Below, piece by piece: positions 1-64,000 of a DNA stretch of 64,000 nucleotides (position 1 is the stretch's first letter; each line of letters starts with the position of its first letter). This DNA comes from Marinomonas rhizomae (lineage in GTDB: Bacteria > Pseudomonadota > Gammaproteobacteria > Pseudomonadales > Marinomonadaceae). The notes beneath the pieces were generated by a model. The model saw nothing but the letters and a program-made list of their open reading frames with translations. It had not been told where the DNA came from and ran no database searches. The position numbers and the translations under genes are program-made. Location of the stretch: assembly GCF_003315485.1 (NCBI RefSeq), contig NZ_QNSE01000009.1, positions 124,001-188,000 on the forward strand. The letters run 5' to 3'.

Positions 1-196
1 TGTTTCTCTTATTTTGCCAGGGGAAACGGAGCCCATGACAGACCCTTATGATATTCGCGATACGTTAGAACATGCGCTAGATTTAGTTATTGATGGAGGC
101 TTTTGTGGGTTACAGCCGACAACAGTCGTTAGAATGGAGGCGGATAATATCGATGTTGTACGTGTTGGTGCAGGTGATCCAGCCCCCTTTCTGTAA
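1..196 (+). CDS. yciO: YciO-type Sua5/YrdC family protein, 3' end only
   Basis: The reading frame is open from base 2 and ends at a TAA, so only the last 64 or so residues of a longer protein are present. The visible tail has the pattern LPGETEPMTDPYDIRD, then a diagnostic IDGG-x2-GLQPTTVV stretch and a GAGDPAPF ending. This matches the C-terminus of YciO, a relative of the threonylcarbamoyl-AMP synthase TsaC/Sua5 that binds ATP and RNA-like ligands; the cellular role of YciO itself is less settled than that of TsaC. It lies just upstream of rluB on the same strand, a neighbourhood also seen in enteric bacteria. The ATG inside the fragment is internal, not a start. Confidence 0.85.
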   Translation, partial: VSLILPGETEPMTDPYDIRDTLEHALDLVIDGGFCGLQPTTVVRMEADNIDVVRVGAGDPAPFL

Positions 197-311
197 AATC
201 TTTAATATTCAGCTGTCAAGGCCCATACTGTCTGGCCTATAATGCTAAAAATGATTAATTAATATTACTAAAACTGGGTTGCTGAGAAGCATTCCCTCTA
301 AGAGGTTCGTA

Positions 312-1214
312 ATGGACGAGAAGTTACAAAAAGTATTAGCAAGAGCGGGTCAGGGTTCACGTCGTGAAATGGAAACTCGCATTCGTGAAGGTCGAGTGTT
401 GGTTAATGGCGAGGTAGCTACATTAGGTGACCGCGTAAGTATCAAAGATACGATCACAATAGACGGTTATTCTATTATTGCTACGGAAGCTGGTGAAAAC
501 CGCCGCGTTATTATTTATAACAAACCAGAAGGTGAAGTGTGTACTCGTAAAGACCCTGAAGGTCGACCTACTGTGTTTGATAAATTGCCAAAACTTCGTG
601 GAGAGCGTTGGATTGCGGTTGGCCGTTTGGATATCAATACGTCGGGTTTGTTGCTTTTTACCACCGATGGTGAATTGGCAAATCGATTAATGCACCCTTC
701 AACAGAAATAGACCGTGAATATCTTGTCCGTGTGATGGGAGAAGTCACTGATGATAATCTCGCAGCGTTGAAAAAAGGCGTGATTTTAGACGATGGTGTT
801 GCCAAGTTTACTGACATTGTGGATGGCGGTGGTGAAGGTATTAACCGTTGGTTCTATGTTTGCTTGATGGAGGGGCGTAACCGTGAGGTTCGTCGTCTTT
901 GGGAGTCACAAGGTGTAAAAGTTAATCGCCTGAAACGTGTTCGCTTTGGTCCTGTATTTTTGCCGTCAAAGGCAAAAGTTGGCCGTTGGGTGGAAATGGA
1001 AGACACAGATGTTAACTCTCTGTGTGCCATGGTTGATCTTAAGTTGTCGGAATTGACACCAAAAACCCAGCAAGAAAAATTGGAATTAAAGCGTCATAAA
1101 AATAAAGCCACAGCGGGTGGTGCCCGCCGCTCACCACCTAAAGGTTTTGATTGGCAGAGCAATGATAAGCCTGAATTTAAACCTAAAAAACCAGGTAAAA
1201 GATCGTTTCGTTAA
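312..1214 (+). CDS. rluB: 23S rRNA pseudouridine(2605) synthase RluB
   Basis: This protein of 300 residues isomerises a uridine in helix 80-90 of 23S rRNA (U2605 in E. coli numbering) to pseudouridine. An S4 RNA-binding domain occupies roughly residues 3-50 and is followed by the RsuA/RluB catalytic domain with the signature [14 protein letters not shown], whose Asp is the catalytic residue. The C-terminus is a Lys/Arg-rich tail, typical of RluB and not of RsuA. I chose the ATG at 312 because AAGAGG sits just upstream; a TTG at 279 would add 11 residues without a ribosome site. In many pseudomonads scpA-scpB separate yciO from rluB; here they are absent. Confidence 0.93.
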
Positions 1215-1243
1215 GATGAAAACTGCTTAGGAGTTGTAGAAGC

Positions 1244-1699
1244 ATGGTTCGCTGGATAATTGCATTTATTGTTGTCTTGTTCGTAGGTTTTTTTGTATAC
1301 GTCTCAATAAGTAATAAATCACCTGAAGGGCTTGGTGTTAACGATGGTGAGCTATTGCCTTGTCCTTCGTCACCGAACTGTGTATCGACCCAATCTTCTC
1401 CAGAAGATACAGAGCATTACGCTGAACCAATAGTCTATACTGGCGACCGTATGAAGACTCAATTGTTGATAGAGTCTTCCATTTTAAACAAGGGAAATGC
1501 TCACTTGGTTAGTAGTACATTGGGTTATGTTCACTTTGAAATAAAAAGTTCTTTGGTTGGCTACATTGATGATGTTGAATTTTATCTACCGGCTGCCGAC
1601 AGTGTCGTGCATGTGCGTTCTGCTTCTCGAGTCGGCTATTCTGATTTTGGTATTAACCGCAAGAGAATTAGACAAATTCAAAATCTTCTAGTAGATTGA
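1244..1699 (+). CDS. DUF1499 family membrane-anchored protein
   Basis: A protein of 151 residues with one N-terminal membrane segment (about residues 4-23) and the rest probably facing the periplasm. The motif CPSSPNCVST with cysteines 40 and 46, followed by a domain of about 100 residues, is the hallmark of DUF1499. No biochemical activity is established for the family that I know of. A GGAG ribosome site precedes the ATG. It follows rluB by 29 bases and could be co-transcribed with it; the two-component pair downstream starts about 80 bases later. Confidence 0.85.
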   Translation: MVRWIIAFIVVLFVGFFVYVSISNKSPEGLGVNDGELLPCPSSPNCVSTQSSPEDTEHYAEPIVYTGDRMKTQLLIESSILNKGNAHLVSSTLGYVHFEIKSSLVGYIDDVEFYLPAADSVVHVRSASRVGYSDFGINRKRIRQIQNLLVD

Positions 1700-1779
1700 T
1701 TTTAAAAGAGTTGATCTGATATCTACAGGCTTTATAAATTATTCAAACTAAAATGATTACAACTGGACGAGGATTGCCC

Positions 1780-2499
1780 ATGAGCATAGATGACAACAGA
1801 ACCATTTTGATTGTTGAAGACGATGAGCGTTTGGCATTACTCACTCAAGAGTATCTGCAGAAAAATGGTTTCATAGTTGGAATCGAGCCAGATGGGCGCA
1901 AAGCCATTTCTCGCATTGTTGATGAGCAACCGTCTTTGGTGATTCTGGATCTTATGTTGCCCGGTGCTGATGGCTTTACTGTGTGTCGAAGTGTTCGTAA
2001 TGATTACAAAGGCCCTATTTTGATGTTAACAGCGCGAAGTGACGATGTTGATCAGATACTAGGGTTAGAAATTGGTGCGGATGATTATGTGTCTAAGCCT
2101 GCTAAACCTAGAGTCTTATTGGCTCGAGTTCAATCTTTGCTGCGTCGAAGTACACAAGATGTAGATTTAACAATAGATGTTTCTAAAGAGGAGCAGAATT
2201 TAGTTTTCGGGCCTTTGACTGTTGATAATTCTCGTCGTGAAGCATGGTTGAATGAAGAAGAAATTGAATTAACCAGTGCGGAATTTGATTTGTTGTGGCT
2301 GCTAGCAAGCAATGCGGGTCGAATTTTGAGTCGAGAAGAGATTTTTGGTGAGTTACGAGGTATCGAATACGATGGTCAAGATCGCTCAGTAGACGTTAGA
2401 ATTTCTCGTATACGCTCGAAGATAGGTGATGATCCAATTCACCCTCGCCGTATAAAGACTATTCGTAGTAAGGGTTATCTGTTTGTAAAAGAAGTTTAG
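1780..2499 (+). CDS. OmpR-family response regulator, RstA-like
   Basis: A DNA-binding response regulator of 239 residues. The receiver domain (about 7-120) carries the acidic pair D14/D15, the phosphoacceptor D57 in the sequence LDLMLPG, and a conserved Lys in VSKPAKP. A winged-helix trans_reg_C domain fills about 145-238. The receiver resembles RstA of enterics more than OmpR or PhoB. The ATG at 1780 is preferred because a GAGGA site lies 8 bases upstream; an in-frame ATG at 1753 has none. The sensor kinase gene starts 6 bases after the stop, so the two form one operon. The signal sensed cannot be told from sequence. Confidence 0.9.
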   Translation: MSIDDNRTILIVEDDERLALLTQEYLQKNGFIVGIEPDGRKAISRIVDEQPSLVILDLMLPGADGFTVCRSVRNDYKGPILMLTARSDDVDQILGLEIGADDYVSKPAKPRVLLARVQSLLRRSTQDVDLTIDVSKEEQNLVFGPLTVDNSRREAWLNEEEIELTSAEFDLLWLLASNAGRILSREEIFGELRGIEYDGQDRSVDVRISRIRSKIGDDPIHPRRIKTIRSKGYLFVKEV

Positions 2500-2505
2500 A
2501 ATAAA

Positions 2506-4020
2506 ATGCGAGCTGAAATGTGGCGGCTTTATCGACACCTTATTTTGGGAGGTGTCGTTATTGTGGCGTGTTGTTATGTCGTTATGGAGTTCACCCAAAT
2601 TCGTTTTGGTGCATCAAGAGCTGAGCAGTTGTTCTGTGTTGATGCGGAAATAAGTTCTGTCTTATTACTTTCTGGTGTGACTAAATCACTTCCAGATTCC
2701 CAGTTTACTTGGACCTCTAAGTCATCTGACCCACTTTCTATCGCCTCAATGTCCTCCCTTGTTATGGATAAGAAGTGGCTCAAACTTCCCGATGACAGTT
2801 ATCAAATAACTCTTGGGAGTCCCAATGAGCCTATGCTTACAGGGCATGCTAAGCAAGAAACCCCATTTTTTAAAATAGAATCATTGTTGACGCAATTCTT
2901 GCTCGCCAGTGAGCTTTCTTATTTAGATAAGGTTTCTTTGCTTGAAAGTATGCCCTGTCTTTCTGTGCGAGAAATAGACACTAAGGCTACGGGGCCATTA
3001 ATTGGGGTTTCTATAGTGCGTGGCGCCTACAGTGAATATGGCTTTATATGGAAAGATAAAGAGGCTAATGGTTCTCTATACTTGTCGGTTGCCCATGATG
3101 ACAACGTTTCTTTAACATTAATTGTAGTCGTTGTTGTTGGTGTCGGTATTACGATTATGCTGATGCTTATTTGGCGTGAACTTATTTCTTTGGATTTTAA
3201 ACGTAAAACGTTTGAGAGCATCACTCGTCAAATTGCTCGTGGTCGAAGTGGTTTGCCTAAAGGTATTCCTGACAGTAGTGGGACCTTGAAAGAGTTAGCT
3301 TATTCATTTGATTCTATGTCTTCGCATATTCAACGTCTGCTAAAAGTGCAGCGGGAGATGATAAACGCGATTTCTCATGAATTAAGAACGCCTATTGCTC
3401 GTTTACGATTTGGCCTAGAGGTGATGAAAGACGAGGTCAATGAAGATGTTGCTAAAACGATTGAAGCTCTTGAGGGAGATGTAGAAGAGCTGAATACGCT
3501 TGTTGATGAAGTATTAACTTATGGGAAGCTAGAGGCTGGATCATTAGCGCTTAACTTTAAAGAGCTTGCTATTTCTGAACTGGTTGGCGATATATTGCAG
3601 CATAACCATCTCTTGCTTCAGCACCTCAAGGTCGAGGTCAATATTAATGAAACAGACCTGGTTTTAGCAGATGAGCATCATTTAAGTCGGGCATTGCAGA
3701 ACCTTATTTTGAATGCAGCAAAGTATGCGGCAGGCAAGATTGTTATCTCTTTTACTTATGATGAAGAGCGCTGGCAGCTGGATATTGAAGATGATGGTCC
3801 AGGTATTGCGTTTGAGGATAGGGATAAGGTCTTTATTCCTTTCCAACGATTAGACAACAGTCGTACTCGAGCCTCTGGTGGGTATGGGTTAGGGTTAGCG
3901 ATTGTTCAGCGAATTGCTTTTTGGCATGGTGGCGCCGTGTTGATCGATGCCAGTGAGTCTGGCGGTGCTAAGTTTAGTTTGATTTGGTCACGTAACCAGC
4001 ATCAGAACACTTTGTCCTGA
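2506..4020 (+). CDS. sensor histidine kinase, RstB-like
   Basis: The partner kinase of the upstream regulator, 504 residues. It has two membrane segments (about 9-29 and 203-223) flanking a periplasmic sensor region of about 170 residues, then a HAMP linker, a HisKA helix with phospho-accepting H291 in the sequence AISHELRTPIARLRFG, and an HATPase domain with N-box NLILNAAKYA, DDGPGI and GGYGLGLAI. The HisKA region is close to RstB. It should autophosphorylate at the inner membrane and pass the phosphate to D57 of the regulator. The periplasmic part is not recognisable to me. Confidence 0.9.
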   Translation: MRAEMWRLYRHLILGGVVIVACCYVVMEFTQIRFGASRAEQLFCVDAEISSVLLLSGVTKSLPDSQFTWTSKSSDPLSIASMSSLVMDKKWLKLPDDSYQITLGSPNEPMLTGHAKQETPFFKIESLLTQFLLASELSYLDKVSLLESMPCLSVREIDTKATGPLIGVSIVRGAYSEYGFIWKDKEANGSLYLSVAHDDNVSLTLIVVVVVGVGITIMLMLIWRELISLDFKRKTFESITRQIARGRSGLPKGIPDSSGTLKELAYSFDSMSSHIQRLLKVQREMINAISHELRTPIARLRFGLEVMKDEVNEDVAKTIEALEGDVEELNTLVDEVLTYGKLEAGSLALNFKELAISELVGDILQHNHLLLQHLKVEVNINETDLVLADEHHLSRALQNLILNAAKYAAGKIVISFTYDEERWQLDIEDDGPGIAFEDRDKVFIPFQRLDNSRTRASGGYGLGLAIVQRIAFWHGGAVLIDASESGGAKFSLIWSRNQHQNTLS

Positions 4021-4062
4021 TGCTGTAATTGTAGCGATAATCGCACTTGCCAATACTTTGTT

Positions 4063-4189
4063 AAAAATAGACTCGCTTATTTATGAATTTGGCAACATGG
4101 GCTCATTTATAACCCATAAACTCGGCTTTGGCTTCCTGCTTCGCCCTAATAACTACATCCATGTAGTTATCCACTTTTCGTCTATTTTT
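4063..4189. repeat. compound inverted repeat (REP-like element)
   Basis: Several dyads are packed into 127 bases between two convergent genes. Outer arms AAAAATAGAC (4063-4072) and GTCTATTTTT (4180-4189) match perfectly. Inside are ATGGG/CCCAT (4097-4101 and 4113-4117) and a perfect 10-base pair ATAACTACAT/ATGTAGTTAT (4149-4158 and 4161-4170) around a CC centre. The flanks are rich in GCTTCG-type words. The structure is more than a simple terminator; it looks like a dispersed extragenic palindromic repeat, but only one copy is evident here. Confidence 0.6.
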
Positions 4190-4245
4190 GCTTCGTCTAG
4201 GCTTCGCTCGTGAAATTATTTGAAAGTTTGTTTTGAGTGATGTTT

Positions 4246-5172
4246 TTAAAGTTCAGGGGCTAAAATGCCTTTTAGATTTTTAAAGCAGGTTTTTGATGCG
4301 GTAGAAATCAGATCCTCCATATAGGCGTTCTCGCGCTGATCCTTTCTGATTGCTAGGTAGAGTTTGCACCATACTCCTTCTTCGCCTAGTGACTTAGTAA
4401 TGACGTATTGTCGATTTGTGTATTCTGTTAATGCCCAATTTGGTAAGCAGCATACACCACGTCCACTTGCTACTAATTGCATCATCATCAGCGTTAATTC
4501 GCTGTGCCGAATTTTAGCTGGTGACACATCGGCAGGGGTGAGGAAGTGTTTAAAAATATCCAACCTTTCCGTTTCAACTGGATAGGTGATAAGCGTTTCT
4601 TTCGCAAAATCTTCAGGGTTGAGAAACTCTTTTTTGGCTAGCGCGTGATGTCTTGATAAGGCAACCTGAGACTCATATTGAAACAATGGAATGTATTCAA
4701 TATTGGGAATATCTTGTGGATCGGAGGTGACCACTAAATCCAAATCACCGCGAGCAAGTGCTGGTAATGGCATGAAGCCAAAGGCTGTAGATAGGTCTAA
4801 CTCGACATCGGGCCAATGTTCGCGGAAGTGATCAATGGTCGGCATAAGCCACTCATAGCAACTGTGACACTCAATGGCTATGTGTAAGCGTCCACTTTCG
4901 CCTTCGGCAAAACGTTGGATATCACGTTGAGCCGAACGAAATGAGAGTAGCACATCATCGGCTAATTGTAATAAGCGTAGGCCTGCGCTGGTAAAGCGTA
5001 CGGGTTTTGTTTTCCGGATGAAAAGCGGACAACCTAGCTTTTCTTCAAGGTCTTTTAGCTGATGAGATAGAGCTGATTGTGTTAAGTGAACTCGTTCTGC
5101 TGCTTCGACTAAGCTGCCTGTTTCTCTGAGGGCGGTCAGTGTTTTTAAGTGCCTAACTTCAATAATGCTCAT
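4246..5172 (-). CDS. metR: LysR-family regulator MetR
   Basis: A LysR-type regulator of 308 residues. The winged-helix DNA-binding domain covers about 3-62 and the effector-binding domain about 92-300. The phrases ECHSCYEWL, TSDP and TYPVETERLD match MetR, the homocysteine-responsive regulator of methionine genes (metE, metH, glyA and others in enterics). No methionine gene lies beside it in this window, so the usual divergent metE arrangement is absent. It is downstream of argF on the same strand, but a hairpin with a T-rich tail separates them, so it probably has its own promoter. Confidence 0.87.
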   Translation of the reverse strand: MSIIEVRHLKTLTALRETGSLVEAAERVHLTQSALSHQLKDLEEKLGCPLFIRKTKPVRFTSAGLRLLQLADDVLLSFRSAQRDIQRFAEGESGRLHIAIECHSCYEWLMPTIDHFREHWPDVELDLSTAFGFMPLPALARGDLDLVVTSDPQDIPNIEYIPLFQYESQVALSRHHALAKKEFLNPEDFAKETLITYPVETERLDIFKHFLTPADVSPAKIRHSELTLMMMQLVASGRGVCCLPNWALTEYTNRQYVITKSLGEEGVWCKLYLAIRKDQRENAYMEDLISTASKTCFKNLKGILAPEL

Positions 5173-5250
5173 AGTAATTCACTGTGGATGCATTTCCTTT
5201 TATTTAAGAGTCCCATACTTAAGAGCCAACGTTGGGAAGCTCAATGCTTG

Positions 5251-5294
5251 GGTGAAAAGAAGGCTCGTAGAAAAGGTTAGTTCTCACGAGCCTT
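5251..5294 (-). terminator. intrinsic terminator after argF
   Basis: Reading the minus strand, AAGGCTCGT pairs perfectly with ACGAGCCTT across a 17-base loop and is followed by CTTTTC. It lies 10 bases past the argF stop codon, so it should end argF transcription before metR. Confidence 0.65.
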
Positions 5295-5303
5295 GATACT
5301 GTG

Positions 5304-6209
5304 TTAGCGGCACAGCAGAAATTCAAGAAGTGCTTTTTGTGCGTGCAAACGGTTTTCAGCTTCATCCCAAACAACGCTGTCTGGGCTGTCAATTACGTCT
5401 GCAGACACTTCTTCACCTCTGTGAGCCGGTAAGCAGTGCATAAACAAGGCATCGGAATTTGCGTTAGCCATTAGCTCGTTGTTTACTTGGAAGCCATCAA
5501 AGTCTTTTAGGCGTTGTTCTTGCTCGTCTTCTTGACCCATTGAAGCAAAGACGTCAGTGACAATAAGGTCGGCGCCTTTGGCTGCTTCATGAGCATCATG
5601 AAGGACAGTGACTTTATCTGCATGTTCTGCAACCAAATCTGCATTCGGCTCATAACCAATGGGGCATGCAACGACTAATTGGAAGTCGAGCATAGCTGCG
5701 GCGTTAATATAGGAGTTACACATGTTGTTGCCATCACCCACCCAAACCACCTTTTTGCCTTCAATAGAGCCGCGGTGTTCCTGATAGGTTTGCATATCTG
5801 CCAGTAGTTGGCATGGATGATAATCGTCAGTTAACGCGTTAATAACGGGAACGGATGAGTATTTGGCAAAAGTTTCTACTGTTTCGTGGTCAAAGGTTCT
5901 GATCATCACCGCATCGACCATGCTGGAAATAACGCGAGCGCTGTCTTCAACAGGTTCGCCACGACCTAGTTGGGTGTCGCGCGATGAAAGGAACAGTGCG
6001 TGACCGCCAAATTGAGCCATGCCTGCTTCAAAAGAAACTCGAGTTCGAGTCGATGACTTTTCAAATATCATCGCTAAAACTCGATTCTTTAGCGGTTGAA
6101 AAAGAGTGCCTTCGTGATGGATTTTCTTAAGCTCAGAAGCTCGTAGTAATAATTGTTTTAACTCATCAGAAGATAGATCCTTCAGAGTAAGAAAATGTCT
6201 AGGCGACAC
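5304..6209 (-). CDS. argF: ornithine carbamoyltransferase (anabolic)
   Basis: Catalyses carbamoyl phosphate + ornithine to citrulline in cytosolic arginine synthesis. The 301 residues are standard length. The carbamoyl-phosphate loop STRTR is at 53-57, HPCQ at 131-134, and the ornithine/catalytic HCLP at 258-261. The shorter length and single-copy setting favour the anabolic over the catabolic (arc operon) enzyme. No other arginine gene is adjacent. I looked for an ARG box upstream and found only an AT-rich half-site, so control by ArgR is not demonstrated. Confidence 0.93.
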
Positions 6210-6453
6210 GCTAGGACTCCTTGTATGTCTTTAAAAAAAGGGAATCGACCAATTTAATACACTCAGGTAGGCGAGTAAAGGGTAAATAACAAGAGAAAGA
6301 CGAAAGGAAAGCTTCTTTTTGGGGTTGTAAATGCACCACGAGACCCAATAAACTGAGGCAAGTTTAATGAATTTAATAGACTTAAATTTAGTAAGGGCAT
6401 TAATAATTGATTTGTTCTTACGAATGGACAGTTGCAGAGCGAGGTTTTTTAGC

Positions 6454-6786
6454 ATGAGTAATACAATCGAAACAATTAAAGAGCAGATTAGCAGTAACGA
6501 TATCTTGCTGTACATGAAAGGTAATCCTCGCGCTCCGCAGTGCGGGTTTTCATCGCAGGCTGTGCAAGCATTAATGTCTTGTGGCGAGCGTTTTGCGTTT
6601 GTAAATATATTAGATAATCCTGATATCCGTTCTGAGTTGCCAAAGTTTGCTAACTGGCCAACATTTCCGCAGCTTTGGGTGAAAGGTGAGCTAGTTGGCG
6701 GCTGCGATATTATCGTTGAAATGGCTTCGAACGGCGAGCTACAGACGCTGATTAATGAAGCAGTCGGTTCATCTTCAGAAGAGTAA
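6454..6786 (+). CDS. grxD: monothiol glutaredoxin Grx4 (CGFS type)
   Basis: A protein of 110 residues of the Grx4/Grx5 family, which carries and relays [2Fe-2S] clusters with glutathione rather than acting as a classic dithiol reductase. The CGFS active site is at 30-33, with a K-x-G-N-P-R-A-P-Q lead-in and a WPTFPQLWV stretch that binds glutathione. A GAGG site precedes the ATG at 6454; the frame stays open upstream to 6367, but that extension has no ribosome site and no family match. The peroxiredoxin gene follows 86 bases later, forming a redox pair. Confidence 0.92.
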   Translation: MSNTIETIKEQISSNDILLYMKGNPRAPQCGFSSQAVQALMSCGERFAFVNILDNPDIRSELPKFANWPTFPQLWVKGELVGGCDIIVEMASNGELQTLINEAVGSSSEE

Positions 6787-6872
6787 GTTCTGTGTTGCTT
6801 ATGAAAGTAAGTGGCATTTTTGAGTTAAACATTAGCCTTTAAATATTAAGCAATAATAAGGAGACGTGAAAG

Positions 6873-7496
6873 ATGTCTATTTTAGTTGGTAAAAAAGCCC
6901 CAGATTTTACAGTTCCAGCCGTATTGGCAGATGGCCAAATTGTTGATTCTTTCAATCTTGCTGAAACAATCAAAGGCAAATACGCAATCGTGTTTTTCTA
7001 TCCTCTAGACTTCACATTCGTATGTCCTTCAGAGATTATTGCTATGTCTCACCGCATGGATAAATTCCGTGAAATGGGCGTAGAAGTTATCGGTGTTTCC
7101 ATTGACTCTCACTTTACTCACAATGCTTGGCGTAATACACCAGTAGAAGAAGGTGGTATCGGTGCAGTTGAATACACTTTAGCCGCAGACATGGATCATG
7201 CAATTGCAAAAGCATACGGCATTGAATCAGAAGGTGGTGACTCTTACTACCCAGCTGGTGTTGCGATGCGAGCGTCTTTTGTTATTGACCAAAAAGGCAT
7301 CGTTCGCTCACAAGTAGTAAATGATGAGCCAATTGGCCGTAACATGGATGAACTAGTTCGTGTTGTTGATGCGCTACAATTCTTCGAAGAAAATGGTCAA
7401 GTTTGTCCTGCTGGCTGGAATAAAGGTGACAAAGGTATGAATACTTCACCTGAAGGCGTTGCGTCTTACCTTTCTGAAAACTCTAAATCACTGTAA
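6873..7496 (+). CDS. typical 2-Cys peroxiredoxin (AhpC/TSA)
   Basis: Reduces hydrogen and organic peroxides in the cytosol using a thioredoxin-type donor. The 207 residues carry peroxidatic C51 in FTFVCPSE and resolving C178 in VCPAGW. A GGIG motif is present, but the C-terminal YF of hyperoxidation-sensitive peroxiredoxins is YL here. No ahpF reductase is nearby. A strong AGGAG-like site precedes the ATG, and an intrinsic terminator lies just after the stop, so the gene is probably highly expressed and the last of its transcript. Confidence 0.93.
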   Translation: MSILVGKKAPDFTVPAVLADGQIVDSFNLAETIKGKYAIVFFYPLDFTFVCPSEIIAMSHRMDKFREMGVEVIGVSIDSHFTHNAWRNTPVEEGGIGAVEYTLAADMDHAIAKAYGIESEGGDSYYPAGVAMRASFVIDQKGIVRSQVVNDEPIGRNMDELVRVVDALQFFEENGQVCPAGWNKGDKGMNTSPEGVASYLSENSKSL

Positions 7497-7517
7497 AACG
7501 TTTTTTTATAGAGTAAG

Positions 7518-7554
7518 AAAAACGCCTGCTATGAAGATAGTGGGCGTTTTTTTT
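7518..7554. terminator. intrinsic terminator after the peroxiredoxin gene
   Basis: AAAACGCC (7519-7526) pairs with GGCGTTTT (7543-7550) and continues into eight T's. It lies between convergent genes; the A-rich left arm would let it work on both strands. Confidence 0.85.
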
Positions 7555-7598
7555 GAACCTGAAGTGCTAAACTTTGAGGTTGATTTTAAACGCCAGTG

Positions 7599-7988
7599 TT
7601 ATCGCTCGTACAGCTCAAGGGGTAAGTCATCTGGGTCAGCAAAGAAGGTAAAGCGCTTACCTGTCAGTTCATCTAAGCGGATCTCTTCCGTGATTATGCC
7701 GTGCTGATTTAAATGTTCAATGCAGGATTCTAAATCCTCTACTGCAAAGGCTAAGTGTCTCAAGCCTTGCGCTTCAGGTCGAGAAGGGCGAGCTGGCGGA
7801 GATGGGAAGGAAAAAAGCTCAATTTGCTGCTGCCCATTAATGGCAAGGTCTAATTTATACGATTGACGTTCTTTCCTATAGGTTTCTTTAAGTATACGAA
7901 AGCCAAGAATTTCGCTATAGAATCGTTTCGATATCAAATAGTCAGAGCAAATGATAGCGACGTGATGAACATGGGAAACGTTGAACAT
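7599..7988 (-). CDS. gloA2: VOC-family protein, YaeR/GloA2-like
   Basis: A single vicinal-oxygen-chelate domain of 129 residues. Over its full length it follows E. coli YaeR (GloA2): VHHVAII near the start, then IELFSFP, PSRPEAQGLRHLAF and a PLELYE ending. Candidate metal ligands are H8/H9, the Glu of IELF, the His of LRHL and the Glu of LELYE. It is called a glyoxalase I-like protein, but the true substrate of this subfamily is uncertain. It is 25 bases downstream of a LysR gene on the same strand and probably shares its transcript. Confidence 0.85.
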   Translation of the reverse strand: MFNVSHVHHVAIICSDYLISKRFYSEILGFRILKETYRKERQSYKLDLAINGQQQIELFSFPSPPARPSRPEAQGLRHLAFAVEDLESCIEHLNQHGIITEEIRLDELTGKRFTFFADPDDLPLELYER

Positions 7989-8013
7989 AGTGTTTGTCTT
8001 TTTGTTGCTCTTA

Positions 8014-8964
8014 TTATTGAGTTTGTGCTTTTAATTCGTTCGCCACATCTATAACTTGTCTCCGGAACCATATATGACTGGCGTCATGGTGTAGTAATGG
8101 GCTCCAAATCATTTTAAGTTCAATTTGTGGAATATCGAATGGAGGTTCAAGAATTACTAAATCTGGATTCTTTTTATTCACCATAGCCACTTTTTTGGGA
8201 AGTGTTGCAATGAGGTCTTGCTCAAGAGCCAAGTGCATTGCGGTATGGTAACTTCTGGTGAACACTCGAATACTGCGTTTGTGGTCGAGGGCTTGTAGCG
8301 CTTCATCAACCCAACCTAATTTCTGTACGTCGTTTGGGTCCATGCCAACACCTACGCCGAAGCCTGTTTTACTTACCCATATATGCTGGGCTTGTAAGTA
8401 AGCATCAATGTCAAAATTATCTTTTACAGGGTTGTTTGAGCTCATCATACAAACAAAGGTATCAAGCCAGACACTCTTTTGATGGAAAGACTGAGGTAAT
8501 TCTTCAAAACGGTTAATCGCCATATCGATTTTACCGGCCTCAACATCGTGAAAAGTAACATCGCTTGGCGTCATTATGTCGAGCGTAATACCTGGCGCAA
8601 ATTCCCGTAGACGGTTGAGTAGCCGTGGAATAACGGTTGAAGCGGCATAGTCACTTGCCATAATACGAAATACACGTGTACTGATACTTTCGTTGAAGTC
8701 AGCTTCTGGTTGTAGAGCTTCTTCTAGTTCTAATAAAACTTTGCGTACAATAGGCTGTAGGCGTAAGGCTTTTTCTGTTGGCTTCATGCCTTCACTAGTG
8801 CGAACAAGCAGGGGGTCGCTCAGTAAGTCTCTGAGTCGTTTTAAACCGTTGCTCATTGCAGGCTGGGTGATGTTTAGCTGATTAGCAGAACGCGTGACGT
8901 TACATTCTCGTAGCAAGACATCAAGGTAAATAAGCAGATTAAGGTCTATTTTATTAATATTCAT
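8014..8964 (-). CDS. LysR-family transcriptional regulator
   Basis: A protein of 316 residues with a winged-helix domain at about 3-62 (the run RSANQLNITQPAMSNGLKRLR is the recognition region) and a substrate-binding domain of the NodD/LeuO-like type at about 90-300. I start it at the ATG at 8964 because the typical beginning MNINKIDLNLL follows; an upstream frame to 9027 has no family match. It faces the phytase-like lipoprotein gene across 228 bases and leads into the VOC gene, so either may be its target. The ligand is unknown. Confidence 0.88.
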   Translation of the reverse strand: MNINKIDLNLLIYLDVLLRECNVTRSANQLNITQPAMSNGLKRLRDLLSDPLLVRTSEGMKPTEKALRLQPIVRKVLLELEEALQPEADFNESISTRVFRIMASDYAASTVIPRLLNRLREFAPGITLDIMTPSDVTFHDVEAGKIDMAINRFEELPQSFHQKSVWLDTFVCMMSSNNPVKDNFDIDAYLQAQHIWVSKTGFGVGVGMDPNDVQKLGWVDEALQALDHKRSIRVFTRSYHTAMHLALEQDLIATLPKKVAMVNKKNPDLVILEPPFDIPQIELKMIWSPLLHHDASHIWFRRQVIDVANELKAQTQ

Positions 8965-8981
8965 AATTTTTATGGTTTTCG

Positions 8982-9001
8982 CATAGTCTATATATAGTAT
9001 G
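8982..9001. promoter_or_regulatory. imperfect palindrome, possible LysR operator
   Basis: A 20-base element, CATAGTCTATATATAGTATG, in which 16 positions are self-complementary. It starts 18 bases upstream of the LysR ATG, where autoregulatory boxes of this family often lie. The AT-rich centre could also be part of a promoter. Evidence is the dyad and its position only. Confidence 0.3.
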
Positions 9002-9192
9002 AATTTATTGTATTGACCTTTACGCAAACTTCAACTGTAAAATTCAAAATCATTATTTTAGTTAACCATACCTGTTTTAGTTTCTTATAGTGACTTCTTC
9101 TTTATAAGTCATCAAATCGTCATAGCAAGTCATTACTCTTTATTAAGAAGTATATAAAGCACAATCGTGCTATCAAACAAAAGGACGAAAAA

Positions 9193-10608
9193 ATGACGAG
9201 TAAGATTTGGTTATTGGGTTTGGTTTTTGTTGGTGTGCTCTCGGGTTGTGCAAATAACTCGACAACGTCGACAGCAGGTTTTGTTGATGGTTTTCCACCT
9301 CAAGGTAGTGAGTTGCCTTATTCAGTATTGCGGGACGATTTGATCGATAGCAAGACAAATACACCATTTGAAATACGTAATGGTGGTTTTGGTTCTGCTA
9401 TGACGGCGAATCCAAATCAAGCAAATCAATTTTATGCGCTGACAGATCGTGGTCCGAATGCTAACTATAGTGGTGATTACGGCAAAGGAAAAAGTTTTCC
9501 AGTAGCCTCTTATACCCCTCGAATTGGTCTTTTTAATGTTGCCATTGACGGCAAGGTGACTATGGTAAAAAGTATTCTACTTAAGCGCCCAGAAGGCAGT
9601 TTGATTTCTGGTTTACCAAATACTTCAGCATTAGGCGGCACTGGAGAGACACCGTATCATGCGGATGGCCAGCCTGTTTTAGTGGATGATAGTAAGCCGT
9701 ATGATAAGGTGGCTAACCCAATTAAGCTGGACGATTATGGTTTAGATGGCGAAGGTTTGGTTGCGCTTAAAGATGGTACTTTTTGGATTAGTGATGAATA
9801 TGGTCCACACATTGTTCATTTTGACAGTAGGGGCGTAGAGATTGGCCGCATTAATGCTTTTAAAGGCGATAGTCGTGACGTTTTTCATCTCCCTGCAGTT
9901 TTCCAACATCGCCGGGCGAATCGAGGTATGGAAGGCTTAGCGATTACACCAGATGAAACGACACTAGTGGGAATCATGCAATCCAGCATGAAAAATCCGG
10001 ATAAAGCTGCGCAAAAAGGTAGCCTCACACGAATTGTTACGGTGAATTTGACTACAGGAAAAACAGAGCAGTACTTATATCGCCAAGAAAAGAGTGAGAA
10101 TTCAAACTCTGAGCTTGCTGCATTAACGGCTAATAAGTTTTTAGTCATCGAGCGAGATGGTAGTTTTCTTTTTGGTGGGCCTAATGGGAGGTCTAAAGCT
10201 AAGCCAAATGCTCAAAAGCATGTTTATCGTATTGATTTAACAACAGGTACGCCTCTGTCTTCTATTGCTTTGTCAGACTCTATTAAGCGGGATGTGAGTC
10301 ATGGGATGATGATTGACGGCCTAACTTTGGAGCAGTTTGTAAACAAAAATGGCTGGGAAGCTTTGTCAGCTAAAGGAATTCATCCCGTGAACAAAAGTTT
10401 GGTGGTGGATATGGTGAAGGCTGTTTCTTATCCTCATGATAAAATGGAAGGTCTGTGGGTAATAGATAAAAACCACCTTGGTGTATTGAACGATGATGAT
10501 TTTGCAACTTGGTCGACCAAAGGGAAATTGGAGCAGAAAATTTTAGATAAGAACAAGGTTGATTCGAATAGACTTTATATTATTAAAGCGAACTTAATAG
10601 GGAATTAG
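9193..10608 (+). CDS. phytase/esterase-like lipoprotein (PF13449 type)
   Basis: A secreted protein of 471 residues with a lipoprotein signal (lipobox LSGC, Cys 19), so it should be anchored in the outer or inner membrane facing the periplasm. The remainder fits the 'esterase-like activity of phytase' beta-propeller family: GGFGSAMT, YALTDRGPNA, a DGEGLVAL and ISDEYGPH stretch, and RGMEGLAIT. The family is often calcium-dependent and linked to phosphate-ester hydrolysis, but this member's substrate is not known. An AAGGACG ribosome site is 7 bases upstream. A terminator follows directly, so it is monocistronic. Confidence 0.82.
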   Translation: MTSKIWLLGLVFVGVLSGCANNSTTSTAGFVDGFPPQGSELPYSVLRDDLIDSKTNTPFEIRNGGFGSAMTANPNQANQFYALTDRGPNANYSGDYGKGKSFPVASYTPRIGLFNVAIDGKVTMVKSILLKRPEGSLISGLPNTSALGGTGETPYHADGQPVLVDDSKPYDKVANPIKLDDYGLDGEGLVALKDGTFWISDEYGPHIVHFDSRGVEIGRINAFKGDSRDVFHLPAVFQHRRANRGMEGLAITPDETTLVGIMQSSMKNPDKAAQKGSLTRIVTVNLTTGKTEQYLYRQEKSENSNSELAALTANKFLVIERDGSFLFGGPNGRSKAKPNAQKHVYRIDLTTGTPLSSIALSDSIKRDVSHGMMIDGLTLEQFVNKNGWEALSAKGIHPVNKSLVVDMVKAVSYPHDKMEGLWVIDKNHLGVLNDDDFATWSTKGKLEQKILDKNKVDSNRLYIIKANLIGN

Positions 10609-10629
10609 TTAATATTATCTTAAGGTTCT

Positions 10630-10663
10630 AAAAAAAGGAATGCTTTTTAGTATTCCTTTTTTA
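10630..10663. terminator. bidirectional intrinsic terminator
   Basis: AAAAAAAGGAAT and ATTCCTTTTTT pair around a short loop between the convergent phytase-like and LysR genes. A-tract and T-tract on the two sides allow termination in both directions. Confidence 0.85.
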
Positions 10664-10665
10664 TT

Positions 10666-11595
10666 TTATACGGGGCTATTTTGTATTGTTTTTATTTTAG
10701 AGTTAAACCTCAAGGCTTCATTTATAATGAAATCAGAAAAAAGTTTTACATGACTAGGCTGTGCTCTATTTTTTAGACTGACTAAATAAATGTCTCGCTC
10801 TAAATCGATACCTTCAAAAGGTATAATGGCAATGTTTTTATGCTTAAATTGAAATAATGTCAAACCGCTTGTAATACCAATGCCATAGTTCGCAGAAATA
10901 AGTCCCATCATAGTAGTGAGTTGTTGGACTTCTAAAGCGTATTTAATTGGTTCTCCTTGTCTTTCAAATAGTTTATCTGTGTATTGGCGGATGCTAGTGC
11001 GTTGGCTGAAGCCAATAAACGAATATTTATAAAGTTCATTGAGCGTCACTTTCTTTTTTTGCCCTAGGGGATGATTAACGTGGCATAGAAGATAAAACTT
11101 ATCTGAGAACAGATAGTGGGAATCAAAGATATTTGTCGCGGGCTGGCTGGCGGTGAGTGCTAAATCAGCTTGCCCATTTACAACAGATTGAAGGCACTGA
11201 TTCCATTGAGTGTCATTTAATTTTATTTCTGTTTGAGGGTGGGTGATACTGTATTGCGTTAGTATTTCTGGTAGCCATTCCACGGCAAGTGAGGGCAAAA
11301 CACTCAATGTAAGTGTGCCTTCTTTTCCCAATGAACGTGCCGTAATTTCATCTATTGCTTCATCGTAATCTAGGATCAGGCGTCGTGCAATATCTATAAA
11401 ATGAATACCATTAGCATTCAGTTCTACCTTGCGTGTATCTCTGTCAAATAGACGATAACCAATTTCATCCTCAAGGCTAGCAATAATAGTGCTGAAAGCG
11501 GGCTGAGAAAGGTTAAATCGCTTAGCGGCTTGGGTAAAGCTGTCATGCTCACTCAGTATTAAAAACGCACGCAACTGCTTTATTGATAAGTTCAT
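10666..11595 (-). CDS. LysR-family regulator of the CitMHS/AtuA unit
   Basis: A regulator of 309 residues, with its DNA-binding winged helix at about 3-60 (FTQAAKRFNLSQPAFSTII) and a PBP2-type effector domain at about 90-300. It is divergent from the citrate-type transporter operon across 285 AT-rich bases, the classical layout in which a LysR protein activates the facing operon in response to its substrate. The effector is therefore probably the transported carboxylate or a metabolite of it; this is inference from position. Confidence 0.87.
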   Translation of the reverse strand: MNLSIKQLRAFLILSEHDSFTQAAKRFNLSQPAFSTIIASLEDEIGYRLFDRDTRKVELNANGIHFIDIARRLILDYDEAIDEITARSLGKEGTLTLSVLPSLAVEWLPEILTQYSITHPQTEIKLNDTQWNQCLQSVVNGQADLALTASQPATNIFDSHYLFSDKFYLLCHVNHPLGQKKKVTLNELYKYSFIGFSQRTSIRQYTDKLFERQGEPIKYALEVQQLTTMMGLISANYGIGITSGLTLFQFKHKNIAIIPFEGIDLERDIYLVSLKNRAQPSHVKLFSDFIINEALRFNSKIKTIQNSPV

Positions 11596-11880
11596 TCTTC
11601 TTCTTTTTTTATTTATTAAAATGATATTGTTCGATGATACTAACCAGCTAGCCTTTAATCGTCAAATCAACATTTTCTAAATAATAGATAGTTTGTTTTA
11701 TTGTCTTTCTTTGATTCTTGAAAGGTTTTTGTGAATTTATTTGAGTTTTAATTAAGTTTATTCGTTTTTTTGATTGGTGTTTATTAATTATTTAGTGATA
11801 AAAATAGGTCAGGTTTTTGTCCTCTTTCACTATTGAGAGTAGGTGCATAGCTTCTAAATATAATAATAAGGAGTTGATTA
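11596..11880. promoter_or_regulatory. divergent regulatory region, LysR / CitMHS operon
   Basis: A 285-base region, strongly AT-rich, with no open frame of note. It must hold the promoters of both flanking transcription units. A TATAAT at 11859-11864 is too near the AGGAG ribosome site (about 11869-11873) to be the -10 of the transporter gene. I could not single out a convincing T-N11-A operator. Confidence 0.5.
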
Positions 11881-13194
11881 ATGTTGGCATTCTGGGGGTT
11901 CTGCACCATAGCGGTGTTGTTGACGCTTATCATGACTAAGCGCATGTCGGTCGTAGTGGCCTTAGTTTTGGTTCCGATTGTGTTTGCTTTGTTAGCAGGT
12001 TTAAGTTCCGAATTGGGCGGTTATATTTTGACCGGACTGAAAAGTGTGGCCCCGACTGGAATTATGCTGACATTTGCTATTTTGTATTTTTCTGTAATGA
12101 ATGATGCCGGAATGTTTGATCCTATGATTAAAGGGATCATTAAATTTGGAGGGCAAGATCCGACCAAAATTGCCGTTGGTACGGCACTCATTGCCATGAT
12201 AGCGCATTTAGATGGTTCTGGAGCATCCACTTTTTTAGTTTGTATACCTGCCATGATACCTATTTATGATCGATTAGGAATGGATCGCAAGGTGCTTGCC
12301 TGTATTGCTGCATTAGGTGCCGGTACGATGAATATATTACCTTGGGGTGGTCCGACGCTGCGTGCTTCCTCTTCATTAGGTGTGGATATTTCTGAGTTAT
12401 TTAACCCAATTATCCCTGCTTTTGGGGCTGGGGTATTAACGGTTCTTGTTGTGGCCTTTTGGTTGGGAAAGAAAGAGAAAGTCCGTTTATCGAGTGTGGG
12501 GCCTTTAGGGGGAAGTTCCTCTTCGTTTGTTGGTATTGATGATAATGAAGATGAAGAAAAAGCGAGTCTAAAACGGCCTAAGTTATTTTTCTTTAATTTA
12601 TTGCTTACCGTTGGCGCATTGACGGCATTAGTTACTAAAACAGTGCCTCTGCCAGCTGTATTTGTGATTGCTTTACCTATTGCCTTGTTGGTGAACTATC
12701 CAAATGTAAAATTACAGCAAGCTCGCATTAATGCTCACGGTCATGCGGCTATTTTGATGATTTCAATTATCTTTGCTGCTGGTGTGTTCACTGGGGTTCT
12801 TAAAGGCTCCGGGATGATTAAGGCGTTGGCAACATCTTTAGTAAGTGTGGTTCCTGAAAGTTTTGGTGCGCATTTACCACTTTTGACTGCAATTACTTCT
12901 ATGCCCGCAAGTTTGATATTTGACCCTGACTCATATTATTTCGGTGTGTTGCCAGTGTTATCACATGCCGCAGAAGCGTTAGGGGCTAGCGGAATTGAGG
13001 TTGTTCGTGGCGCATTACTTGGTCAAATGACGACTGGCTTTCCTGTTAGCCCTCTTACAGCATCGACTTTTTTGCTAGTTGGGCTAGCGGGTGTTGATCT
13101 AGCAGATCACCAAAAGAAAACGATTCCCTTGGCATTTTTAGTAACTTTGGTAATGACTTTAGTTGCTGTGATTACGGGTGCATTGAGCATTTAA
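11881..13194 (+). CDS. CitMHS-family carboxylate transporter
   Basis: An integral membrane protein of 437 residues with about 11-12 hydrophobic segments and a charged cytoplasmic loop in the middle (about 205-237, with a DDNEDEE run). The N-terminus MLAFWGFCTIAVLL and the stretches HLDGSGASTF and LPWGGPTLRA are typical of CitMHS proteins, which import citrate or related acids as metal complexes with protons. An AGGAG site is 8 bases before the ATG. It leads an operon with the two AtuA-type genes, so the imported acid is probably the substrate of their product; citrate itself is not proven. Confidence 0.88.
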   Translation: MLAFWGFCTIAVLLTLIMTKRMSVVVALVLVPIVFALLAGLSSELGGYILTGLKSVAPTGIMLTFAILYFSVMNDAGMFDPMIKGIIKFGGQDPTKIAVGTALIAMIAHLDGSGASTFLVCIPAMIPIYDRLGMDRKVLACIAALGAGTMNILPWGGPTLRASSSLGVDISELFNPIIPAFGAGVLTVLVVAFWLGKKEKVRLSSVGPLGGSSSSFVGIDDNEDEEKASLKRPKLFFFNLLLTVGALTALVTKTVPLPAVFVIALPIALLVNYPNVKLQQARINAHGHAAILMISIIFAAGVFTGVLKGSGMIKALATSLVSVVPESFGAHLPLLTAITSMPASLIFDPDSYYFGVLPVLSHAAEALGASGIEVVRGALLGQMTTGFPVSPLTASTFLLVGLAGVDLADHQKKTIPLAFLVTLVMTLVAVITGALSI

Positions 13195-13287
13195 ACAAGA
13201 GCAGAGTGAGCTCATTTGTAGGGCCCTCTTTCGTTGTAGTGTACTTACTCGGGTGCTTTTCTAATAGTTTATTGGATCTAATGAAGA

Positions 13288-14625
13288 ATGAATAAAATCA
13301 GAATTGGTTCTGGCGCAGGATATGCTGGTGATCGAATTGAGCCCGCCGTTGAGTTGGCACAAAAAGGTCAATTGGATTATTTGGTATTTGAATGCCTTGC
13401 AGAACGAACCATTGCTATCGGTCAGAAGCAAAAGAAACAAGACGCGAATAAAGGCTATAACGAGTTACTAGAAGCACGTATGCGGGCTGTGTTGCCGAGC
13501 TGTTATGAAAACTGTGTGCGCATTGTAACTAATATGGGAGCAGCCAACCCCATTGCGGCTGGTCATTTGGTTATGCGTGTTGCGAAAGAATTGGGCTTAG
13601 CATCATTTAAAGTTGCAGTGGTCTTAGGTGATGATGTCTTGCCTGAATTGCACCGATTGGATCTAAAGTTGAATGAAGCTGGTGTGGCGGTATCACAAAG
13701 TGGTAAAGATATTATATCGGCTAACGCGTATATGGGAATTGAAGGTCTGCTTGAGGCTTTAGAAAGTGGTGCCAATATGGTAATTGCTGGTCGAGTCGCG
13801 GATCCTTCTTTGTTTCTTGCACCTATGGTTCATGAGTTTGGTTGGCCCCAAGATGATTGGGAGAAATTAGGTAAAGGAACTTGTATTGGTCATTTACTTG
13901 AATGTGCTGGGCAGATTACAGGTGGATATTTTGCAGACCCTGGAGTGAAGGATGTGATTGGGTTAGCTAAGCTTGGCTTCCCTCTTGCTGAGGTGGATGA
14001 ATCTGGTGATGCGGTCATTACCAAGGTGGAAGGTTCTGGAGGCGTTGTTTGTGAAGCAACATGCAAAGAACAATTGCTTTATGAAATTCATCGTCCAGAT
14101 CAATATTTCACGCCTGATGTGGTGGCAGATTTCTCCAACGTTTCTTTCATACAGCAAGGTGATAATCGTGTTGCCGTAAAAGGGGCGAATGGCTCAGTAA
14201 GAACACAGACCTTAAAAATATCGGTTGGTTATAATGATGGCTTTATTGGTGAAGGGGAGATTTCTTTCGCTGGGCCAAATGCCGTTGCTCGTGGTCAATT
14301 GGCTCTGGATATCGTAAAAGAGCGTTTTTCTGTGTGTCGGTTTGAGCCTATTGAAGCCAGATATGATTTGGTCGGTGTAAATGCATTACATGGTGTCACT
14401 AGATCAACGCACGGCGAACCCTACGAAGTTCGCGCTCGTGTTGCTGTTCGCTGTTCAACGTTTGAGGATGCGGTCTTTGTGGGTAATGAGGTTGAAACCT
14501 TATACACCAATGGACCAGCTGGAGGTGGAGGTGTTGCTAAGTCCGCCAAAGCCGTGCTGGCTATGGACTCTTGCTTGATCCCGCGCGATCAAGTACATGC
14601 AACTATTACAATTTTGGAGGATTAA
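13288..14625 (+). CDS. AtuA-family (DUF1446) protein, large part
   Basis: A protein of 445 residues corresponding to the DUF1446 domain of AtuA, a protein of acyclic terpene catabolism in Pseudomonas. Conserved segments are the N-terminal RIGSGAGYAGDR, a MGAANP loop, DDVL and a MVIAGRVADPSLFL stretch; the C-terminus has a glycine-rich GPAGGGG run. AtuA itself is longer (about 590 residues) and has an extra C-terminal domain, here encoded by the next gene. None of the other atu genes (geranyl-CoA carboxylase, dehydrogenases) is present, so a terpene role is unlikely. The enzyme reaction is unknown. Confidence 0.85.
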   Translation: MNKIRIGSGAGYAGDRIEPAVELAQKGQLDYLVFECLAERTIAIGQKQKKQDANKGYNELLEARMRAVLPSCYENCVRIVTNMGAANPIAAGHLVMRVAKELGLASFKVAVVLGDDVLPELHRLDLKLNEAGVAVSQSGKDIISANAYMGIEGLLEALESGANMVIAGRVADPSLFLAPMVHEFGWPQDDWEKLGKGTCIGHLLECAGQITGGYFADPGVKDVIGLAKLGFPLAEVDESGDAVITKVEGSGGVVCEATCKEQLLYEIHRPDQYFTPDVVADFSNVSFIQQGDNRVAVKGANGSVRTQTLKISVGYNDGFIGEGEISFAGPNAVARGQLALDIVKERFSVCRFEPIEARYDLVGVNALHGVTRSTHGEPYEVRARVAVRCSTFEDAVFVGNEVETLYTNGPAGGGGVAKSAKAVLAMDSCLIPRDQVHATITILED

Positions 14626-14628
14626 GCA

Positions 14629-14928
14629 ATGAAACTACGCGACATCGCTCATTCTCGTACAGGGGACAAAGGGGATATTTCGAACATCTCTCTTATTGTT
14701 TATGATATTCATGATTATGGGCAGATTAAAGACGCTGTGACGGCAGAGAAAGTACAAAATTGGTTTAGTGATATTGTCTCTGGTGAAGTTGTGCGCTACG
14801 AACTACCGGCTATCGGTGCATTAAATTTTGTTATGTATGAAGCGTTAGGTGGTGGTGTTACTCGTTCTTTGGCTCTCGATATACATGGTAAGAGCCTGAG
14901 CTCGGCTTTGCTAGATTTTGTGATTTAG
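14629..14928 (+). CDS. AtuA-related small protein (C-terminal AtuA domain)
   Basis: A protein of 99 residues equal to the domain found at the C-terminus of full-length AtuA. The signature HSRTGDKGDISNIS is at about residues 8-21. The gene begins 3 bases after the stop of the DUF1446 gene, with GGAGG inside the end of that gene as its ribosome site, so translation is probably coupled and the two products most likely act as one enzyme. It ends the operon: a strong terminator follows 10 bases later. Confidence 0.85.
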   Translation: MKLRDIAHSRTGDKGDISNISLIVYDIHDYGQIKDAVTAEKVQNWFSDIVSGEVVRYELPAIGALNFVMYEALGGGVTRSLALDIHGKSLSSALLDFVI

Positions 14929-14938
14929 TTGTTTTTTT

Positions 14939-14967
14939 AACTGCCATCAAATTTGATGGCAGTTTTT
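14939..14967 (+). terminator. intrinsic terminator of the CitMHS/AtuA operon
   Basis: A perfect 26-base palindrome with arms AACTGCCATCAAA and TTTGATGGCAGTT, followed by T's. The central AATT would form the loop. Confidence 0.92.
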
Positions 14968-15245
14968 GCCCTTATATACTCTTTTCATCTAGCCATATTG
15001 TTTCCGGCTATGGCGAGCGTTTCACTGATTGCTGTCATTGGCAAAATAATGCTGAACTCTGCTCCAGTAAATCAAACGATAATACTCTCTTTTCAGTTAA
15101 GCAATCATGCACAAACTAAACTTATTTGATAATGAAAAAGATAAAACTTAGTAAGTGTCAGTATGGTGAGTTAAACGCAGCAGAGAGTAAGCATTTTTAT
15201 GCTAGATTCAACCTCTATTTTGTTACGTGCTGTAAGGGAAAATTG

Positions 15246-15974
15246 ATGAAAATAAAAAATTATGCTCAAGCATTTGGTATTTTATTGTCTGGTTTTATGG
15301 CGTTACCAGCAATCGCTGCCACCTTTGAGGTGCCAAGGTCATTTGAAATAATGTACGTCGATCTTGAAAGTGCTGGCCAGTTTGGCAATGACTTCAAAGT
15401 AGATCTTGATGAAGGTCAGCATCAGATTGTTGTTCGTTTTAATAAATTATTGCGCAGCGGTGGTGATACTCATGAATATCAATCAGAGCCAATCGTTTTA
15501 GATTTGCAGTTTGCAAAGAACGGCTATTTGATTTTGAAGGCTCCTTACATTTCTAACCAAAAACAAGCTGAGAGTAACGCTAAAGATCCACAATTTACGA
15601 TTTATGATGACGTGAGTGGTCAACAGGTTGACTACAAAAAACAAAATTTGAAGACCAAATCAGGGCTTCAAAATACTCGAGATTATGTGACAGAAATTGA
15701 GCGTTTAACAGCTAAAAGCTCGACTAGCAAGATTAGCTCTAGTTCTGCTCCTATGCCTGCTCCTGTTATTATGATGGAAGATGTTGCTTTGGAAATGATG
15801 CAATTTTGGTACAACCAGTCCGATAAAGTGACTCGTAAAGACATTCGTATTTGGATTGCGGATGATATGTATAAGCCGACAGTCGCTAATATCCAGCATC
15901 AAATGTTCCAGTTTTGGTTTAAAAGAGCGGATAAAGAAGAGAAGAAAAGCTTTCAAGCATGGATCGTGGAATAA
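15246..15974 (+). CDS. DUF2057 family (YccT/CsgI-like) secreted protein
   Basis: A protein of 242 residues. Residues 1-23 are a Sec signal peptide ending in PAIAA, leaving a periplasmic protein with the DUF2057 beginning TFEVPRSFEIMYVD. E. coli YccT, of this family, is reported as an inhibitor of curli assembly; whether that holds here is unknown. The C-terminal part is unusual: two similar segments, MMQFWYNQSDKVTRKDIRIW and MFQFWFKRADKEEKKSFQAW (about 178-199 and 217-238), look like an internal repeat. I start at the ATG at 15246 because the signal peptide begins there; an upstream frame to 15126 would hide it. Confidence 0.8.
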   Translation: MKIKNYAQAFGILLSGFMALPAIAATFEVPRSFEIMYVDLESAGQFGNDFKVDLDEGQHQIVVRFNKLLRSGGDTHEYQSEPIVLDLQFAKNGYLILKAPYISNQKQAESNAKDPQFTIYDDVSGQQVDYKKQNLKTKSGLQNTRDYVTEIERLTAKSSTSKISSSSAPMPAPVIMMEDVALEMMQFWYNQSDKVTRKDIRIWIADDMYKPTVANIQHQMFQFWFKRADKEEKKSFQAWIVE

Positions 15975-15990
15975 CGCCATGTGCTAAATA

Positions 15991-16020
15991 AAAACGCCCA
16001 ATGAAAATTGGGCGTTTTTA
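15991..16020 (+). terminator. intrinsic terminator after the DUF2057 gene
   Basis: AAAACGCCCAAT pairs with ATTGGGCGTTTT around a GAAA loop, with further T's after the stem. It lies between convergent genes and may serve both. Confidence 0.92.
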
Positions 16021-16039
16021 TTGGTTTATTGGATTTTAA

Positions 16040-16930
16040 CTAAGCGGTAGTTTGTGCTTTGGCATGTTTTTGATTGAATTTATCGTTGACCCAAAGTGCT
16101 AATAATATAATCCCACCACCTATACTTAACCGTAGAATGTCGGCGTCACGATTCCAGAAGATCACATTAACCAGTATGCCTGCAGGAATAAGTAGATTAT
16201 TTGCGACAGCGAGAGTACCAATATTCACCATAGTCGCGCCTTTGTTCCATGCAAAATAGCCTAAGCCTGAAGCAATCACACCAAGGTAAGTTAAAATAGA
16301 CCATTGAAGTGTTGTCGTTGGTAATTTTTCGGGGTTTCCTAGTGCTAGGTAGCATGGAATAACAACCGCTAATGCGCCAAGGAAGAACCAGCCAAAAACC
16401 GTACGTTGCGGCAGGTCTGGACGTTCTTTTGCTATGATACGTTTATAGCCTACCTGACCGGAAGCAAAGCAAATATTGGCACCTTGAACAATCAATAACC
16501 CTTTAACAAAGCCTTCGTCTATTCCTTGGTAGCGAATTGCAATGGCACCAAGAATGGCGAGTATTGCACTGATCGCAAAGCCGATATTAAGGCGGCGATC
16601 AAGCATGTCATTAATGAGTGTGACATACAGAGGGGTCATTACTGTAAAAAGTAGAACTTCGGGAACGGACAGATACAAGAAGGATTGATAATAAAATCCA
16701 TACATAATACCAAGCTGTAAAGCACCGCAGATCATTAATTTAAAAGCAATTTTCGCCTCTATTTGACGTAATTTTAAGAAGGGTAAAAAAACCACTGTTG
16801 CGAGAGTTACACGCATAAGAACGGAGAACCAGGCATCGACCTGACCCGCAAGATACACTCCTATTAAGCTAAACGAAAAGGCCCAAAGTAGGGTGACCGC
16901 AATGAGTATTGGCATATTAATTTGTTCCAA
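16040..16930 (-). CDS. EamA-family (DMT superfamily) transporter
   Basis: A protein of 296 residues with about ten hydrophobic helices in two EamA halves (about 6-135 and 145-285). The family mostly exports amino acids, metabolites or drugs from the cytosol across the inner membrane; the substrate cannot be predicted. Signs of the family are PEVLLFTVMTPLYVTLIND at the end of the first half and a YLGVIASGLGYFAWNKG stretch in the second. It stands alone, facing ompW across a 299-base gap. Confidence 0.85.
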   Translation of the reverse strand: MEQINMPILIAVTLLWAFSFSLIGVYLAGQVDAWFSVLMRVTLATVVFLPFLKLRQIEAKIAFKLMICGALQLGIMYGFYYQSFLYLSVPEVLLFTVMTPLYVTLINDMLDRRLNIGFAISAILAILGAIAIRYQGIDEGFVKGLLIVQGANICFASGQVGYKRIIAKERPDLPQRTVFGWFFLGALAVVIPCYLALGNPEKLPTTTLQWSILTYLGVIASGLGYFAWNKGATMVNIGTLAVANNLLIPAGILVNVIFWNRDADILRLSIGGGIILLALWVNDKFNQKHAKAQTTA

Positions 16931-17229
16931 ATGAGAATTTTCGCAAATTTTACCGATTAATTATGTTGCGGTAAATCAGTTTACTTTTTTATTTTTAAAG
17001 GTTTACTAGTGTGTTTTAAATGACCTTTTTTTGTGGTGGTATTTTTATCTGCATGATTACATGAAAAGTGATTTTATTTTGATAGTTCGTCATTTATTGA
17101 TCAAACCGATATGTTGTCTATTTTGTTTTTTTGGGGTAGCAAAACCTTGATCTAGGTTAATAATTTTATTTTTTATCCTGTTACCTTTTTTGTCACAGAC
17201 ATTTTGTTTGATCAAAAAAGGAATCGATT
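16931..17229. promoter_or_regulatory. divergent intergenic region, EamA gene / ompW
   Basis: About 300 AT-rich bases without a credible open frame. The only regulatory candidate is an FNR/Anr-like element described separately. Promoters of both neighbours must lie here. Confidence 0.45.
17147..17160 (+). promoter_or_regulatory. candidate FNR/Anr box upstream of ompW
   Basis: TTGATCTAGGTTAA agrees with TTGAT-N4-ATCAA at 8 of 10 fixed positions. It lies about 70 bases before the ompW start. ompW is an FNR target in several gammaproteobacteria, which adds some weight; the two mismatches in the right half keep this tentative. Confidence 0.35.
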
Positions 17230-17844
17230 ATGAAAGCTTTACTTCCTGTTGCCCTTGTTTCTGCACTTTGCTCATCTGTTGTACTGGCGCATGATGCTGG
17301 TGATATTTTTGTTCGTGGTGGTCTTGCGGCAGTGATGCCAAATGAAAGTAGTGATGATGTTGCTGGCTCTGGTGAATTAGAGCTGAACAGCGATACCCAA
17401 GTGGGCGTGACACTTACTTATATGTTAACGGACCAATTTGGTTTAGAAGTGTTAGCCGCGACACCCTTTACTCATAAAGTATCAACTAAAGGCTTAGGTG
17501 AAATAGCTGAAGTGTCACATTTACCTCCATCTATTATGGCGCAATATTATTTTGGTCAGGCGAATAGCCAAGTTCGTCCTTATATTGGTGCTGGCTTGAA
17601 TTACACTGTTTTCTTTGATGAAAAAGGTAAAGGGTCCGTTTTGGGTGGAACGGATGTGAATTTAGACGATTCTTTTGGTCTAGCCGCTCAGGTTGGGGTA
17701 GATGTGAACTTTGCTGAAAACTGGTTTGCTAATGCGTCGCTTTGGTATATGGATATTAATACTGATGTACATACAGTTGCTGGGACCTTTAATGCAGATA
17801 TTGACCCTATTACCTTTATGGCAGCGGTTGGTTACACTTTCTAA
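17230..17844 (+). CDS. ompW: OmpW-family outer-membrane protein
   Basis: A protein of 204 residues with a signal peptide of about 20 residues (ending VVLA before HDAGD) and then an eight-stranded beta-barrel. The segments GDIFVRGGLAAV, LTYMLTDQFGLEVLAATPF, PPSIMAQYYF and RPYIGAGLNYT are typical of OmpW, and the chain ends in Phe as outer-membrane proteins do. OmpW is linked to passage of small hydrophobic compounds and to adaptation to oxygen and salt changes. An AAAGGA site is near the ATG and a terminator follows, so the gene is monocistronic. Confidence 0.92.
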   Translation: MKALLPVALVSALCSSVVLAHDAGDIFVRGGLAAVMPNESSDDVAGSGELELNSDTQVGVTLTYMLTDQFGLEVLAATPFTHKVSTKGLGEIAEVSHLPPSIMAQYYFGQANSQVRPYIGAGLNYTVFFDEKGKGSVLGGTDVNLDDSFGLAAQVGVDVNFAENWFANASLWYMDINTDVHTVAGTFNADIDPITFMAAVGYTF

Positions 17845-17865
17845 CGAAGCATGGTTAGGGTAAAG

Positions 17866-17902
17866 AAAGGGCTTTGATGTTCGCATCAAAGCCCTTTTTG
17901 TT
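17866..17902 (+). terminator. intrinsic terminator of ompW
   Basis: A perfect 14-base stem, AAAGGGCTTTGATG with CATCAAAGCCCTTT, closed by a TTCG tetraloop and followed by T's. A very stable structure. Confidence 0.93.
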
Positions 17903-18013
17903 TTGTTCCAGTGCTGGATTCGTTACAGGGTTGTAGGTTCTGTTTGTTTTATTTCATGTGTTTGGTATAGGCTTACCAATTTGTAAGCCATGAAGGGAAG
18001 GGGGAAAATAATA

Positions 18014-18652
18014 ATGTCATTAGCTAGCCTCTCAGAACTCGAACATCATTGCCGTATGTTTTTGCAAGCGGTAGATCACGCTGATGCAGCCCATGATTTG
18101 AATCATATCTTGCGAGTAGTCAAAGTCGCTAAGCAACTTGCCATTGCAGAAAATGCTAACTTGGCTGTTGTTGTTCCTGCCGCCTGGCTTCACGATTGTG
18201 TGTCTTTACCTAAAAACCATCCCGAGCGGCATTTGGCTTCGACACTAGCAGGTGATAAGGCGATTGAATTTTTAGCCTCTATTGATTATTCAATTGAACA
18301 TTACGAAGCAATCTATCATGCCATTCAAACTCATAGTTTTAGTGCTAACATTAGACCCAAAACGCTTGAAGCTAAGATAGTGCAGGATGCAGATCGTTTA
18401 GATGCATTAGGCGCTGTCGGTATTGCTCGTTGTATGCAAGTAAGCGGGGCTCTTAATCGTACTTTATATGCGTCAGAGGATCCTTTTTGTGAGAGTCGAG
18501 AGCCCAACGACTCTCTCTATTCGATTGATCATTTCTATAAGAAGTTGTTGCATATAGCTGGCAGTTTCAATACAGCTTCCGCACAGTTAGAAGGGAAAAG
18601 GCGAGAGACGATAATGCGGTCTTTTTTAGATAACTTAGCATTAGAGGTTTAG
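18014..18652 (+). CDS. yedJ: HD-domain phosphohydrolase, YedJ-like
   Basis: A protein of 212 residues that follows E. coli YedJ along its length: DAAHDLNHILRV, WLHDCVSLPKNHPERH, HAIQTHSFSA and EAKIVQDADRLDALGA. The His/Asp residues of these motifs form a metal site of the HD superfamily, so a phosphohydrolase on nucleotides or similar compounds is likely; no natural substrate is known to me. I prefer the ATG at 18014, where the protein begins MSLASL and a purine-rich run precedes it; an ATG at 17990 is the alternative. Confidence 0.85.
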   Translation: MSLASLSELEHHCRMFLQAVDHADAAHDLNHILRVVKVAKQLAIAENANLAVVVPAAWLHDCVSLPKNHPERHLASTLAGDKAIEFLASIDYSIEHYEAIYHAIQTHSFSANIRPKTLEAKIVQDADRLDALGAVGIARCMQVSGALNRTLYASEDPFCESREPNDSLYSIDHFYKKLLHIAGSFNTASAQLEGKRRETIMRSFLDNLALEV

Positions 18653-18663
18653 CCGACGTGCTG

Positions 18664-19110
18664 CTATGTTTTTTTATTAATAGCGTTCAAATTCGAAAGC
18701 ATCTTTGCACCAGTGTCCAAGAATGTTTTTAGTTCTTCATCACTAACATTCGCTCTCATCTTTTTTAAAGCCGCTTGGTCTGCTTTTGCCAATTGTTGAT
18801 AAAAGCTCAAACCTTTTTCAGTTAATCTTAAGAATTGGCTACGCTTATCATTTGGGTTAGGGGATTTAATAACAAGCTCTTGGTTCACTACTTCCTGAAT
18901 TAATCGAGTGACTTGACCTTTATCCCTTTCTGTTATGTCTGCAAGATAATTTGCTGTGCAGTTTTCTGTCTCATGAATATTTTTTAAGATCATAAAATAC
19001 AATGGAGATAAGGTAAGCCCATTCTCTTTCATGATGTTTTTCATGGATATCTTTAATCCACCGATGGTATTTATAAAAAAAGTTTGTAGTTCTGATTCGT
19101 AATGTGACAT
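18664..19110 (-). CDS. MarR-family transcriptional regulator
   Basis: A dimeric winged-helix regulator of 148 residues. The DNA-binding part lies at about 45-105 with NYLADITERDKGQVTRLI as recognition helix and the wing NDKRSQFLRLT. It faces the DUF2798 gene, and two palindromic sites lie between the two starts, so it probably represses both itself and its neighbour until a ligand (often a phenolic compound) releases it. The start at 19110 gives MSHYESEL; an upstream in-frame start at 19140 would run into the operator and lacks a ribosome site. Confidence 0.88.
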   Translation of the reverse strand: MSHYESELQTFFINTIGGLKISMKNIMKENGLTLSPLYFMILKNIHETENCTANYLADITERDKGQVTRLIQEVVNQELVIKSPNPNDKRSQFLRLTEKGLSFYQQLAKADQAALKKMRANVSDEELKTFLDTGAKMLSNLNAINKKT

Positions 19111-19126
19111 AAGAAATCTCAAAATA

Positions 19127-19169
19127 ATTGACAAAGTCAACTTAAATGAATATAGTTGACTTTGTCAAT
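19127..19169. promoter_or_regulatory. double MarR operator between divergent genes
   Basis: Two copies of TTGAC-N3-GTCAA, each a palindrome, with centres at 19134 and 19162, 28 bases apart. Together they also form a perfect inverted repeat with 15-base arms (ATTGACAAAGTCAAC and GTTGACTTTGTCAAT) and a 13-base spacer. The first copy is 17 bases before the MarR ATG. TTGACT or TTGACA within the copies could double as -35 elements, so binding would block the promoters. Confidence 0.85.
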
Positions 19170-19213
19170 GTTAAATTTTTGTGTTGGCTCTATGATTCAT
19201 TGTGAGAGGACCT

Positions 19214-19666
19214 ATGTCAAAAAATGTTCAAAAAATTGGTGTGATTGCTAGCTTAGTCATTATTATTGGTGGTTTTTTAACCTTGTTGATGACTTGGAGA
19301 AATATTGGTTTTATTGATGGCTTTATAGTAGCTTGGCTTTCCTCTTTTGCTTTGTGTGTTCTGTGTATTGCGCCAATTGGTGGAGGGATTGCTTTTGTGG
19401 TTAATCGCTTGGTTAACTTGATCTTTCCAGCCTTATCTTATGTGAAGAAAAATATTGTTTTCGGGCTTGTTATGGCTGTGCTGATGGAATCTATCATGGC
19501 TGTTGTAACGACGATAAACCTGCACGGTTTTATGGTACTAAAAGAGTTTGTTGATTTTTGGCTTGCGACGTTTATTTCGGCATTACCAGCAGGGTTGGCT
19601 ATTTCTGTGTTGATGTCTCTGGTTATTAAGCCTAAATTAGCCGCTTTTTGGGCTAAGCCAGTCTAA
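19214..19666 (+). CDS. DUF2798 family membrane protein
   Basis: A hydrophobic protein of 150 residues with four membrane segments (about 9-29, 37-62, 80-102 and 112-138). It seems to hold two copies of the DUF2798 unit of about 70 residues: the first ends near residue 72 and the second starts at the VKKNIVFGLVMAVLMESIMA stretch. No function is established for the family. A GAGAGGA site is 4 bases before the ATG at 19214. Its placement beside a MarR gene with shared operators suggests induction by a small molecule, perhaps as part of a membrane or efflux response. Confidence 0.8.
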   Translation: MSKNVQKIGVIASLVIIIGGFLTLLMTWRNIGFIDGFIVAWLSSFALCVLCIAPIGGGIAFVVNRLVNLIFPALSYVKKNIVFGLVMAVLMESIMAVVTTINLHGFMVLKEFVDFWLATFISALPAGLAISVLMSLVIKPKLAAFWAKPV

Positions 19667-19693
19667 GTGCTGAGACTTTAAGGTTTTCAATTC

Positions 19694-20803
19694 TTAGGAG
19701 AGAACCGCAACGGACTTAATTTGAGCTATGATGGTTTGGCCTTTTTCTAGTCTTAGGTTGTGAGCTGATAATGTGGTTATTTTAGCTAAAATTGTTGTAG
19801 TTCCTGCTAATAGACGAACCATAATCATGCTTGGGTCCTTAGGGTCCCTTTCTAAATCGTCTATTAATACAGATAAGCGGTTTAGGATACTTGAGTTATC
19901 TTGTTTACTTAGTGCTAAGCTGACATCTTTTGATTGGATTCTTAAACGAATCAAATCGCCTAGCTTTTCATCGCCTTGTTTGAATGCGATGGTTTGGTTG
20001 TCAAAACTGATCCATGAAAGTCCCCATTTAGGTTCTTGTCGTGTGACAGCACCTGAAACCACTACGCTGGCATCTTGGTAGCGAGAGAACGAAGTGCCAA
20101 GCTTGCCAAGCAAGCTTTGTGTTTTTCCTTCTTCGATTGCTCTACCCTTATCTAAGACAACCATATAATCGGCAAGTCGTATGACTTCGTCTAAGGAATG
20201 GCTTACATAGATGATGGGGATGCTAGTACGGCGGCAGAGTTGTTCTAAATAGGGAAGGATTTCTTGTTTTAATGCATCGTCTAGTGCAGAGAGAGGTTCA
20301 TCCATTAGAAGTAGTTTCGGCTGAATTAAAAGCGCTCTTGCCATGGCCACTCGTTGGCGCTCACCACCGGATAGTTGAGCTGGATATTGAGATAAGATGG
20401 CTTCGATATTCATTAAACGAATCACATCTTTATAAGAAATGATCGGCTGGGCTGAGTTGGCTCGTTTGATTGCGAACTGTAAATTTTCTTTAGCGCTAAG
20501 GTGTGGAAACAGGTTTGCGTCTTGGAACACATAACCAATTGGGCGCTTGTGAGCTGGAGAGTAAATGGATTTGGTGCCAGATTGCCAGATCTCTCCATTT
20601 AAAGTAATGCTGCTTTGTTTGTTTGGTTCAAGACCTGCAATACATCTAAGAAGTGTGGTTTTTCCAGAACCTGATGGGCCAAATAAGGCGCTCACACCAC
20701 TGTTGGGTAACTTTAAATCGACATCAAGAGAGAAGGTTGAGGTCTTGAGGTGCTGATAGGTAACTTGAACACATAGGGGGTTGTGGTCTTGCTTGCTGCT
20801 CAT
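19694..20803 (-). CDS. modC: molybdate ABC transporter, ATP-binding protein
   Basis: The ATPase of the ModABC molybdate/tungstate importer, 369 residues. The N-terminal ABC domain (about 10-240) has Walker A GPSGSGKT, signature LSGGERQR and Walker B LLLMDEPLSALD; the C-terminal region (about 300-365) is a TOBE/Mop domain that binds molybdate. Its ATG overlaps the modB stop by 4 bases (ATGA), so the two are translationally coupled. It is the last gene of the four-gene unit. Confidence 0.93.
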   Translation of the reverse strand: MSSKQDHNPLCVQVTYQHLKTSTFSLDVDLKLPNSGVSALFGPSGSGKTTLLRCIAGLEPNKQSSITLNGEIWQSGTKSIYSPAHKRPIGYVFQDANLFPHLSAKENLQFAIKRANSAQPIISYKDVIRLMNIEAILSQYPAQLSGGERQRVAMARALLIQPKLLLMDEPLSALDDALKQEILPYLEQLCRRTSIPIIYVSHSLDEVIRLADYMVVLDKGRAIEEGKTQSLLGKLGTSFSRYQDASVVVSGAVTRQEPKWGLSWISFDNQTIAFKQGDEKLGDLIRLRIQSKDVSLALSKQDNSSILNRLSVLIDDLERDPKDPSMIMVRLLAGTTTILAKITTLSAHNLRLEKGQTIIAQIKSVAVLS

Positions 20804-21498
20804 AACAAACCGCCTGTCAGGCCTTTACTTTTTTGGCGTTTTTGAGTGCTGTACAAAAACGCCAAGACCACAAAGGCAAATACAATCATTAGCAAGGACA
20901 GTGTATGAGCTTGTCCGTATTCTAGAGCTTCGACATGATCGTATATTTGTATGGAAATTACTCTGGTTTCATTAGAAATATTGCCACCTATCATTAAAAC
21001 AACACCAAACTCACCAATGGTATGAGCAAACCCTAAAACAGCGGCGCTTATATAGCCAGGTTTTGCTAGCGGAACGGCGACATGGATAAAGCTATCCCAT
21101 GGGGAGGCTCTAAGAGTCGAAGCGGCTTCTAAGGGGCGATCTCCCATTGCGATAAAGGCATTTTGAATGGGTTGAACGACAAATGGTAAGGAGTAAAGCA
21201 TGGACGCCACCACCAGGCCAGAGAAGCTAAAAGGTAGGGGAGAGACGCCTATTTTGGCCAATAATTGCCCCATTGCTCCCTGTGGGCCTAAAAACAGTAA
21301 TAAGTAAAAACCCAATACGGTGGGAGGAAGAACGAGAGGCATAGCAACGATAGCGTTAATAGGGCCCTTTAACCAAGATTGCGTTCTGGCTAGCCACCAA
21401 GCGATGGGCGTACTGATTAAAATTAATAAAACCGTGACGATGCTTGCCAGTTTTAAGGTTAGCCAAATAGCGGCAATATCATCGGGGCTTAATGTCAT
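20800..21498 (-). CDS. modB: molybdate ABC transporter, permease
   Basis: The inner-membrane permease of the molybdate importer, 232 residues with five to six helices. MPLVLPPTVLGFYLL near residue 50 and the EAA loop EAASTLRASPWDSFIHVAVPL (positions about 124-144) that docks on ModC are typical. It follows modA by 12 bases and overlaps modC by 4, in the standard A-B-C order. Confidence 0.93.
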   Translation of the reverse strand: MTLSPDDIAAIWLTLKLASIVTVLLILISTPIAWWLARTQSWLKGPINAIVAMPLVLPPTVLGFYLLLFLGPQGAMGQLLAKIGVSPLPFSFSGLVVASMLYSLPFVVQPIQNAFIAMGDRPLEAASTLRASPWDSFIHVAVPLAKPGYISAAVLGFAHTIGEFGVVLMIGGNISNETRVISIQIYDHVEALEYGQAHTLSLLMIVFAFVVLAFLYSTQKRQKSKGLTGGLL

Positions 21499-21510
21499 AA
21501 TAGCGCTTGC

Positions 21511-22314
21511 CTAATTCACTTCTGAAGCATAGCCAAATAAGGCTATTTTCCGTTGGATATCAGGACGCATTAAGAACTTCATAAATGTTTCAGCTAACTC
21601 GATGTTTTTTGACTTTGATAAAATGACCCCTGCTTGGTTAATGTTATTATAGAGGTTGTTAGGTATACGTATTGAGTGGCCTTTTTCTTGTCCTGCTAAT
21701 ATTTGTGAATAGGCTGTAAAGCCGATATCTGCATTTTGTGAATATACAAATTGATAGGCTTGCCCTATATTTTCCCCTTGGACTATCTTGTTTTTAACCT
21801 GATCCAAAACAGATAAGTTACGCATGATTTCTTCTGCCGCTTTACCGTAAGGTGCCAGTCTTGGGTTGGCTATTGCAATACGCTTTGCCTTAAGAAGTGC
21901 ACTCTTTAGTGTTGTGGCATTAATGGTATTTACTGACCAGAGAGCGAGTTGACCTCTGGCATAAATTACTAAGCTGTCAGGTTGAGCAAGTTGGGTTTTG
22001 ATAAGCGCTTCTGGTTTAGCTGTGTCGGCAGACAAAAAAATGTCAAAAGGGGCATTGTGTCGAATTTGTGCGAATAGTTTTCCTGATGAGCCAAACGACA
22101 GCTGGAGTATATGTCCTGTTTCTTGTTCAAATTCATTGGCGAGTTGTTTTATGGGAGCAATGAAATTAGAGGCGACAGCTAAGTGAAGTTCATTAGCGGC
22201 AATAGCTTTAATTGGCGTAAGAAGAGAACATAAAAGAAAAAGCGGGGAGAGTAAGGCGCTAAGCCTATAGTAAAAGGGTCGCGTCTTAGCGGCTAAAAAA
22301 ATCTCTATCGTCAT
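21511..22314 (-). CDS. modA: molybdate-binding periplasmic protein
   Basis: The solute-binding protein of the importer, 267 residues. A signal peptide (hydrophobic stretch at about 20-36, ending near KAIAA) precedes the mature start NELHLAVASNF. SFGSSGKLFAQI and FDIFLSADTAKPEAL carry the residues that hold the oxyanion. The start is not certain: the ATG at 22314 has no clear ribosome site, and an in-frame TTG at 22350 would overlap the end of the Rieske gene. Either choice leaves the mature protein unchanged. Confidence 0.9.
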   Translation of the reverse strand: MTIEIFLAAKTRPFYYRLSALLSPLFLLCSLLTPIKAIAANELHLAVASNFIAPIKQLANEFEQETGHILQLSFGSSGKLFAQIRHNAPFDIFLSADTAKPEALIKTQLAQPDSLVIYARGQLALWSVNTINATTLKSALLKAKRIAIANPRLAPYGKAAEEIMRNLSVLDQVKNKIVQGENIGQAYQFVYSQNADIGFTAYSQILAGQEKGHSIRIPNNLYNNINQAGVILSKSKNIELAETFMKFLMRPDIQRKIALFGYASEVN

Positions 22315-22342
22315 TGGTACATTCTTAAAGTCATATGACTTG

Positions 22343-22672
22343 TTAAGCAAATAATAAGTAGCAGTTACCTTGCTCTATTCCTACCGTGGCTTTTTTAAGC
22401 TGGCTACCTTGGCATGGGCCAGTAATACAGGTTCCATCCAAAGGCGAAAACAAAGCCCCATGATGGTGGCATTTTAGGTAATCGCCTTCTTCGTCCAATG
22501 CAAGATCTGTGGGCCAATTAAGTGGCTTATTTTGATGGGGGCAAAGGTTCTCATAAGCAAGAATTTGACCTTGTTGCTTAGTCACTAAGAAATTGTAGTC
22601 TTCTACTTTTATATTTAGCGCTTTACCTTCGGGAAGGTTTTGAGCATTAGGAATAAGGTACTTATTAAACAC
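22343..22672 (-). CDS. Rieske-type [2Fe-2S] ferredoxin
   Basis: A small soluble protein of 109 residues with a full Rieske cluster site: C-P-H in NLCPHQNKP and C-H-H-H-G in LKCHHHGALF, spaced as in ferredoxin subunits of oxygenases and NirD-like proteins. It starts with GTG and has no signal peptide, so it should be a cytosolic electron carrier or a regulatory subunit. It is the first gene of a unit with modABC and ends about 30 bases before the modA start. No partner oxygenase or reductase is adjacent, so its role with molybdate import is unclear. Confidence 0.83.
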   Translation of the reverse strand: MFNKYLIPNAQNLPEGKALNIKVEDYNFLVTKQQGQILAYENLCPHQNKPLNWPTDLALDEEGDYLKCHHHGALFSPLDGTCITGPCQGSQLKKATVGIEQGNCYLLFA

Positions 22673-22960
22673 GTGGTTACCGCACTTTTTTTATAATGAA
22701 TGTTGTTTGTCTCAATAGAATTGACGCTTTCCGTAATCATGCGCACTAAAAGTGATAACAATAAACAATCTCTTCTAGTGGTGTTTTCTTTCAATTCCAT
22801 TGTTGTATAAGCGAATAAAGTTCAGTCTAACGTCAGTTAGATAAACTTTCCGTGAGGAAAGACTCTAAAGTGCTATGAGGAGCGAGTCAATATGCAAGAA
22901 TTCAGTTAGTTGATTTTAGATCGTTGCTTGCTATCTATAAGCTCCTTATACTTGCTCGCT

Positions 22961-25261
22961 ATGACTAAAAAAACTCCGGCAAAATCTTCACGTAAGCCAT
23001 CAATTCGTTCGAAGAAACTACCTAAACCCTCTTTATTGAAGAGAGTATTTTATTTTTGTTTAAAATGGGGCTTTATTATTGCTCTAATTGGCTCTATTCC
23101 TTTTGCTGGTTGGGTGTGGTGGCTAAACGGGCAGGTTGTTAGCCGTTTTGAAGGACAGAAATGGCAGGTCCCCTCTGAGGTGTTCAGTGCCCCCATTATT
23201 TTGTCGAGTGGTGCGCCATGGAAAAAACAAGATCTCGAAACATTATTGGAAGAAACTGGGTATCGCTTTGGTCGAAACAGCCAGAAGGTTGGCTGGGCTG
23301 CACGTAGCCGAACAAAAGTCAGTGCGCATTTGCGCTCTTATGTTGATCATCTAGGGTTTCATGAGAGCGAAAGGCGTATTTTTTCCTTCCAAAATGGTCA
23401 TTTAGTCATTCAGGCATTGAATGGTGATGCCATAGACGAGGCACGAATCGAGCCCCAGCGTATTGGCTTCTTGTACGGTGGTAATACCGAAAGCCGTCAA
23501 ATTTTAACGTACGATAACATCCCTAAACCCTTGATTGATATTTTGATCGCAGTAGAAGATCAGGATTTTTATCAGCATTGGGGAATCTCTCCTACAGGTA
23601 TCGCACGAGCGGCCTTGATTAACTTAACGCATGGCTCTCGACGCCAAGGCGGTTCTACCTTGACTCAACAGCTTGTGAAAAACATGTATTTAAGCTCTGA
23701 GCGAACCTATACTAGAAAATTAACTGAGGTTGTTATGAGCTTGCTGCTTGAATATCATTATTCAAAAGAAGCCATTATTACAGCTTACATGAATGAAGTG
23801 TATTTGGCTCAATTAGGCAGCAGCGCTTTGCATGGTTTTGCTGCCGCTAGCCAGCATTTTTTTGGCCGTCCACTTAATGAGCTGAATATTGATGAATTGG
23901 CTCTGTTAGTGGGTATGGTCAAAGGCCCATCTCTTTATAACCCGGAACGATCACCGAATCGCGCAAAAAGTCGTCGCAACACTGTATTGGCTATATTGAA
24001 AAAACAGGGGCGACTATCCAGTGCTGATTATAACCGTTTAATCAAACGACCTATTCGACTTGCTGACAAGAAGAAAGAGCGCTCTGTATTTGGCGATTAT
24101 TTGGATTTGGTTGCTATGCAGTTGTCACGGGATTTTGATGAGACAACGTTAGCGACGAAGAATTTACGTATTTATACCGGGGTCGATATACGCGCACAGC
24201 GAGCGGCGAGTTTAGCGATGCAGCGACAAGTGAGTGCGTTGGAGCGGCGTGACCCTAAGTTGAAAGGGTTGCAAGGTGCCATGGTCGTTACCGATAGACT
24301 TACAGGACAAGTGCGCGCTGTAGTGGGGTCAAGCGATCAGCATTATACAGGGTTTAATCGAGCATTAGGCGCGGTTAGACCGATCGGTTCATTGGTGAAG
24401 CCGCCGTTGTATTTATCTGCTCTAGCAACGGGACGTTACACTTGGTGGAGCGAAATAGAGGATAAAAAATTACGTTTTAAAGTTGGGGGTCAGGTTTGGG
24501 AGCCTGAAAACTACGATAGAAGAACTCATGGTGTTGTGCATCTTTATGAAGCGATGGCTAAATCTTATAACTTGGCGACAGTTTCTCTGGCGAATCAAAT
24601 TGGCTTTGATAGAGTGGGTGATACCTTAAGGCAATTAGGCGTCAAACGACCTTTTACTATGCATCCAGCAATGGCTCTTGGGGCACTGGAGTTGTCTCCC
24701 TTTGAAGTATCTCGTTTATATCAACCCATTGCCTCTCAAGGTAAAAGTAGTGAGCTGGGGGTTGTGTTAGCGGTTATGGATCAAAAGGATCAGCTGATGA
24801 AGCGATTTAATCAGCATAATGATGTGCCGTTTACGGATGCTTTACTTGCTGTTACTTTGGATGGAATGACAAAAACACCAAAAATAGGTACAGCTAAAGC
24901 GGCTCAAGCGGCTTTTCCCGGTCTAAATTTTGCCGCTAAAACGGGCACTACGAATCAGCAAAAAGACAGTTGGTTTGTTGGTATTACCGGCGGTTATTCT
25001 TCAGTAGTATGGCTTGGCGATGATAATAATGTGCCATTAAGCATTACTGGTAGTAGTGGTGCATTGAAGGTTTGGGTTGATTTCATCAAAAATGTTAACC
25101 CTAGATCGTTGCCTGATGCCTTGCCCAGTGGCGCTGCGCGCTACAACGTTCTAGATAGTAAATTTGAGATCGCTGCAGATCGCTGCCAAGATAAGGTGTC
25201 GTTGGCGTTTATTTTGGGCACTGAGCCAAAAGAAAGTACTTCATGTTTTTGGCCTTTCTAA
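22961..25261 (+). CDS. mrcB: penicillin-binding protein 1B (bifunctional)
   Basis: A class A penicillin-binding protein of 766 residues that polymerises and cross-links peptidoglycan. A basic cytoplasmic tail (SRKPSIRSKKLPK) and one membrane segment at about 37-57 are followed by a UB2H-like region, the GT51 glycosyltransferase domain (EDQDFYQHWGIS with the catalytic Glu, then GGSTLTQQLVKN), and the transpeptidase domain with the Ser of GSLVKP, SYN and KTGTTNQ. UB2H binds the lipoprotein LpoB in enterics. Start at 22961 gives MTKKTPAK; its ribosome site is weak, and the frame is open back to 22910. Confidence 0.93.
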   Translation: MTKKTPAKSSRKPSIRSKKLPKPSLLKRVFYFCLKWGFIIALIGSIPFAGWVWWLNGQVVSRFEGQKWQVPSEVFSAPIILSSGAPWKKQDLETLLEETGYRFGRNSQKVGWAARSRTKVSAHLRSYVDHLGFHESERRIFSFQNGHLVIQALNGDAIDEARIEPQRIGFLYGGNTESRQILTYDNIPKPLIDILIAVEDQDFYQHWGISPTGIARAALINLTHGSRRQGGSTLTQQLVKNMYLSSERTYTRKLTEVVMSLLLEYHYSKEAIITAYMNEVYLAQLGSSALHGFAAASQHFFGRPLNELNIDELALLVGMVKGPSLYNPERSPNRAKSRRNTVLAILKKQGRLSSADYNRLIKRPIRLADKKKERSVFGDYLDLVAMQLSRDFDETTLATKNLRIYTGVDIRAQRAASLAMQRQVSALERRDPKLKGLQGAMVVTDRLTGQVRAVVGSSDQHYTGFNRALGAVRPIGSLVKPPLYLSALATGRYTWWSEIEDKKLRFKVGGQVWEPENYDRRTHGVVHLYEAMAKSYNLATVSLANQIGFDRVGDTLRQLGVKRPFTMHPAMALGALELSPFEVSRLYQPIASQGKSSELGVVLAVMDQKDQLMKRFNQHNDVPFTDALLAVTLDGMTKTPKIGTAKAAQAAFPGLNFAAKTGTTNQQKDSWFVGITGGYSSVVWLGDDNNVPLSITGSSGALKVWVDFIKNVNPRSLPDALPSGAARYNVLDSKFEIAADRCQDKVSLAFILGTEPKESTSCFWPF

Positions 25262-25543
25262 ATTCACCTGCATGAGATGGGAAAAGAAGATTGATAATTG
25301 TTTCGTTCTTATATAGCCTCTTAGGTTCTTAAAAAGAACAACGTTACTTTTTTATGATTTTTAAGTTATTGTTATCAAAGGTTGTTGCTGCTTTATGGAA
25401 GGAAGATTGTAAGAGGTGATTTGAGGATGATTGTCGGGAAAAGAAGCAGGCCAAAATGCTTCTTGGATATAGCACCACCTTAGGTATACAAAGAAAAAGC
25501 TTCGCTTGTCGTCTGAATTTTACTTGTAAGGGAGTGGCGCTTT
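25262..25543. other. intergenic region after mrcB with two hairpins
   Basis: No credible gene in 282 bases. Two dyads stand out: GTTCTT/AAGAAC (25325-25330 and 25334-25339, a 3-base loop, T-rich DNA following within about 10 bases) and AAGAAGCA/TGCTTCTT (25441-25448 and 25457-25464). The first may help end mrcB transcription; the second has no T-tract. Confidence 0.45.
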
Positions 25544-26368
25544 ATGCGGCTGCATACACACATAGTTTACTGTTTATTAGCGGTGACTTTTTTAAATGCT
25601 GATATTGTTCTAGGCGAAAAGGCTCCATCGTCGTTGTGTAAATCTCTTACTGCAACGGGTAACTCAGAATATCCTCCTTTTTTATGGCGAGACACGCCTA
25701 CCTCATCTGAACTCCATGGCGTTAATCGCTTAATTATTGACGAATTAAGCCGCCGAATAAATATTCCAATTGAGCTCATTCATGTTGGTCCTTGGTCGAG
25801 AGCTCAAGGTGAAGTGAAAAGTGGTCGTGTTGATCTTATGGCTGGCGCTTTTTATACCAATGAGCGAGCTGATTATATGGATTATTTCACGCCAGTAATG
25901 CTACATACAACAAGTGTCGTGTGGCAGAGCAAAAGCAACCCCTTCCCTTATAGCAAAAAAGAAGACTTGGCTGGAAAGTGGGGAGTGACTGTGATTAATA
26001 ATAGTTTTGGTCAAGAGTTTGACCAATATGCCCAACAAAACCTGAACATATTAGCTGTGGCCAGTTTGTCGCAAGCGCTACGTATGTTGGCTGCAGATAG
26101 AGTTGATTACGTTTTGTATGAAAAGAATCCAGCCTATGCGTATGCAACTATGCTGGGATTGTCGGACTCTGTTGTTCCTCTTTCGCCTTATATAAGCCGA
26201 GAGGGATTGTATTTGACCATGGCTAAGAAATCGCATTGTAATCTTGATAGTGTGAAACATAAAATCGCAACCGCTTTACACAATATGAAGCAGGAAGGTT
26301 TTACTGGGCAGGCAGCAATGGATGGTGTGCGAGAATGGGAGGTTCACGCCCGAACGGGGATGCATTAG
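25544..26368 (+). CDS. family 3 extracellular solute-binding protein (orphan)
   Basis: A periplasmic protein of 274 residues with a signal peptide (about 1-24, ending near DIVLG). The body follows the PBP2/amino-acid-binding fold: GNSEYPPFLWRD, SRAQGEVKSGRVDLMAGAFYTNERADY and, near the hinge, MLAADRVDYVLYEKN. No permease or ATPase gene is nearby, so it either shares a transporter encoded elsewhere or acts as a sensor protein. A GGAG site is near the ATG. It is convergent with glgA. Confidence 0.82.
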   Translation: MRLHTHIVYCLLAVTFLNADIVLGEKAPSSLCKSLTATGNSEYPPFLWRDTPTSSELHGVNRLIIDELSRRINIPIELIHVGPWSRAQGEVKSGRVDLMAGAFYTNERADYMDYFTPVMLHTTSVVWQSKSNPFPYSKKEDLAGKWGVTVINNSFGQEFDQYAQQNLNILAVASLSQALRMLAADRVDYVLYEKNPAYAYATMLGLSDSVVPLSPYISREGLYLTMAKKSHCNLDSVKHKIATALHNMKQEGFTGQAAMDGVREWEVHARTGMH

Positions 26369-26389
26369 TCATAAAGGTTTAGTCGAAAT

Positions 26390-26419
26390 AAAGGGAGTTA
26401 GAGTATTCATTCTCCCTTA
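26390..26419. terminator. possible bidirectional terminator
   Basis: AAGGGAG (26391-26397) and CTCCCTT (26412-26418) pair between the convergent binding-protein and glgA genes. The stem is only 7 bases and the following T's are interrupted, so it is a modest candidate. Confidence 0.4.
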
Positions 26420-26439
26420 TATTGTTTCTTTGTTGCTTG

Positions 26440-27873
26440 TTATGGACGGATTAAAGACTCATAGAGCTGGGTCCACTGTTCAGTCACCGCTTCCCAGCTG
26501 TAGTCGTAACTCATTGCGTTTTTCTGTTTTTCCTGCCAGTTATGAGTCTCATGAAAGCACTTTATAGTGCGTTCCATCGCGGCTTGCAAAGACTCCGCAT
26601 TAGCGGATTGGAAAACAAACCCGTTTGATTTTTCTCCTTCCTCAAACACGGTATCTGCTAAGCCACCTGTTTGCCTTACTACGGGTAAGGTTCCATATTT
26701 TAATGCGTAGAGCTGTGTTAAGCCGCAAGGCTCAAAGCGGGATGGAATAAGCAAGGCATCAATACCTGCTTGGAGACGATGAGAATAATCTTCAAAGTAG
26801 CCAATACGTACAGAGACTTGAGTTGGATAATTCTTTTGCAGCTCTAAATATTGGTTTTCTAGATATTTATCGCCTGAACCTAGGAGGATTAGCCGAGCCC
26901 CTTTTTCTAAGATACTTGGCATCACTTGTAAAACTAGATCTAATCCTTTTTGCTCAGTTAGTCGACTAACAATACCAAACACTGGCTGATTGAGATCTTC
27001 TGAGAGGCCATTTTCTTGTAATAACGCCAGCTTGTTAGTTTGTTTTTGGCTGAGTGTCTTGATGCCGTAATTGTGTGTAATCAGTGTATCTTTATCTGGT
27101 GACCATTGATCATAGTCGACGCCATTTAAAATACCGACCAGCTTGTCTTTCATCGACCTTAGGACACCATCTAGGCCGTCGCCATACTCTGGTGTAAGAA
27201 TTTCTTTGGCATACGTAGGGCTAACGGTAGTGACAGCGTCAGCATAAACTAAACCTGCTTTAAGGCCGGAGAATCGCCCATAAAACTCCATGCCGTGCAT
27301 AGTGAGTAAGTCTGGTGATAATTGCATGCTGGAAAATTGATTCATGTCAAAACTACCGTTATAGCGTAAATTATGCACGGTTGTGACAACTGGGATATGT
27401 TCTGCTTTCCAGCTTTCCAAATACGCAGCGGCAAAGCCCGTTTGCCAATCGTTTAAATGAAGTATGTCTGCTTGCCAATTCATAAGGTGTCCATGGCGCG
27501 CTAGCGTAGCCGCTGCCCATGACAATGCTGCAAAACGTATATGATTATCTTCGAAATCTATGCCGTTGTTATCTACATAAGGTCCGTCGTCACGTTCATA
27601 AAGCGCTTGGCATTGTAGCAGCCAGATGGGGGTGTCATTTTCAGGTATATGAGTTTCGAGAAGTAGTAAATCTCCAACCCCAAATGGATTTCCTAGGTTG
27701 ATACTCTTTTGAATTGGCGCTACCTTTTCCAGTATGCCTTGGTAAGCAGGCATGATTAGCTTTACATCGTGGCCTTTCTTTCTCAAAGCGACAGGTAGGG
27801 CGCCAGCGACATCGGCTAAACCACCGGTTTTAATTAGAGGGTAAACTTCGGAGGCGGCAAATAGTATTTTCAT
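26440..27873 (-). CDS. glgA: glycogen synthase (ADP-glucose)
   Basis: Transfers glucose from ADP-glucose to the growing alpha-1,4-glucan. The 477 residues are normal for bacterial GT5 enzymes. The ADP-glucose loop KTGGLADVAGALP is at 16-28, and the C-terminal half has the SRFEPCGLTQLYALKYG motif (conserved Glu) and a GGLADTV stretch. The gene is divergent from glgC, so the two committed steps of glycogen synthesis are controlled from one 93-base region. Branching, debranching and phosphorylase genes are not in this window. Confidence 0.94.
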   Translation of the reverse strand: MKILFAASEVYPLIKTGGLADVAGALPVALRKKGHDVKLIMPAYQGILEKVAPIQKSINLGNPFGVGDLLLLETHIPENDTPIWLLQCQALYERDDGPYVDNNGIDFEDNHIRFAALSWAAATLARHGHLMNWQADILHLNDWQTGFAAAYLESWKAEHIPVVTTVHNLRYNGSFDMNQFSSMQLSPDLLTMHGMEFYGRFSGLKAGLVYADAVTTVSPTYAKEILTPEYGDGLDGVLRSMKDKLVGILNGVDYDQWSPDKDTLITHNYGIKTLSQKQTNKLALLQENGLSEDLNQPVFGIVSRLTEQKGLDLVLQVMPSILEKGARLILLGSGDKYLENQYLELQKNYPTQVSVRIGYFEDYSHRLQAGIDALLIPSRFEPCGLTQLYALKYGTLPVVRQTGGLADTVFEEGEKSNGFVFQSANAESLQAAMERTIKCFHETHNWQEKQKNAMSYDYSWEAVTEQWTQLYESLIRP

Positions 27874-27966
27874 TATTATGCATCTTATTGATTTGGAATA
27901 ATGATAAGAGTATACCTAAATGGAACTTTGAATTGAGTGTGTTGATAAAAATTTTAAGGGTATCAC

Positions 27967-29220
27967 ATGGATTTAAATACGGCGCGTATGAAAACTCTGT
28001 CCATTATCCTAGCCGGTGGACGTGGTTCAAGATTAAAACAATTAACCGATAACCGTTCAAAACCTGCCGTGCCTATTGCCGGTAAGTACAAAATTATAGA
28101 TTTCCCGCTCTCTAATTGTATCAACTCAGGTATGCGCCGGATTGCTGTCCTGACACAATACCGTTCTCATACTTTGAACCAGCATGTTCAACGGGGTTGG
28201 AACTTTCTACGCTCAGATTTTAATGAATTCATCGAATTATGGCCTGCCCAGCAACAGACTGGCGGTGATTGGTATCGTGGAACAGCTGATGCGGTTTACC
28301 AAAACTTGACCATGATTGATGGTTTAGAAAGTGAGTACATTTTGATTCTTGCTGGTGACCATGTTTACAAGCAAGATTATAGCCTTATGCTACAAGATCA
28401 CATTGAAAGTGGAGCGGATGTCACTGTCGCTTGTATAGAAGTACCTCTGAAAGAGGCGGATCAGTTTGGCATTATGCATGTAGATGAAAGTGATAATATT
28501 ATCGCGTTCGAAGAAAAGCCTTCTGACCCGCCTACTATGCCTGGTAAGCCTAATGTCTCGCTTGCGAGCATGGGGATTTATATCTTTAATACTAAATTTT
28601 TGTCTGAGAATTTGCGTTCGGATGCCCGTGATGACGATTCTAGTCATGATTTTGGTAAGGACTTAATTCCCTTGTTTGTTGGGCGCAGTAAAATCAAAGC
28701 GCATCATTTTTCTCAGAGTGTAATTGATAATAAGAGCTACCCTGATGCTCCTTATTGGCGTGATGTGGGCACGTTGACGGCTTATTGGGAAGCCAATATG
28801 GACTTGACTCGTTTGGTTCCTGAGTTGGATTTATACGATGAAGAGTGGCCGATTCGCACCGCTCAATATCAGCGACCGGCGGCCAAGTTTAATTATAATT
28901 ATGAAGAGCGAATTGGTACCGCATTAAATTCTGTAGTGTCTGCAGGTTGTATCGTTTCAGGTTCAACGGTTGAGCAGTCAATTTTGTTTAATAACGTACG
29001 AGTGAACTCTTATTCGTATGTGAATAAATCAGTTATCTTGCCTCGATGCGATATTGGTCGCCATTGCCGCTTGAATAAAGTAGTTGTGGATTCTGATTGT
29101 TGTATCCCTGAAGGGACAGTTATTGGCGAAGATCCTGTTGCTGATGCGGCACGGTTTTATCGAAATTCAGATGGTATCACCTTGGTGACGCAAGGCATGA
29201 TCGAAGCCTTAGCCGACTGA
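27967..29220 (+). CDS. glgC: glucose-1-phosphate adenylyltransferase
   Basis: Makes ADP-glucose from ATP and glucose-1-phosphate, the regulated first step of glycogen synthesis. The 417 residues hold an N-terminal nucleotidyltransferase fold (LAGGRGSRLKQLTDNRSKPAVPIAGKY, given here as positions 15-41), the active-site segments GDHVY and FEEKP, and a C-terminal beta-helix that carries allosteric sites. ATG 27967 is taken; ATG 27988 (MKTLSII) is an equally good start by homology. A strong terminator lies 33 bases after the stop. Confidence 0.93.
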   Translation: MDLNTARMKTLSIILAGGRGSRLKQLTDNRSKPAVPIAGKYKIIDFPLSNCINSGMRRIAVLTQYRSHTLNQHVQRGWNFLRSDFNEFIELWPAQQQTGGDWYRGTADAVYQNLTMIDGLESEYILILAGDHVYKQDYSLMLQDHIESGADVTVACIEVPLKEADQFGIMHVDESDNIIAFEEKPSDPPTMPGKPNVSLASMGIYIFNTKFLSENLRSDARDDDSSHDFGKDLIPLFVGRSKIKAHHFSQSVIDNKSYPDAPYWRDVGTLTAYWEANMDLTRLVPELDLYDEEWPIRTAQYQRPAAKFNYNYEERIGTALNSVVSAGCIVSGSTVEQSILFNNVRVNSYSYVNKSVILPRCDIGRHCRLNKVVVDSDCCIPEGTVIGEDPVADAARFYRNSDGITLVTQGMIEALAD

Positions 29221-29253
29221 TTTTTTTGTGATTCAGTGCGTAAATATAATTGC

Positions 29254-29280
29254 AAGCCGCTTTTTTAAGCGGCTTTTTTA
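29254..29280 (+). terminator. intrinsic terminator of glgC
   Basis: AAGCCGCTT pairs with AAGCGGCTT around four T's and is followed by five T's. Confidence 0.92.
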
Positions 29281-29589
29281 TATTTCAAATAAACGAAAGT
29301 TGGCATTTTTCTTTGGCTTAACTGGGATGATTATTGAACTACTGTCCCGTATAAGCTTGAAAAACAATAAATTGGGCGCATTAGTAAGGTTTGAATTTTT
29401 AGTTATTGGATTGAATGTCGGTTATCCCCGTAAGTTGTGGATAACCCTATTGGTGAATCTTTGATAACTTACGCAAAACCAGTCACTATGCAGCTTTGAT
29501 CATGGGTGTTCATTTCTTCTGCAGTCTTTGGTTTAACTTACGTTAATTGGGTAATGTGTTTATATTTTCACCTGAAATGAGGGCGTTTT
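29281..29589. other. intergenic region upstream of riboflavin synthase
   Basis: About 310 bases with no credible gene. It contains a perfect inverted repeat GGTTATCC (29420-29427) / GGATAACC (29439-29446); its right side includes TGTGGATAA, the reverse complement of the consensus DnaA box. I searched for the conserved parts of an FMN riboswitch before the synthase gene and saw none. Confidence 0.5.
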
Positions 29590-30222
29590 ATGTTTACGGG
29601 TATTGTTCAGGGCACAGCTACTGTCCAAGAAGCGAGTCAAGTTGGGCGGAATAAGCGCCTTGAAATTGTTTTTCCTGCTGGGGTTATGTTAAGTCAGCAA
29701 CTTGGTGCGAGTGTGGCAATAAATGGTGTGTGCCTTACTGTTGCGGAAATAGGTCATGATGTACTGACATTTGATGTCATCGATACCACATTAGCGCTCA
29801 CCAACATTGGCCAATTGCAGGCTGGCGATACGGTTAATTTTGAGCGTGCGGCAAAAATGGGTGATGAAATTGGCGGGCATGTAATGTCTGGTCACATAAT
29901 GACATCTGTTACGGTATCGATGATTGAGAAGGTTGAAGAAAGTGTCCATATTCGTTTTACGACAGACCGCCAAGATGAAGTAGATGCTAGACGTTACTTA
30001 TTCAACAAGGGATACGTTGGTTTGAATGGGTCAAGTTTGACAATTAGTGATATTGGCAATGATTGGTTGGAGGTTTCTTTAATTCCTGAAACAATCAGGC
30101 TTACTACATTTGGTAGCTTATCCATTGGCGATAAAGTGAATCTTGAAATAGATGCGCATACGCAAGCGACAGTTGATACTGTCGAGCGTATTTTAAAGGA
30201 ACGAGGTGTTGTTTTACCGTAG
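29590..30222 (+). CDS. ribE: riboflavin synthase, alpha subunit
   Basis: Converts two molecules of dimethylribityllumazine into riboflavin. The 210 residues are two similar barrel domains: the first starts MFTGIVQGTA with INGVCLTV and GGHVMSGHIMT, the second has FNKGYVGLNGSSLTIS and ends with VDTVERIL. SGHIMT, where most species have SGHVDG, matches the E. coli enzyme (also named RibC). No other rib gene is near, as in E. coli. The start ATG follows a GAGGG site by 8 bases. Confidence 0.92.
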   Translation: MFTGIVQGTATVQEASQVGRNKRLEIVFPAGVMLSQQLGASVAINGVCLTVAEIGHDVLTFDVIDTTLALTNIGQLQAGDTVNFERAAKMGDEIGGHVMSGHIMTSVTVSMIEKVEESVHIRFTTDRQDEVDARRYLFNKGYVGLNGSSLTISDIGNDWLEVSLIPETIRLTTFGSLSIGDKVNLEIDAHTQATVDTVERILKERGVVLP

Positions 30223-30456
30223 AAGGTAGATAGTTGCGACTCCAGTATGTTTGATCTCGGAAATAAATGGAGTCCGCGCTCGATTTTCGGTAGAATGCTC
30301 GCCAATTTCTATCCTGAATACTTGTTGATAAGTTTTTCATTGAGCTGGCATGGTTGTGCTGGCTGATTAATGCAGCGTTTAGATTAAAAATGTGCATGCT
30401 GACACATTTATCAACAGGTAATCATTCAAATATCGCTTTTAAAGTGTGAGTAAATA

Positions 30457-32262
30457 GTGTCTTCCAATAATCTTAAGCACATACGCAATTTTAGTATCAT
30501 CGCCCATATCGACCACGGAAAATCGACCTTAGCCGATCGCTTCATTCAGACTTGTGAAGGTTTGAGCGAACGTGAAATGTCCGCTCAGGTTCTTGACTCT
30601 ATGGACATCGAGCGTGAGCGAGGCATTACCATCAAGGCGCAAAGCGTAACGCTTGATTACCATGCAAAAGATGGTCAAGTTTATCAATTGAACTTTATCG
30701 ATACACCAGGACATGTTGATTTCTCTTATGAGGTCTCACGTTCTCTTGCAGCCTGTGAAGGTGCATTGCTGGTGGTTGATGCGGCACAAGGTGTTGAGGC
30801 TCAATCAGTTGCTAACTGTTATACCGCCATCGAGCAAGGACTCGAAGTTATGCCGGTATTGAATAAAATAGACTTACCTCAAGCTGAACCTGAGCGTGTT
30901 TGTGCTGAAATTGAAGAGATCATTGGTATCGATGCAATGGATGCTGTGACCTGTTCAGCAAAAACAGGCATGGGTGTTGATGATGTTTTAGAGCGTCTGG
31001 TGGCGACCGTTCCACCACCAGAAGGTGATGTGGATGCGCCGCTTCAAGCGCTTATTATCGATTCATGGTTTGATAATTATCTGGGTGTGGTTTCCCTTGT
31101 TCGTATTAAGCAAGGTACTTTACGTAAAAAAGACAAGATTTATATTAAATCTACTAAGATGTCTCACCCTGTTGATATGGCTGGTATTTTTACGCCAAAA
31201 CGTAAAGAAACTGGCGTGTTGAGAGCGGGGGAAGTAGGTTATGTTGTTGCGGGTATTAAAGACATTCATGGTGCGCCAGTGGGGGATACCATTACCCATA
31301 CTTCGACACCTGATGTTCCTCAATTAGCGGGTTTCCAAAAAGTTAAACCGCAAGTTTATGCTGGTGTTTTCCCAGTAAGCTCGGATCAATACGAAGATTT
31401 TCGTGTTGCCTTGGATAAATTGACACTAAACGATGCGTCGCTGTTCTTTGAACCTGAAAGCTCTGATGCATTAGGCTTTGGCTTTCGTTGTGGCTTCTTA
31501 GGCATGCTGCATATGGAAATCATTCAGGAACGTTTAGAGCGAGAATACGATTTAGACTTAATTACCACTGCGCCAACAGTTGTGTTTGAAGTTGAGTTAA
31601 ATAACGGTGACGTAATTAATGTAGATAGCCCGTCAAAAATGCCTGATCCAGCGACTATTAAAGAAATGCGTGAACCAATCGTGGAAGCCAATATTTTGGT
31701 GCCGCAGGAGTATTTGGGTAACGTTATTACATTATGTGTAGAGAAGCGCGGTATTCAAAAAGACATGTTATACGTTGGCCGACAAGTGCAGTTACGCTAT
31801 CAGCTACCAATGAACGAAGTGGTTATGGACTTCTTTGATAAATTGAAATCTTGTAGTCGCGGTTTCGCTTCTTTGGATTACAGCTTTTCTCACTTTAGCC
31901 CTGCACCATTGTGTCGTTTGGATATATTGATTAATGGTGAGCGTGTCGATGCCCTAGCACTGATTATGCATAAAGATAACGTGCAGTTCCGAGGCCGAGC
32001 CTTGTGTGAAAAAATGAAGGACTTGATTCCTCGTCAGATGTTCGATGTGGCAATCCAAGGGGCTGTTGGTGCGAAAGTTATTTCGCGTACAACGGTGAAA
32101 GCTCTGCGTAAAAACGTTATCGCTAAGTGTTACGGTGGTGATGTTAGTCGTAAGAAGAAACTGTTACAGAAACAGAAAGAAGGTAAAAAGCGCATGAAGC
32201 AGGTGGGTAATGTTGAAGTACCACAATCTGCTTTCCTTGCGGTTTTACAACTGGATAGCTAG
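30457..32262 (+). CDS. lepA: elongation factor 4 (LepA)
   Basis: A ribosome-associated GTPase of 601 residues, which back-translocates or otherwise corrects stalled ribosomes and helps subunit assembly. G1 [10 protein letters not shown]3 DTPGHVD and G4 NKIDLP are in place; the C-terminal domain ends with the Lys/Arg-rich [18 protein letters not shown] typical of LepA. It starts with GTG. It opens the lepA-lepB-rnc-era-recO-acpS cluster, with lepB 51 bases downstream. Confidence 0.95.
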
Positions 32263-32313
32263 CCAGATAATCAACAGGGGTGCCAGGGGCACTCCTTGGT
32301 GGAGAAATGAACT

Positions 32314-33138
32314 ATGGGTTTTGATTTCGAATTGATACTGGCCATTGCATTTTTGGTGACAGGTGTCTTCTGGGTTTACGACCGTGTTGTGTATTTGCCA
32401 AAACGTAAGGTTGTGTTGGCAAATATGGCGACCGAAACGCGAGCTGTGTTGAGTAAAGATGCTCAGCAGCGATTGGCTGACACGCCTAAGTTTGTTGTGG
32501 AAGTGAAGTCATACTTCATTATTATCGCTGTTATCTTTGGTCTCCGTTCTTTTGTTGTCGAGCCTTTTCAGATTCCATCTGGTTCCATGCTGCCAACACT
32601 AAAAATTGGCGATTTTATTCTAGTGAATAAGTTTGACTACGGTCTTCGTTTACCGGTTTTAAATACGACGCTAATCCCAACCACAGAACCTAAGCGTGGC
32701 GATGTGGTTGTTTTTAAATATCCTCTAGATCCTAGTCTAAACTATATTAAACGTTTGGTGGGCTTACCTGGTGATCAAGTGAGTTATCACAATAAGATTT
32801 TGACGGTTAATGGCGAGCAAGTGAGCAAAGAATTTTTAGCTAAATTGCCAGTATCCTTGAACCCAGATCAAGAACCTGTTGATTTATTTAGCGAGAATTT
32901 AGGCGGTGTAAAACACGATATTTATAATAGTTACCGATTTACACCTCACGAAGGTGAATGGACTGTACCAGCAGGGCATTACTTTGTGATGGGGGATAAT
33001 CGAGATAATAGTGCAGACAGTCGATTCTGGGGATTCGTACCAGATGAAAACATGAAGGGGCGAGCTTTTTATGTCTGGCTGCATTGGGATAAGTTTTTCA
33101 GTATCCCAAGCTTTAAACACAACGGTTTGATTGAATAA
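32314..33138 (+). CDS. lepB: signal peptidase I
   Basis: Inner-membrane serine protease that removes signal peptides from exported proteins. The 274 residues have two membrane segments (about 5-23 and 66-84) before the periplasmic catalytic domain. The catalytic pair is S91 in PSGSMLPTL and K146 in [11 protein letters not shown], the same positions as in E. coli; the conserved [12 protein letters not shown] box is near the end. lepA-lepB order is common to gammaproteobacteria. Confidence 0.95.
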
Positions 33139-33155
33139 GTATTTTTGGAGACATT

Positions 33156-33839
33156 TTGAGTTCATTGTATCAGAAGCTGAGTCGGCGAATTGGTTACTTT
33201 TTTGCTGACCTTGGACTGCTTGAACTGGCGCTAACGCACCGTAGTTTTGGTGGAAAAAATAACGAGCGCCTTGAGTTTTTGGGTGACTCTATTCTTAACT
33301 ATGTGATTGCGGAAGATCTTTTTCACCGTTTTCCAAAAGCCAAAGAAGGCGAATTAAGCCGTTTGAGAGCCTCATTGGTTAAAGGCGACACTTTAGCTGA
33401 ATTGGCAAGAGAGTTTGAGTTAGGTGACTATCTTAAGCTGGGCGCTGGAGAGCTGAAAAGTGGTGGCTTTAGACGTGACTCTATTTTGGCTGATACCGTC
33501 GAAGGGATTATTGGTGCTATGTATCTAGATGCTGGTATGGATGTTTGTCGGCAGCATATTTTAGAGTGGTATAAAGAGCGCTTAAATGCGACATCGTTAA
33601 AGATTGTTACTAAGGATGCAAAAACTCGACTACAAGAGTTTTTGCAAGCTCGTAAGCACGCACTGCCTCAATATGATGTTGTTAATATTGTCGGTGATCC
33701 TCATGATCAGACTTTTTATGTGCATTGTCATATAGAGCTGTGCGAAGAGTTCATTGAAGGTAAAGGCAATAGCCGACGAATTGCAGAGCAAAATGCAGCT
33801 GCAAAAGCATTGAAAAAATTGGAAAAGAAAGATGTCTGA
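33156..33839 (+). CDS. rnc: ribonuclease III
   Basis: Cleaves double-stranded RNA, including rRNA precursors. The 227 residues have the RNase III signature [13 protein letters not shown] at about 36-48, a second acidic site [15 protein letters not shown], and a C-terminal double-stranded RNA-binding domain from about 157. The start is TTG at 33156 with TTTGGAG just upstream; no in-frame ATG exists near the N-terminus. Its last 8 bases overlap the start of era. Confidence 0.94.
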
Positions 33840-34740
33840 GCTTGAAGTTGAAGTTACGCACTGTGGCTATATTGCCATTGTTGGCCGCCCTAATGTGGGT
33901 AAGTCAACTTTGCTTAATCACATCTTGGGGCAAAAATTATCTATTACTTCACGTAAGCCACAGACAACCCGAGATCAGATTCTAGGTGTTAAGACTGAGG
34001 GGCATGTTCAGGCGATTTATGTCGATACGCCGGGATTGCATTTAGGTGAAACGAAAGCCATTAACCGTATTATGAATAAGGCAGCTGCAGCGGCGTTGAA
34101 AGATGTTGATGTTGTGCTGTTTGTTATTGATGCGGACAGATGGACTGAGGAAGATGAATCGGTTCTTCAAAAGGTGAAGCACGCTCGCTGCCCTGTTATT
34201 CTGGTAGTGAATAAAGTGGATCAGTTGGATCAAAAAGAAGACCTTTTGCCTCGCTTAGCGAACTTATCTGATCGGATGAGTTTTGCTCAGATTGTTCCTA
34301 TTTCGGCGCTGCGTAATAATAATTTAGACCGTTTGGAACGCTTAGTTGAAAGCTATATTCCTGAAGGTACACAGTTTTATCCTGAAGATCAGATCACGAA
34401 CCGTAGCTCGCGCTTTTTAGCGGCGGAAATAGTGCGTGAAAAGATCACCCGTCAGCTTGGACAAGAAGTGCCTTATGAAGTGGCGGTACAGATAGAAGAG
34501 TTTGTCTACGAAGAATCAGCTATTCATATTAGTGCTCTGATTTTGGTTGAACGAAATGGTCAAAAGCGTATTATCATCGGCGAACGTGGCGATAAAATTA
34601 AGCTTATTGGTAAAGAAGCACGTATTGATATGGAGAATTTATTCCAACATAAGGTGATGTTGAACCTTTGGATCAAAATACGTTCTGGTTGGTCGGATGA
34701 TGAGCGTGCTTTGGCCAGTTTGGGTTATCAGGAAGAATAA
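33832..34740 (+). CDS. era: GTPase Era
   Basis: A 302-residue GTPase that binds 16S rRNA near its 3' end and acts in 30S assembly. G1 GRPNVGKST, the PQTTRD switch, G3 DTPGLH and G4 NKVDQ are followed by a C-terminal KH domain with the [19 protein letters not shown] stretch. rnc-era overlap suggests coupled translation, as in E. coli. Confidence 0.95.
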
Positions 34741-34745
34741 TTTCG

Positions 34746-35483
34746 ATGCGCGTTTCTGCGTATGTGATTCATACTCGCCCTTTCCAAGACAGTAAAATCC
34801 TGCTTGATATGTTAACCCTTGAGCAGGGTTTGATTCGGGGGGTGTGGCGGTTACCAAAAAAAGAGGCTCGGGTCATACCTGGGCCTTTTTTATGTTATGA
34901 AATGGAGTTTTCGGGTCGTAGTGATTTAAAAACGGTGAAAAGCTTGGAGTCAATAAAGTCTGCATCTTCTTTGGAGGGGTTGCCTTTATACGCAGCACTG
35001 TATGTGCATGAGTTACTTGAGAAGCTATTACCAGTTAACCTGCCATTGCCAGATGTTTTTGAGCTCTATCAATGGTTGATTGAAAATTTATACGCTGGTG
35101 CACCGATAGCACCTTTGTTAAGACGTTTCGAAGTTGGGCTTTTTTCTGAATTGGGTGTTGGTATTAATATGATATCAACCGGTCGGGGGGAACTGCTTGA
35201 GGCGCGTCAGATTTATCAGTTTCATTATAAATTTGGTTTACGGCCTTATTATGGAGAGATACCTAAACAAACGCCTATGTTGTTTGTTGAAGGGCAGGTG
35301 GCACTCGATTATCACGCAGGTAAGTGGACTGATAGGCAAGTTTTAAGCCTCGCCAAAGAGTTGCATCGTAATTGGTTAGACAGTTTGTTGAGCGGTAAGC
35401 CTGTCGTTTCTAGGCGCTTACTGCCAAAGCAGTCTTTTCAAGGGGAACGGCATTTAGGTGTGCCTATTTTTCGTGCCTTGTGA
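34746..35483 (+). CDS. recO: DNA repair protein RecO
   Basis: A recombination mediator (245 residues) that loads RecA on SSB-coated DNA with RecR. The N-terminal OB fold starts MRVSAYVIHTRPFQDSKILLD (given as 1-21 in two parts: MRVSAYVIHTRP and FQDSKILLD), and the C-terminal part has ALYVHELLEKLLP and RRFEVGLFSELG. It follows era by 5 bases. The gene normally next in this cluster, pdxJ, is missing; acpS comes directly after. Confidence 0.9.
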   Translation: MRVSAYVIHTRPFQDSKILLDMLTLEQGLIRGVWRLPKKEARVIPGPFLCYEMEFSGRSDLKTVKSLESIKSASSLEGLPLYAALYVHELLEKLLPVNLPLPDVFELYQWLIENLYAGAPIAPLLRRFEVGLFSELGVGINMISTGRGELLEARQIYQFHYKFGLRPYYGEIPKQTPMLFVEGQVALDYHAGKWTDRQVLSLAKELHRNWLDSLLSGKPVVSRRLLPKQSFQGERHLGVPIFRAL

Positions 35484-35510
35484 AAATGAGTTTTATAAAG
35501 AGGTGAGTGT

Positions 35511-35897
35511 TTGATTATTGGCATTGGTACGGATTTGGTAGAAATATCTCGTGTTACTCAATCTGTCGAGCGACTAGGTGAGCGATTCATTGATAGGATA
35601 TTAACCCCCGACGAGAAAGCGCGTTGGGCACAAATCAATAATGCAGATAAGGCAAATGCCTATGTTGCGAAGCGTTTTGCAGCGAAAGAAGCGGCAGTGA
35701 AAGCCTTGGGGACAGGAATTGGCTCAGGTGTCAGCTTCCAGCATTTTAGTGTGGGTAATCTACCTTCTGGTCAGCCAATACTGATAGTGGATGATAGCAT
35801 CACTGCTCGTTATGAGTTTCCTGTATCGTGGCATTTAAGCCTGACAGACGAAAAGGCTTATGCTCAGGCTTTTGTTGTGCTTGAGTCTAAGGGTTGA
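35511..35897 (+). CDS. acpS: holo-[acyl-carrier-protein] synthase
   Basis: Moves 4'-phosphopantetheine from CoA to apo-ACP. The 128 residues start IIGIGTDLVEISR, with the metal-binding Asp, and contain RFAAKEAAVKALGTGI with the catalytic Glu. The start is TTG with an AGAGGTGAG site upstream; no ATG is available. The last 34 bases overlap the end of barA on the other strand. Confidence 0.93.
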   Translation: MIIGIGTDLVEISRVTQSVERLGERFIDRILTPDEKARWAQINNADKANAYVAKRFAAKEAAVKALGTGIGSGVSFQHFSVGNLPSGQPILIVDDSITARYEFPVSWHLSLTDEKAYAQAFVVLESKG

Positions 35898-38671
35898 GGC
35901 CAAGGAATTAGTTCTCGATGATTGAGTAGGTCGTCTATTGCTTCAATAAAATCTTCAGCCACGCCTTCGACTTCTTCTAGGCCCAGTTCTTTTAAGTGTG
36001 TCTCTAAAAATCCTGCGTGACGCGCTATGTTTATCGTGCCGGTATACTTAGAGGCGCCATGAATCCTGTGCACAACTTCGATGAGTTTCTCTGTGTCTTG
36101 ATTTTCTAGATGATGCTGGATAAGTTTTTTCTCAGCTTCCAGTGAGTCAGCCAACATATCAAACATTTCTTTTGCAATGTCAGTTTTACCGTCGACGATT
36201 TCTTGTGCCCGTTCTAAATCGAAAATACCAACCAGTTTATCATCCACTTGATCTTGGAAAGTTTTAGTGTTGGAGCGCCACATATTGATTGTGCTAAGCA
36301 GTAGCTCTTCATTAATTGGTTTTGTTAGGTAAGCATTCATACCGCTAGATAGTATTTGTTGTTGTTCTGAGCCTAAAGCGTGAGCAGTTAAGGCGATAAT
36401 AGGAGTGTTTTTATAATTTTCTATTTGTCGAAGTTGCCGTGTGGTTTCCATACCATCCATTTCTGGCATTTGTATGTCCATAAATATCTGATCGTAGCTT
36501 TCATTTAGCGCCATATTTATGGCTTGTTGGCCACTGTAGGCTAAAGAAACCTTAATGCCGATAGGTGTTAACCAATGTTTGAGAAGTTGTAGGTTTATTG
36601 GCGAATCGTCTACGGCTAAAATGTTAAGGCCGCTTATTTTTTCGTGTAAGGTATTGGTTTGAGGTGGCAGTGGTGTAATGGGCGCATGGCTGTTATTAAG
36701 GTGTTGGAGAGCTGTATAGAGGCGGTCGTGACTAATAGGTTTGAGTAAAATATCACTGCACAGTTCTTTAAGGTCGGCGTAGTGGGAAATTTGACCTGGC
36801 GGCTGAATCATCAAGATGCATGGAATAGAAAATTGTTGCGTTGAATAGGTCACTAGCTCCTGCGCTTCTGCAACACTTTGTTCGTCAGGCATTACACTGA
36901 GTAGAATAGCATCAATTTTTTCATGTTTTTTATTGAGTATAGCCACCATTTGCTCCAAGTCAGAGCAATTTGTACAGCTAACCCCAATATTTTTCAAATA
37001 GCTGTTTAGATAGCCTTTATACGTCGCGCTAGGTTCAAGTAAAACAACATGTCGGTTGAGTGCGCTTTTATTATGGCTCAATTTTGGTGAGGTTTTGAGG
37101 TTGATGGTGAAGCGGAAAGTGGAGCCTATGCTAGGGTCGCTGCTAACTTCAATTTTGCCGTTCATTTGCTCAACCAGCTTTTTGGTGATGACTAAGCCAA
37201 GCCCTGTGCCACCAAATTGCCTAGTGGTACTGGTATCGACTTGTGAGAAAGGTTTAAACAAACGGTTGATTTTATGTTCGGCGATGCCTATGCCTGTGTC
37301 TATTATTTGAAAAGACAGGGTCACATCTTGGCCGTTTTGGGTTGCGATAGACACCTTGGTACGAACTGAGCCTTGGTGAGTAAATTTGACAGCGTTACCA
37401 ATTAGATTGGTTAAAATTTGTCGAACTCGTGTGCTGTCACCAATGACCCATTCGGGAACGTCTTGGTTAAATTCTGGTACTAGGTCAATTTGCTTTTCTT
37501 TCGTTAGAAGGTTGATGCTGAGGGTTTGGTAAACATCATCTAGAAGTGCTTTTAAGTTGAAGTGGTTGCTTTCTAGGTTCAATTTCCCTGCTTCTATTTT
37601 GGAGAAGTCCAAAATGTCGCCAATAATGGTAAGGAGGCTATTGGTCGATTGCTCAATAGTGTCGACATAAAGGCGCTGCTGAGTGTCTGTGATATCTTTC
37701 TGTAAGGTTTTTGTATAGCCTAAAATGGCGTTGAGAGGCGTGCGGACTTCGTGGCTAATATTGGCCAAAAATTGTGATTTTAAGCGGTTTGATTCCATTG
37801 CTTCACGGTTCGCTATGTGCAGCTGAGCACTTTTTTCTTCCATGCTATCCATACTTCGGCGTATGTCTTCTGTTGCTTGCTCAATACCAGCAATCATGTC
37901 TTCGTTATGATGTTCGAGTCTTTCGCTTAGATCGAGTAAGTCTTTTTGTAGGGCTTCGTATTCAGGGGGTAATTTCATCAGCTTAGCGGTTGAAAATTGA
38001 CCTTTTACGAGCTTGTTTAAGGCGGATGATAATCTATCTATTGGTAAGGTTAGCGTTTTTGATAGGTGAAATGCTCCTAAAATAGCCAATATGTTAAAGA
38101 TAACTAAGATAAAAATGACAAGGCTGGCATATTGATACATTTCTATTTGTATTTCAGATTTATTCGCTTCAATTTTTACCCAGCCGATCAGGCTACGTTG
38201 ATTTGCTGAGTTAAATAAATCTGCCTGGGTACTGAATGCGGCATCAGAGGAGTTGTTTGTATAGTGAATGGCGCTAATAGACTCTAAATAGGAATCATGT
38301 TCTTTGATCGTGTTGCCATTTGGAAATATTGTCTCGTTTCTGTCTGGTGTTTTGCCTAGCTCTGCAATGACTTTCTGTTCACTGTTGAAGAGTTGTACGC
38401 TACTAATATCCTGGTTTTTTAACGCATTCTGTAATATCCGATACATCATGTTTTGATCAGAAAATACAATTGCGTATTCGCTTGTGGTCGCAACTTGCTC
38501 AGTAATGTGAGAGGTATGTTCGTATAAATTGTTGTTTAAGTCATGAAATCGTGTCGATAAAAGAAAACTGCTTGCTAGTACAGAAAGAAAAAAAACGGGC
38601 GCAAATAATGCCCAAAATAGTTTATTGCTTAGACTGAGTGCGGATAAGTTTATAAGGGGCGGATTTGTCAT
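35864..38671 (-). CDS. barA: hybrid sensor kinase BarA/GacS
   Basis: A 935-residue phosphorelay kinase at the top of the Gac/Csr cascade. Order of parts: membrane segment (16-39), periplasmic region, second membrane segment (182-202), HAMP, coiled coil, HisKA with H307 in ANISHEVRTPL, HATPase with DTGIGI and GGTGLGL, a degenerate receiver (about 555-665), a true receiver with LAVDDSPIN and phosphoacceptor Asp in FMDIQMPEMDG, and an HPt domain with His in VVHRIHGASKY. The degenerate receiver keeps LLSVMPD where a phosphoacceptor Asp would be. The partner regulator UvrY/GacA is not in this window. Confidence 0.93.
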   Translation of the reverse strand: MTNPPLINLSALSLSNKLFWALFAPVFFLSVLASSFLLSTRFHDLNNNLYEHTSHITEQVATTSEYAIVFSDQNMMYRILQNALKNQDISSVQLFNSEQKVIAELGKTPDRNETIFPNGNTIKEHDSYLESISAIHYTNNSSDAAFSTQADLFNSANQRSLIGWVKIEANKSEIQIEMYQYASLVIFILVIFNILAILGAFHLSKTLTLPIDRLSSALNKLVKGQFSTAKLMKLPPEYEALQKDLLDLSERLEHHNEDMIAGIEQATEDIRRSMDSMEEKSAQLHIANREAMESNRLKSQFLANISHEVRTPLNAILGYTKTLQKDITDTQQRLYVDTIEQSTNSLLTIIGDILDFSKIEAGKLNLESNHFNLKALLDDVYQTLSINLLTKEKQIDLVPEFNQDVPEWVIGDSTRVRQILTNLIGNAVKFTHQGSVRTKVSIATQNGQDVTLSFQIIDTGIGIAEHKINRLFKPFSQVDTSTTRQFGGTGLGLVITKKLVEQMNGKIEVSSDPSIGSTFRFTINLKTSPKLSHNKSALNRHVVLLEPSATYKGYLNSYLKNIGVSCTNCSDLEQMVAILNKKHEKIDAILLSVMPDEQSVAEAQELVTYSTQQFSIPCILMIQPPGQISHYADLKELCSDILLKPISHDRLYTALQHLNNSHAPITPLPPQTNTLHEKISGLNILAVDDSPINLQLLKHWLTPIGIKVSLAYSGQQAINMALNESYDQIFMDIQMPEMDGMETTRQLRQIENYKNTPIIALTAHALGSEQQQILSSGMNAYLTKPINEELLLSTINMWRSNTKTFQDQVDDKLVGIFDLERAQEIVDGKTDIAKEMFDMLADSLEAEKKLIQHHLENQDTEKLIEVVHRIHGASKYTGTINIARHAGFLETHLKELGLEEVEGVAEDFIEAIDDLLNHRELIPWPQPLDSSTTKA

Positions 38672-38692
38672 GCTATAAGTCTAATCGGCGAG

Positions 38693-38917
38693 TTAATAGC
38701 AGGATAGGTTACCTTTGTTTTTGCGGTCATTGCATTCTCTTTCATAGTTAGCGCATGCTTTCTGTTCACTGCTAGAAGGTGTGTTGATATAAGCGCATTC
38801 GCGCCATTTTTTTCTGAGTTCTATATTATTTAGTCCAGTCAGGTCTTCATTGGACGTGTCGCAACTACTGATTATTAGTGATAAACAAAGTAGGGTGAAA
38901 ATGCGTGTCACTAGCAT
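38693..38917 (-). CDS. small cysteine-rich lipoprotein, unknown
   Basis: A protein of 74 residues. A lipoprotein signal with lipobox ISSC (Cys 19) starts it; the remaining 55 residues hold four more cysteines (in REC, KAC, EREC and LSC) and many charged residues. The look is vaguely that of short entry-exclusion-type lipoproteins, but I do not recognise a family. It lies 21 bases upstream of barA on the same strand, which suggests co-transcription with the kinase; no terminator is seen between. Confidence 0.65.
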   Translation of the reverse strand: MLVTRIFTLLCLSLIISSCDTSNEDLTGLNNIELRKKWRECAYINTPSSSEQKACANYERECNDRKNKGNLSCY

Positions 38918-39053
38918 ATCTTTTACTCTAAAATGCGAAATTGAAACTAAGTTTATAACGCTTTCTTATTGTACTGTTTAGTGTAAGTGTTTTTAAATAG
39001 ACGTAATGCGTTAAGTGTCATTCCCTAAGTCATCAATGTCAATGAAGTTTTTT

Positions 39054-39947
39054 ATGATTCAATATCCTAGTATCGAGACCTTAATTGGACAAACCCCTTT
39101 GGTTCGCTTGCAGCGTATCAATCCTAATCCAAGCAACACCATTTTATTAAAGCTGGAAGGACAAAATCCTGCCGGTTCGGTAAAAGATCGCCCAGCTTTA
39201 AATATGATACTTCAAGCGGAGCTTCGTGGTGATATAAAACCAGGTGATAGTTTGATCGAGGCAACCAGTGGCAATACTGGTATTGCGTTAGCCATGGTGG
39301 CAGCGATTAAAGGTTATAAAATGCATTTGATCATGCCTGATAATATGAGCCAAGAGCGTAAGTCTGCTATGTCAGCTTATGGAGCAATATTACATTTGGT
39401 GAGTAAAGAAGAGGGGATGGAAAAAGCGCGAGATCTTGCTCAGGAGATGCAAGATCAAGGTGTTGGTGTCGTATTGAATCAATTTTCTAACCAGGACAAC
39501 CCCAATGCGCACTACCTCACGACAGGGCCAGAAATTTGGCAGCAAACACAAGGTACGGTAACGCATTTTGTAAGCTCTATGGGGACTACTGGTACTATCA
39601 TGGGGGTCTCTCAATATTTGAAAGAGCAGAATAAAGAGATTCGAATTGTTGGGCTTCAGCCACAGGATGGCTCAAGTATTCCTGGTATTCGTCGTTGGCC
39701 AAAAGAGTATTTACCGTCTATTTTCGATGAAACTAGAGTGGATACTGTCATGGATGTGTCTCAAGAAGATGCGGAAGTAACCATGCGTCGATTAGCAAAG
39801 GAAGAGGGTATCTTCTGTGGCGTGTCTTCTGGCGGCTCTGTTGCTACCGCGTTGGAATTATCTAAACAACTGAGTGGTGCAGTAATTGTGGCGATTATTT
39901 GTGATCGTGGCGATCGTTATCTGTCGACAGGTGTTTTTGATAGTTAG
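39054..39947 (+). CDS. cysM: cysteine synthase B
   Basis: A PLP enzyme (297 residues) that makes cysteine from O-acetylserine and sulfide or thiosulfate. The start MIQYPSIETLIGQTPLVRLQ is typical of CysM. The PLP lysine is K44 in PAGSVKDRPA, and the phosphate is held by EATSGNTGIALA; RRWPKEYLP near residue 216 is a CysM mark. The ATG at 39054 matches the family start; ATGs upstream (39015, 39036, 39042) only add residues without homology. It precedes rlmD and relA as in Pseudomonas. Confidence 0.92.
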   Translation: MIQYPSIETLIGQTPLVRLQRINPNPSNTILLKLEGQNPAGSVKDRPALNMILQAELRGDIKPGDSLIEATSGNTGIALAMVAAIKGYKMHLIMPDNMSQERKSAMSAYGAILHLVSKEEGMEKARDLAQEMQDQGVGVVLNQFSNQDNPNAHYLTTGPEIWQQTQGTVTHFVSSMGTTGTIMGVSQYLKEQNKEIRIVGLQPQDGSSIPGIRRWPKEYLPSIFDETRVDTVMDVSQEDAEVTMRRLAKEEGIFCGVSSGGSVATALELSKQLSGAVIVAIICDRGDRYLSTGVFDS

Positions 39948-39996
39948 CAAGCCCTTGCTCATGATATTTATCAAGGTCCCAATTATTTAAGGCTCG

Positions 39997-40030
39997 CTAT
40001 CGCATACTGTTCTGTATTCAGATGCGATAG
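39997..40030. other. hairpin between cysM and rlmD
   Basis: CTATCGCAT and ATGCGATAG form a perfect 9-base stem around a 16-base loop. No T-tract follows on either strand, so it is not a standard terminator. It may be a processing site or a regulatory dyad. Confidence 0.5.
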
Positions 40031-40075
40031 AATAACCACGCATTTATCCTAGACTCAGGAATAAGAGAGCCTCCT

Positions 40076-41398
40076 TTGAGAAGAAGAACATCCCCCCGTC
40101 GCACAACAACACCTAAACAACAGCCGATGGGCCCAATACAAACCTTTGTGGTAGATGGCTTGACGCATGAAGCAAAAGGCGTCGCTCGTTTACAAGGTAA
40201 AGTCACTTTTATTGAAGGTGCTTTGCCTGGCGAAACTGTCGAGGCGCAAGTTAAGAAAGCGGGTCGCCGCTTTGATGAAGCTGTTTTAGTGAATATCGTC
40301 GAACCGAGTGCCTATCGAGTTGAGCCATCTTGTCAGCATTTCAATGTCTGCGGTGGTTGTAGCTTTCAGCATTTAGCTGATGAACAGCAGCTAAATGCAA
40401 AATCGGATTGGTTAAAAGGTCAACTACGTAACCTGATCACAACTCAAGAGCTAGAACAATTATCGGATAAACCTAATGGTTACCGTCGACGTGCTCGAAT
40501 TTCAGTTGATTTCAAAAAAGGCCGGATGGGGTTCGGCTTTCGAGGTAAAGCATCGAGTGAGATCATCTCGATTGAGCAATGTGTCGTGCTTACCCCTAAT
40601 TTGCAAAAGGTTTTTCTTTCACTCAAACATGCATTGTTAAAAAGTGATTTGGTGGAGGCGCTGGGTCATGTGGAGTTACTTGAAGACACTAAAGGTGTTT
40701 CTGTCTTGTTGCGTCTTACTTCTTCAATATCAGATGAGCATGAAAAAGCTTGGGAAGATTGGGCTGAAAGGCAGCTGGTTGCCTTGTATTGGCAAGCACC
40801 AAAAGTGAGCAAGGCAAGCGTGGCTCCTGAAAAAATGCGCTATTATGAGCTTAGCGATTTAAGGTTGAAATATCATCCGCAAGACTTTATTCAAGTAAAC
40901 GCCACCATGAATCAAAAAATGGTTGCACAAGCAATGGACTGGTTAAGTCTAGATAAACATGATGTTGTGTTGGATTTGTTTTGCGGTGTGGGGAATTTTT
41001 CTTTACCGTTAGCACTGCATGCACAATCAGTTATTGGTGTTGAAGTGCAAGATACTATGGTGGAGGCAGCGCGAGAAAATGCTCGTGCGAATGGTTTAGA
41101 GAACTTGTCGTTCGTGGCGGCCGACTTGACACAGCCTGTGAATAGTGAGTTTTTTGAGCAAGCCATTACCAAAGTGTTGTTGGATCCACCTCGTGCTGGA
41201 GCGCTTGAGTTTTTAGACAGCATAATAAAAATTGGACCAACGCAAATATTGTATGTTTCTTGCAATGCTTCTACTTTAGCTAGGGATGCCGAGTATTTAG
41301 TTGCAAAGGGATATCGTGTCTTACGTGTTAGTTTGATGGATATGTTTCCGCAAACCTCTCATGTAGAAACAATGATGTTATTGCAAAAAAAGAAGTAA
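40076..41398 (+). CDS. rlmD: 23S rRNA (uracil(1939)-C5)-methyltransferase
   Basis: A SAM-dependent methyltransferase of 440 residues (also RumA). An N-terminal TRAM domain is followed by an iron-sulfur site with cysteines in PSCQHFNVCGGCSFQ and a fourth in EQCVV, then a Rossmann domain with LDLFCGVGNFS and the catalytic Cys in YVSCNASTLARD. The start is TTG at 40076: the residues MRRRTSPRRTTT align with the basic N-terminus of the E. coli enzyme. The ATG at 40127 would lose that part. relA follows 16 bases later. Confidence 0.92.
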   Translation: MRRRTSPRRTTTPKQQPMGPIQTFVVDGLTHEAKGVARLQGKVTFIEGALPGETVEAQVKKAGRRFDEAVLVNIVEPSAYRVEPSCQHFNVCGGCSFQHLADEQQLNAKSDWLKGQLRNLITTQELEQLSDKPNGYRRRARISVDFKKGRMGFGFRGKASSEIISIEQCVVLTPNLQKVFLSLKHALLKSDLVEALGHVELLEDTKGVSVLLRLTSSISDEHEKAWEDWAERQLVALYWQAPKVSKASVAPEKMRYYELSDLRLKYHPQDFIQVNATMNQKMVAQAMDWLSLDKHDVVLDLFCGVGNFSLPLALHAQSVIGVEVQDTMVEAARENARANGLENLSFVAADLTQPVNSEFFEQAITKVLLDPPRAGALEFLDSIIKIGPTQILYVSCNASTLARDAEYLVAKGYRVLRVSLMDMFPQTSHVETMMLLQKKK

Positions 41399-41414
41399 AT
41401 TTAAGGGCAGATAA

Positions 41415-43664
41415 ATGGTAACGGTAAGAAAAGATCACCCTGTGTTAGAAGATGGAAGTGTTGATATTGATGCTTGGATGGGGCATTTTGCACATCTTAT
41501 TGACGACAGCACTCGAGTTCCTTTACGTATGGCTTGTGAGTTGGCTCGTCAAGCTGAATTGCAGTGCGCTAGACCTTCTTATTGGGGTGCGCAAGCGAGT
41601 ACTTTCCGTGCAGGGCTGGAAATGGTGGAAATCCTTTCAGGTTTTCGAGCTGATCAAGATTCATTAGTTGCCGCCGCCTTATATCGTGTTGTACGAGAAG
41701 ACCAACTCCCCCTTTCACGTGTGACTGATATGTTTGGTCGAAAAGTCTCTTCGCTTGTCGAGGGGGTAATAAAGATGGGCGAAGTCTCGAAAAACTTAAC
41801 GGCCGACTCTGCCGCAGAGGTGTTAGGGCGCAGTGACAATCAACTAGAATCATTGCGTAAAATGTTAGTCTCCATTATAGACGATGTGCGAGTTGTGCTG
41901 ATTAAGCTTGCAGAGCGAGCTTGTGCTATTAAAGAAGCTAAGCACCAAAATGAAGACCGCCGAGTTGCCGTTGCACTGGAAGTACAAAGTGTTTATGCGC
42001 CCTTGGCCCATCGTCTGGGCATAGGTCACATAAAATGGGAGCTAGAGGATCTATCTTTTCGTTACCTTTATCCTGGTGATTACAAACGCATCGCTACTTG
42101 GTTAGATGAAAAGCGCCTTGATCGTCAGCAGTATATTGATGATGTTATCAACTTATTAGATGAGCGTTTAAAAGCCATTAATATTCATGCGGATTTGATG
42201 GGGCGAGCGAAACATATTTACAGTATTTGGCGTAAAATGAAACGCAAAAATATTGGCTTTGATGAAGTGTACGATGTTCGTGCTGTCCGCATTTTGGTTG
42301 ACGAACCTATGGAATGCTATGGCGTGCTTGGTGTGGTGCATAATCTGTGGCGTCCAATTCCACAGGAGTTTGATGATTACATTAGTAACCCCAAATCGAA
42401 CGGATATCAGTCCTTACATACCGCGGTTGTTGGTCCTCAAGGCCGTGCTTTAGAAATTCAGATTCGCACCCACAAAATGCATGAAGATGCTGAACTTGGC
42501 GTTTGTGCTCACTGGAAATACAAGGGGACAGATTTAAGCTCTAATAGCAGTAGCTACGAAGAAAAGCTTCAGTGGCTCAGAACCATTTTGGACTTCCATG
42601 AAGTGCAAGGTGATTTGGAGTCACTATCTGAGCAAGTGCGTAGTGATATTGAGCAAGATCGCATTTATGTCTTTACTCCTGACGGTCACGTCGTTGATTT
42701 ACCTATTAATGCGACAGCGGTAGATTTTGCTTATCGAGTACACACAGAAATTGGCCATCGCTGCCGTGGAGCCAAGGTAAATGGTAAAATTATTTCCTTG
42801 GTCACTCACTTAAAAACTGGCGACAAAGTTGAAATTTTAACTACCAAAGAAGGCGGGCCTAGTCGTGATTGGTTGCACCCCACATTGGGTTATGTTCAGA
42901 CCAACCGTGCTAGAGCCAAGATTCAAAACTGGTTTAGAAAGGAAGATCGAGAGAAAAACCTGGAAGCAGGAAAGCTCCTATTAGATAAACAATTGAAACG
43001 ACTTGGTTTTGAAGATAACCGCATCGATTTGCAGGCCATATCATCTCGCTTTAACTTTTCTTATGCGGATGAAGTGTATGTTGCCCTTGGGGCTGGTGAT
43101 ATTCAATTATCTCGTGTGCTGCGTGTTATCGATGATTTTTACAACCTTAATGGTGAAACGTCGACATCCCGTCCTATTCGTTTGAGAAAAAGTCGTCATA
43201 AGTCTTCAGATAATGATATTCATATTTTAGGTGTGGGTAAGTTATTAACTCAGATGGCTAAATGCTGTACGCCTATTCCCGGAGATGACATTGTTGGTTT
43301 TATAACCCAAGGTCGTGGTGTATCTGTGCACAGGCAAGATTGCATTAATATCGTTCAATTGGGTTTGGATGAGCCTGAACGTATTATTGATGTGAGTTGG
43401 GGGGAGGAGCTTGATAACCAATACCCAGTTAATATTCAGGTTGAAGCTTATGATCGCACTGGTTTATTGAATGACATCACTGGCTTGTTGGCGAATGAAA
43501 AAGTAAACCTTTTATCGATGAATACGTTGTCAGCAAAAGAAAACCACACAGCCAGTATTCGTTTTACTATTGAAGTGGGTGAGCTGAGCGTTCTGAGTAA
43601 GTTATTGCATCGTATTAACCAATTGCCTAACGTGCTGAATGTATTTAGAGAGAAAGACTTTTGA
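41415..43664 (+). CDS. relA: (p)ppGpp synthetase RelA
   Basis: Ribosome-bound synthase of (p)ppGpp in amino-acid starvation, 749 residues. Parts in order: a pseudo-hydrolase domain (about 50-200), synthetase domain with YDVRAVRILV and KSNGYQSLHT, TGS (RIYVFTPDGHVVDLP), a zinc-finger region with CCTPIPGD, and a C-terminal ACT. In the hydrolase domain the metal-binding His-Asp of SpoT (AALLHD) is replaced by Arg-Val in AALYRV (residues 91-92), so hydrolysis should be lost: this is RelA and not SpoT. Its stop overlaps the mazG start. Confidence 0.95.
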   Translation: MVTVRKDHPVLEDGSVDIDAWMGHFAHLIDDSTRVPLRMACELARQAELQCARPSYWGAQASTFRAGLEMVEILSGFRADQDSLVAAALYRVVREDQLPLSRVTDMFGRKVSSLVEGVIKMGEVSKNLTADSAAEVLGRSDNQLESLRKMLVSIIDDVRVVLIKLAERACAIKEAKHQNEDRRVAVALEVQSVYAPLAHRLGIGHIKWELEDLSFRYLYPGDYKRIATWLDEKRLDRQQYIDDVINLLDERLKAINIHADLMGRAKHIYSIWRKMKRKNIGFDEVYDVRAVRILVDEPMECYGVLGVVHNLWRPIPQEFDDYISNPKSNGYQSLHTAVVGPQGRALEIQIRTHKMHEDAELGVCAHWKYKGTDLSSNSSSYEEKLQWLRTILDFHEVQGDLESLSEQVRSDIEQDRIYVFTPDGHVVDLPINATAVDFAYRVHTEIGHRCRGAKVNGKIISLVTHLKTGDKVEILTTKEGGPSRDWLHPTLGYVQTNRARAKIQNWFRKEDREKNLEAGKLLLDKQLKRLGFEDNRIDLQAISSRFNFSYADEVYVALGAGDIQLSRVLRVIDDFYNLNGETSTSRPIRLRKSRHKSSDNDIHILGVGKLLTQMAKCCTPIPGDDIVGFITQGRGVSVHRQDCINIVQLGLDEPERIIDVSWGEELDNQYPVNIQVEAYDRTGLLNDITGLLANEKVNLLSMNTLSAKENHTASIRFTIEVGELSVLSKLLHRINQLPNVLNVFREKDF

Positions 43665-44464
43665 GTAACTCAGTTACACAATTACAGTATTTGATGCGTT
43701 GTCTAAGGGACAAAGAGTTTGGTTGTGCTTGGGACAAAAAGCAGACCTACAAAAGCATCGCGCCTTATACGTTAGAAGAAACGTATGAAGTATTAGACGC
43801 GATTGAGCGCGAAGATTTTGAACATTTAAAAGAAGAGTTAGGTGATTTACTTTTTCAAGTGGTTTTCTACGCTCAAATGGCGGAAGAGGAACAGCGTTTT
43901 ACGTTTGATGATATTGCTACCGGAATTGTTGAAAAAATGCTGCGACGTCACCCTCATGTTTTTCCTAATGGCGATATTACTCGCTTTGGTGAGCCTACGA
44001 CGCTGACAGAAGAGCAAATATCGGAGCAATGGCAGCAAATTAAGGACCAAGAAAAAGGTTCTGTAGATAGAGGCTTGCTAGCCGAAGTGCCTGTTTCGAT
44101 GCCGGCATTAATGCAGGCGGTAAAAATTCAGCAAAAAGTAGCTAAAGTAGGTTTTGACTGGCCAGACGTGGCGCCAGTTTTTAGCAAAATTAGGGAAGAG
44201 TTAGATGAGCTCGAAGAGGCAATGCAAGAGCAGAACCGTCTCCATGTGGAAGAAGAAATGGGAGACGTTTTGTTTGCGGTCAGTAACTTAGCGCGTCATC
44301 TTAAGGTTTCACCTGATGTGGCATTAAATAAAACGAATATAAAGTTTCGTCATCGTTTTGGTAGAGTAGAGAGCCTTGTGGCAGCAATGAATAAAAAGCT
44401 AACAGACTGCTCTTTAGAAGAGCTAGATAGTTATTGGGATCAGGCCAAGCGCGAAGGTTTGTAG
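43661..44464 (+). CDS. mazG: nucleoside triphosphate pyrophosphohydrolase MazG
   Basis: Hydrolyses NTPs (and dNTPs) to the monophosphates and can lower ppGpp levels under stress. The 267 residues contain two MazG helical domains, each with an E-E-x-x-E metal site (LKEELGDLLFQVVFYA first, EEEMGDVLFAVSNLAR second). Start is a TTG whose last two bases belong to the relA stop codon TGA; translation is therefore coupled to relA. relA-mazG adjacency is conserved in gammaproteobacteria. Confidence 0.93.
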   Translation: MSNSVTQLQYLMRCLRDKEFGCAWDKKQTYKSIAPYTLEETYEVLDAIEREDFEHLKEELGDLLFQVVFYAQMAEEEQRFTFDDIATGIVEKMLRRHPHVFPNGDITRFGEPTTLTEEQISEQWQQIKDQEKGSVDRGLLAEVPVSMPALMQAVKIQQKVAKVGFDWPDVAPVFSKIREELDELEEAMQEQNRLHVEEEMGDVLFAVSNLARHLKVSPDVALNKTNIKFRHRFGRVESLVAAMNKKLTDCSLEELDSYWDQAKREGL

Positions 44465-44522
44465 GTTTGGGTGGATAATAGAGCGCTTGAAAGAGTGCGG
44501 TTGGCAACATTAGGAGGGTGAA

Positions 44523-47153
44523 GTGAGTGATAGTCAGGCGTCATTACGCGAAAATGTTAGGTTGCTAGGAGACTGTCTTGGTGAAAGCATGAGCAATCAT
44601 TTAGGAGAAGGATTTCTAGAAAAAGTAGAAAACATCCGATTACTATCCAAAGATGGTCGTCAATCAGGCGACTCAGCAGCTCTTATAAAAGCATTAGAGG
44701 CGTTAGAAGATAAAGAAATTGTGCCCGTTGCTCGTGCATTTAATCAATTTTTAAACTTATCTAATATTGCCGAACAATACCATCGGGTGCACCGCCGCCG
44801 CACTAATGAAAGTTTGGGCGTGTATCATAACCCAGTTGGCGATTTGTTAACTCGCCTTTCAAAGCAAAACTTTACTGCCGAACAAATGATTTCTTCATTG
44901 CAATCGCAATCGATTGAGCTTGTTCTTACCGCTCATCCCACGGAAGTAGTGCGTCGCTCATTGATTCGGAAATATGACAATATTTCCAGTGAGTTGGAAG
45001 CGCTTGATAAAGATAATATTCTTCCGCTAGAAGAAACCAAACACATCCGGCGCTTGAAGGAAATTATTACTCAGGCTTGGCATACTGATGAAATTCGTGA
45101 AGAGCGACCGACACCTGTTGATGAAGCTAAATGGGGGTTTGCCGTAATTGAGCAGTCTTTATGGCAAGCGGTACCGCGCTTTTTCCGTCAATTGGATGAG
45201 CAGTTTAATGTATTTTCAAAAGAACAGCGTTTGCCGTTGGATTTGGCGCCTATTCGTTTTGCGACTTGGATGGGCGGCGACCGTGATGGTAACCCGAATG
45301 TGACTCATAAAGTAACCAAAGAAGTGACTTTATTGGCTCGTTGGATGGCTGCTGATTTATATATAAAAGATTTGAATGTATTGCGTTCAGAGTTTTCTAT
45401 GACGCAATGTAATGCCGCTCTTCGTGCTCGTGTTGGTGATAGTGCCCAACCTTACCGTGAAGTGTTACGACACCTAGAGAATAAGATGCTGGCGACTAAA
45501 AACTGGGCGAAAGCTTGTTTAGATGGTGAACCAGCGTCTGATGAGGGCATCTTCCTTGATATCCAAGAGCTTACCGATGACCTGATTTTGTGTTACGAGT
45601 CTCTATTGGATTGCGGTATGAAAGTGATTGCTAATGGCTCACTGCTTGATCTTATTCGTTGTGCTGCAACGTTTGGTGCCACCTTAGTGCGCCTAGATGT
45701 TCGCCAAGATGCTTCTCGACATATTGATGCTTTATCGGCCATTACGCGTTTCTATGGTCTTGGGGATTATGCTGAGTGGGACGAAGCGTCTCGTCAAGCT
45801 TTCTTATTAACAGAGCTGAATTCTAAGCGCCCACTTTTACCTATGGAGTGGACGCCAACGGCTGAAGTTAAAGAGGTGTTGGATACGTTCGACATGATAT
45901 CGCAAGGTCAGCAGAACTCATTTGGTTCTTATGTTATTTCCATGGCCAGTGCACCATCGGACGTTTTAGCAGTAGCCTTAATGCTAAAGGAGTCTGGTGT
46001 TAGTTTCCCAATGCGTATAGTTCCTTTGTTCGAAACTCTAGCGGATTTGGATAATGCAGAGCCTATTGTTGAGCAGTTGTTTTCAATTCCTTGGTACAAG
46101 TCTTATATTAATGGCCGCCAAGAAGTGATGATAGGCTATTCGGATTCAGCCAAGGATGCAGGGCAAATTGCAGCAACATGGGGGCAGTATCGAGCACAAG
46201 AAGCGCTTACACGCCTTTGTAAAAAGCACGGTATTCACCTGACCTTGTTTCATGGTCGTGGTGGTACTGTAGGTCGTGGTGGCGGCCCAGCTCATGTGGC
46301 TATTTTGTCGCAACCACCAGGTTCAGTTAATGGCGCTATTCGAGTGACCGAGCAAGGTGAAATGATTCGCTTTAAATTTGGTATTCCGGATATCGCGGTT
46401 CGTTCCCTTGAGCTCTACTGTTCAGCTGTTATGGAAGCGTCTTTGATTCCTGGCGCCCCTCCGAAAGAAGAGTGGCGTGCAATTATGGATGAAATGGCGG
46501 AAGTAGGGATGAACCAGTATCGCTCTATTATTCGTGGCCATGAAGACTTTGTCCCTTATTTTAGAGCGACAACGCCAGAGCAAGAGTTGGCCAAATTACC
46601 TTTAGGTTCTCGCCCTGCACGTCGTCGTTCAGATGGCGGTGTAGAAAGTTTGCGGGCCATTCCTTGGATCTTTGCTTGGATGCAAATTCGACTTATGTTG
46701 CCTGCTTGGCTGGGTGCAGAAAGCGCGTTACTGCAGGGGGTGGAGTCCGGAAACTTAGAAAAGCTGCGTGAGATGCATAAACAATGGCCGTTTTTTGGGG
46801 CTTATTTGGATATGCTTGACATGGTTTTAGCAAAAGCAGAGCCTGAAATTGCAGAGTATTATGAAAAAAGATTAGTCGGAGAAGAGCTGCAAGGCTTAGG
46901 TCGTCTGCTGCGGAGCAAGCTTAAACAAGTGAGTGAGTTGGTGCAAATGCTTAAGAAGCAGGAGCGACTTATTGAAGATAATAAAACCATTCGGCAGTCT
47001 ATTGATGTTCGTAACCCGTATATTGACCCCTTGCACTATTTGCAGGCGGAACTTTTGTATCGTAGTCGAAAAGACGAAGAGAATGCAGAAGTCAATAAAG
47101 CCTTAATGATTACCATGGCAGGTATTGCGAGTGGTATGCAAAATACGGGCTAA
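44523..47153 (+). CDS. ppc: phosphoenolpyruvate carboxylase
   Basis: Anaplerotic enzyme making oxaloacetate from PEP and bicarbonate. The 876 residues match the usual 870-900. The first signature VLTAHPTEVVRRSL (catalytic His) is near 140, the second FHGRGGTVGRGGGP near 580, and the C-terminus ends in NTG, as in nearly all bacterial enzymes. GTG start with an excellent AGGAGG site. Followed at a distance by adk, as in Pseudomonas. Confidence 0.95.
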   Translation: MSDSQASLRENVRLLGDCLGESMSNHLGEGFLEKVENIRLLSKDGRQSGDSAALIKALEALEDKEIVPVARAFNQFLNLSNIAEQYHRVHRRRTNESLGVYHNPVGDLLTRLSKQNFTAEQMISSLQSQSIELVLTAHPTEVVRRSLIRKYDNISSELEALDKDNILPLEETKHIRRLKEIITQAWHTDEIREERPTPVDEAKWGFAVIEQSLWQAVPRFFRQLDEQFNVFSKEQRLPLDLAPIRFATWMGGDRDGNPNVTHKVTKEVTLLARWMAADLYIKDLNVLRSEFSMTQCNAALRARVGDSAQPYREVLRHLENKMLATKNWAKACLDGEPASDEGIFLDIQELTDDLILCYESLLDCGMKVIANGSLLDLIRCAATFGATLVRLDVRQDASRHIDALSAITRFYGLGDYAEWDEASRQAFLLTELNSKRPLLPMEWTPTAEVKEVLDTFDMISQGQQNSFGSYVISMASAPSDVLAVALMLKESGVSFPMRIVPLFETLADLDNAEPIVEQLFSIPWYKSYINGRQEVMIGYSDSAKDAGQIAATWGQYRAQEALTRLCKKHGIHLTLFHGRGGTVGRGGGPAHVAILSQPPGSVNGAIRVTEQGEMIRFKFGIPDIAVRSLELYCSAVMEASLIPGAPPKEEWRAIMDEMAEVGMNQYRSIIRGHEDFVPYFRATTPEQELAKLPLGSRPARRRSDGGVESLRAIPWIFAWMQIRLMLPAWLGAESALLQGVESGNLEKLREMHKQWPFFGAYLDMLDMVLAKAEPEIAEYYEKRLVGEELQGLGRLLRSKLKQVSELVQMLKKQERLIEDNKTIRQSIDVRNPYIDPLHYLQAELLYRSRKDEENAEVNKALMITMAGIASGMQNTG

Positions 47154-47268
47154 TTGCAAATGTGGTTGATAAATGCTCAATATGAGTAAGAAAATGATAA
47201 AAAAAGGCACGTAAATTTGCATAATGGATGGCTGCTTGGGTATGCTTGGCGGCCATTCAATTTTTTAG

Positions 47269-48036
<768 letters not shown>

Positions 48037-48043
48037 TTATTCA

Positions 48044-48751
48044 ATGACGGTTATTTTAGCATTAGATACATCAACGCCAGCTTGTTCAGTGGCGTTGAAT
48101 ATTGATGGGGTTGTGTTAGAAGATTTTCGCATGGCTCCACGTCTTCATAATGATCTGATTTTACCCATGGTGAATCAGGTTCTTAGTCAAGCAGATTTAA
48201 CATTGTCGGATCTAGATGCTATTGCTTTTGGGCGAGGACCTGGGTCTTTTACTGGGCTCAGGATCAGTGCAGGCGTTGTGCAGGGGCTTGCCTTTGGTGC
48301 AGATTTGCCTGTTATTCCTGTTTCTACGCTTGCCGCTTTATCATTAGAAGGTTTTCAGAAAACAGGTAAAAATAATTGGCTGGCTGCTCTTGATGCCCGT
48401 ATGGGTGAAATTTACATGGGTGGTTATTGTATCAATAAGGTAGATGGACGCTACGAAATAGACTCATTAATTGACGAGTGTGTTGTTAAGCCTTCTGCTT
48501 TGTCTATGTTTTCAACTGATTTTGATGGCGTTGGCTCAGGCTGGTGCTATGCCGATATTTTAATACCTTTACTGCCTAATCCTCCAGGTCATGTTTTAAC
48601 AGGTATAGCGCCTCGTGCCGCTTGTATTGCTGAATTGGCCTTGTTGAAGTTCCATAAAGGTGAAATGGTGTCTTCATATGACGCTATTCCAACTTATTTA
48701 AGGGATGAAATTAGCTGGGAAAAGCAGGCTCCGCGTATAGGGAAGCGTTAG
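48044..48751 (+). CDS. tsaB: tRNA threonylcarbamoyladenosine synthesis protein TsaB
   Basis: A 235-residue ASKHA-fold protein that partners TsaD in making t6A37 of tRNA. ILALDTSTPACSVAL begins the protein and FGRGPGSFTGLRISAGVVQGLAF is the family signature (positions about 64-86). It follows adk by 7 bases and precedes uppP by 4, so the three are one operon. Confidence 0.93.
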   Translation: MTVILALDTSTPACSVALNIDGVVLEDFRMAPRLHNDLILPMVNQVLSQADLTLSDLDAIAFGRGPGSFTGLRISAGVVQGLAFGADLPVIPVSTLAALSLEGFQKTGKNNWLAALDARMGEIYMGGYCINKVDGRYEIDSLIDECVVKPSALSMFSTDFDGVGSGWCYADILIPLLPNPPGHVLTGIAPRAACIAELALLKFHKGEMVSSYDAIPTYLRDEISWEKQAPRIGKR

Positions 48752-48755
48752 TTGT

Positions 48756-49556
48756 ATGTTGTGGTACCACATTGTTTTTTTGGCAGTTATTCAAGGATTA
48801 ACAGAGTTTCTGCCAATTTCAAGCTCTGCTCATTTAATACTTCCTGCGCAATTGCTACATTGGCCTGATCAAGGGTTAGCGTTTGATGTTGCTGTACATG
48901 TAGGAACTTTAATTGCCATCGTCGGTTATTTTAGAAAAGATATTGTTCAAATCGTGGTAGCTTGGTTTGTTTCTATTAGAGATAAGCGTTCGACCTCTGA
49001 TAGTCGCTTAGCTTGGTGGATTTGCCTTGCCACATTGCCAGCGTGTGTGGCTGGTTTAGTGTTTGATGACTTTATTAGTACTCACTTGCGTTCTTTAGAA
49101 GTGATTGGCTATGCCACGATTGGTTTTGGCGTTTTGCTTTGGTTATCTGATCGATATGGCGCTTCCAATAAGGTGGATCAAGATCTTGGTTGGAAAAATG
49201 TGCTGTGTATTGGTTTAGCTCAGGCGCTTGCTTTAATTCCAGGAACGTCTCGGTCTGGTATTACGATGACGGCCGCAAGATTCCTTGGTTTTAGTCGCGA
49301 ATGTGCGGCTCGTTTTTCGTTCCTTTTATCTATTCCTCTTATTTTGGCTGCTGGTGGTTTAAAGTCGATTGAGTTGGTGTCGTCAAATATTGCCGTTGAT
49401 TGGGTGAGTATCTTGATGGGGGTTCTTTTGTCCGCCATAAGTGCCTACCTATGTATTTATCTGTTCTTAAAGTGGCTTAATAAAATTGGCTTTTTTCCGT
49501 TCTTTGTCTATAGGGTCGTCTTAGGCATCATGCTTTTGTTAATTGTTTATCTGTAG
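48756..49556 (+). CDS. uppP: undecaprenyl-diphosphatase
   Basis: Recycles the lipid carrier for peptidoglycan by dephosphorylating undecaprenyl diphosphate at the membrane (BacA). A 266-residue protein with about eight helices; QGLTEFLPISSSAHLIL (catalytic Glu/Ser) is near residue 12 and PGTSRSGITMTAARFLG near 160, both typical. Overexpression of this family gives bacitracin tolerance. A terminator lies 75 bases after the stop. Confidence 0.95.
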   Translation: MLWYHIVFLAVIQGLTEFLPISSSAHLILPAQLLHWPDQGLAFDVAVHVGTLIAIVGYFRKDIVQIVVAWFVSIRDKRSTSDSRLAWWICLATLPACVAGLVFDDFISTHLRSLEVIGYATIGFGVLLWLSDRYGASNKVDQDLGWKNVLCIGLAQALALIPGTSRSGITMTAARFLGFSRECAARFSFLLSIPLILAAGGLKSIELVSSNIAVDWVSILMGVLLSAISAYLCIYLFLKWLNKIGFFPFFVYRVVLGIMLLLIVYL

Positions 49557-49630
49557 GTGCCCTAAGTCCTTTAGTTTAGATAAAGTGCTTTGATATTTGG
49601 CGTGGTTAATTGGCTTCTTCAGTTCTGGCT

Positions 49631-49660
49631 AAAAGCTTCTAATTATTAGAAGCTTTTTCT
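49631..49660 (+). terminator. intrinsic terminator after uppP
   Basis: AAAAGCTTCTAAT pairs with ATTAGAAGCTTTT and is followed by T's; the loop would be the central AATTATT. It closes the adk-tsaB-uppP unit. Confidence 0.9.
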
Positions 49661-49761
49661 ATTTTTAATCATATAAATATCCGCTTTTATTTAGTGTTAT
49701 TGCTATGTTATGTCACGTATTTTTATTCATTGTTTAATGGTGTTTTTTTGGAGGCAGACGT

Positions 49762-50556
49762 TTGCTTAATTCCATTGCTGTTGCGACAACTGATAAGTTT
49801 TTGGAAGTGGAGTCTCGCTTATTGGCCGAGAAGCTAACTCTTGACTTCATGCTATTGTATGAACCTCTCAAATTCATTTCTAAATATGATTACCTATTAT
49901 TAAAAACGACAGACGGAATTTCGATTGCTAAAACAGGAAAAGGTGCTCCCAAGCCTGTTTATGTAGACTTTACTTCTGGGGCTGTAGATCACAGAAGGCG
50001 TTTTGGGGGAGGGAAAGGCCAAGATATTGCGAAAGCAGTTGGACTCAATAAGCGTGCTAATTTATCAGTATTGGATGCCACCGCGGGCTTAGGGCGTGAT
50101 GCTTTTGTATTGGCTAGTTTAGGCTGCTCTGTTTCCTTGTGTGAGCGGGTGGGCTTTGTGCGAGCGATGTTGGAAGACGGTTTATATCGAGCCTCTTTTC
50201 ATCATGAAGTGGCTGAGATTGTAGATAAAATGTCATTGCTAGAGGCAGATATTACTGCTATCGACGCACAAAAGGTGTTTGATGTGGTGTATTTGGACCC
50301 TATGTACCCACATACCGATAAATCTTCGGCTGCTGCCAAAAAAGAAATGGCTTTCTTTAGAGATTTGGTGGGCAAGGATCTGGATGCAGATAGTTTGCTG
50401 TTTTACGCACTACGCTTGGCTGAATATAGAGTGGTCGTGAAACGCCCTAAAGGCGCTCCATTTTTAGGCAATACTGAACCAACGTATCAATTAGAGGGAA
50501 AGTCTGGACGATTTGACATTTACGTTTCAAAATCACTCGATTCTCACCCCGCTTAG
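49762..50556 (+). CDS. rsmJ: 16S rRNA (guanine(1516)-N2)-methyltransferase
   Basis: A SAM-dependent methyltransferase of 264 residues (YhiQ). [22 protein letters not shown], given here as about 72-93, precedes the SAM-binding [19 protein letters not shown]; the catalytic-type motif is YLDPMYPH. Start is TTG with GGAGG 7 bases upstream; no useful ATG is near. It is convergent with slyX, 11 bases apart. Confidence 0.92.
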
Positions 50557-50567
50557 TATGTAGATTA

Positions 50568-50780
50568 TTAATAATGTGGAGGTCGATCACCATCGTGAAT
50601 AGGTTGTTGCTGGCGGTAAGACTCTAGCTGATTACCTAATAGAGCCAATTTCTCTTTCATTAATAGCATGTCTTTTTGTTGGCTGATTAGAGCCTGATTT
50701 AAACTATCAATCGTATCTTCTTGAAATTGCAGTTTGAATTCTAATTCGTCGATACGTTGATTGATTTGTGAGGTGTTCAT
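50568..50780 (-). CDS. slyX: SlyX protein
   Basis: A 70-residue protein that is nearly all coiled coil (about 5-55), ending in the family's PHY at the C-terminus (RPPHY). SlyX has no proven function; mutants in other species have a weak lysis-related phenotype. Confidence 0.88.
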   Translation of the reverse strand: MNTSQINQRIDELEFKLQFQEDTIDSLNQALISQQKDMLLMKEKLALLGNQLESYRQQQPIHDGDRPPHY

Positions 50781-51071
50781 AGATACCTTCTGTGTGTTAA
50801 CCTTAGTAGGCTAAATTCGTATTTAATGAGCGATTCTATACAAAAACATGACGCAAGTATTGGTCATTTTGAATGTAAGAGTGGCGTGAAAATTGCTCTC
50901 ATAAAGAAGTTGAGTATTTTACTACTATCTTCTTTAGCTTCACATGGTGGTTTCAGCAAGAGTTTAGTAAAAATATTCATTTATTCACGTTTGTACTAAT
51001 ACAGGCTTTATTCTTTTCAGGAAGATAGTCTGCTTCACAATAATATTTAATCTAATAAGAGATATACTGTT
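50781..51071. other. intergenic region between slyX and the cold-shock gene
   Basis: A 291-base gap. An open frame of 57 codons (50826-50999) lacks a ribosome site and a recognisable product, so I do not call it a gene. The long leader before the cold-shock gene may fold, but no clear dyad stands out by eye. Confidence 0.4.
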
Positions 51072-51542
51072 ATGAATGATCATCAGGATAATGTTTCGCG
51101 TAATAAAGGGTCTTCTGTTGGTTCCGGTTTGTTTTCGTTGCGCACGTTTATAGTTAGCCTTGTTATTGCTTTGATTGCACCTCTACTTTTGGCTGGTGTG
51201 TTGAAAGAAGATATAGGTACATATTACCTAGTATTTTTTGGCTTTTTTCTAGTATCTGTTTATGTCGGTGCTATGGTTAGCCAGACCAGTTCCGCTGGAT
51301 ATGATTCTGAGTCTGAAGAAGACGAAGATGATGACCGTGAGCAAGGAACGGTTAAGTGGTTTAACTCTTCTAAAGGTTTTGGTTTTTTAACTATGGAAAA
51401 TGGTGATGACGTATTTGTTCATTATCGTGCTATTCGCGGCCGTGGTCGTCGTTTCTTAGTTGAAGGTCAGTTGGTTCGCTTTTATGTCACTGAAGGTGAG
51501 AAAGGCAAACAAGCTGAAAATGTATCAATCATCCGCGGTTAA
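51072..51542 (+). CDS. membrane-anchored cold-shock-domain protein
   Basis: A 156-residue protein of two parts. The first has two membrane segments (about 25-43 and 49-69); the second, after an acidic linker ([11 protein letters not shown], about 80-90), is a full cold-shock domain with RNP1-like KGFGFL and RNP2 VFVHY, starting [11 protein letters not shown]. CspA-type proteins bind single-stranded RNA and DNA and are normally soluble, so this one should hold RNA-binding activity at the inner membrane. Such fusions occur in some marine gammaproteobacteria; their role is unknown. tpx begins 26 bases after its stop. Confidence 0.85.
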
Positions 51543-51568
51543 TTTTTCATTCGATTTAAGAGGTTTTT

Positions 51569-52066
51569 ATGGCAACGGTAACATTAAAAGGCAATCCTTT
51601 TGAGACAGTAGGTTCTCTTCCTGCTGTAGGTTCTGTCGCGCCAGCGTTTGAACTGGTTAAAACGGATTTGTCTGTCGCTACATTGGCGGATTATGAAGGC
51701 GCTAAATTGGTGCTAAATATTTTTCCTTCTGTTGATACGCCAACTTGCGCAACATCTGTTCGTAAATTCAACGAATCAGCAGCGTCACTTAAAGGTGTTA
51801 ATGTGATTTGTGTGTCGGCTGATTTACCTTTTGCAGCTGCGCGTTTTTGTGGTGCAGAAGGCATCGATAATGTTGATACTGGATCAACTTTCCGTTCATC
51901 GTTTGGCAATGATTACGGCCTTACTTTTGCAACTGGCCCTCTTACTGGTCTTTTATCTCGTGCTGTTGTGGTATTGGATGAGAAGGGCGTTGTAATTTAT
52001 ACAGAGCAGGTTGCCGAAACGGCAGATGAACCTAATTACGAAGCTGCTTTGGCTGTATTGTCGTAA
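51569..52066 (+). CDS. tpx: thiol peroxidase Tpx
   Basis: An atypical 2-Cys peroxiredoxin of 165 residues that reduces alkyl peroxides with thioredoxin. It has the DTPTCATSVRKFN motif with the peroxidatic Cys (near 60) and the resolving Cys in RFCGAEGI (near 94). AAGAGG precedes the ATG. The gene is followed by a strong terminator. Confidence 0.95.
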   Translation: MATVTLKGNPFETVGSLPAVGSVAPAFELVKTDLSVATLADYEGAKLVLNIFPSVDTPTCATSVRKFNESAASLKGVNVICVSADLPFAAARFCGAEGIDNVDTGSTFRSSFGNDYGLTFATGPLTGLLSRAVVVLDEKGVVIYTEQVAETADEPNYEAALAVLS

Positions 52067-52077
52067 ATAATCATTAT

Positions 52078-52121
52078 AAAAAAGGCCGCTTCAAGTTTGA
52101 TCGTGAAGCGGCCTTTTTTTA
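52078..52121. terminator. bidirectional terminator, tpx / panD
   Basis: A perfect 16-base stem, AAAAAAGGCCGCTTCA with TGAAGCGGCCTTTTTT, around a 10-base loop. A and T tracts on both sides serve tpx and the convergent minus-strand genes. Confidence 0.93.
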
Positions 52122-52162
52122 TCTTTCTAAAAGCGCTTTTACTCTTACGTTCAAAAGATGAT

Positions 52163-52543
52163 TTAATCTTTTTGTACAGGGATAGTGTTAGTGGTTCTTT
52201 CTACACTGTTGTCTTTGTTCAAATAAACTAATTTCGGCTTAAATTCATCGGCTTCAACGTCATTCATTTGACCGTAAGCGGCGATGATGACCCGATCACC
52301 TACTTGAACCTTTCTGGCAGCTGCGCCATTCATTGAAATGGTTCCAGAGCCTGATTCGGCCAAGATTACGTATGTGTGAAAGCGTTCGCCGTTATCAACG
52401 TTATATATATCAATTTTCTCAAACTCTCGAAATCCAGCGAGCTCTACAAGGTCCTTATCTATGGCGCAGGAGCCGTCATACCAAAGCTCGGCTTGGGTGA
52501 CACTGGCCATGTGTAGTTTGCCTTTAAGAAGTGTAATTTGCAT
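52163..52543 (-). CDS. panD: aspartate 1-decarboxylase
   Basis: Makes beta-alanine for pantothenate. The 126-residue proenzyme self-cleaves between G24 and S25 (in YDGSCAID) to give the pyruvoyl group; K9 and the following residues match. panB and panC are not here. It ends the minus-strand block, next to two small genes of unknown function. Confidence 0.95.
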
Positions 52544-52601
52544 GTGTTAGGTCTCTATAGTCGTTTCTTTGTAGCGTGTTTGCTTTTATCTGGTTCTTTC
52601 T

Positions 52602-52976
52602 TTAGTTCCAGATGAACGGGCCTTCTCCATGGCTGTTAATGCGCCACCATTGATCTGGATCTTGGTTGCCTTCCTCTTCCCATCCTTGAAAGTTGCAGCG
52701 CACTTCGCAATTTAGGGATTCGAATGCTTGCTTGGCGCAAGCTATATCGTCGTCCCAGGGGGTTTTGTCAGAGTCAAACCATATAGAGGTAAAGCGCTTT
52801 CCCGCTGCTTGTTCTAAAATGGTCACCTCAATTTCATGATCATTTGATACGAGGGTTACTTTTGAGCAAAGTGCCGAAGGACTGCTTTTTTTGACCAGAG
52901 TAAATGTATTTTCCAGCCAGGCTGTAATGTTTTCTGTCGGGCAGGACAATACATATATTTCAATGTCGGCTTGCAT
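52602..52976 (-). CDS. conserved protein of unknown function
   Basis: A 124-residue soluble protein with no signal peptide or membrane segment. It starts MQADIEIYVLSCP, has a central FTSIWFDSDKTPWDDDIACAKQAF stretch (about 62-85) and a Trp-rich end (DQWWRI, FIWN). I recall similar small proteins in Pseudomonas without a name or function. It lies 4 bases after the neighbouring membrane-protein gene, so the two share a transcript. Confidence 0.65.
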   Translation of the reverse strand: MQADIEIYVLSCPTENITAWLENTFTLVKKSSPSALCSKVTLVSNDHEIEVTILEQAAGKRFTSIWFDSDKTPWDDDIACAKQAFESLNCEVRCNFQGWEEEGNQDPDQWWRINSHGEGPFIWN

Positions 52977-52980
52977 CCTT

Positions 52981-53247
52981 CTAATCCTTCTTGTTAATCA
53001 TGTGGTAAATTCTGAGGACACTCATTGAAATATAGCCAAAAAGTGTCCATAACACGCCGCACCCTGCCAGTATAAGCCCAAATAATGCCATGACCTCTTG
53101 AGCTAGAGACTCGACAACAACTCGATCAGCCACCATTAATACTAGAACACCAAAGACGAAAATTAACCCGCCTTGGATCATCTTGATTAAAGCGATTCTT
53201 GGATTATTACCTAATCTCATTGCTAATTTGTGTATGGCTCTTTTCAT
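52981..53247 (-). CDS. small membrane protein of unknown function
   Basis: An 88-residue protein with a basic N-terminus (MKRAIHKLAMRLG) and two membrane segments (about 22-42 and 50-72). I do not recognise a family. It is 42 bases after dapE and 4 bases before the next small gene on the same strand. Confidence 0.65.
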   Translation of the reverse strand: MKRAIHKLAMRLGNNPRIALIKMIQGGLIFVFGVLVLMVADRVVVESLAQEVMALFGLILAGCGVLWTLFGYISMSVLRIYHMINKKD

Positions 53248-53289
53248 TTTAATGCTGGATTGTACCTTCTCAGGTTGCTTTGTGTTGGT

Positions 53290-54435
<1,146 letters not shown>

Positions 54436-54511
54436 TTACCTTTGTGTTGGTTTTCGCTACCTTATGGAAGATTCTGTTACTATAACAGGAGATTCAAATA
54501 AAGGTGGAGTT

Positions 54512-54709
54512 ATGAAGTTAGGTGTTGTTGTTTTTTTGGGTTTGATTTCCGCTGGTTGTAGCCTATTTCAGCAACCTGTTATTCAGGAATCCTATTTTGT
54601 GCCGGTTATTCGTTCCGATAACTCATCTTCTGGTTACACGCCAACCGTAACACCTATGTCGCAGCAACGACGAGAACAACCTCGCATTTATACTCCAGTG
54701 CTGCGCTAA
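54512..54709 (+). CDS. small lipoprotein, unknown
   Basis: A 65-residue protein: signal MKLGVVVFLGLISAGC with the lipid-bearing Cys 16, and a polar tail with many Ser, Thr, Pro, Arg. A GGTGGAG site is 3 bases before the ATG. It lies on the plus strand in the gap between dapE and yffB, its promoter facing dapE; its last 4 bases overlap the yffB stop. Not recognised as any family. Confidence 0.6.
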   Translation: MKLGVVVFLGLISAGCSLFQQPVIQESYFVPVIRSDNSSSGYTPTVTPMSQQRREQPRIYTPVLR

Positions 54710-55050
54710 AGTAATTGCTGAGTGTACTCTTCAGGACTAAACCCTAAATATATCTCGTTATCGCTCACTAAGAGAGGTCGTTTGATAATGGATGTGTTTG
54801 TGATCATGGTGTTGACAGCGTTTTTGTTGTCCATTGTGCTCTTTGTTTCTTCATCTAGTTTACGCCAAGTTGTTCCGCGTTTATTGATGACATTTTCCCA
54901 ACCGAGCTTATCTACCCATTCTTTTGCTGTGGCTTCGTCTAGACCTTGTTTTTTATAGTCATGGAAGCTGTATTCTAAATGATTTTCATCTAGCCAGCGA
55001 AAGGCTTTTTTCATTGTGTCGCAGTTTTTGATACCAAATATTTTAATCAT
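54706..55050 (-). CDS. yffB: ArsC/Spx-family protein YffB
   Basis: A 114-residue thioredoxin-fold protein: IKIFGIKNCDTMKKAFRWL at the start, with one Cys (C10) where ArsC has its active site, and RKLDEE, IKRPLLVS later (the conserved Arg-Pro). YffB is described as a glutathione-dependent thiol reductase; arsenate is not a proven substrate. Beside dap genes as in E. coli (yffB-dapE) and Pseudomonas. ATG at 55050 chosen over a TTG at 55065. Confidence 0.88.
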   Translation of the reverse strand: MIKIFGIKNCDTMKKAFRWLDENHLEYSFHDYKKQGLDEATAKEWVDKLGWENVINKRGTTWRKLDEETKSTMDNKNAVNTMITNTSIIKRPLLVSDNEIYLGFSPEEYTQQLL

Positions 55051-55117
55051 ACTGTGTTTCCGCAATGCGCCATCTTGAGTTAATCAAAATGGCGCTTTTG
55101 GTTATCTTTTATCGCTA

Positions 55118-56155
55118 TTAATTATGAGCGTGAAGTGATTCGTTTAACTCGATAGCGGTTTTATTGGTTTTGCATTCAATTGCGCCTGTCGCTGAGTTGC
55201 GGCGGAACAATAGATCAGATTGACCAGAAAGATCGCGAGCTTTGACGGTAGAAACGATTTGGTTGTTTTCATCAAGAACTGCGACCTTGGAGCCGGCTGT
55301 AATATAAAGACCAGACTCCACAATACAGCGATCGCCAAGGCCAATGCCAATGCCTGCATTTGCGCCGATTAAGCATTTTTCGCCAACAGCAATGACGATA
55401 TTGCCGCCGCCAGACAGTGTGCCCATAGTAGAGCAGCCGCCACCAAGGTCGGAGCCGTTCCCGACGACAACACCGGCAGAAATACGACCTTCAACCATGC
55501 TGTTGCCAAGTGTTCCTGCATTGAAGTTGACAAAGCCTTCATGCATTACGGTGGTGCCTTCAGCCAGATGTGCGCCTAAGCGAATGCGTGCCGCATCGCC
55601 AACGCGGATGCCAGTAGGGACAACGAAGTTTAGCATTTTAGGGAATTTGTCGACGCTGAATACTTCGATTGTGCGCCCTTCCATGCGAGCACTTAATTGG
55701 CGGTCTGCCAGTTCTCGAACATCGATAGGGCCTTCACTTGTCCAGGCTGTATTGATTAATAGGCCAAACATGCCATCCAATACAGTGTGATGAGGTTTGA
55801 CTAAACGGTGTGAGATTAGTTGAAGCTTTAGGTAGACCTCAGCTGGATCTTTTGGAGCTTCATCGGTGGCTAATACGCAAAGAATAACTGGCTTTGTAGA
55901 AGCTTTTAAGCGAGATGCTAGTTCTGCTTGCTCGATATTGCCAGCTTTTAAAAGGCCCATGTGTAAGCGGTTTAGATCGCTTTCATCTAGTACTAGTGTG
56001 CTGTTTCCGCCTTCGTAATTTGTGCTTTCTAAAAGAGCATCTAGGGTGCTTTTTTCAACGTTTAGGCTTGGTGATGAGTAGAATACTTCTAGCCAGTTAC
56101 CTTCTTTGTTTTGTGTTCCGATGCCAAGACCGAATGCGAAAATTGTATTGCTCAT
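55118..56155 (-). CDS. dapD: tetrahydrodipicolinate N-succinyltransferase (long form)
   Basis: Transfers succinyl from succinyl-CoA to tetrahydrodipicolinate. At 345 residues it is the long Pseudomonas-type enzyme (E. coli has 274). The C-terminal half is a left-handed beta-helix with hexapeptide repeats (GVVVGNGSDLGGGCSTMG and similar, about 225-300). The ATG at 56155 has GGAGAA upstream, preferable to the frame start at 56167. Confidence 0.93.
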   Translation of the reverse strand: MSNTIFAFGLGIGTQNKEGNWLEVFYSSPSLNVEKSTLDALLESTNYEGGNSTLVLDESDLNRLHMGLLKAGNIEQAELASRLKASTKPVILCVLATDEAPKDPAEVYLKLQLISHRLVKPHHTVLDGMFGLLINTAWTSEGPIDVRELADRQLSARMEGRTIEVFSVDKFPKMLNFVVPTGIRVGDAARIRLGAHLAEGTTVMHEGFVNFNAGTLGNSMVEGRISAGVVVGNGSDLGGGCSTMGTLSGGGNIVIAVGEKCLIGANAGIGIGLGDRCIVESGLYITAGSKVAVLDENNQIVSTVKARDLSGQSDLLFRRNSATGAIECKTNKTAIELNESLHAHN

Positions 56156-56200
56156 GTGGTTCTCCAACTGAGTTATCTGTCTAAAGGGGTTGCTAATGGG

Positions 56201-57388
56201 TTATCTACGACTGAGGAAGTCTTTGATTCTTTTGGCTGCCTCAACGCATTCAGATTCTTCCGCGACCAGTGCCATACGAACATGACGATTACCTGGATTA
56301 ATGTCTTCTACTTCACGGCCTAAATAGCTTCCAGGCAAGACTAAAACCGATTCTTCTTGGTACAAGGATGTGCAAAAATCCTCGTCACTCATACGGAGCT
56401 CTGGCCAAAGGTAAAAGCCTGCTTGGGGTTTTGATACAGGCATAATGGGCGATAATATTTCTAAAACGGCATCGAACTTACGTGTGTATATTTCACGATT
56501 TTTAATGACATGTTCTTCATCGTTCCAGGCGGCAACTGAGGCCTCTTGGTGATGTATTGGCATCGCGCAACCTTGGTAGGTGCGGTATAGAAGAAATGGC
56601 TTGAGGATAGTGGCATCGCCAGCAACAAAGCCAGATCGAAGGCCTGGTAAGTTAGAGCGTTTTGATAGGGATTGGAAGATTAGACAATGTTTATAATCTT
56701 TATGTCCCAATATTTCACAGGCTTCTAATAATCCTAATGGGGCTTGATCGCCAAAATAAATTTCGGAATAACATTCGTCAGCGACAATAGTAAAGTTAAA
56801 GGTTTTTGCTTTCTCTATTAGGTAAGCGTATTCCTCTAATGTTGTGATACTGCCGCTAGGGTTATTTGGTGAGCAAACGAACAGCACTTCACAGCGTTGC
56901 CAAGTTGCATCATCAACAAGTTGATAATCGACTTTATAGTTTGTTTCTGATCCGCAAGGTAGAAAGTGCAGATCAGCTCCTGCAAGGATGCCTGCCCCTT
57001 CATAAATTTGATAAAAAGGGTTGGGGCTGATAACAAGAGGGTTTTGTTTTTCACCGACCAATGTTTGGGTAATCGCAAATAGGGCTTCTCGTGTTCCGGT
57101 GACAGGTAAAACCTCTGTGTCAGGGTTGAGTTCTGCTAATTGGAAGCGACGCTTTGCCCATTTACTAATGGCCTCTCTTAGTGGAAGTTCGCCTTTGGTG
57201 CTTGGATATTTGCTTACGCCGCTTAGGCTTTTCGCCAAGGTTTCAATGACGATGGCTGGGGCGTCGTGTTGCGGCTCACCAATCGTTAATTTGATTAGTG
57301 GCTTTTCTGGGTTTGGAGTCAGTCCTTCTATAAGCTCTGCAAGCTTTTGGAAGGGGTATGGGTGCAAAGAATGTATAAGAGGATTCAT
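56201..57388 (-). CDS. dapC: succinyldiaminopimelate aminotransferase
   Basis: A 395-residue class I PLP aminotransferase. The PLP Lys lies in FQSLSKRSNLPGLRSGF; SPNNPSG and ADECYSEIY are typical of the fold. DapC type follows from its position between dapD and glnD and from the N-terminus MNPLIHSLHPYPFQKL. It follows glnD by 6 bases, indicating an operon. Confidence 0.9.
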   Translation of the reverse strand: MNPLIHSLHPYPFQKLAELIEGLTPNPEKPLIKLTIGEPQHDAPAIVIETLAKSLSGVSKYPSTKGELPLREAISKWAKRRFQLAELNPDTEVLPVTGTREALFAITQTLVGEKQNPLVISPNPFYQIYEGAGILAGADLHFLPCGSETNYKVDYQLVDDATWQRCEVLFVCSPNNPSGSITTLEEYAYLIEKAKTFNFTIVADECYSEIYFGDQAPLGLLEACEILGHKDYKHCLIFQSLSKRSNLPGLRSGFVAGDATILKPFLLYRTYQGCAMPIHHQEASVAAWNDEEHVIKNREIYTRKFDAVLEILSPIMPVSKPQAGFYLWPELRMSDEDFCTSLYQEESVLVLPGSYLGREVEDINPGNRHVRMALVAEESECVEAAKRIKDFLSRR

Positions 57389-57394
57389 TGGTCT

Positions 57395-60088
57395 TTAGTC
57401 CATCGCTTGAGAAAAACGGTCTATTTTCTCTTTTAAAAGGGTGCAAATTTTGGTCATAGCTTCAGGGTCTGTAATAAGGTCGCCGTTCTCTTCGGTGATG
57501 TAGAAGGTGTCTTCTACGCGCTCTCCTAATGTGGCTATTTTTGCCTTATGAAGCATGATGTTTTGATTCATGAAAAATTGTCCGACCAAGGCGAGTAATC
57601 CAGGTCTGTCAGGTGCGGTTATCTCGAGTGCTGACCAGACTTCTTCCGGTTGGCTGACAAAGTGCGCCGTCGACGGGGAGTTGAATATTTTCAAAATCCT
57701 TGGAGTATGGCGCTGAACAACACTTTCATAAAGAGATGGCGTTTCCAGTTGTTCCATTAGGGTTTTTCGAATAAGAGTGATGCGTTCTTTGTCTAGGTGT
57801 AGGTTTGCATCGCTGTCGTTGCTATCCATAACGACGAAGCTATCTAGGCTATAGTTGTTCGTGGTATGGCTAATTTTAGCGTCTAAAATGGTGAGTCCTA
57901 GTTGCTCAAATGTCGCGGCTGTTACTGCAAACAAATGCTTGCTTATTAGTGTGTAAATAAAAATTTTACTGGCACCTGAGAAATTTCGACCACCTAGAGG
58001 GGTAATGGCGATTAATGGCTTATCACTAGGTCGATGGCGCAAAATAGCTTCAGTGTTCCAGGCAATTTCGTCACCGTTTGAGCGGATAAAGTATTCTTCC
58101 TCAATCGTTTCCCAAATGGTTTCCGCTTCCATTATGTCTACATTACGCTCGATCATAATTTCCAATGCGCGTTGCTTGTGTTCGTCATTTATCATGTCTG
58201 CGTCAATGGGGAAGTCCAAACCGCGGCGCAGCGCTCGTTTGGTTTCCAAATAAAGCTGACGCATAAGAGAGGCTCGCCAACTGTTCCACATGGTTGGGTT
58301 GGTTGCATTGATGTCGGCAACGGTAAGAATAAATAAGTAATCTAGGCGTTCTTGATCTTTTACGTAACTCGCAAACTCCCAAATAACTTCAGGGTCAGAA
58401 ATATCTTTACGTTGCGCAGTCACCGACATGAATAAATGATTTCGGACGAGCCAAACAACAAGATCTGTGTCCTGTTTTGATAATCCATGGCGTTCGCAAA
58501 AAGCTTGAGCATCGACACACCCTAGTTCTGAGTGGTCGCCACCTCGACCTTTTGCTATGTCATGATATAAGCCTGCTATGTATAAAAGTTCAACTTTTGC
58601 TACGTGGCGAATGGCTTGTGCCGAGATAGGAAATTTCTGCTTAAATTCTGGTAGCCATAGGCGACGTAGGTTCTCTACCAACTGCAGTGTGTGAGCATCA
58701 ACAGTATAGATATGGAATAAATCATGCTGCATTTGCCCAATGATGGCGCCAAACTCCGGTAGATAGCGGCCAAGGAGGCCTAGATGTTTCATCGATCTTA
58801 GTATGCTGGTGAGTCGATATCGGCTGGCTATGATATCGAGAAATAGGTCAGTATTTACTTTGTTGTTTCTATAATCGTCATCAATGAGGTCAAGGCTGTC
58901 GCGCAGTTGGCGCATGGTGTTAGCGCGAATGCCTCTGATGTTTTCGTGGGCGCCCAATAAAACATATATTTCCAGCATGCTAGATGGGTTGTCTTGAAAG
59001 AGTGTATTGGAGCGCGCTTCAAGTTGGCCGTTGGCTATTTGAAAGTGATTGTTAATGACCTCAACGCTGTTGATTGCATCTTTTGCCAAAAAAGATTCTT
59101 CAAAGTGTTGGAGAAGTAGGTCGTTTAATTGCTGAATGGCAGCCACACTTTGGTAATAGCCTTGCATAAAACGTTCTACGTTGCGTTTTAAATCGTCGTC
59201 ATCAAAGCCAAATAGTTTGGTTAGGGTGCGTTGGTGGTCAAAAAGAAGTCTATCTTCTTTACGTCCTGCGACCATGTGCAAGGCCCAGCGAACTCTCCAG
59301 AGGTGGCTAACAGCGCCTTTTAGTTGAATATACTCGTCTTCAGAGAGGAATTGTTTATCTATTAAGGCGCTAAGTCTATGTGTGTGTAGGTGTCGTTTGG
59401 CGACCCAGTCTATCACTTGCATATCTCTGAGGCCGCCCGGACATTCTTTTAGGTTTGGCTCTAGGTTGTAGGCGGTATTCTGATATTTTGCGTGGCGTTG
59501 CTTTTGTTCGGCTAATTTTGCTTGGTAAAATGAATGCCCATCCCACATTTTAGAAGTATCTACGTGTAGCTTGAGGGTGGCTAATAAATCAATTGGCCCT
59601 ATGAGAGTGCGCGATTCAATCAAGTTTGTGATGATGGTGATGTCTTTTTCTGCCATCTCTGCGCATTCATTAATGGTTCGAACGCTGTGGCCAACATCCA
59701 AATTAATATCCCAAAGAAATGTTATGAAGGCTTCGATTTTGTGTTGAGGGGCAGAGGTTTCGTTTTCCATTAAAATCAGTAAATCAATATCTGACTTAGG
59801 GTGCAATTCGCCGCGACCGTACCCACCAACGGCGACTAGGCTGACATGCGGTTCGCAGTCTAGTGCTTTAGATATCCAGGCCGCCTGCATTACTTCGTCA
59901 TAAAAAGAAGATAGGCCTTTTACGAGCTTTTCTATTGGGTAAAGGGAATGAAAAAGATCGTTATAAAGATTGGTTTTTTCTTCAATGATGGCTTTGTAGT
60001 GTGAAATAGAGCAGCTCGGCTGTGCTAACTCATGTTTTTCTTCCTGTGTCAGTAGTGGCGGAGCGTCTGGAAAAGCAGGGAAGTCCAT
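57395..60088 (-). CDS. glnD: bifunctional PII uridylyltransferase/removing enzyme
   Basis: The nitrogen sensor that modifies PII protein. Its 897 residues contain a nucleotidyltransferase domain (GGYGRGELHPKSDIDLLIL at about 87-105), a PII-UR helical part, an HD domain (HDIAKGRGGDHSELG, near 510) that removes UMP, and two C-terminal ACT domains that bind glutamine. Gene order map-glnD-dapC is that of Pseudomonas. Confidence 0.95.
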   Translation of the reverse strand: MDFPAFPDAPPLLTQEEKHELAQPSCSISHYKAIIEEKTNLYNDLFHSLYPIEKLVKGLSSFYDEVMQAAWISKALDCEPHVSLVAVGGYGRGELHPKSDIDLLILMENETSAPQHKIEAFITFLWDINLDVGHSVRTINECAEMAEKDITIITNLIESRTLIGPIDLLATLKLHVDTSKMWDGHSFYQAKLAEQKQRHAKYQNTAYNLEPNLKECPGGLRDMQVIDWVAKRHLHTHRLSALIDKQFLSEDEYIQLKGAVSHLWRVRWALHMVAGRKEDRLLFDHQRTLTKLFGFDDDDLKRNVERFMQGYYQSVAAIQQLNDLLLQHFEESFLAKDAINSVEVINNHFQIANGQLEARSNTLFQDNPSSMLEIYVLLGAHENIRGIRANTMRQLRDSLDLIDDDYRNNKVNTDLFLDIIASRYRLTSILRSMKHLGLLGRYLPEFGAIIGQMQHDLFHIYTVDAHTLQLVENLRRLWLPEFKQKFPISAQAIRHVAKVELLYIAGLYHDIAKGRGGDHSELGCVDAQAFCERHGLSKQDTDLVVWLVRNHLFMSVTAQRKDISDPEVIWEFASYVKDQERLDYLFILTVADINATNPTMWNSWRASLMRQLYLETKRALRRGLDFPIDADMINDEHKQRALEIMIERNVDIMEAETIWETIEEEYFIRSNGDEIAWNTEAILRHRPSDKPLIAITPLGGRNFSGASKIFIYTLISKHLFAVTAATFEQLGLTILDAKISHTTNNYSLDSFVVMDSNDSDANLHLDKERITLIRKTLMEQLETPSLYESVVQRHTPRILKIFNSPSTAHFVSQPEEVWSALEITAPDRPGLLALVGQFFMNQNIMLHKAKIATLGERVEDTFYITEENGDLITDPEAMTKICTLLKEKIDRFSQAMD

Positions 60089-60152
60089 ACAATAGCCTCG
60101 AAGAATAAATGATTATTAAGGGTGCTAAATATTTTGGGCAAACTCGCTTCTC

Positions 60153-61010
60153 TTATAAGAAGCGAGTTTCTTCAGGTCGACGGGTAAGTACTTCAACCCC
60201 ATCAGCAGTGACAAGAAGGGTGTGTTCATATTGAGCCGATAAGCGCCCGTCTTTGGTTTTTGCAATCCAGTTATCTGGTCCGGTGTGTTTCACCTGTTTT
60301 TTGCCAGCGTTGATCATTGGCTCTATGGTGAGGGTCATTCCTTCTTCTAGCATTACGCCAGTACCAGCTTTTCCGTAATGAGCAACTTGTGGTTCGCCGT
60401 GAAAAGTCGTTCCAACACCGTGACCACAATATTCTTCAACTACTGAGTAGTGGTGTTTATGGGCATGGGCCGAAATAGCCGCGCCGATATCACCAAGACG
60501 TGCACCGGGTTTTACCATGTCGATAGCAAGATAGAGGCATTCTTGAGTGATGTTTGCTAAGCGTTCTGCGTGAGGTAGAGCGGGGCCTGCGAAAAACATT
60601 TTACTAGTGTCGCCGTAATATCCATCTTTAATAATAGTGATATCAATATTAACCACATCCCCTTTTTTTAAGGCTTTATCATTTGGGATGCCATGACAGA
60701 TAACATCATTGACAGATGTGCAGCAAGATTTAGGGAAACCGTGATAATTTAAAGGGGCTGGAATAGCTCCTTGTACGTCAACAATGTAGTTGTGGGCAAT
60801 AATGTCGATTTGCTCGGTTGTTGCGCCTGGAACAACAAACTCCTCTAGCATAACCAGTACATCGGCCGCTAATTTTCCTGCGGTGCGCATGCCTTCAATG
60901 TCACTAATGTCTGTGAAACGTGTTGATGCTGGGCGAGGTGTCCAGCTAGGTGCCTCAATTCGACCGTTTTTAGTCAGCTCTTCAATTTTTTGTAGGGTTT
61001 CGTTGCTCAT
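60153..61010 (-). CDS. map: methionine aminopeptidase, type I
   Basis: Removes the initiator methionine. A 285-residue protein, some 20 longer at the N-terminus than the E. coli enzyme (264). Metal ligands are seen in NIDITIIKDGYYGDTS (two Asp), GHGVGTTFHGEP (His) and TIEPMI (Glu) plus a Glu in YEHT. It diverges from rpsB, as in many bacteria. Confidence 0.95.
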   Translation of the reverse strand: MSNETLQKIEELTKNGRIEAPSWTPRPASTRFTDISDIEGMRTAGKLAADVLVMLEEFVVPGATTEQIDIIAHNYIVDVQGAIPAPLNYHGFPKSCCTSVNDVICHGIPNDKALKKGDVVNIDITIIKDGYYGDTSKMFFAGPALPHAERLANITQECLYLAIDMVKPGARLGDIGAAISAHAHKHHYSVVEEYCGHGVGTTFHGEPQVAHYGKAGTGVMLEEGMTLTIEPMINAGKKQVKHTGPDNWIAKTKDGRLSAQYEHTLLVTADGVEVLTRRPEETRFL

Positions 61011-61167
61011 AATTCACATGTCTTAAAATGGGTTTATATCTATGTCGATAATATCGTTGCGAGACATTCTACATGACTTGAGCGGCAGAATCGCCTCTCT
61101 AGTTGAAAAAAACGTTCCTCTCGTAGTGTGTAAAAAGTACGTTCAAGTCTTTTGGTTTTTGCCTGGA

Positions 61168-61180
61168 TGTGGTATAAAAC
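61168..61180 (+). promoter_or_regulatory. extended -10 promoter of rpsB-tsf
   Basis: TGTGGTATAAAAC contains an extended -10 of the form TG-N-TATAAA at 61170-61178. A start point near 61185 would leave a leader of about 159 bases before rpsB, close to the E. coli leader length. No good -35 hexamer is seen, which fits an extended -10 promoter. Confidence 0.65.
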
Positions 61181-61184
61181 GCCG

Positions 61185-61343
61185 GCTTGTTAGGCTTGTG
61201 CCTAAAATAAGCGAATTTATTTAAATCAACGATCTTGCCGCTATTAAAGAAAGGGTCTTGGGTGTCTTAGGTTGCCTTAAACCTTATTTGACTGACGCTT
61301 TCAGCTGGTAAGCATAAATAACCCAAATTTAAAGGATAGTAAA
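61185..61343 (+). ncRNA. candidate rpsB leader (S2 autoregulation)
   Basis: The untranslated leader begins with GCTT-G-TTAGGC, a TTGT loop, then GCCTAA-AAT-AAGC, an interrupted 10-pair hairpin at 61185-61212. Further A/T-rich and pyrimidine-rich parts follow to AAAGGATAG, the ribosome site. In gammaproteobacteria ribosomal protein S2 represses rpsB-tsf through structured leader RNA; this leader has the right place and size, but the S2-binding structure has not been aligned here. An overlapping 60-codon frame (61042-61224) is ignored. Confidence 0.55.
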
Positions 61344-62078
61344 ATGCCTACAGTTTCTATGCGCGACCTATTATTGGTTGGTTCACACTTCGGTCACCAA
61401 ACTCGTTACTGGAACCCAAAAATGAAGCCTTTCATTTTTGGTGCTCGTAACAAGATTCACATCATTAACCTTGAGCACACTGTTCCAGCTCTTAATAACG
61501 CTCTTGAGCTTGTTAAGAAAATGGCTGAAAACAAAAACAAGGTTTTGTTTGTTGGTACTAAGCGTGCTGCATCTAAAACGATTAAAGAGCAAGCTGCTCG
61601 CTCTGGTATGCCATACGTTAACCACCGTTGGTTAGGTGGTATGTTGACTAACTACAAAACAATTCGTGCATCTATCAAGCGTCTTCGTGAGCTTGAGAAT
61701 CAAATGTCCGATGGTACTTTCGACAAGCTGACTAAAAAAGAAGCTTTGATGCGTACTCGTGAGCTTGAAAAACTAGAGCTTTCTATGGGTGGTATCAAGG
61801 ATATGGGCGGCCTTCCTGATGTATTGTTCGTAGTTGACGTTGATCATGAGCGTATTGCGATTAAAGAAGCAAACAAATTAGGTATTCCTGTTATCGGTAT
61901 CGTTGATACTAACAGTAATCCAGATGGTGTTGATTACATCATCCCAGCTAACGATGATGCGATTCGTGCAGTTCAATTGTACGTTGGCGCTTTTGCTGAT
62001 GCAGTTCTTGAAGGTCGTAATGCGACTGCTGGTACTGCTGATGAGTTCGTTGAAGTAAGCGAAGCAACTGAAGCGTAA
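61344..62078 (+). CDS. rpsB: 30S ribosomal protein S2
   Basis: S2 of the small subunit, 244 residues. [25 protein letters not shown] (start), a [16 protein letters not shown] loop and [13 protein letters not shown] are ribosomal S2 signatures. AAAGGA precedes the ATG. First gene of rpsB-tsf-pyrH-frr; codon use is of the highly expressed type (CGT, GGT, GTT, CTT). Confidence 0.97.
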
Positions 62079-62106
62079 GCAAACTTTCTAGTTTGTTCTG
62101 GTTTCT

Positions 62107-62133
62107 AAAGGGAGGTTTCTTGCCTCCTTTTTT
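62107..62133 (+). terminator. rpsB-tsf intergenic terminator/attenuator
   Basis: GGAGG (62111-62115) pairs with CCTCC (62123-62127), extended by a G-T and three A-T pairs, and is followed by T's. It lies inside the operon, 30 bases before tsf, so it most likely lowers tsf relative to rpsB, as is known in E. coli. Confidence 0.8.
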
Positions 62134-62163
62134 AAATTTGAATTGGTATAAAGAGGATTTAAC

Positions 62164-63024
62164 ATGGCCGCAGTATCTGCAGCATTGGTAAAAGAGCTAC
62201 GTGATCGTACTGGCCTAGGCATGATGGAGTGTAAAAAAGCACTTGTCGCTGCTAACGCTGATATCGAAGTGGCTATCGAAGAACTACGTAAATCAAGTGG
62301 CATGAAGGCAGCTAAAAAAGCGGGCCGTACTGCAGCTGAAGGTACAATCATTATGCGTGTTGCTGATGATTCATCTTACGGTGTCTTGGTTGAAGTTAAC
62401 TCTGAAACTGACTTCGCTTCTCGTGATGCGGGTTTCATCTCTTTCGCTAATAAAATAGCTGACGTTGTCTTTGCAACGAAAGAAACAGATATGGCGAAAG
62501 TGGTTTCAGGTGAAATGCTTGAAGCTCGTGAAGCTTTAGTGCAAAAAATCGGTGAAAACATCACGCCTCGTCGTGCTGTCATCATTGAAGGCGGTTTAGT
62601 TGGTGGTTACCTTCACGGTAATGGCCAAATCGCTGTATTGACTCAATTGGAAGGCGGTTCTGCGGAATTGGCTAAAGATGTTTCTATGCACGTTGCCGCT
62701 GTATCTCCTCGCGTTGTTCGCGGTGAAGATATGCCTGCTGATGTTCTTGCAAAAGAAGAAGAGATTGTTCGTGCGCAGCCAGACATGGCTGGTAAACCAG
62801 CAGAGATCGTTGATAAAATGATTGTTGGTCGTATGAAGAAGTTCTTAGCTGAAAATAGCTTGACTGAGCAGCCTTTTGTTAAGAATCCAGAAGTTAAAGT
62901 GGGTCAGTTAGTAAAAGACGCTGGCGCAACGGTCACTTCTTTCATTCGCCTTGAAGTGGGTGAAGGTATTGAAGTTGCTGAAGTGGATTTCGCGGCAGAA
63001 GTAGCAGCACAACTTAGAGGTTAA
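62164..63024 (+). CDS. tsf: elongation factor Ts
   Basis: The nucleotide-exchange factor of EF-Tu; 286 residues. The N-terminal module [16 protein letters not shown] and the core TDFASRD (the EF-Tu contact) are as expected. Second gene after rpsB. A strong terminator lies 25 bases after the stop, so pyrH may depend on read-through or its own promoter. Confidence 0.97.
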
Positions 63025-63048
63025 TTCTTAGTTGTAATGTCTTGCAAA

Positions 63049-63078
63049 AAAAAGGGGCAGCTTGACTGCCCCTTTTTA
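63049..63078 (+). terminator. intrinsic terminator after tsf
   Basis: AAAAAGGGGCAG pairs perfectly with CTGCCCCTTTTT around a 5-base loop (12-pair stem). Confidence 0.93.
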
Positions 63079-63154
63079 TGAGAAGTGAGAGCGATGAGTG
63101 TCGGTTAGATTGACCTCAGTTATTCAAGAAATGAAATCATTGCCGGAGGTTGGT

Positions 63155-63877
63155 ATGCCAAAAGAAAAGAGTCCAAAATACAAAAGAATTTTGCTTAAGC
63201 TGAGCGGCGAAGCCTTGATGGGTGATGAGTCCTTTGGTATCGACCCTAAAGTGTTGAATCGTATCGCCTTAGAAATTGGTCAATTACGCGGTATCGGTGT
63301 TGAAGTCGGCATTGTTATTGGTGGTGGTAACTTGTTCCGCGGTCAGGCGTTAAGTCAGGCTGGTATGGATCGAGTGACTGGTGACCATATGGGGATGTTG
63401 GCGACGGTAATGAATGCCTTGGCAATGCGTGACGCGTTAGAGCGTGCCAATATTGCTACTCGCGTGATGTCGGCAATTACAATGACTGGCATCGTTGAGC
63501 CTTATGATAGACGTCGTGCCATGCGCTTGATGAAAGAAGGTGATGTGCTCATTTTCTCTGCTGGTACAGGTAATCCTTTCTTTACGACGGACTCTGCTGC
63601 TTGTTTGCGCGGTATTGAGATTGATGCAGATGTCGTATTAAAAGCCACGAAAGTAGACGGTGTTTACTCTGCGGATCCTATGAAAGATCCTGCTGCAGTG
63701 AAATATGATACATTGGGCTACGATGAAGTTCTTGAAAAACAATTAGGTGTCATGGACTTAACGGCAATATGTTTGACCCGTGATCACAGTATGCCAATAC
63801 GCGTATTTAATATGAATAAGCCAGGAGCCTTGGTTAATATCATGGTTGGTGGCAGTGAAGGTACCCTGATTAAGTGA
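63155..63877 (+). CDS. pyrH: UMP kinase
   Basis: A 240-residue hexameric kinase of the amino-acid-kinase family making UDP from [11 protein letters not shown] (phosphate loop), GGGNLFRG and [16 protein letters not shown] are typical. I choose ATG 63155, preceded by GGAGGTT; the frame is open back to 63098, but that would begin 21 bases past the tsf terminator with no ribosome site. Confidence 0.95.
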
Positions 63878-63884
63878 GGAAGTT

Positions 63885-64000
63885 ATGATTAACGAAATTC
63901 TTAAAGACGCAGAAGACCGTATGAGCAAGGCTGTTGCTTCTGTCGAGTCTGCGTTTAAAAAAATCCGTACAGGTCGTGCGCACCCAAGCATTTTAGATTC
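63885..64000 (+). CDS. frr: ribosome recycling factor, 5' part
   Basis: The first 38 residues of RRF, the protein that splits post-termination ribosomes; the gene runs off the window. The start [17 protein letters not shown] and [11 protein letters not shown] are typical of the family. AGGAAG precedes the ATG, 7 bases after the pyrH stop. Confidence 0.95.

Follow-up and report, generated by a model that had tools for sequence, protein, structure and literature searches.

A CitMHS-linked split AtuA operon of Marinomonas rhizomae and its likeness to citramalate lyase

Classic citrate and citramalate lyases (CitDEF) are different proteins from those considered here and work with an acyl-carrier subunit; if the proposal made below is right, their overall reaction type would be the same. 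The clostridial citramalate lyase splits citramalate into pyruvate and acetate, according to an excerpt of PMC4682846, which describes the DUF1446 gene beside the methylaspartate ammonia-lyase of E. coli O157:H7 as having no known function and leaves it unclear what becomes of the citramalate. The terpene enzyme AtuA is listed in an excerpt of PMC4847356 as an acetate-releasing lyase for 3-hydroxy-3-isohexenylglutaryl-CoA, a lyase role that is partly tentative. In T. linaloolentis, AtuA is one chain of 615 amino acids in an atu cluster, with PF07287 and PF23544 in the same order as the genes described here, which are two and are accompanied by an importer. The sequence-related PDB entries 9ERQ and 9EVF contain the 'citramalate lyase' subunits A (CmlA, AtuA family) and B (CmlB, DUF4387), the title of 9EVF being 'Citramalate lyase - ADP - pyruvate complex'. 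Judged by sequence, ECs_0759 and ECs_0760 of E. coli O157:H7, which lie beside methylaspartate ammonia-lyase, are close relatives of subunits B and A of this solved pair. In strain Sakai, ECs_0759/ECs_0760 (L186:26934-28618) are annotated as acyl-CoA synthetase and 3-methylaspartate ammonia-lyase.

The present locus lies in a window of 64,000 nucleotides, the whole stretch of M. rhizomae DNA that was analysed. An earlier note, made from the letters of this stretch, had described a unit of a divergent LysR gene, a CitMHS gene, a DUF1446 gene (445 aa) and a gene for a 99-aa chain, and open reading frames, coordinates and domain matches bear this out (Table 1). The two domains are separate, as had been claimed, with a 3-base gap between the AtuA and AtuA_ferredoxin genes. 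In Pfam, the 445-aa protein matches PF07287 (AtuA) with 504.8 bits over residues 4-441, the 99-aa protein matches PF23544 (AtuA_ferredoxin) with 122.7 bits over residues 1-98, and the regulator matches both LysR-family domains; no NCBIfam model was hit by either chain of the pair at E ≤ 0.001. The CitMHS protein resembles the described CitMHS symporters in exceeding the family cut-off (259.7 bits), and its gene is the only one in the whole M. rhizomae genome to match that model.

The terminator that had been claimed at the operon end corresponds to a strong hairpin: the perfect palindrome 3' of the AtuA_ferredoxin gene has a fold energy of -16.6 kcal/mol (z -6.1, equalled by 0 of 200 shuffles), with T runs flanking it on both sides, and it is perhaps a two-way terminator. 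It was not listed by a simple terminator scan, probably because too few T lie 3' of the stem. In the LysR-CitMHS intergenic region, a block at about 11637-11670 is conserved in an alignment of four genus members and is a candidate LysR site, picked by eye. Promoter-like matches were no commoner than in shuffles (7 against 7.2). No evident tie to the operon was seen for the window neighbours scanned, namely a phytase-like protein, two more LysR genes, DUF2057, an EamA permease, OmpW, a carbamoyltransferase, a peroxiredoxin, a sensor pair, an HD protein and Mod-type ABC genes. The last of these, at 19694-22350, encode an ABC ATPase with a TOBE domain, a permease and a binding protein, a set presumably resembling a molybdate (ModABC) transporter. 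CoA enzymes and atu partner genes were absent from the 18 window proteins scanned, and the earlier statement that the terpene-pathway partners are missing holds to that extent.

Table 1. Features of the CitMHS-AtuA locus (positions in the window)
Feature	Position	Strand	Evidence or remark
LysR-family regulator, divergent	10666..11595	-	PF00126 + PF03466
Intergenic control region	11596..11880		between LysR and CitMHS genes
CitMHS-family carboxylate:proton symporter	11881..13194	+	TIGR00784, 476.2 bits
Large subunit, AtuA/DUF1446, CmlA-like	13288..14625	+	PF07287
Small subunit, AtuA_ferredoxin, CmlB-like	14629..14928	+	PF23544
26-bp palindrome, probable (perhaps two-way) terminator	14939..14964	+	fold energy, flanking T runs

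The link between the two chains and citramalate lyase rests on a CmlA-like relative, on profiles and on predicted folds. When the PDB was searched directly with phmmer, the large chain reached no better than E 0.039 (9ERQ_A), and there was no match for the small chain. In BLASTP comparison with E. coli, the large chains aligned at 26% over 234 columns (E 5e-7, for a single comparison), and nothing of note was found for the small chains. Profile comparison to the citramalate lyase pair gave 99.2% for the large chain and 84% for the small chain, none of the shuffled controls coming near the real scores. The predicted fold of the large chain had chain A of 9EVF as its single significant PDB match, and that of the small chain had chain B of the same entry. 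Other PDB matches of the large chain (M20-type enzymes and designed proteins, mostly to the ferredoxin-like part 317-422) and the RNA polymerase pieces among those of the small chain were set aside as common-fold background. With each chain matching its counterpart in citramalate lyase by profile and predicted fold, it is very probable that the two chains make up a single two-subunit enzyme, as had been suspected.

The window pair and CmlAB thus share adjacent genes, a large PF07287 chain with a partner of about 100 amino acids, and folds that match chain by chain. They differ in that CmlB belongs to DUF4387 (PF14330) whereas the small window chain matches PF23544 only in Pfam, although it is still related to CmlB by profile and fold. 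The large chain is 18-24% identical to CmlA, and a joint alignment showed 19 positions fixed in both families and seven fixed but different, e.g. Q262/H and H202/K; V154, K203, H249 and G264 of ECs_0760, fixed in the CmlA set (18 rows), stand against N146, H202, Q262 and D277 of the window. The methylaspartate context of CmlAB is also lacking in the window, and the one match to MAAL_C in the genome lies outside it and below the cut-off (20.8 of 27 bits). DUF4387 was not matched in the M. rhizomae genome. One of the scans behind this negative gave no DUF4387 match in any sequence, which is partly made up for by a second scan that again left M. rhizomae without a match: in a sample of 299 genomes of the phylum, not chosen by similarity, the family was matched in 18, and a CmlA-like gene adjoins at 18 of 18 of its places there, as well as at L019. 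By small-subunit family, fixed residues and context, all read from sequence, the window pair is not CmlAB; nor is it classic AtuA, being split and with no atu partners seen. It most likely works like both.

Since AtuA and citramalate lyase both release acetate, we infer for the window pair a cleavage of a tertiary hydroxy acid next to its hydroxyl. Gene content, conserved linkage, and the homology and fold of both chains are shown by the data, and the following proposal is made for complex formation, lyase chemistry and substrate. LysR would control a single-enzyme catabolic operon, and CitMHS would import a hydroxylated di- or tricarboxylate in symport with protons. Large (AtuA) and small (AtuA_ferredoxin) chains would assemble into one heteromeric enzyme of CmlAB fold, which would cut the acid beside its tertiary hydroxyl in retro-aldol fashion to give acetate and an oxo acid; the latter would enter central metabolism, and no further pathway enzyme would be needed. 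That the pair is a CmlAB-like C-C lyase of this kind, which would make acetate plus an oxo acid from a hydroxy-polycarboxylate taken up by the cell, whatever the acid, is considered reasonably likely. Apart from the pair, the operon encodes only an importer and a regulator, so a free acid is most likely, with its products passing directly to central metabolism. CitF found no match in the M. rhizomae genome, with E. coli positive as control, and methylaspartate ammonia-lyase is not there above the cut-off; hence the acid probably comes from outside the cell. An imported organic acid had also been suggested earlier, and it is probable in view of the CitMHS or other carboxylate-type importers beside many relatives. 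As a guess, a citramalate- or 3-hydroxy-3-methylglutarate-like acid comes first, citrate being a less likely sub-case. The description of the reaction as not yet assigned still applies to the substrate, but the class of reaction can now be suggested.

The low identity to CmlA and the seven differing fixed positions count against the lyase reading, and the substrate, even the reaction, may therefore differ from that of CmlA. The same fold could serve a hydratase, isomerase, nucleotide-dependent ligase or racemase acting on a carboxylate, for which the ADP in the title of 9EVF could be cited along with those positions. However, the two reactions recorded for the family both belong to lyases that release acetate, and no common further enzyme that would use a mere isomer was seen beside the relatives, so a change of reaction is rated as somewhat unlikely.

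The AtuA gene was found in four of 47 genus genomes, the window included, and in all four the CitMHS gene, the AtuA gene and the small gene lie together and in order; hence, the adjacency of CitMHS and AtuA is no chance juxtaposition. LysR is in the same place in the other three (77-90% identical). The phytase-like and DUF2057 neighbours of the window are common to two of these three relatives and were not found within the 14.3 kb examined in the third. In the genome collection, at least 564 matching stretches encode a relative. The best 80 of these confirmed relatives outside the genus, picked by similarity, include Pectobacterium (68%), Herbaspirillum, Paraburkholderia, Pseudomonas, Azospirillum and Bradyrhizobium; ORFs at the loci were called greedily, and several loci end at contig ends (L091 has 300 bases upstream). 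Among the 80, the small gene lies within 1.5 kb of the large gene in 78, CitMHS within 1.5 kb in 53, and a LysR-family match within 3.5 kb in 59. At L105, the small-subunit gene (9058-9348) is 1.7 kb away from the large-subunit gene, and at L076 the large subunit is present and no small subunit was detected. The earlier note had made the idea of a dedicated pathway depend on the pair being found mostly with CitMHS, and the survey gave a mixed answer: CitMHS is the usual neighbour in the window's own clade, whereas the wider AtuA family mostly lacks it in the 1.5-kb flanks (present at 4 of 21 loci in one set and 2 of 25 in another). Eight annotated plasmid loci of relatives carry CitMHS (three), TRAP-TAXI (two), TctC (one), an ABC set (one) or TctABC with an ABC set (one), and a LysR gene is listed at seven of them.

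In the 299-genome sample, PF23544 was found at 43 places in 39 genomes, of which 20 lie in long frames (at least 590 aa, fused) and 23 do not. The separation of the domains, regarded earlier as an oddity, is therefore not unusual in itself, the more so as nearly all of the near relatives have two separate, neighbouring genes. A CitMHS gene lies next to 8 of the 23 stand-alone small-chain genes and to 0 of the 20 fused ones (Fisher p 0.004, without kinship correction). The stand-alone places were inspected as regions in 17 cases (two with CitMHS), and the other six at CitMHS loci. At the 15 without CitMHS, TctC was seen at four, TRAP-TAXI at two, an oligopeptide-type ABC set at one and branched-chain-type ABC parts at three (one weak, two on the opposite strand); no reference importer was seen beside five of the 23. 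At one of these (L219), the small gene is present and the large gene was not detected within 10 kb.

The same genomes hold 29 CitMHS copies over the cut-off. An AtuA pair is the neighbour of 8 of them and a CmlA-CmlB pair that of 3 (in one case across a 1.1-kb gap); the other 18 have neither, as read from 1.5-kb flanks for 16 and judged from coordinates for two. A quick tree of 86 CitMHS rows (67 AtuA-linked, 3 CmlAB-linked and 16 linked to neither), which has some long branches and counts one gene twice (L027 and L173), sorts the three linkage classes mostly apart, with three changes where two are the least possible. A starred main clade holds 57 of the AtuA-linked rows; four rows from the window and its genus, four from Alphaproteobacteria, and L027/L173 fall outside it. 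A single dedicated clade of AtuA-linked CitMHS was therefore rejected, as these copies need two changes and the window's rows are not in the main clade. The copies beside the paralogous CmlA-CmlB pairs (L170, L171 and L179/L149, in genomes G678, G642 and G484) form a starred group of their own. On the AtuA tree, Pectobacterium and the window share a starred group, which their CitMHS proteins do not (window 11881-13194 vs L047), so the window lineage may have swapped its CitMHS for another CitMHS lineage. On this AtuA tree, which has 104 rows, the importer label changes at least ten times among the 88 rows with an importer seen, the other 16 having no reference importer; these labels are crude, L129 being labelled HAAT and annotated as another ABC type.

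These trees bear on citrate, the sub-case in which the pair would be a citrate lyase without acyl-carrier protein, yielding acetate and oxaloacetate. TIGR00784 is named for a citrate:proton symporter and has its sole match in the genome here, CitF of classic citrate lyase found no match there, and the window's CitMHS rows fall on the same side of the starred branch as the stand-alone and CmlAB-linked copies. On the other hand, a lyase acting on citrate would drain the TCA cycle, and the window CitMHS is closer to AtuA-linked copies (45-51% identical) than to stand-alone ones (37-45%). Moreover, at least three genomes (G641, G656 and G704) each hold an AtuA-linked and a stand-alone CitMHS, the latter from another clade, which suggests that the linked copy carries another acid there; this is less certain for the window's CitMHS. 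Citrate is accordingly held to be unlikely, if slightly less so in view of the CitMHS tree.

A CoA thioester, as proposed for terpene AtuA, would be the substrate if partner enzymes were encoded elsewhere in the genome. The Pfam pair is identical to that of AtuA, and some split relatives adjoin, by eye, a thiolase, a CoA-transferase, an SDR or an enoyl-CoA hydratase. The lyase reading, too, has against it several relatives (57-60% identical) with thiolase, amidase or CoA-transferase beside them (by eye) and no importer seen, together with the 16 AtuA-tree rows and the five stand-alone places that had no reference importer. In Bradyrhizobium (L065, L080, L081 and L094; 58-60%), an amidase adjoins by eye, with thiolase or SDR in some and no importer seen beside the pair, hinting at another pathway use of it. 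However, no CoA enzyme was found among the 18 window proteins or around the three CitMHS-linked plasmid relatives, and the importers that accompany the clade are of kinds suited to free acids, which makes a thioester distinctly unlikely. That transporter and enzyme are functionally unrelated neighbours is highly improbable, for although so few genus genomes hold the set and the wider family mostly lacks a CitMHS neighbour within 1.5 kb, CitMHS stands beside most of the best 80 relatives and, in the 299-genome sample and without kinship correction, beside stand-alone rather than fused genes.

With the CmlAB-like lyase as the preferred reading, a broader and more tentative suggestion can be added: transporter-lyase operons may form a widespread, uncharacterised class, whose CmlAB-related pair cleaves a free hydroxy-polycarboxylate other than citramalate without CoA or acyl-carrier protein, the importer (CitMHS, TRAP-TAXI, TctC or ABC types) being freely swapped. 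The acid would perhaps come from plants or roots, with 3-hydroxy-3-methylglutarate, homocitrate and hydroxycitrate as examples. If this were true, it would be a catabolic reaction without an assigned enzyme.

A literature search found no paper assigning a function to the split AtuA/AtuA_ferredoxin pair, and nothing pointing to the CitMHS-AtuA operon or to the 9EVF structure. The operon is real, widespread and apparently uncharacterised, its enzyme coming from a known superfamily. The link to citramalate lyase gives it a short substrate list that can be checked by a simple acetate/oxo-acid assay. Relatives are numerous in the genome collection, although neither chain has an NCBIfam match, and many of the genes annotated as 'AtuA family' in bacteria of soil or associated with plants may be unrelated to terpenes; the link to citramalate lyase could explain them.
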